A stretch of DNA of 15,048 nucleotides from assembly GCA_028293225.1 (NCBI GenBank), contig JAQGPE010000178.1:1-15048 (forward strand), given 5' to 3'. Each line of letters begins with the position of its first letter. The first letter of the stretch is position 1. Both the position numbers and the translations under genes were made by a program. The notes beneath the pieces are model-generated. The model was given only the letters and a program-made list of their open reading frames with translations. It was not told the DNA's origin and searched no databases. The DNA comes from Akkermansiaceae bacterium. Its GTDB lineage: Bacteria; Verrucomicrobiota; Verrucomicrobiia; Verrucomicrobiales; Akkermansiaceae. Shown one piece after another: positions 1-15,048 of the stretch.

Positions 1-1
1 C

Positions 2-3000
2 CTTCAACACCAGTTCGCCGGATCCGGGAATCCCAAGCGCCAGATCGAGCCCGCCGACCAGCAGCAGGGCATTACCCAGACCGTCGACCGTCACGCTGCC
101 GGTCGGGTCGACCTTCAGACCGCCTGAGCCTTCGACCAGCCAGACCGAGCCGTGGCCCATGATGTCGCCGGTCACGTTCATGCCGTAAACCGCGCCACCA
201 CCGGAAGTACCGGCATCGAAGATCAGCAGGTCCCCGCCGGCCGTGAAGTCGCCGATGGTCACGATCTGGTTGCCGTCGTTGAAGAGGATCGTGCGACCCT
301 GGGTGTCGCCGCTCAGCTCGCCGACCACGATCTTCGAGCCGGTCTTCTGCAGGATGTTGCCGGCCGCCTTGAGATTGAGCTTCGTGGCGTTGAGCACATC
401 GCCGAGCGAGATGGCTCCGGCGGAGTCGAGCGCCAGATTGTGGAGTTGCGCGGCGATCGATTTAAAATCGAGCGACCCCGCCTTGAGCGTGGCGTCAGCT
501 CCGAGCGTCACGTCGTCGTTATAGAGCTGGGCGCCGGTGGTGGTGATCGAGCCGCCGTCGATCTGGGTGGTGCCCGGGGCGTCGGTGGTCAGGCTGACCA
601 AAGCCGTGCCGGAGCCGACCGCGCCGCCGAAGCGGGTGTCGATCGCATTCACGACCACCGCGGAGGAGCCGTCGAGCCTGGCGCCGAAGTTCACGCCCGC
701 GCCGGTGAAGAGAGTCGCCGGACCGCTGAGAACCACGTCATCCCCGTAGGTCTGGTTGCCTGTTGTGTGAACTCCCGGGCCCTGAATCAGCGTGCTGCCT
801 GTCGCATCGGTCGTCAGGCTGGTCAGCGCCGTGGTGCCGCCAACCGTCCCGCCGAAGGTCGTGGTGGTCGCATTGACCGTGGTGTCCGAAGCCCCGTCGA
901 GCGTGCTGCCGAAGGTCACCGCCGCGCCATTGAAGACGCTGGTCGCGCTGCCGAGCGTCACGGCGTCGTGGTAGGTCTGGGAACCGGTGGTCGAAACCAG
1001 GCCGCCGACGGTCGTGGTGCCGGCCGCGTCGGTGGTCAGGCTGGTTAGTGCTGTTGAACCGCCGACCGCTCCGCTGAACAGAGTCGTGACCGCATTGATC
1101 GTCGTGGCGGAGGCGCCATCGAGCGTCGCCGCGAAGGTGATCGCGCTGCCGGTGAAGACGGAGACCGGTGCGCCGAGAGTGACCGTGTCGCCATAGACCT
1201 GCACGCCGCTGGTGGTGATGCCGCCGCCGTTGACGGCCGTGGTGCCGCCCGCATCCGTGGTCAGGCTGGCAAGGGCGACATTGCCGCCGGCCGCACCGGA
1301 AAAGGTGGTCGCACCCGCGGAGTTGACCGTCAGCCCAAAGCCGCCGTCCACCGCGCCGCCGAACCGGGCGCTGCCGCCGGTGATCGTCGCATTCGAAACC
1401 AGAACCACATCCTGGCTAAAGAGGATGTCCCCCGCCGCCGTGCTGCCGGTGGTGAGGTCCGACGCCAGGGTGATGGGGCCGATGCCGGAGTTCAGGGAAA
1501 TCGCATCACCGGTGGTGGTGATGCCGGTGACGCCGTCGACCGTGCCGACGGTGTAGCCGAGGCTGTTGGTGAAGCTCAGCGAGCCGTCCAGATTTGCCGC
1601 CAGTGTGCCGACATTGTTGCCGGCGTTCAGCAGGGTGAACGAACCTCCCGCCGTGCTGCCGAGCCGCAGGCCCGCTGCGCGGATCGAGCCGGTCAGATTG
1701 GTGGCCACGCCATGGTTGGTGAAGGCCACCGCCGCCAGATTCAGGCCGCCGCCATCCGCGCCGGAGATGAAGTCGGTGATATCGCCGCCCGCCGCGAAAT
1801 CGAAGACGTCGACCGCGCTGCCGCCGGAGCGCAACTGCGAGAACTGATTGAAGCCGACGCCCAGCAGCGAACCGGCGTTGGTGCCGGTGATCGACCAGGT
1901 ATCCGCGACCGCCGTGCCCATGATGGTGTTGGTCCCGCCCGCGCCGTCGACCGAGTCGATGTTCGAGAAGGCGATGCCCAGGCCATTGCCGGCGCGGCTG
2001 CCGGTGACGGTGAAGAGGTCGTCGCCGGAGGTCAGGGTGATCGAGTTCGTGCCAGTGGAGCCATCGACGATCTCGATGTTGGCAAGCGCGATGCCCGCAG
2101 TGGTTGCGGCTCCGGTACCGGTGACGGTCAGGCTGTCATTGCCCGCCGTCAGCACCACCGTGTCGCTGCCACCGAGCGCATCGACCTGGGTGAGGTTGGT
2201 GAAGTTCAGTGCCCCGAAAACCCCCGTGCCGCTGCCGGTGACCGTGAAGAGATCGTTGCCGCCCGTCAGCGTGAGCAGGGCCGTGCTGACGGTCTCGAAA
2301 TTCGACTCGGTGACCCCTGCGACCGTGTTGGTGGCGCCGTCGAAAGCGCCCGCGGTGCTGTTCACCAGCGTGTCGCTGCCGGCCATGCCGTCCACCTGGG
2401 TGAGGCTGATGAAGTTCAGCGCGCCAAAGGTGCCGGTGTTCGAACCAGTGACGGTGAACAGATCGTCTCCGATCGTCAGGTTCAGCCTGGCGGTGTCGAT
2501 GATCTCGAAGTTCGTCTGGGTCACACCCGCGACCGAATTGGTGGAGCCTTCGAAAGCCAGCGCGGTGCCGTTGACCAGCGTGTCGCTGCCACCCGCGCCA
2601 TCGACCCGATCGAGATTCGTGAAGGCCACGCCGCTGCCGGTTCCGGCCCGCGTGCCGGTGACGGTGAAGGAATCGTTTCCGCCAGTGAGGACCGTGGTAT
2701 TCACCCCCGCCAGTCCGTCGACGGAGCTGAGGCCCGTGTAATTGAGGCCCGCGAAAGTGCCGGTCCCCGCGCCGGTCAGGGCGAAGGAATCATCCCCGGC
2801 GGTCAGGTTCAGCAGAGCGGTGTTGACTGTCTCGAAGTTCGTCTCCGTCACCCCGCTGACCGAAAGCGTGGCGGCCTCGAAAGCGAGCGCCGTGCCGTTC
2901 ACCAGCGTGTCGCTTCCGGCCAGGCCATCGACCTGGGTGAGGTTGGTGAAGTTCAGACCGCCAAAGGTTCCGGCATTCGCCCCGGTCACGGTGAAGAGGT

Positions 3001-6000
3001 CGTCGCCAGTGGTCAGGTTGAGCAGCGCCGTGCTGACAGTCTCGAAGTTGGTCTGAGTGATGCCCGAGACCGAGTTGGCTGCGCCGTCGTAAGCCAGGGC
3101 CGTGCCGTTGACCAGAAGATCGGCGCCGCCAAGGCCGTCCACGCTGGTGACACCCGTGAAATTCGTCGCCAGGTAGGTGCCGCTGTTGGCACCAGTGACG
3201 GTGAAAGTATCAGCCCCGCCAGTCAGCGCCAGCAGTGCGGTATTGACCGTCTCGAAGCCCGCCGCGGTGACTCCCGCCGCGGAGTTCGTCCCCGCATTGT
3301 AAACCGTCCCACTGTTGTTGACGAAGAGGTCGCTACCGCCGAGGGCATCCACGCTGGTCAGACCCGTGTAGCTCAGGCCCGCGAAGGTCCCGGTGCCCGC
3401 TCCGGTCAGAGCGAAGGAATCGTCTCCCCCGGTCAGATTCAGCAGCGCGGTGTTCACCGTCTGGAAGTTCGTTTCCGTCACCCCGTTGACCGAGAGGGTC
3501 GAGGCTTCGAAGGCCAGGACCGTGCCGTTGACCAGGGTATTGCTCCCCGCCAGGCCGTCGACCTGGGTGAGGTTGGTGAAGTTCAGCGTCCCAAAGGTGC
3601 CGGCATTCAATCCGGTCACCGTGAAGAGATCGTCGCCCGCGGTGAGATTGAGCAGGGCGGTGCTGACGGTCTCGAAGTTGGTCCCGGTGATCCCCGCGAC
3701 CGAGGTCGTGGCGCCGTCGAAGGCCAGCGCGGTGCTGTTGACCAGCGTATCGGTTCCGCCCAAGCCATCGACATCGGTGACCCCGCTGTAGCTGGTGCCG
3801 AGGAAGGTTCCAGTGCCCGCCCCCGTGACGGTGAAGAGATCGTTGCCGCCGGTCAGGGAGATCAGGGCGCTCTGGACATTCTCGAAATTCGCCGCCGTGA
3901 TTCCCGCGACCGAGGTCGTTCCGCCGTTGAAGGCCAGTCCGCTGTTGTTGACCAGCGTGTCGGTTCCGGCAAGACCGTCCACGGTGGTGAGACCGGTGAA
4001 ATTCTGCGCGCCAAAGGTTCCCGCGCCAGCGCCGGTGACCGTGAAAAGATCATCGCCGCCGGTGAGATTGAGCAGTGCGGTGTTGATCGTTTCGAAGCCC
4101 GTCACCGAAACTCCGGCAACGCTGCTGGTGGCTCCGTCAAAAGCGCCGGCGGTGTTGTTGTTCGCGACGCTCCCTGCGCCTGCGCCGATCGCCGAATCCA
4201 GATTGGTGAAAGCAATTCCGCTGGCCGTACCGGCCCGGGTACCGGTGACCGAGAAGACGTCCCCGGGGCTGAATACATGCACGGAATTGGTCCCCCCGAG
4301 TCCATCGACATGAGTCACTCCATAATAGTTGACTCCCGCCATGCTGCTGGAAGTGCCACCATAAACCTCGTAGTCATCATCTCCCGCGGTCAGTGTCAGG
4401 AACGATGTGACGATCTTGTCAAAGCTGGTCTCGCTCACGCCGCCAGCCGACTGGGTGGCCGCCGAGAAGGCGCCGCCGGACTGATTGATAAAAATATCGT
4501 TCCCGGCAAGACCGTCGACGTGGGTCAGGCCGGTGTAGTTTATACCGAGGAAGGTGGAGGTCCCCGGTCCGTCGATGATGATCAGATCGTCGCTCGTAGT
4601 GAGATCGAGCAGCGCGGTGTTGACGGTTTCGAAATGACTGACTGCGACTCCGGAAACGCTGTTGGTCGCAGCGCTGAATGCACCCGCGGTCAGGTTCGAA
4701 AGCGCATCGTTCCCGCCCAGGCCGTCGACCGTACTCAGCCCGGTATAGGCCTGGCCGCTGAAGGTGCCGGCATTCGCACCGGTTACGGAGAAGGCGTCAT
4801 CGCCCGTCGAGAGATTCAGCAGGCTGGTTTGGACGGTGGTGAAATTCACGGCCGAAACCCCGCCAACCGCCACCGCTACGCCGTCGAAAGCCGTTCCGGT
4901 GGAGTTGATCAGGATGTCGCTGCCGCCGCCCCCGGCGACCTTATCCAGATCCGTGAACGCAATGCCCAGGCCGGAGCCGGTCCTCGTTCCGGTGACCGTA
5001 AAAGAGTCGTTGCCCGCGGTCAGCACCACTTCGTTGGTCCCGCCCAGGCTGTTGACCGTCGTCAGGCCGGTGAAGTTCTGGCCGGAGAAAGTGCCCGCAT
5101 TCGCGCCGGTCACGATGAAGACGTCATCCGTCCCGCTCAGATTGAGTTCCGCAGTCTGGATGGTCGCAAAGCCGATGACCTCCACCCCGGCAACCGTGTC
5201 GGTCGGGGCGTCGTAGGCCGCACCGCTGGTGTTGACCAGCGAGTCGAGGCCGCCGTTGCCATCGATTGAGTGGATGGAGGAAAACGAAATTCCGCTGCCT
5301 GAGCCGGCATTGGCGCCAGTGACGGTGAAAGTTTCATCGCCCCCGGTCAGCACCACCGCGTTCGTGCCGCCCAGTCCGTCGACGTTCGTCACGTTGCTGA
5401 CGGTCACGGAGCCGAAAGAGATCGCGTTGGCGGCGGTGACATTCACCGTGTCGTTGCCGCTGGTCAGGTTGACCGTGTTGGCTCCGCCCGCCAGATCGAT
5501 CGCGATGTTGTTCGCCGGAGTGGTCGTGAACGCGACCGTGTCGTCGCCGGCCCCGCCGGTGGCCGTGGCGCCCAGCGCCGAGAGCACCGATCCTCCGGCG
5601 CCGAAAGTGAGCACGCCTCCTTCGGACTGGCCGAAATTCAGCGAGACGGCCCCGAGGGTGGCGATGCTGTCATTGACCGTAATGTCGTTGCCGGCCGAAA
5701 GGGTGATGGCCCCGGCGACCACGCTGGAAATGCCCGCATCGACCTTGATGTCGTGCCCGGCGGTCAGATTGATGCCGCCGGTCAGGGTGTTGGTGATCGC
5801 GCCGCTGACGAGGATGTCGTGACCGGCATCCAGCGTCAGGCTGAAGAGGCTGGCATAGGCCAGCGGGTCGGCAACGGTGATGTCGGTGGTGGCGGCCAGC
5901 GTCAGATTGCTGGTGAGCAGCAGCCCGGCTACCGCGCCGGTGGTGATCACGCTGTTGGCGCCGGGGAAATCGAGCGTCGCGCTGTCGAGATCCGCAGCCG

Positions 6001-7288
6001 TGGCGATATCGTTGTTGGTTCCGTCGCCGGCGATGTCCGGGTTGCTGGCCTGGATCGTGATGTTGGCCGGGTCCAGCAACAGGCTGCCCTTCTCTCCCGA
6101 AGCCGAGGTGAGGTCGGCGTCGCCGCGGAAGTCGAGATACTCCTTGCCGGAAACTTCGGCGCTTCCTCCTGCTCCATGGCCCGCGCCCTTGGCGCTGATC
6201 GAGCCTTGGTAGGAGGTCGCACCGTCCGACCAGACGACCACCTGGCCGCCCTTGCCGTTTTCGGTGGCGTCGGCCTTGATGGTCGCGCCTTTCTCGACGC
6301 GGGTGGCCTTGGAGTTGGCGATGGAGGCGTCCTTGCCGTGCAGGCCGCCACCGATCTTCACCGTGCCGCCCGCCTTGGGGCCGCTGGCGTCAATGGTCGA
6401 GCTGGCTTTCACATCGACGGTGCGGCCGCTCAGGGCCACGTCGCCACCCTTGTCGCCCTTCACCGCCTTGATCGCCCCGGAATGAACCACGCTGCCTTCG
6501 GTGCCGGCATTCAGATAAACCCCGCCGCCGGGGCGGATCTGGATGTTGTTCACCCCTGTTCCGCCGGTATTCATGGCGTACTGGTAGGGGTTGCCGCCGT
6601 TGTGATGGAGATCGTCCTGGATCGCCTTGATCGTCCCGGAATTCACCACCTTATCGCCGCGGGAAGAGGACTTCACCTCGACATAGACATGCTCGTCGGA
6701 GGCCTTGCGCAGCACGATTTCCCCGCCTGCGGCGAGACCGGCGTTGCCGTTATGCGCCTCGATACTCCCGGCGTTGGTAACGTTCCTTCCCAATAGAAAG
6801 ACATCGCCTTCGCGGGCCAGAATAGCACCCTTGTTAACAATCGACGCTTCCGAAGCACCGGAGAAAACCAGATTGCCATTGGCGACAAAGGCGTCGTTGG
6901 ACGTATTCAGCGTGGAACCGATGAAACCGTGGGTGTCGATGATGCCGGTGTTCCCGACCAGGATGCCGTTCTCGTTGATCAGCGCGACCTTCCCGTTGGA
7001 AATCAGGGTGCCGAGGAGTTCGGAAGGCATCGTGCCGACCACCCGGTTCAGCGTTGCGGCATTCGCGCCGGGCTGCAGGATCTGGGTCAGCTGGTTGGCG
7101 CCGATCGAGAAACTATCCCAGTTGATGACCGTTTTCGTCGAGCCAGTGACCACGCTGAGGATATCCCCGTCCTGGGTGATCGTTGCGGAACCCACCGTCA
7201 CATTTCCACCGGCCGGATTGGCCGAAGAAGTCTGAAAAATGGCTGTTAGTACAAGGAATGCACCGGAAATCGGTAATACTTCTTTCAT
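2..7288 (-). CDS. Giant two-partner-secretion (filamentous haemagglutinin-type) exoprotein, C-terminus beyond the window
   Basis: An open frame of at least 2,429 codons starts at ATG 7288 and meets no stop before the left edge. Residues 1-23 look like a signal peptide (hydrophobic stretch, cleavage after SSA). Residues of about 24-300 match the TPS secretion domain of FHA-like proteins: GGNVTVGSATI, INWDSFSIG, NGKVALINENGILVG, then IRPGGGVYLNAG near 250 and LLLDPANITI near 400. Residues of about 615-1800 are Asp/Gly/Thr-rich tandem repeats (39- and 70-residue spacing). Residues of about 1990-2255 hold repeats of 74-75 residues with the motif SLTTDAxGTT. No cysteine was seen, as is usual for secreted beta-helix shafts. 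The family is exported through an outer-membrane TpsB (Omp85-type) pore, and no such partner is visible here. The likely role is a surface or released adhesin, inferred from the family. The start is supported by the signal peptide, although no Shine-Dalgarno precedes it. Confidence 0.9.
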   Translation of the reverse strand, partial: MKEVLPISGAFLVLTAIFQTSSANPAGGNVTVGSATITQDGDILSVVTGSTKTVINWDSFSIGANQLTQILQPGANAATLNRVVGTMPSELLGTLISNGKVALINENGILVGNTGIIDTHGFIGSTLNTSNDAFVANGNLVFSGASEASIVNKGAILAREGDVFLLGRNVTNAGSIEAHNGNAGLAAGGEIVLRKASDEHVYVEVKSSSRGDKVVNSGTIKAIQDDLHHNGGNPYQYAMNTGGTGVNNIQIRPGGGVYLNAGTEGSVVHSGAIKAVKGDKGGDVALSGRTVDVKASSTIDASGPKAGGTVKIGGGLHGKDASIANSKATRVEKGATIKADATENGKGGQVVVWSDGATSYQGSISAKGAGHGAGGSAEVSGKEYLDFRGDADLTSASGEKGSLLLDPANITIQASNPDIAGDGTNNDIATAADLDSATLDFPGANSVITTGAVAGLLLTSNLTLAATTDITVADPLAYASLFSLTLDAGHDILVSGAITNTLTGGINLTAGHDIKVDAGISSVVAGAITLSAGNDITVNDSIATLGAVSLNFGQSEGGVLTFGAGGSVLSALGATATGGAGDDTVAFTTTPANNIAIDLAGGANTVNLTSGNDTVNVTAANAISFGSVTVSNVTNVDGLGGTNAVVLTGGDETFTVTGANAGSGSGISFSSIHSIDGNGGLDSLVNTSGAAYDAPTDTVAGVEVIGFATIQTAELNLSGTDDVFIVTGANAGTFSGQNFTGLTTVNSLGGTNEVVLTAGNDSFTVTGTRTGSGLGIAFTDLDKVAGGGGSDILINSTGTAFDGVAVAVGGVSAVNFTTVQTSLLNLSTGDDAFSVTGANAGTFSGQAYTGLSTVDGLGGNDALSNLTAGAFSAATNSVSGVAVSHFETVNTALLDLTTSDDLIIIDGPGTSTFLGINYTGLTHVDGLAGNDIFINQSGGAFSAATQSAGGVSETSFDKIVTSFLTLTAGDDDYEVYGGTSSSMAGVNYYGVTHVDGLGGTNSVHVFSPGDVFSVTGTRAGTASGIAFTNLDSAIGAGAGSVANNNTAGAFDGATSSVAGVSVTGFETINTALLNLTGGDDLFTVTGAGAGTFGAQNFTGLTTVDGLAGTDTLVNNSGLAFNGGTTSVAGITAANFENVQSALISLTGGNDLFTVTGAGTGTFLGTSYSGVTDVDGLGGTDTLVNSTALAFDGATTSVAGITGTNFETVSTALLNLTAGDDLFTVTGLNAGTFGTLNFTNLTQVDGLAGSNTLVNGTVLAFEASTLSVNGVTETNFQTVNTALLNLTGGDDSFALTGAGTGTFAGLSYTGLTSVDALGGSDLFVNNSGTVYNAGTNSAAGVTAAGFETVNTALLALTGGADTFTVTGANSGTYLATNFTGVTSVDGLGGADLLVNGTALAYDGAANSVSGITQTNFETVSTALLNLTTGDDLFTVTGANAGTFGGLNFTNLTQVDGLAGSDTLVNGTALAFEAATLSVSGVTETNFETVNTALLNLTAGDDSFALTGAGTGTFAGLNYTGLSSVDGLAGVNTTVLTGGNDSFTVTGTRAGTGSGVAFTNLDRVDGAGGSDTLVNGTALAFEGSTNSVAGVTQTNFEIIDTARLNLTIGDDLFTVTGSNTGTFGALNFISLTQVDGMAGSDTLVNSTAGAFDGATNTVAGVTESNFETVSTALLTLTGGNDLFTVTGSGTGVFGALNFTNLTQVDALGGSDTVVLTAGNDSLTVTGTGAATTAGIALANIEIVDGSTGTNSITLTSGDDLFTVTGSRAGNGLGIAFSNIDSVDGAGGTNTIMGTAVADTWSITGTNAGSLLGVGFNQFSQLRSGGSAVDVFDFAAGGDITDFISGADGGGLNLAAVAFTNHGVATNLTGSIRAAGLRLGSTAGGSFTLLNAGNNVGTLAANLDGSLSFTNSLGYTVGTVDGVTGITTTGDAISLNSGIGPITLASDLTTGSTAAGDILFSQDVVLVSNATITGGSARFGGAVDGGFGLTVNSAGATTFSGAAGGNVALASLTTDAGGTTAVNGGGITTSGVQVYGDTVTLGAPVSVFTGSAITFAATLDGASATTINAVTTLFSGAVGGSTALTSLTTDAAGTTTVGGLVSTTGSQTYHDAVTLGSATSVFNGAAVTFGSTLDGASDTTVNATTTTFGGTVGGTTALTSLTTDATGSTLIQGPGVHTTGNQTYGDDVVLSGPATLFTGAGVNFGARLDGSSAVVVNAIDTRFGGAVGSGTALVSLTTDAPGTTQIDGGSITTTGAQLYNDDVTLGADATLKAGSLDFKSIAAQLHNLALDSAGAISLGDVLNATKLNLKAAGNILQKTGSKIVVGELSGDTQGRTILFNDGNQIVTIGDFTAGGDLLIFDAGTSGGGAVYGMNVTGDIMGHGSVWLVEGSGGLKVDPTGSVTVDGLGNALLLVGGLDLALGIPGSGELVLK
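525..1420 (-). repeat. Second repeat array of 74-75 residue units in the exoprotein
   Basis: Corresponding codons (the Gln of the TTGxQxYxDxVTLG motif) lie at 525, 750, 975 and 1197, with a weaker equivalent near 1419, giving intervals of 225, 225, 222 and about 222 bp. Each unit reads roughly TGxQTYxDxVTLG, then F(N/T)GxxVxFGxxLDG, then T(T/R)FGGxVGxxTALxSLTTDA. This pattern is common in FHA-like beta-strand-repeat proteins and indicates one long beta-helix module per unit. The unit nearest the left edge decays into non-repetitive sequence (about residues 2255-2429). Confidence 0.8.
1893..5459 (-). repeat. Two-length tandem repeat array (39- and 70-residue units) in the exoprotein shaft
   Basis: Each unit carries a landmark coding for LTxGDDxFTVTG. 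Counting that landmark on the plus strand gives positions 5442, 5325, 5115, 4998, 4788, 4578, 4368, 4251, 4041, 3831, 3621, 3411, 3201, 2991, 2781, 2664, 2454, 2244, 2127, 2010 and 1893. Every interval is exactly 117 bp (7 times) or 210 bp (13 times). The difference, 93 bp or 31 residues, is an extra cassette of the type LVNGTALAFEGSTNSVAG followed by xTNFETVxTALLNLT. Units separated by 117 bp mostly read GGTN before the landmark and TRAGxGxGIAFTNLD after it. Those separated by 210 bp mostly read GG(S/T)DTLVN before it and AGTFGxxNFTGLT at the end. Confidence 0.9.
2781..4041 (-). repeat. 630-bp higher-order duplication (two sets of three 210-bp units)
   Basis: Within the array, the units around 2781, 2991 and 3201 resemble those around 3411, 3621 and 3831, offset by 630 bp, more than they resemble their direct neighbours. 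The shared diagnostic variants are DDSFALTGAGTGTFAGL at landmarks 2781 and 3411 (other units have FTVTG), the preceding LSVxGVTETNF, and FGxLNFTNLTQVDGLAGS. This points to duplication of a three-unit block followed by point divergence. Identity was judged by eye; a self dot-plot would define the edges. Confidence 0.75.
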
Positions 7289-7480
7289 CGCGGGAAGGGT
7301 AGGAGGAGGCTCTATCCGCTAATAAAGTCCGCCCCGCCTATAACGCATTCGGGCCTGTCCAGTCGAGAAAATATTACGTGGATTCCCTAGCAATGCCTGA
7401 GATTTCCCGGCTTGCATACGCTCCCGGAAACGGCTTGCCCCGCCCCCGCCGATGTGGCAACAAGCTCCGGCGAAACACCC
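7289..7480. promoter_or_regulatory. Divergent intergenic region between the exoprotein and the membrane/kinase gene cluster
   Basis: These 192 bp must carry the promoters for both directions. A weak sigma70-like pair for the exoprotein is TCGACT (7366-7361) and TATAGG (7342-7337) on the minus strand, 18 bp apart and 48 bp upstream of the ATG. It is a guess by eye. No convincing pair was found for the plus-strand gene. The exoprotein leader is pyrimidine-rich and contains CCTCCTCCT (7309-7301), so it has no Shine-Dalgarno sequence. No clear operator palindrome was seen. Confidence 0.35.
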
Positions 7481-8116
7481 ATGTCGTCGGCCGTTTCAAA
7501 AATCCTCCCCATGGCCGGTTTCGGTCTTCTGGGCCTGCTTCCCGCCATGGCGGGAACCTGGCTGTGGACCCGCCACGGGGTGGAAGCAGAGGCGGCAAAA
7601 GCCCGCCGGGATGCCCAGGCTGGTGAAGCCGTGATGCGCCTGTCCGCCGGAAATTTGAGCGCCACCCTGCAGTTTCAGAACGCTGTGCGCGATGCCGAGC
7701 TGAAGACCGCCACCGCCTTTCTCAGCAGCCGCCAGCAAGCGGAAAGCGGGAAGAACGCCGGGGAAAATGAGCGCCTCGCCGCCGAGAAAAAGGCCGCCGA
7801 TGAGGTCGAGGAAACGCTGACAGTGATGGCCGCCAGGATGCCCGCCTACAGCGCCGAAGCCGGCTTCCTGAAGGACGAGGCGCGCACCGCCGCCAAGCTG
7901 GCCGACGCGACCTGGCCCGCATTGAAAACGACCGCCGAGGCACTGCAGACCCGCCTGTCCGCGCCGGTGCAGCAAAAGGATCTTCCGGCCCTGGAATCGG
8001 ATGTGAAGGGCTTCGAACAGAAGCTCGCCCCGGGCGTGCTACCGGAGCCCCAGGAGTGGGAACAGGAGGCGAAATCGCTACTGGAGGACTGGCACCGCAA
8101 GGTGACCGGAGCATGA
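7481..8116 (+). CDS. Membrane-anchored helical protein of unknown function (gene A)
   Basis: This is a 211-residue protein. Residues of about 9-29 form one membrane-spanning or uncleaved signal-anchor helix (GFGLLGLLPAMAGTWLW). The rest is charged and Ala/Glu/Lys-rich, predicted helical and partly coiled-coil (about 35-205), with no catalytic motif and no cysteine. ATG 7481 is preferred over an in-frame TTG at 7412 because it puts the hydrophobic helix next to the N-terminus, as in its neighbour. No Shine-Dalgarno is visible. Its TGA overlaps the ATG of the next gene by 4 bp (ATGA), so the two are probably translationally coupled and their products may act together. I do not recognise the family. 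An accessory or scaffold subunit of the downstream kinase is an inference from context only. Confidence 0.8.
   Translation: MSSAVSKILPMAGFGLLGLLPAMAGTWLWTRHGVEAEAAKARRDAQAGEAVMRLSAGNLSATLQFQNAVRDAELKTATAFLSSRQQAESGKNAGENERLAAEKKAADEVEETLTVMAARMPAYSAEAGFLKDEARTAAKLADATWPALKTTAEALQTRLSAPVQQKDLPALESDVKGFEQKLAPGVLPEPQEWEQEAKSLLEDWHRKVTGA
8099..8104 (+). promoter_or_regulatory. Shine-Dalgarno-like site of gene B
   Basis: AAGGTG lies 8 nt upstream of ATG 8113, inside the end of gene A. It is the only reasonable Shine-Dalgarno-like sequence in front of any of the starts in this window. It supports ATG 8113 over an earlier in-frame GTG at 8056, which would add 19 residues ahead of the membrane helix. 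Confidence 0.4.
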
Positions 8117-9279
8117 GCGGTGCGCTGAAGATCCTGCTCGGCGTCTCGGCCGTGGGCGTTCTCGGAGCCGCCTCGCTAGCTGGCGCTTTCATGCTCGGCT
8201 CGGGAACGGGCGGAGTGGCGGATCCTTCCACCGCAGAGGCAACGCTGCCACCGCTGAGCAGCATCGACGCGCCGCAGCTCAACCAGGCCTGGACCTCCCT
8301 GCGGAGTTCCGGCAGCGCCTTGGCCAATGAGAGCGCCGCTGTCGCCGCCCGCTGGAAGACCTTCACTGCGAACCTGCGGAAAATCTATCCCGAGGCTCCG
8401 GAAGCGACCGATTCCGTCTCGGCGAATGCCGCGCTCCAGCAGGCCAGTTCCTGGCTGGCCGAGCGCAGTAAGGCGGCCAACCAATCGCGCAGCGCCGGCA
8501 CCGACCAGGCCCGCGATGCGGTGCTGTCCGAAATCGCCGCGCTGCGCACCGACCTGGAAAGCCTGCGCCGCTACCGCGACTCGCCGCTTTCCGCGAAGCT
8601 GAAGTCGCTGCTCATCCTGGGCGGCAATCGCAGCGCTCCGAAGGGCATCGATCTGGTCTGGATCCCCGATCGCAGCAAGGGCTCTGCCGGCGGCTTCTGG
8701 GCGGCGAAGAGGGAAACCTCCCTGGCCCAATACAAGGATGTCGCCGGCCGCGAGCCCGCCAGCGCTTTCCGCAAGCCCACCGGCGGCAGCGGCGGTGGTG
8801 GCGCCAGCGATGCCGACATCGACCGCCAGATCCAGGAGGCCCGCACCAAGTTCCTGGCCAATGCGCCCGCCGCCAACCGCGAGTCGGCCGCCCTGGCCTT
8901 CGACGACCGCATGGCCCCGAAACTGCGCGCGCAGTACAAGGCCGCCGCCGAACAGCGCGCCCAGCAGGCCGCCTCCGGCTATGAGAAATTCCCCGCCGAC
9001 CTGGCGAACATGACCGAGAAGGACGACAGCCAGCCCTTCCTGAGCAAGCTCCAGCAGAGCGATCTACCTGGCAGCGCCTGGCAGTACCGCCTGCCGACCC
9101 GCGAGGAGTGGGCGCTGCTCCAGGGCAAGGTCGACGGCATCGGCACGCCGGACCTGAGCGAGTGGCTGGCCGACTCCAGCGCGGCGGTGGATCGCAACTG
9201 GAAGGCCGAGCAGGCCACCTCGCCGCCCGCTCCGGGCACGGTCGGCTTCCGCGTGGTCCTGGCCGGACAGTCGCCCTGA
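8113..9279 (+). CDS. Membrane-anchored protein with a degenerate, interrupted FGE/SUMF1-like domain (gene B)
   Basis: This is a 388-residue protein. Residues 5-28 form a membrane helix, about 45-165 is a helical, coiled-coil-like region, and about 179-388 resembles a formylglycine-generating-enzyme (SUMF1/DUF323) fold. The matches, in order, are IDLVWIP (179-185), a degenerate EVTxxQY-like ETSLAQY (201-207), YRLPTREEW (325-333), LSEWLAD (348-354) and the typical end GFRVVLAG (378-385). Between the second and third motifs lie a GGSGGGG linker and about 75 charged helical residues, where active family members have the VSWxDAxxFCxWL strand. The protein contains no cysteine, so the copper-binding cysteines of true FGE are absent. 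It is therefore probably a binding or structural domain, not an enzyme. It overlaps gene A by 4 bp, and gene C ends in a related domain. Assignment to the fold is fairly sure; the function is unknown. Confidence 0.8.
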   Translation: MSGALKILLGVSAVGVLGAASLAGAFMLGSGTGGVADPSTAEATLPPLSSIDAPQLNQAWTSLRSSGSALANESAAVAARWKTFTANLRKIYPEAPEATDSVSANAALQQASSWLAERSKAANQSRSAGTDQARDAVLSEIAALRTDLESLRRYRDSPLSAKLKSLLILGGNRSAPKGIDLVWIPDRSKGSAGGFWAAKRETSLAQYKDVAGREPASAFRKPTGGSGGGGASDADIDRQIQEARTKFLANAPAANRESAALAFDDRMAPKLRAQYKAAAEQRAQQAASGYEKFPADLANMTEKDDSQPFLSKLQQSDLPGSAWQYRLPTREEWALLQGKVDGIGTPDLSEWLADSSAAVDRNWKAEQATSPPAPGTVGFRVVLAGQSP

Positions 9280-9448
9280 TTTCCCCTCCTCCTCCGCACC
9301 TCTCCCATGATCCCACCGGCGCCCTCCTCCTCCTGCCCCGATCCAGCCTCCGCGTTTTCCGGAAATGCTTCCATCTTGATGACGACGCCCCGCAGGCGTT
9401 AGAAGTCGCTTCAATCGAATCGTCGCTTCCGACTGACTCACCCGCGGG
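9280..9448 (+). other. Intergenic leader of the kinase gene with two CCTCCTCCT tracts
   Basis: This is a 169-bp non-coding gap. It carries two nearly identical pyrimidine tracts, 9285-9295 and 9323-9334, and a small hairpin of 5-bp stem (9385-9389 with 9395-9399) without a T-run. There is no confident promoter or terminator. The gap leaves open whether gene C is transcribed with A and B or from its own promoter. Confidence 0.4.
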
Positions 9449-12106
9449 ATGGAATTTTTACTGCACAACGAGGAGGGCATCCAGTTCCCACCGATCCGTC
9501 CGGCGTTCACGGAAGGAGAGTTGTTTTTCGACCGCTTCCGCGCGCTGACCCCGCGCGATGCGAAAGACAGCATCATCGGCGAGGGCGGCACCGGCCTGAT
9601 CCACCTGGTGCGGGACGAGCTGATGGACCGCGTGGTGGCGCTGAAGCTGCCGCACGAGAGCATCCTGCGCGACCCGAGCGCGCGCTTCGACGTGATCCGG
9701 GAAACGCGCCAGGCGATCGAGCTGACCCACCCGCACATCGTCCGCATCCACGACTTTCACGAAGGCCGCCAGGGCTGGGGCATCTCGATGCAGTATGTCC
9801 GCGGCAAGAACCTGGACGAATGGCGGCACGAAGGGCGCGCGGGCAACCGCCGCGGCATCGTCCCCTACGCGGTCGAGCGGATCGAGGGCTGGGTGGTGCA
9901 GCTTTGCGACGCGCTGATCTACGCGCATGAGGACGCGCGGATGGTGCACCGCGACATCAAGCCGAAGAACCTGATGCTGGAGCGCCGCGACGACGGCCAC
10001 GAGAAGCTGCTCCTGACCGACTTCGGCATCACCCAGAAGCTGCGCCTGCACACCATGATGCTGTCGCGCGTGCAACCGGGCACCAACGACAAGAACACCA
10101 TGGGCACCCTGCCCTACATGCCCTGGGAGCAGATCCAGGGCTCGCCGGCCTCCGCGCTGGACGACGTGTATGCGGTGGGCGCGACCATTTACGAACTGCT
10201 GACCGGCCGCCCGCCTTTCTATGAAGGCGGCTATGAGCAGATCCGCGTGCAGATCGAAAAGGTGGTGCCGCCGAGCATGGCCCAGCGGCTGCGCGACTTC
10301 GACCTGCCGGATCACGGCATCCCGCGGGCGTGGGAAGACACGGTGGCGGCGTGTTTGGCGAAGAAAGCGGAGGACCGGCCGCAAAGCGTGCGGGAAATCG
10401 TGGCGCGGCTCGGCCTGACTTCGAATGCCGTCGGCGCGCCGGTGGCAGCGGTCGCGGCGATCGGCGGGCCGGAGCTGGATGCGCTGCATCTGGATCTCCA
10501 ACAACGCACGGAGGAAATCGAGGCGCTGCGGATCGAGGTCACGCAGAGCCGGACGCAAGTCGATGCCCTGGCCGCCGAGGCGGCGCAGAGCCGCAGTCAG
10601 GCCGAAGCGCTGGCGGCGGAAGCCGCGCAGAGCCGGGCCCAGTTCGAAGCGGCCCAGGCGGCGCTGGAACAGAGCCAGGCCGAGATTGCCCATCTGCAAG
10701 GGACGCTGGAGCAATCCGGCGGCCGGATCGGCGAACTGGAGCAGGCCATCGCGGGTCATCAGGCCGCCCTCGGCGATGCCGGGGGCAGAACCGCTGCGCT
10801 CGATGCCGAACTGGGCGAGCTGAAGCAGTCGCTGGCTCTGGTGCAGGCGGAAAGCGTCCGCTGGAAGGAATCCTACGAATCCCTCGAACAGGGCCTGGAA
10901 GGCGAGCAGCAGGAGATGCTCTCACGGCTGCAGACTGACGTCGGCGAAAAGGATCGCCAGCTTTCCGAAGCCCGCGGCCACCACGAACAGCTTCAGAAAA
11001 ACCTGGCGGCGCTGGAACTCCAGCACGCCCAGGAACAGCAGCAGCGCGCCTCTTTGGAAGCCAGCCTGCTCGCCGCTCAACAGGCCGCGGGCGCCAGTGC
11101 CGCCGAGATCGAGCAGCGCTTCCAGGCGGAGATCGAGGGCTTGAAGCAGGCCGTTGCCACCGCTCAACAGCAGGCTCTCAGCGAGCAGCAGACCGCTGCG
11201 GCCCGCATCCAGGAGGCCGGGCAGGCTGCCCAGGTGCAGATCCAGCAGGCGGCACAGGTCAATCAACAGGCTCTCCAGCAGGCTGAGGCGGTCGCGCATC
11301 AGCAGGTCGAGGAAGCCCGCGCCGCGGCGCAGAGAGCGACCGCCGAGGCGGAGCAGATCGCCCGCAAGAACGCCGAGCAGGCGATGGCCGAGGCGCGCAC
11401 GAAATCCGAAGCTGCGCAGAAGGAGGCCGCCCGCTCGACCGAGGAGGCCCGCAAGGCGACGGCCGCCGCCGATGAAGCGAAGCGTGAACTCAATAGCATG
11501 AAGGACCGCCAGACGGCCCCGCTGATGCCCCTGCTCTACGTGCTGCTCGGCGCCTTGGTCGTCGGAGGCGGACTCGGCGTCGGACTCGGCAAGCTTGGCG
11601 GAAAATCCGCTGTCGAGGCAGCTCACGCGCTGAACCTTTCTCCCTACTCTTCGTCGATTCCCGAGCAGGCCGGCTCGGCCGGAGCCCCGGTCACGGCGGG
11701 TCTGTTCCGGAGTTATCTTTCCGATCAGAAAATCTCGTCCGCCGATGGCGCGAAGATCGTGCCGGGCCTCGACTCGCTGGATGATGCCGCACCCGTCACC
11801 GGGGTGACCTGGTGGGTGGCGGAAAACTTCTGCGCCTGGCTCGGCAGCCGTGAGCTCAGCGATGCAGATCGCACGAAAGGCCGCCATTTCCGCATCGCCA
11901 CCGCCGCGGAAATCACCAAGTCGAACCGCGGCGCCGACGCTCCGGCCGAGTGGACTTCCGATCCGGGCGACTCGAACGACAGTCCCGCCGGAGCCCGGAA
12001 AATCATCACCCGCGACGCCAAGGCCGATGGCAGTTGGCAAATGCCTTCTCTCGGAGCCGCACCGGGAGGAGCGAAACTGGCCTTCCGGGTGAGCCTGGCC
12101 GGATGA
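9449..12106 (+). CDS. Membrane Ser/Thr protein kinase with long coiled coil and C-terminal pseudo-FGE domain (gene C)
   Basis: This is an 885-residue protein. Residues of about 40-322 form a Hanks-type kinase domain. It has the glycine loop GEGGTG (44-49), VALK with catalytic Lys66, Glu85 of helix C, HRDIKPKN (167-174, Asp169 catalytic), DFG (191-193), YAVGATIYELLTG and DRP (309-311). All catalytic residues are present, so it should be active. The APE motif is altered to PWE (225-227). Residues of about 345-685 are a Gln/Ala/Glu coiled coil with repeats such as ALAAEAAQSR, about 692-716 is a membrane helix, and about 746-885 is FGE/SUMF1-like: PVTAGLFRSYL, GVTWWVAENFCAWLG (785-799), FRIATAAEI, AEW and FRVSLAG. 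The only cysteine of that domain is the structural-type FCxWL one, so it is probably non-catalytic. Topology predicts kinase and coil in the cytoplasm and pseudo-FGE outside, suggesting a receptor kinase. Kinase-SUMF1 fusions are known in T6SS PpkA-like proteins and in planctomycete/verrucomicrobial kinases; no T6SS gene is seen here. Confidence 0.93.
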   Translation: MEFLLHNEEGIQFPPIRPAFTEGELFFDRFRALTPRDAKDSIIGEGGTGLIHLVRDELMDRVVALKLPHESILRDPSARFDVIRETRQAIELTHPHIVRIHDFHEGRQGWGISMQYVRGKNLDEWRHEGRAGNRRGIVPYAVERIEGWVVQLCDALIYAHEDARMVHRDIKPKNLMLERRDDGHEKLLLTDFGITQKLRLHTMMLSRVQPGTNDKNTMGTLPYMPWEQIQGSPASALDDVYAVGATIYELLTGRPPFYEGGYEQIRVQIEKVVPPSMAQRLRDFDLPDHGIPRAWEDTVAACLAKKAEDRPQSVREIVARLGLTSNAVGAPVAAVAAIGGPELDALHLDLQQRTEEIEALRIEVTQSRTQVDALAAEAAQSRSQAEALAAEAAQSRAQFEAAQAALEQSQAEIAHLQGTLEQSGGRIGELEQAIAGHQAALGDAGGRTAALDAELGELKQSLALVQAESVRWKESYESLEQGLEGEQQEMLSRLQTDVGEKDRQLSEARGHHEQLQKNLAALELQHAQEQQQRASLEASLLAAQQAAGASAAEIEQRFQAEIEGLKQAVATAQQQALSEQQTAAARIQEAGQAAQVQIQQAAQVNQQALQQAEAVAHQQVEEARAAAQRATAEAEQIARKNAEQAMAEARTKSEAAQKEAARSTEEARKATAAADEAKRELNSMKDRQTAPLMPLLYVLLGALVVGGGLGVGLGKLGGKSAVEAAHALNLSPYSSSIPEQAGSAGAPVTAGLFRSYLSDQKISSADGAKIVPGLDSLDDAAPVTGVTWWVAENFCAWLGSRELSDADRTKGRHFRIATAAEITKSNRGADAPAEWTSDPGDSNDSPAGARKIITRDAKADGSWQMPSLGAAPGGAKLAFRVSLAG

Positions 12107-12227
12107 ACCCACGATCCCGGCCTGCTTTCTGCTCCGGCACGATTCGTTCCTTGACGGCCCGGCGACTCGCATGGCCGGATAAGACAGCCTCCTCACTCCA
12201 ACGATCTCCATCCTTCCTTCCACTGTC
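12107..12227 (+). other. Intergenic gap between kinase and zinc-ribbon genes
   Basis: These are 121 bp without an ORF. The last 40 bp before the start are pyrimidine-rich with no Shine-Dalgarno. A TTGACG at 12151-12156 has no -10 box at normal spacing. No terminator hairpin with a T-run was seen, so read-through from the kinase gene is possible. Confidence 0.4.
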
Positions 12228-12578
12228 ATGAGCTTTAAATGGGACAACCTGCAGCCGATCAGCCTCGACCGCACCCGCGAGGATTTCTCCGGTCCGGACA
12301 GCCTCGCCACCCGCGGCAACAATACCCAGGACCAGGTCGATCGCCTGACGCTCGCCTGCCAGGCGATGTGGGAAATCATCCGCGATCGCATCGGCGTGAC
12401 CGAGCAGGAATTGCAGGCGAAGATCACCGAGATCGACGCCCGCGACGGCGCCATCGATGGCAAGATCGGCTACGAAGTGGTCGACTGTCCGGAGTGCGGC
12501 CAGAAGACCAGCACCCGCCGCTCCCGCTGCGTGTTCTGCGGCTGCGCCGTCCACCTCGGCCACACCTTCAAGGCCTGA
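12228..12578 (+). CDS. Small zinc-ribbon protein of unknown function (gene D)
   Basis: This is a 116-residue soluble protein. Residues of about 33-72 form an amphipathic helical segment. Residues 87-112 are a treble-clef or zinc-ribbon-like knuckle pair, CPEC (87-90) and CVFC (101-104), followed by CxVHxxxH (C106, H109, H112) that could give alternative ligands. The spacing C-x2-C-x10-C-x2-C is typical of small zinc ribbons. No signal peptide or membrane helix is present, so it is presumably cytoplasmic. ATG 12228 is the only good start; the leader is CT-rich without a Shine-Dalgarno. It follows the kinase gene by 121 bp and precedes uridine kinase by 39 bp. It could be a substrate or adaptor of the kinase, but that rests on position only. 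I do not recognise the family. Confidence 0.8.
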   Translation: MSFKWDNLQPISLDRTREDFSGPDSLATRGNNTQDQVDRLTLACQAMWEIIRDRIGVTEQELQAKITEIDARDGAIDGKIGYEVVDCPECGQKTSTRRSRCVFCGCAVHLGHTFKA

Positions 12579-12617
12579 CGCTGCTTTGCTGATTATACCT
12601 AATCCACCCTCGCCCCC

Positions 12618-13223
12618 GTGGTCCGTTTCATCGCGGTCGTGGGTGGCAGCGGTTCCGGCAAGAGCTGGCTGGCCGACCGCATCCGCGCTGCCTATGGCGC
12701 TGCCGCTGGCCATCTGTCGCTGGATGATTTTTATCGCGATCTCGGCCACCTAACGCCGGAGCAACGTGCGGTCGTCAATTTCGACGATCCTGCTTCCATC
12801 GACTGGGACGCTCTGCGCGCGGTGATGCTGGCTTTGGAAAGCGGCGGCGCTGCCGGGCTTCCTGCCTACGATTTCGCGACGCATACCCGCAAGCCGCGGG
12901 GCCAGCCCTTCCCCTTCCGCCCGGTCATCGTGGTGGAGGGCCTGTGGCTCCTGCATCCGGAGTGGCTGCGGGAAAAGTTCACCCACTCGCTCTTCGTCGA
13001 CTGCCCGGAGTCTCTGCGCCTCCAGCGAAGGATTGATCGTGACGTCGCCAGCCGCGGCCGCACCGAAGCCTCCGTCCGCGAGCAGTTCGCCGCTCACGTC
13101 GAACCGATGCACGCGCTCTATGTTCAGCCGCAGCGTGAGTGGTCGCAAGATGTGATCGAGTCGCCGGCCGACGAGGAAACGATCACGAAGCTACTAGAGT
13201 CCTGGGAGATCGGGAAAGCTTAA
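12618..13223 (+). CDS. udk: Uridine kinase-family P-loop nucleoside kinase
   Basis: This is a 201-residue protein of the uridine kinase/phosphoribulokinase fold, close to the usual length of about 210. Motifs seen are Walker A GGSGSGKS (9-16), LSLDDFYRDL (33-42) where family members have DSFYxxL, NFDDPASIDWDAL (54-66), PAYDFATHTRKPRG (82-95), EGLWLL (108-113) as the Walker B-like strand, and RRIDRDVASRGR (137-148), the lid arginine segment, followed by EPMH (162-165). Each corresponds to conserved uridine kinase sequence, and the family phosphorylates uridine or cytidine with ATP or GTP in pyrimidine salvage. The start is GTG 12618, placed so that the beta-strand VRFIAVVGG directly precedes the P-loop. 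No Shine-Dalgarno is visible. It lies 39 bp after gene D and may be co-transcribed. A functional link to the kinase module is not evident. Substrate could differ, since the family includes related P-loop kinases. Confidence 0.88.
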   Translation: MVRFIAVVGGSGSGKSWLADRIRAAYGAAAGHLSLDDFYRDLGHLTPEQRAVVNFDDPASIDWDALRAVMLALESGGAAGLPAYDFATHTRKPRGQPFPFRPVIVVEGLWLLHPEWLREKFTHSLFVDCPESLRLQRRIDRDVASRGRTEASVREQFAAHVEPMHALYVQPQREWSQDVIESPADEETITKLLESWEIGKA

Positions 13224-13244
13224 TGCCGGACCGGTGGCACCTGA

Positions 13245-13419
13245 CGCCTGTCGAAAGTGGCTGATGCGTCCCGCTTCAGCACTGAGAGCTTACAGCCGCA
13301 GGCTGCTGGATCTTTTGGAAGACGGGTGGATTGCTCCTCACTCAAGGAAGAAGAAGTGCGACCTGCGGTCGTGAGCCTTTCGTGCTGAAGCGGGACGCAT
13401 CAGCCACTTTCGACAGGCG
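13245..13419. repeat. 175-bp element bounded by perfect 38-bp inverted repeats (MITE-like or giant hairpin)
   Basis: The arms 13245-13282 and 13382-13419 are exact reverse complements over 38 bp, starting CGCCTGTCGAAAGTGG. The 99-bp centre holds two smaller hairpins, CAGCC-GCA-GGCTG (13293-13305) and CGACC-TGC-GGTCG (13359-13371). Parts of these can pair with each other instead (CCGCAGG 13296-13302 with CCTGCGG 13362-13368). There is no ORF in the element. It fills most of the convergent gap between the uridine kinase and parC genes, so it may act as a bidirectional terminator. Its size and terminal symmetry look more like a non-autonomous mobile or palindromic intergenic repeat. CACCT occurs on both sides (13238-13242, 13428-13432) but at unequal distances, so a target-site duplication is not established. 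No second copy is in the window. Confidence 0.85.
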
Positions 13420-13443
13420 CGTCGCGACACCTCATCACGATCC

Positions 13444-15048
13444 TCACGCCCCCACCTCAGGATCGAAATCCTTCGGCGCGCGCACCACTCGATCAATCGC
13501 CAGTTTGCTGACGATGTTCCCGCCGCTGCTCCGGCCTTTGATCGCGACCTCCGCGAAGTGGAACGTCTTGCTGACGTTGCGCAGCTTCAGGTGCGACGGC
13601 TTGATGTGCACCACCAGGATCTGCTCGGCGCTTTCCTTGTCCGACTTGTGCACGGCGAAGTAAAAGATCCGGCTGCCGGGCGTGCCCTTGGTCAGGTCGT
13701 ATTCCTTGTCACGGGTGACGCCACCAATCCGGAAGCGCTTGGCCAGCAGCGGCCCCTCTTTGCCGTCGCGATAGATCAGCGAGTAAACCAGGTCCTCGTC
13801 CTTGCGCAGCACGGCGACGCGCAGCGGCTTCGGCCCGACGAAGAACTTGTCGGCGATCTTCACCACCCGGACCTTGCCGTCCTGGCCGAAGATCACCACG
13901 TCATCGAGCGTGGAGCACTTCTCCAGCGCTTCTTCCTTCTTCAGACCCCAGCCCGCAAAGCCGTTCTTGGCATCGAGGTAGAGCGTCTCGGTCGCGAGGA
14001 TGACCTGGGTGCGATCCACCCGGTCAAAGGTGGCGATCTCGGTCTTCCGCTCACGGCCCTTGCCATACTTCTTCTTCAACTCCTCGTACCACCGGATGGT
14101 GTACTTCGTGAGCTGCTTGAGGTTCCGCTCGGCTTCGTCGATGTCCTTCTCCAGCGACTTGATTTCCTCGTCGGCCTTGAAGGAGTCGAACTTGGAAATG
14201 CGCTTGATCTTGATCTCGGTCAGGCGGACCAGATCCTCCTCGGTCACCTCGCGGCGCAGGAGTTTCTTGAAGGGCTTCAAGCCGTCGTCGATCGCCTTGA
14301 GCACGCCTTCCCAGGTCGTCTGCTCTTCGATGTCGCGGTAGATGCGGTTCTCAATGAAAATCTTCTCCAGCGAGCTGAAGTGCCACTTCTCGTGCAGTTC
14401 GCCGAGACGGATCTCCAGCTCCAGGCCGAGCAGTTCCTTCGTCTTGAGCGTATTGCGCTTGAGGATCTCCGACACCCCCAGGAACTGCGGCTTGTCATCG
14501 GCGATGACACACGCGTTCGGCGAGATGGTCATCTGGCAGTCGGTGAAGGCGAACAGCGCGTCGCGCGCATTCTCCGCGTCGGTGCCCGGCGCCAGGTGCA
14601 CCAGGATCTCCACTTCCGCGGCGGTGTTGTCCTCGATCTTGGCGATCTTGATCTTGCCCTTCTCCGCCGCCGCCACGATCGAGTCCATCACCCCTCCGGT
14701 GGTGGTGCCAAAAGGGATTTCGACGATGCGCAGGAAGCCCTTCCGGTCAGTCAGGACCCGGGAGCGGACCCGGACCTTGCCGCCACGCAGGCCGTCGCGG
14801 TAGTCGCTGGCGTCCATGATCCCCGCGGTCGGGAAATCCGGCACCAGGATGAAAGGCTCGTTCCGCAGGACCGCCACGGAGGCGTCCAGCAACTCGATGA
14901 AATTGTGCGGCAGCATCTTGCACGCCAGGCCGACCGCGATGCCCTCCACACCCTGCGCCAGCAGCAGCGGGAACTTCATCGGCAGGGTGACCGGCTCCTT
15001 GTTGCGGCCGTCGTATGACGGTGTCCACTCGGTGGTCTTGCCGTTGAA
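13444..15048 (-). CDS. parC: DNA topoisomerase IV subunit A (ParC), N-terminal part beyond the window
   Basis: The frame is open from the right edge to TGA at 13446-13444 and gives 534 residues. It begins inside the breakage-reunion domain with FNGKTTEWTPSYDGRNKEP. It continues with the GyrA/ParC motifs MKFPLLLAQGVEGIAVGL, LPHNF and ILVPDFPTAG, a charged coiled segment ending KKYGKGRERKTE, and a C-terminal domain with GWGLKKEE, FFVGPKPL, VTRDKEYDLT and AIKGRSSGGN. This C-terminal type is the one found in Bacteroidetes/Verrucomicrobia topoisomerase IV, not the GyrA pinwheel with a QRRGGKG box. The enzyme decatenates chromosomes using ATP together with ParE. The catalytic tyrosine and quinolone-resistance region lie upstream, outside the window. 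It is convergent with the uridine kinase gene. The alternative name, gyrase A, is less likely because the GyrA box is absent. Confidence 0.92.
   Translation of the reverse strand, partial: FNGKTTEWTPSYDGRNKEPVTLPMKFPLLLAQGVEGIAVGLACKMLPHNFIELLDASVAVLRNEPFILVPDFPTAGIMDASDYRDGLRGGKVRVRSRVLTDRKGFLRIVEIPFGTTTGGVMDSIVAAAEKGKIKIAKIEDNTAAEVEILVHLAPGTDAENARDALFAFTDCQMTISPNACVIADDKPQFLGVSEILKRNTLKTKELLGLELEIRLGELHEKWHFSSLEKIFIENRIYRDIEEQTTWEGVLKAIDDGLKPFKKLLRREVTEEDLVRLTEIKIKRISKFDSFKADEEIKSLEKDIDEAERNLKQLTKYTIRWYEELKKKYGKGRERKTEIATFDRVDRTQVILATETLYLDAKNGFAGWGLKKEEALEKCSTLDDVVIFGQDGKVRVVKIADKFFVGPKPLRVAVLRKDEDLVYSLIYRDGKEGPLLAKRFRIGGVTRDKEYDLTKGTPGSRIFYFAVHKSDKESAEQILVVHIKPSHLKLRNVSKTFHFAEVAIKGRSSGGNIVSKLAIDRVVRAPKDFDPEVGA

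What the first reader, a model, noticed from the sequence alone, without database searches (positions are those of the whole stretch)
1893..5459. Repeat array with only two permitted spacings, 117 and 210 bp
Twenty consecutive landmark intervals are all exactly 117 or 210 bp (7 and 13 times), with no single indel across 3.5 kb despite clear sequence divergence. The longer unit is the shorter plus a 31-residue cassette. The two unit types have distinct flanking consensus (GGTN and TRAGxGxGIAF for short; GGSDTLVN and AGTFGxxNFT for long). This implies strict structural length constraint, such as fixed beta-helix rungs, and modular gain or loss of a cassette.
Basis: seen in the sequence. Interest (0 to 1): 0.7.

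Follow-up and report, generated by a model that had tools for sequence, protein, structure and literature searches.

The report
Two-module repeat stalk in secreted protein
A giant bacterial protein, probably exported to the cell surface, contains a long rod built from just two kinds of brick, 39 and 70 amino acids long, which is why the repeat spacing is so exact; it is a new twist on a known kind of protein.

Summary
Twenty-one repeat cores on the minus strand (window 5482-1817) are separated by exactly 13 intervals of 70 residues and 7 of 39; the last core is weak. They lie in one open frame (2429 aa, cut by the contig end) with a two-partner-secretion N-terminus. A TpsB transporter follows the gene in Luteolibacter and, by inference, here.

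AlphaFold gives a confident beta-solenoid (pLDDT 95.4). Its nearest solved folds are RTX-type beta-rolls, only weakly similar.

The interpretation needs two corrections. First, the 31-residue "cassette" is probably a shortened copy of the 39-residue unit itself: same five strands, about 8 residues lost. So 39 is one unit and 70 is two. Sequence support for this is uneven. Second, no sign of repeated gain or loss: in a tree of cores from five or six proteins the "preceded by cassette" state changes once. So there are two old modules, spread by block copying.

A rule appears in five proteins: cores after a cassette carry F/Y/M at column 23 (22 of 22), others do not (0 of 31). The exact lengths are not universal.

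The parts
2..7288 (-). Open frame of a TpsA-type exoprotein, 2429 aa, no stop before the contig/window end
   Evidence: matches Luteolibacter sp. SL250 protein P0004 in pieces between residues 16 and 2461, in order (pieces overlap in the repeats); P0004 2501-2680 matches another contig (C20) of the same genome
6650..7222 (-). TPS secretion domain (PF05860)
   Evidence: 65.5 bits, cut-off 33.5; TIGR01901 residues 55-129, E 1e-13; EtpA 8cpk_A E 4e-45 over residues 22-387
1817..5482 (-). Repeat array, residues 603-1824: 21 cores of 39 aa and 13 contracted units (cassettes) of 31 aa
5366..5482 (-). First core (39 aa), class not assigned
5249..5365 (-). S module (39 aa core not preceded by a cassette)
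5039..5248 (-). L module (31 aa contracted unit 5156-5248, then core)
4922..5038 (-). S module
4712..4921 (-). L module (contracted unit 4829-4921)
4502..4711 (-). L module (contracted unit 4619-4711)
4292..4501 (-). L module (contracted unit 4409-4501)
4175..4291 (-). S module
3965..4174 (-). L module (contracted unit 4082-4174)
3755..3964 (-). L module (contracted unit 3872-3964)
3545..3754 (-). L module (contracted unit 3662-3754)
3335..3544 (-). L module (contracted unit 3452-3544)
3125..3334 (-). L module (contracted unit 3242-3334)
2915..3124 (-). L module (contracted unit 3032-3124)
2705..2914 (-). L module (contracted unit 2822-2914)
2588..2704 (-). S module
2378..2587 (-). L module (contracted unit 2495-2587)
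2168..2377 (-). L module (contracted unit 2285-2377)
2051..2167 (-). S module
1934..2050 (-). S module
1817..1933 (-). S module, degenerate last unit (6.9 bits)
2051..3031 (-). Segment folded by AlphaFold2 (residues 1420-1746; six cores, three cassettes): beta-solenoid, pLDDT 95.4, pTM 0.88

Best explanation
The array is a beta-solenoid rod inside a two-partner-secretion (TpsA) exoprotein of a Verrucomicrobiota bacterium. Its structural unit is one repeat with five short strands. The unit exists as a full form (39 aa) and a contracted form (31 aa, the 'cassette'). Two modules are inherited whole: S (one full unit) and L (contracted unit plus a full unit with a bulky residue at column 23 that probably fills space left by the contracted neighbour). 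The array grew by copying blocks of modules, so spacing can only be 39 or 70, and each module keeps its length because an indel would break the strand register. The protein is most likely pushed through a TpsB pore beside its gene and stands on the cell surface as an adhesin-like fibre whose rod sets the length. Shown by computation: array, intervals, module classes, one change of class on the tree, TPS domain. Predicted: fold. Inferred: secretion, packing role of column 23, surface and adhesive role.
For: Exact intervals. TPS domain. Confident solenoid: cores have strands near positions 3-5, 12-17, 20-23, 26-29, 33-35; all three cassettes of the model have strands at 3-6, 12-13, 18-19, 22-25, 29-31. 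Cassette-core homology: P0004 cassettes 15.2 and 16.4 bits on a window-core-only model, 0 of 400 shuffles each; 12 of 24 cassettes that I picked from seven proteins at p<0.05 (10 of 24 with the wider model). In Microbulbifer proteins the double interval often resolves into two units of 36-39 that the core model recognises; 58 second halves from five proteins match window cores (HHalign E 2.9e-5, score above all 100 column shuffles). One change of class on the tree, 100/99 support, 53 or 78 cores. Column-23 rule 22/22 against 0/31. Block copying: residues 1109-1308 and 1319-1518 are 76.7% identical in DNA at offset 630 bp. TpsB next to the orthologue in G299 and on contig C20 here.
Against: The cassette-core link is weak from window sequences alone: HHalign score is reached by 7 of 100 column shuffles and by at least 8 of 60 in an earlier try; against Microbulbifer second halves by 2 of 100. 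A register scan has its best score at start 0, total gap 4, as the fold suggests, but puts the gap after cassette column 5, earlier than the fold (13.8 against 5.9-9.5), and 105 of 2000 shuffles reach it. Half of the 24 cassettes are not significant singly. The second fold, meant to test the link in Microbulbifer, failed (pLDDT 39.1). The class tree rests on 38 columns; with 22 kept it still needs one change, but support falls to 54/66 and only 55% of 200 bootstrap trees agree. The column-23 rule does not hold in P0003, P0004 (as scored) or the Microbulbifer-type proteins, and copies within an array are not independent. No experiment on secretion or adhesion; the C-terminus is on another contig.
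Confidence: 0.7

Rival explanations
1. One reading: a 39-residue rung repeat into which a separate 31-residue cassette has been inserted or from which it has been deleted at various places.
For: The long unit is formally the short unit plus 31 residues; direct cassette-core similarity in the window is marginal.
Against: The cassette shows the same five-strand order; the Luteolibacter cassettes are recognised by the core model; cores with and without a preceding cassette fall in two groups with one change on the tree, whereas labels dealt at random need 17-25 changes.
Confidence: 0.15
2. No special length constraint: the spacing is exact only because units were copied recently and indels have had no time to occur.
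For: There is block duplication (offset 630 bp, 76.7% identity over 600 bp); in other proteins with the same units the spacing does vary (71-76 in most of P0003, many values in Microbulbifer).
Against: The first eight cores of the array share only 18-72% of residues pairwise and still sit at exact intervals; the same 39 and 70 recur in P0007 and P0018, which show no TPS domain in Pfam or NCBIfam; third codon positions differ more than first and second (0.55 against 0.39 and 0.34), so the units have diverged under selection for some time.
Confidence: 0.2
3. The array is a calcium-binding RTX-like beta-roll and folds outside the cell when it meets calcium.
Confidence: 0.25

Closest known systems
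Luteolibacter sp. SL250 filamentous hemagglutinin N-terminal domain-containing protein (P0004; identical to the G299 open frame)
   Same: Same order of parts: TPS domain, array, C-terminal repeats, unknown C-terminal domain; TpsB is the next gene
   Different: Its array is mostly long units of 76 residues (44+32) with few short ones
TpsA exoproteins of two-partner secretion (EtpA; heme/hemopexin-binding protein; FHA from the review)
   Same: N-terminal TPS domain, long imperfect repeats, predicted beta-solenoid (PMC5422565 passages)
   Different: The review passages describe coils of three short strands per turn; here the unit is 39 or 31 residues with five strands, and the nearest solved folds are RTX rolls
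RTX beta-rolls (CyaA RTX domain, serralysin, RsaA)
   Same: Nearest solved folds; acidic, glycine-rich repeat
   Different: Nonapeptide motif nearly absent, no PF00353 hit in the window protein, TPS-type N-terminus
Proteins P0006, P0007, P0015, P0018 (other architectures; P0006 and P0007 begin with a PLESRIAPA motif; P0006 has PF14339 and PF00353)
   Same: 39 and 70 spacing (with 76 in P0006 and 41 in P0015), same two core classes, same column-23 rule
   Different: No TPS domain in Pfam or NCBIfam scans; 7 to 15 core-model hits each

Membership tests
Two-partner-secretion exoprotein (TpsA) | N-terminal TPS domain | tested here: met
   PF05860 65.5 bits, cut-off 33.5; TIGR01901 51 bits, cut-off 29.1. 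The whole-protein Pfam scan did not list PF05860
Two-partner-secretion exoprotein (TpsA) | TpsB (ShlB/FhaC) transporter gene beside it | tested here: inconclusive
   Met in G299, next gene, PF03865 73.6 bits. In this genome the window ends inside tpsA; contig C20 begins with 198 aa matching the P0004 C-terminus and continues into a TpsB 56% identical to that of G299; the two contigs are linked by inference only
Two-partner-secretion exoprotein (TpsA) | NPNL / NPNGI motifs of the FHA subfamily (NPNL seen; NPNGI recalled) | tested here: inconclusive
   NENGI at residue 105; no NPN in the first 200 residues
Two-partner-secretion exoprotein (TpsA) | Secreted and surface-exposed | not testable with these tools
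   needs an experiment
RTX protein | Tandem GGxGxDxUx nonapeptides (PF00353) | tested here: not met
   One GGxGxDxU in 1222 residues; PF00353 not among families at E<=1 (that scan also missed PF05860)
RTX protein | Parallel beta-roll fold | tested here: inconclusive
RTX protein | Calcium binding | not testable with these tools
   needs an experiment

The most novel reading that the evidence does not exclude
Solenoid arrays of this superfamily are written in a two-word code: a full unit and a fixed 'contracted unit + bulky-filler unit' pair that arose once, spread across several protein architectures and never exchanges parts. Module order would then set a pattern of pitch, twist or kinks along a surface fibre, not just its length.
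Probability: 0.3. Interest if true: 0.6.

Novelty: new variant of a known kind. Interest (0 to 1): 0.42.

Why it matters
It turns an odd numeric regularity into a simple, testable rule of how a giant surface fibre is built and grows: two inherited modules, one contracted turn paired with one compensating residue. The same rule in proteins of other architectures suggests a reusable building kit. It could help annotate 'beta strand repeat-containing' proteins, whose repeats I found no accepted family model for, and it suggests a natural design for solenoids with mixed turn lengths.

Tried and rejected
Direct profile comparison of window cassettes with window cores: not significant. Register scan: start and gap length agree with the fold, gap position does not, and 105 of 2000 shuffles reach the score. 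Fold of a Microbulbifer segment with 36-39 residue halves: failed, pLDDT 39.1 with five rows, so not used and not searched. PHROGs on the array: only phrog_27038, E 0.08. Pfam on the whole frame: CheD E 0.004 and RENR_N E 0.077, both under their cut-offs and taken as compositional. NCBIfam hits of P0005 and P0016 to flavodoxin and RecF models, and of P0015 to four unrelated models, all under cut-off, rejected likewise. Genome-contig scan: 11 loci (L007-L017) from several phyla whose matches cover various parts of the query; their arrays were not analysed. The G010 and G017 hits (35 and 34% identity) were fetched and their frames listed, not analysed further.

Papers, seven searches: two-partner secretion with Verrucomicrobi (6 papers; none by title or abstract on this); giant proteins + Verrucomicrobi + repeat + adhesin (0); Luteolibacter + filamentous hemagglutinin (0); four on solenoid, RTX and TpsA repeats (26, 7, 16 and 3 papers, of which 20, 7, 10 and 3 were listed; listings and starts of abstracts only). 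Of PMC5422565 I saw passages. So I found no print description of these modules, within those searches only. The number of coils per 39-residue unit could not be settled, as no coordinates are given out.

In the column-23 count I grouped five proteins chosen for their 39/70 spacing (76 counted as long in P0006, 41 as short in P0015). P0002 has V/L/I/F in 14 of 14 after long and T/S/G in 11 of 11 after short intervals. P0003 and P0004 (T, I, A, H after long) and the Microbulbifer-type proteins do not follow it, nor do P0031, P0032 and P0033 of the last search; P0034 had no usable interval. Core rows without a clear preceding interval were dropped from the trees.
Full report
What is there. The window is contig C252, 15048 bases, of a 4.5-Mb draft genome of 820 contigs, 62% complete. 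A minus-strand frame of 2429 codons runs from 7288 to the contig end without a stop. Its N-terminus is a TPS secretion domain (TIGR01901 E 1e-13; PF05860 65.5 bits; EtpA, an 'Adhesin' 2odl_A and heme/hemopexin-binding protein among solved structures). Residues 603-1824 (window 5482-1817) are the array.

The observation. A gapless 39-column profile finds 20 cores of 49-91 bits and one weak last core of 6.9 bits; the highest score in 200 shuffles of the protein is 5.9. Intervals are 13 of 70 and 7 of 39 residues, no others. The first eight cores share 18-72% of residues pairwise and the spacing is still exact. TRF sees only parts of it.

The unit. I folded residues 1420-1746 (six cores, three cassettes) with an 11-row alignment: pLDDT 95.4, pTM 0.88. 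Cores have strands near positions 3-5, 12-17, 20-23, 26-29 and 33-35, with shifts of a residue or two. Each of the three cassettes has strands at 3-6, 12-13, 18-19, 22-25 and 29-31. So the cassette has the same five strands in the same order; strand 2 and its surroundings are about 4 residues shorter and the end turn 4 shorter: 39-8=31. Sequence agrees in part. A model built only from window cores gives two Luteolibacter cassettes 15.2 and 16.4 bits (0 of 400 shuffles each). Of 24 cassettes that I picked from seven proteins, 12 reach p<0.05 with that model and 10 with a wider one. The others do not. Profile comparison within the window is not significant (7 of 100 shuffles as good; at least 8 of 60). 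A register scan prefers start 0 and a gap of 4, as the fold does, but places the gap at cassette column 5, earlier than the fold, and 105 of 2000 shuffles do as well. In Microbulbifer proteins the double interval often resolves into two hits of 36-39 residues, both seen by the core model; 58 second halves match window cores (E 2.9e-5, above all 100 shuffles) and, less well, window cassettes (2 of 100 shuffles as good). I take the cassette to be a contracted unit; I put this at about 0.75.

Two modules, not a movable insert. Cores preceded by a cassette (13) and cores not so preceded (6) differ (identity 0.61 and 0.53 within, 0.41 between; 0 of 5000 permutations). In a tree of 53 cores from P0001 (the window protein), P0006, P0007, P0015 and P0018 the class changes once (support 100/99; shuffled mean 17.2 changes; 0 of 500 shuffles as low; column 23 left out). 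With P0002 added (78 cores) it is again one change, 100/99, though the bootstrap had not settled; with only 22 columns kept it is one change with support 54/66, in 55% of 200 bootstrap trees. Free gain or loss of a cassette would be expected to need many changes. So L (cassette plus following core) and S (core) look like separate lineages older than the split of these proteins. A caution: a shared structural demand on cores that follow a cassette could also draw them together on so short a tree.

The column-23 rule. In those five proteins column 23 of the core is F, Y or M in 22 of 22 cores after a long interval and in 0 of 31 after a short one. Window cores that are followed but not preceded by a cassette (642, 751, 1000, 1529) carry G, G, A, G; those preceded but not followed (712, 961, 1490, 1669) carry F, M, F, F. 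So the cassette before, not after, matters. P0002 shows V/L/I/F in 14 of 14 against T/S/G in 11 of 11. P0003 and P0004 do not follow at the scored column; by eye they have SHTGG, a histidine with one extra residue, where the window has TFGG. Microbulbifer-type proteins, whose second halves are not contracted, show no such rule. I infer that the bulky side chain fills room left by the contracted turn. Copies within an array are not independent, so these counts overstate the number of events.

Growth. The best long self-match is 600 bp at offset 630 bp (three L modules), 76.7% identical, residues 1109-1308 against 1319-1518; next come offsets 840 bp (70.5%) and 537 bp (68.2%). 537 bp is L+L+S. 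So blocks of whole modules seem to be copied. Third codon positions differ most between cores (0.55 against 0.39 and 0.34), as expected under selection on the protein.

Relatives. Three protein searches (each scored only the 7986-8000 candidates sharing most words) gave 34 proteins including the window's. In the 30 of the first two searches there are 603 intervals: 233 of 36-41, 251 of 70-84 and 119 others; the commonest are 39 (108), 75 (54), 76 (47), 36 (40), 38 (39), 72 (37) and 70 (27, 13 of them in the window; the rest in P0002, P0006, P0007, P0011, P0015, P0018, P0022). Outside the window 115 of 583 are exactly 39 or 70. So the unit or double unit is general, the exact 39/70 pair is not. 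P0007 has 8 of its 14 intervals at 39 and 2 at 70, in a protein with no TPS domain in Pfam or NCBIfam; P0004 of Luteolibacter sp. SL250 has mostly 76 (44+32). Among genomes, the array alignment matched 2 of 18 of the genus sample including the window's own and 2 of 387 of the phylum sample including its own (at most 5 candidates scored per genome in the rows shown); the plain sequence matched 3 of 57 including its own. So it is rare in these samples.

Genes around it. The open frame in G299 is identical to P0004, so the window's genome is placed in the same family, in the tool's grouping, as a Luteolibacter (Verrucomicrobiota). In G299 the gene is followed by a TpsB (PF03865 73.6 bits, POTRA_2) and a VgrG-like gene (PF05954, Gp5_trimer_C). 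In the window's genome, P0004 matches C252 in pieces from residue 16 to 2461, in order, and 2501-2680 match C20 bases 2-592. C20 goes on into a TpsB 56% identical to that of G299 and, after another frame, a VgrG-like gene. So C20 most likely carries the end of this gene. The genome has two TPS-domain matches (this one and C134) and three TpsB matches (C134, C416, C20).

Most likely mechanism: TpsB-driven export, folding of the rod outside the cell, rod as spacer or stalk of an adhesin-like fibre, length changed by copying module blocks. Only the anatomy is shown; export, surface site and adhesion are inferred from family membership.

Verdict. The finding is real and its structural reading is on the right track, but the cassette is better seen as a contracted unit in a fixed two-unit module than as a piece that comes and goes. 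New variant of a known kind; moderate interest.

Noticed in passing
window 419-1303 (-), residues 1996-2290: A second repeat follows the array: four copies of about 75 residues (landmark SL[TA]TDA at residues 2008, 2083, 2157, 2232); similar stretches are seen in P0003 and P0004.
   Followed up: partly
L051 2-595 (contig C20) and P0004 2501-2680: Conserved C-terminal domain of these exoproteins ending in ...RYPLYLKQ..., with no Pfam match at E<=0.01.
   Followed up: partly
L044 2145-4244 and L051 4268-4999: A VgrG-like gene (PF05954) lies behind tpsA-tpsB in both genomes (in C20 with another frame between): an odd shared neighbour, perhaps part of a contractile injection system.
   Followed up: partly
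window 9449-12106 (+) and 8056-9279 (+): A Ser/Thr protein kinase with a repeat-rich region (42-bp tandem repeat at 10542-10651) and an FGE-sulfatase-like match just under cut-off; the gene before it has no Pfam match but by eye ends in a similar sequence.
   Followed up: no
P0002 C-terminal end: The last ~100 residues turn Arg-rich and unlike the array, as if the metagenome frame shifts there (by eye).
   Followed up: no
P0015: A relative with eight intervals of 41 residues in a row between very similar units, then 39 and 70: an apparently recently expanded run of S-type units.
   Followed up: no
L049 1043-2935 (contig C134): A MotA/TolQ/ExbB protein with LamG and DUF2341 domains follows a TpsB; the genome's other TPS-domain gene lies further along the same contig.
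   Followed up: no
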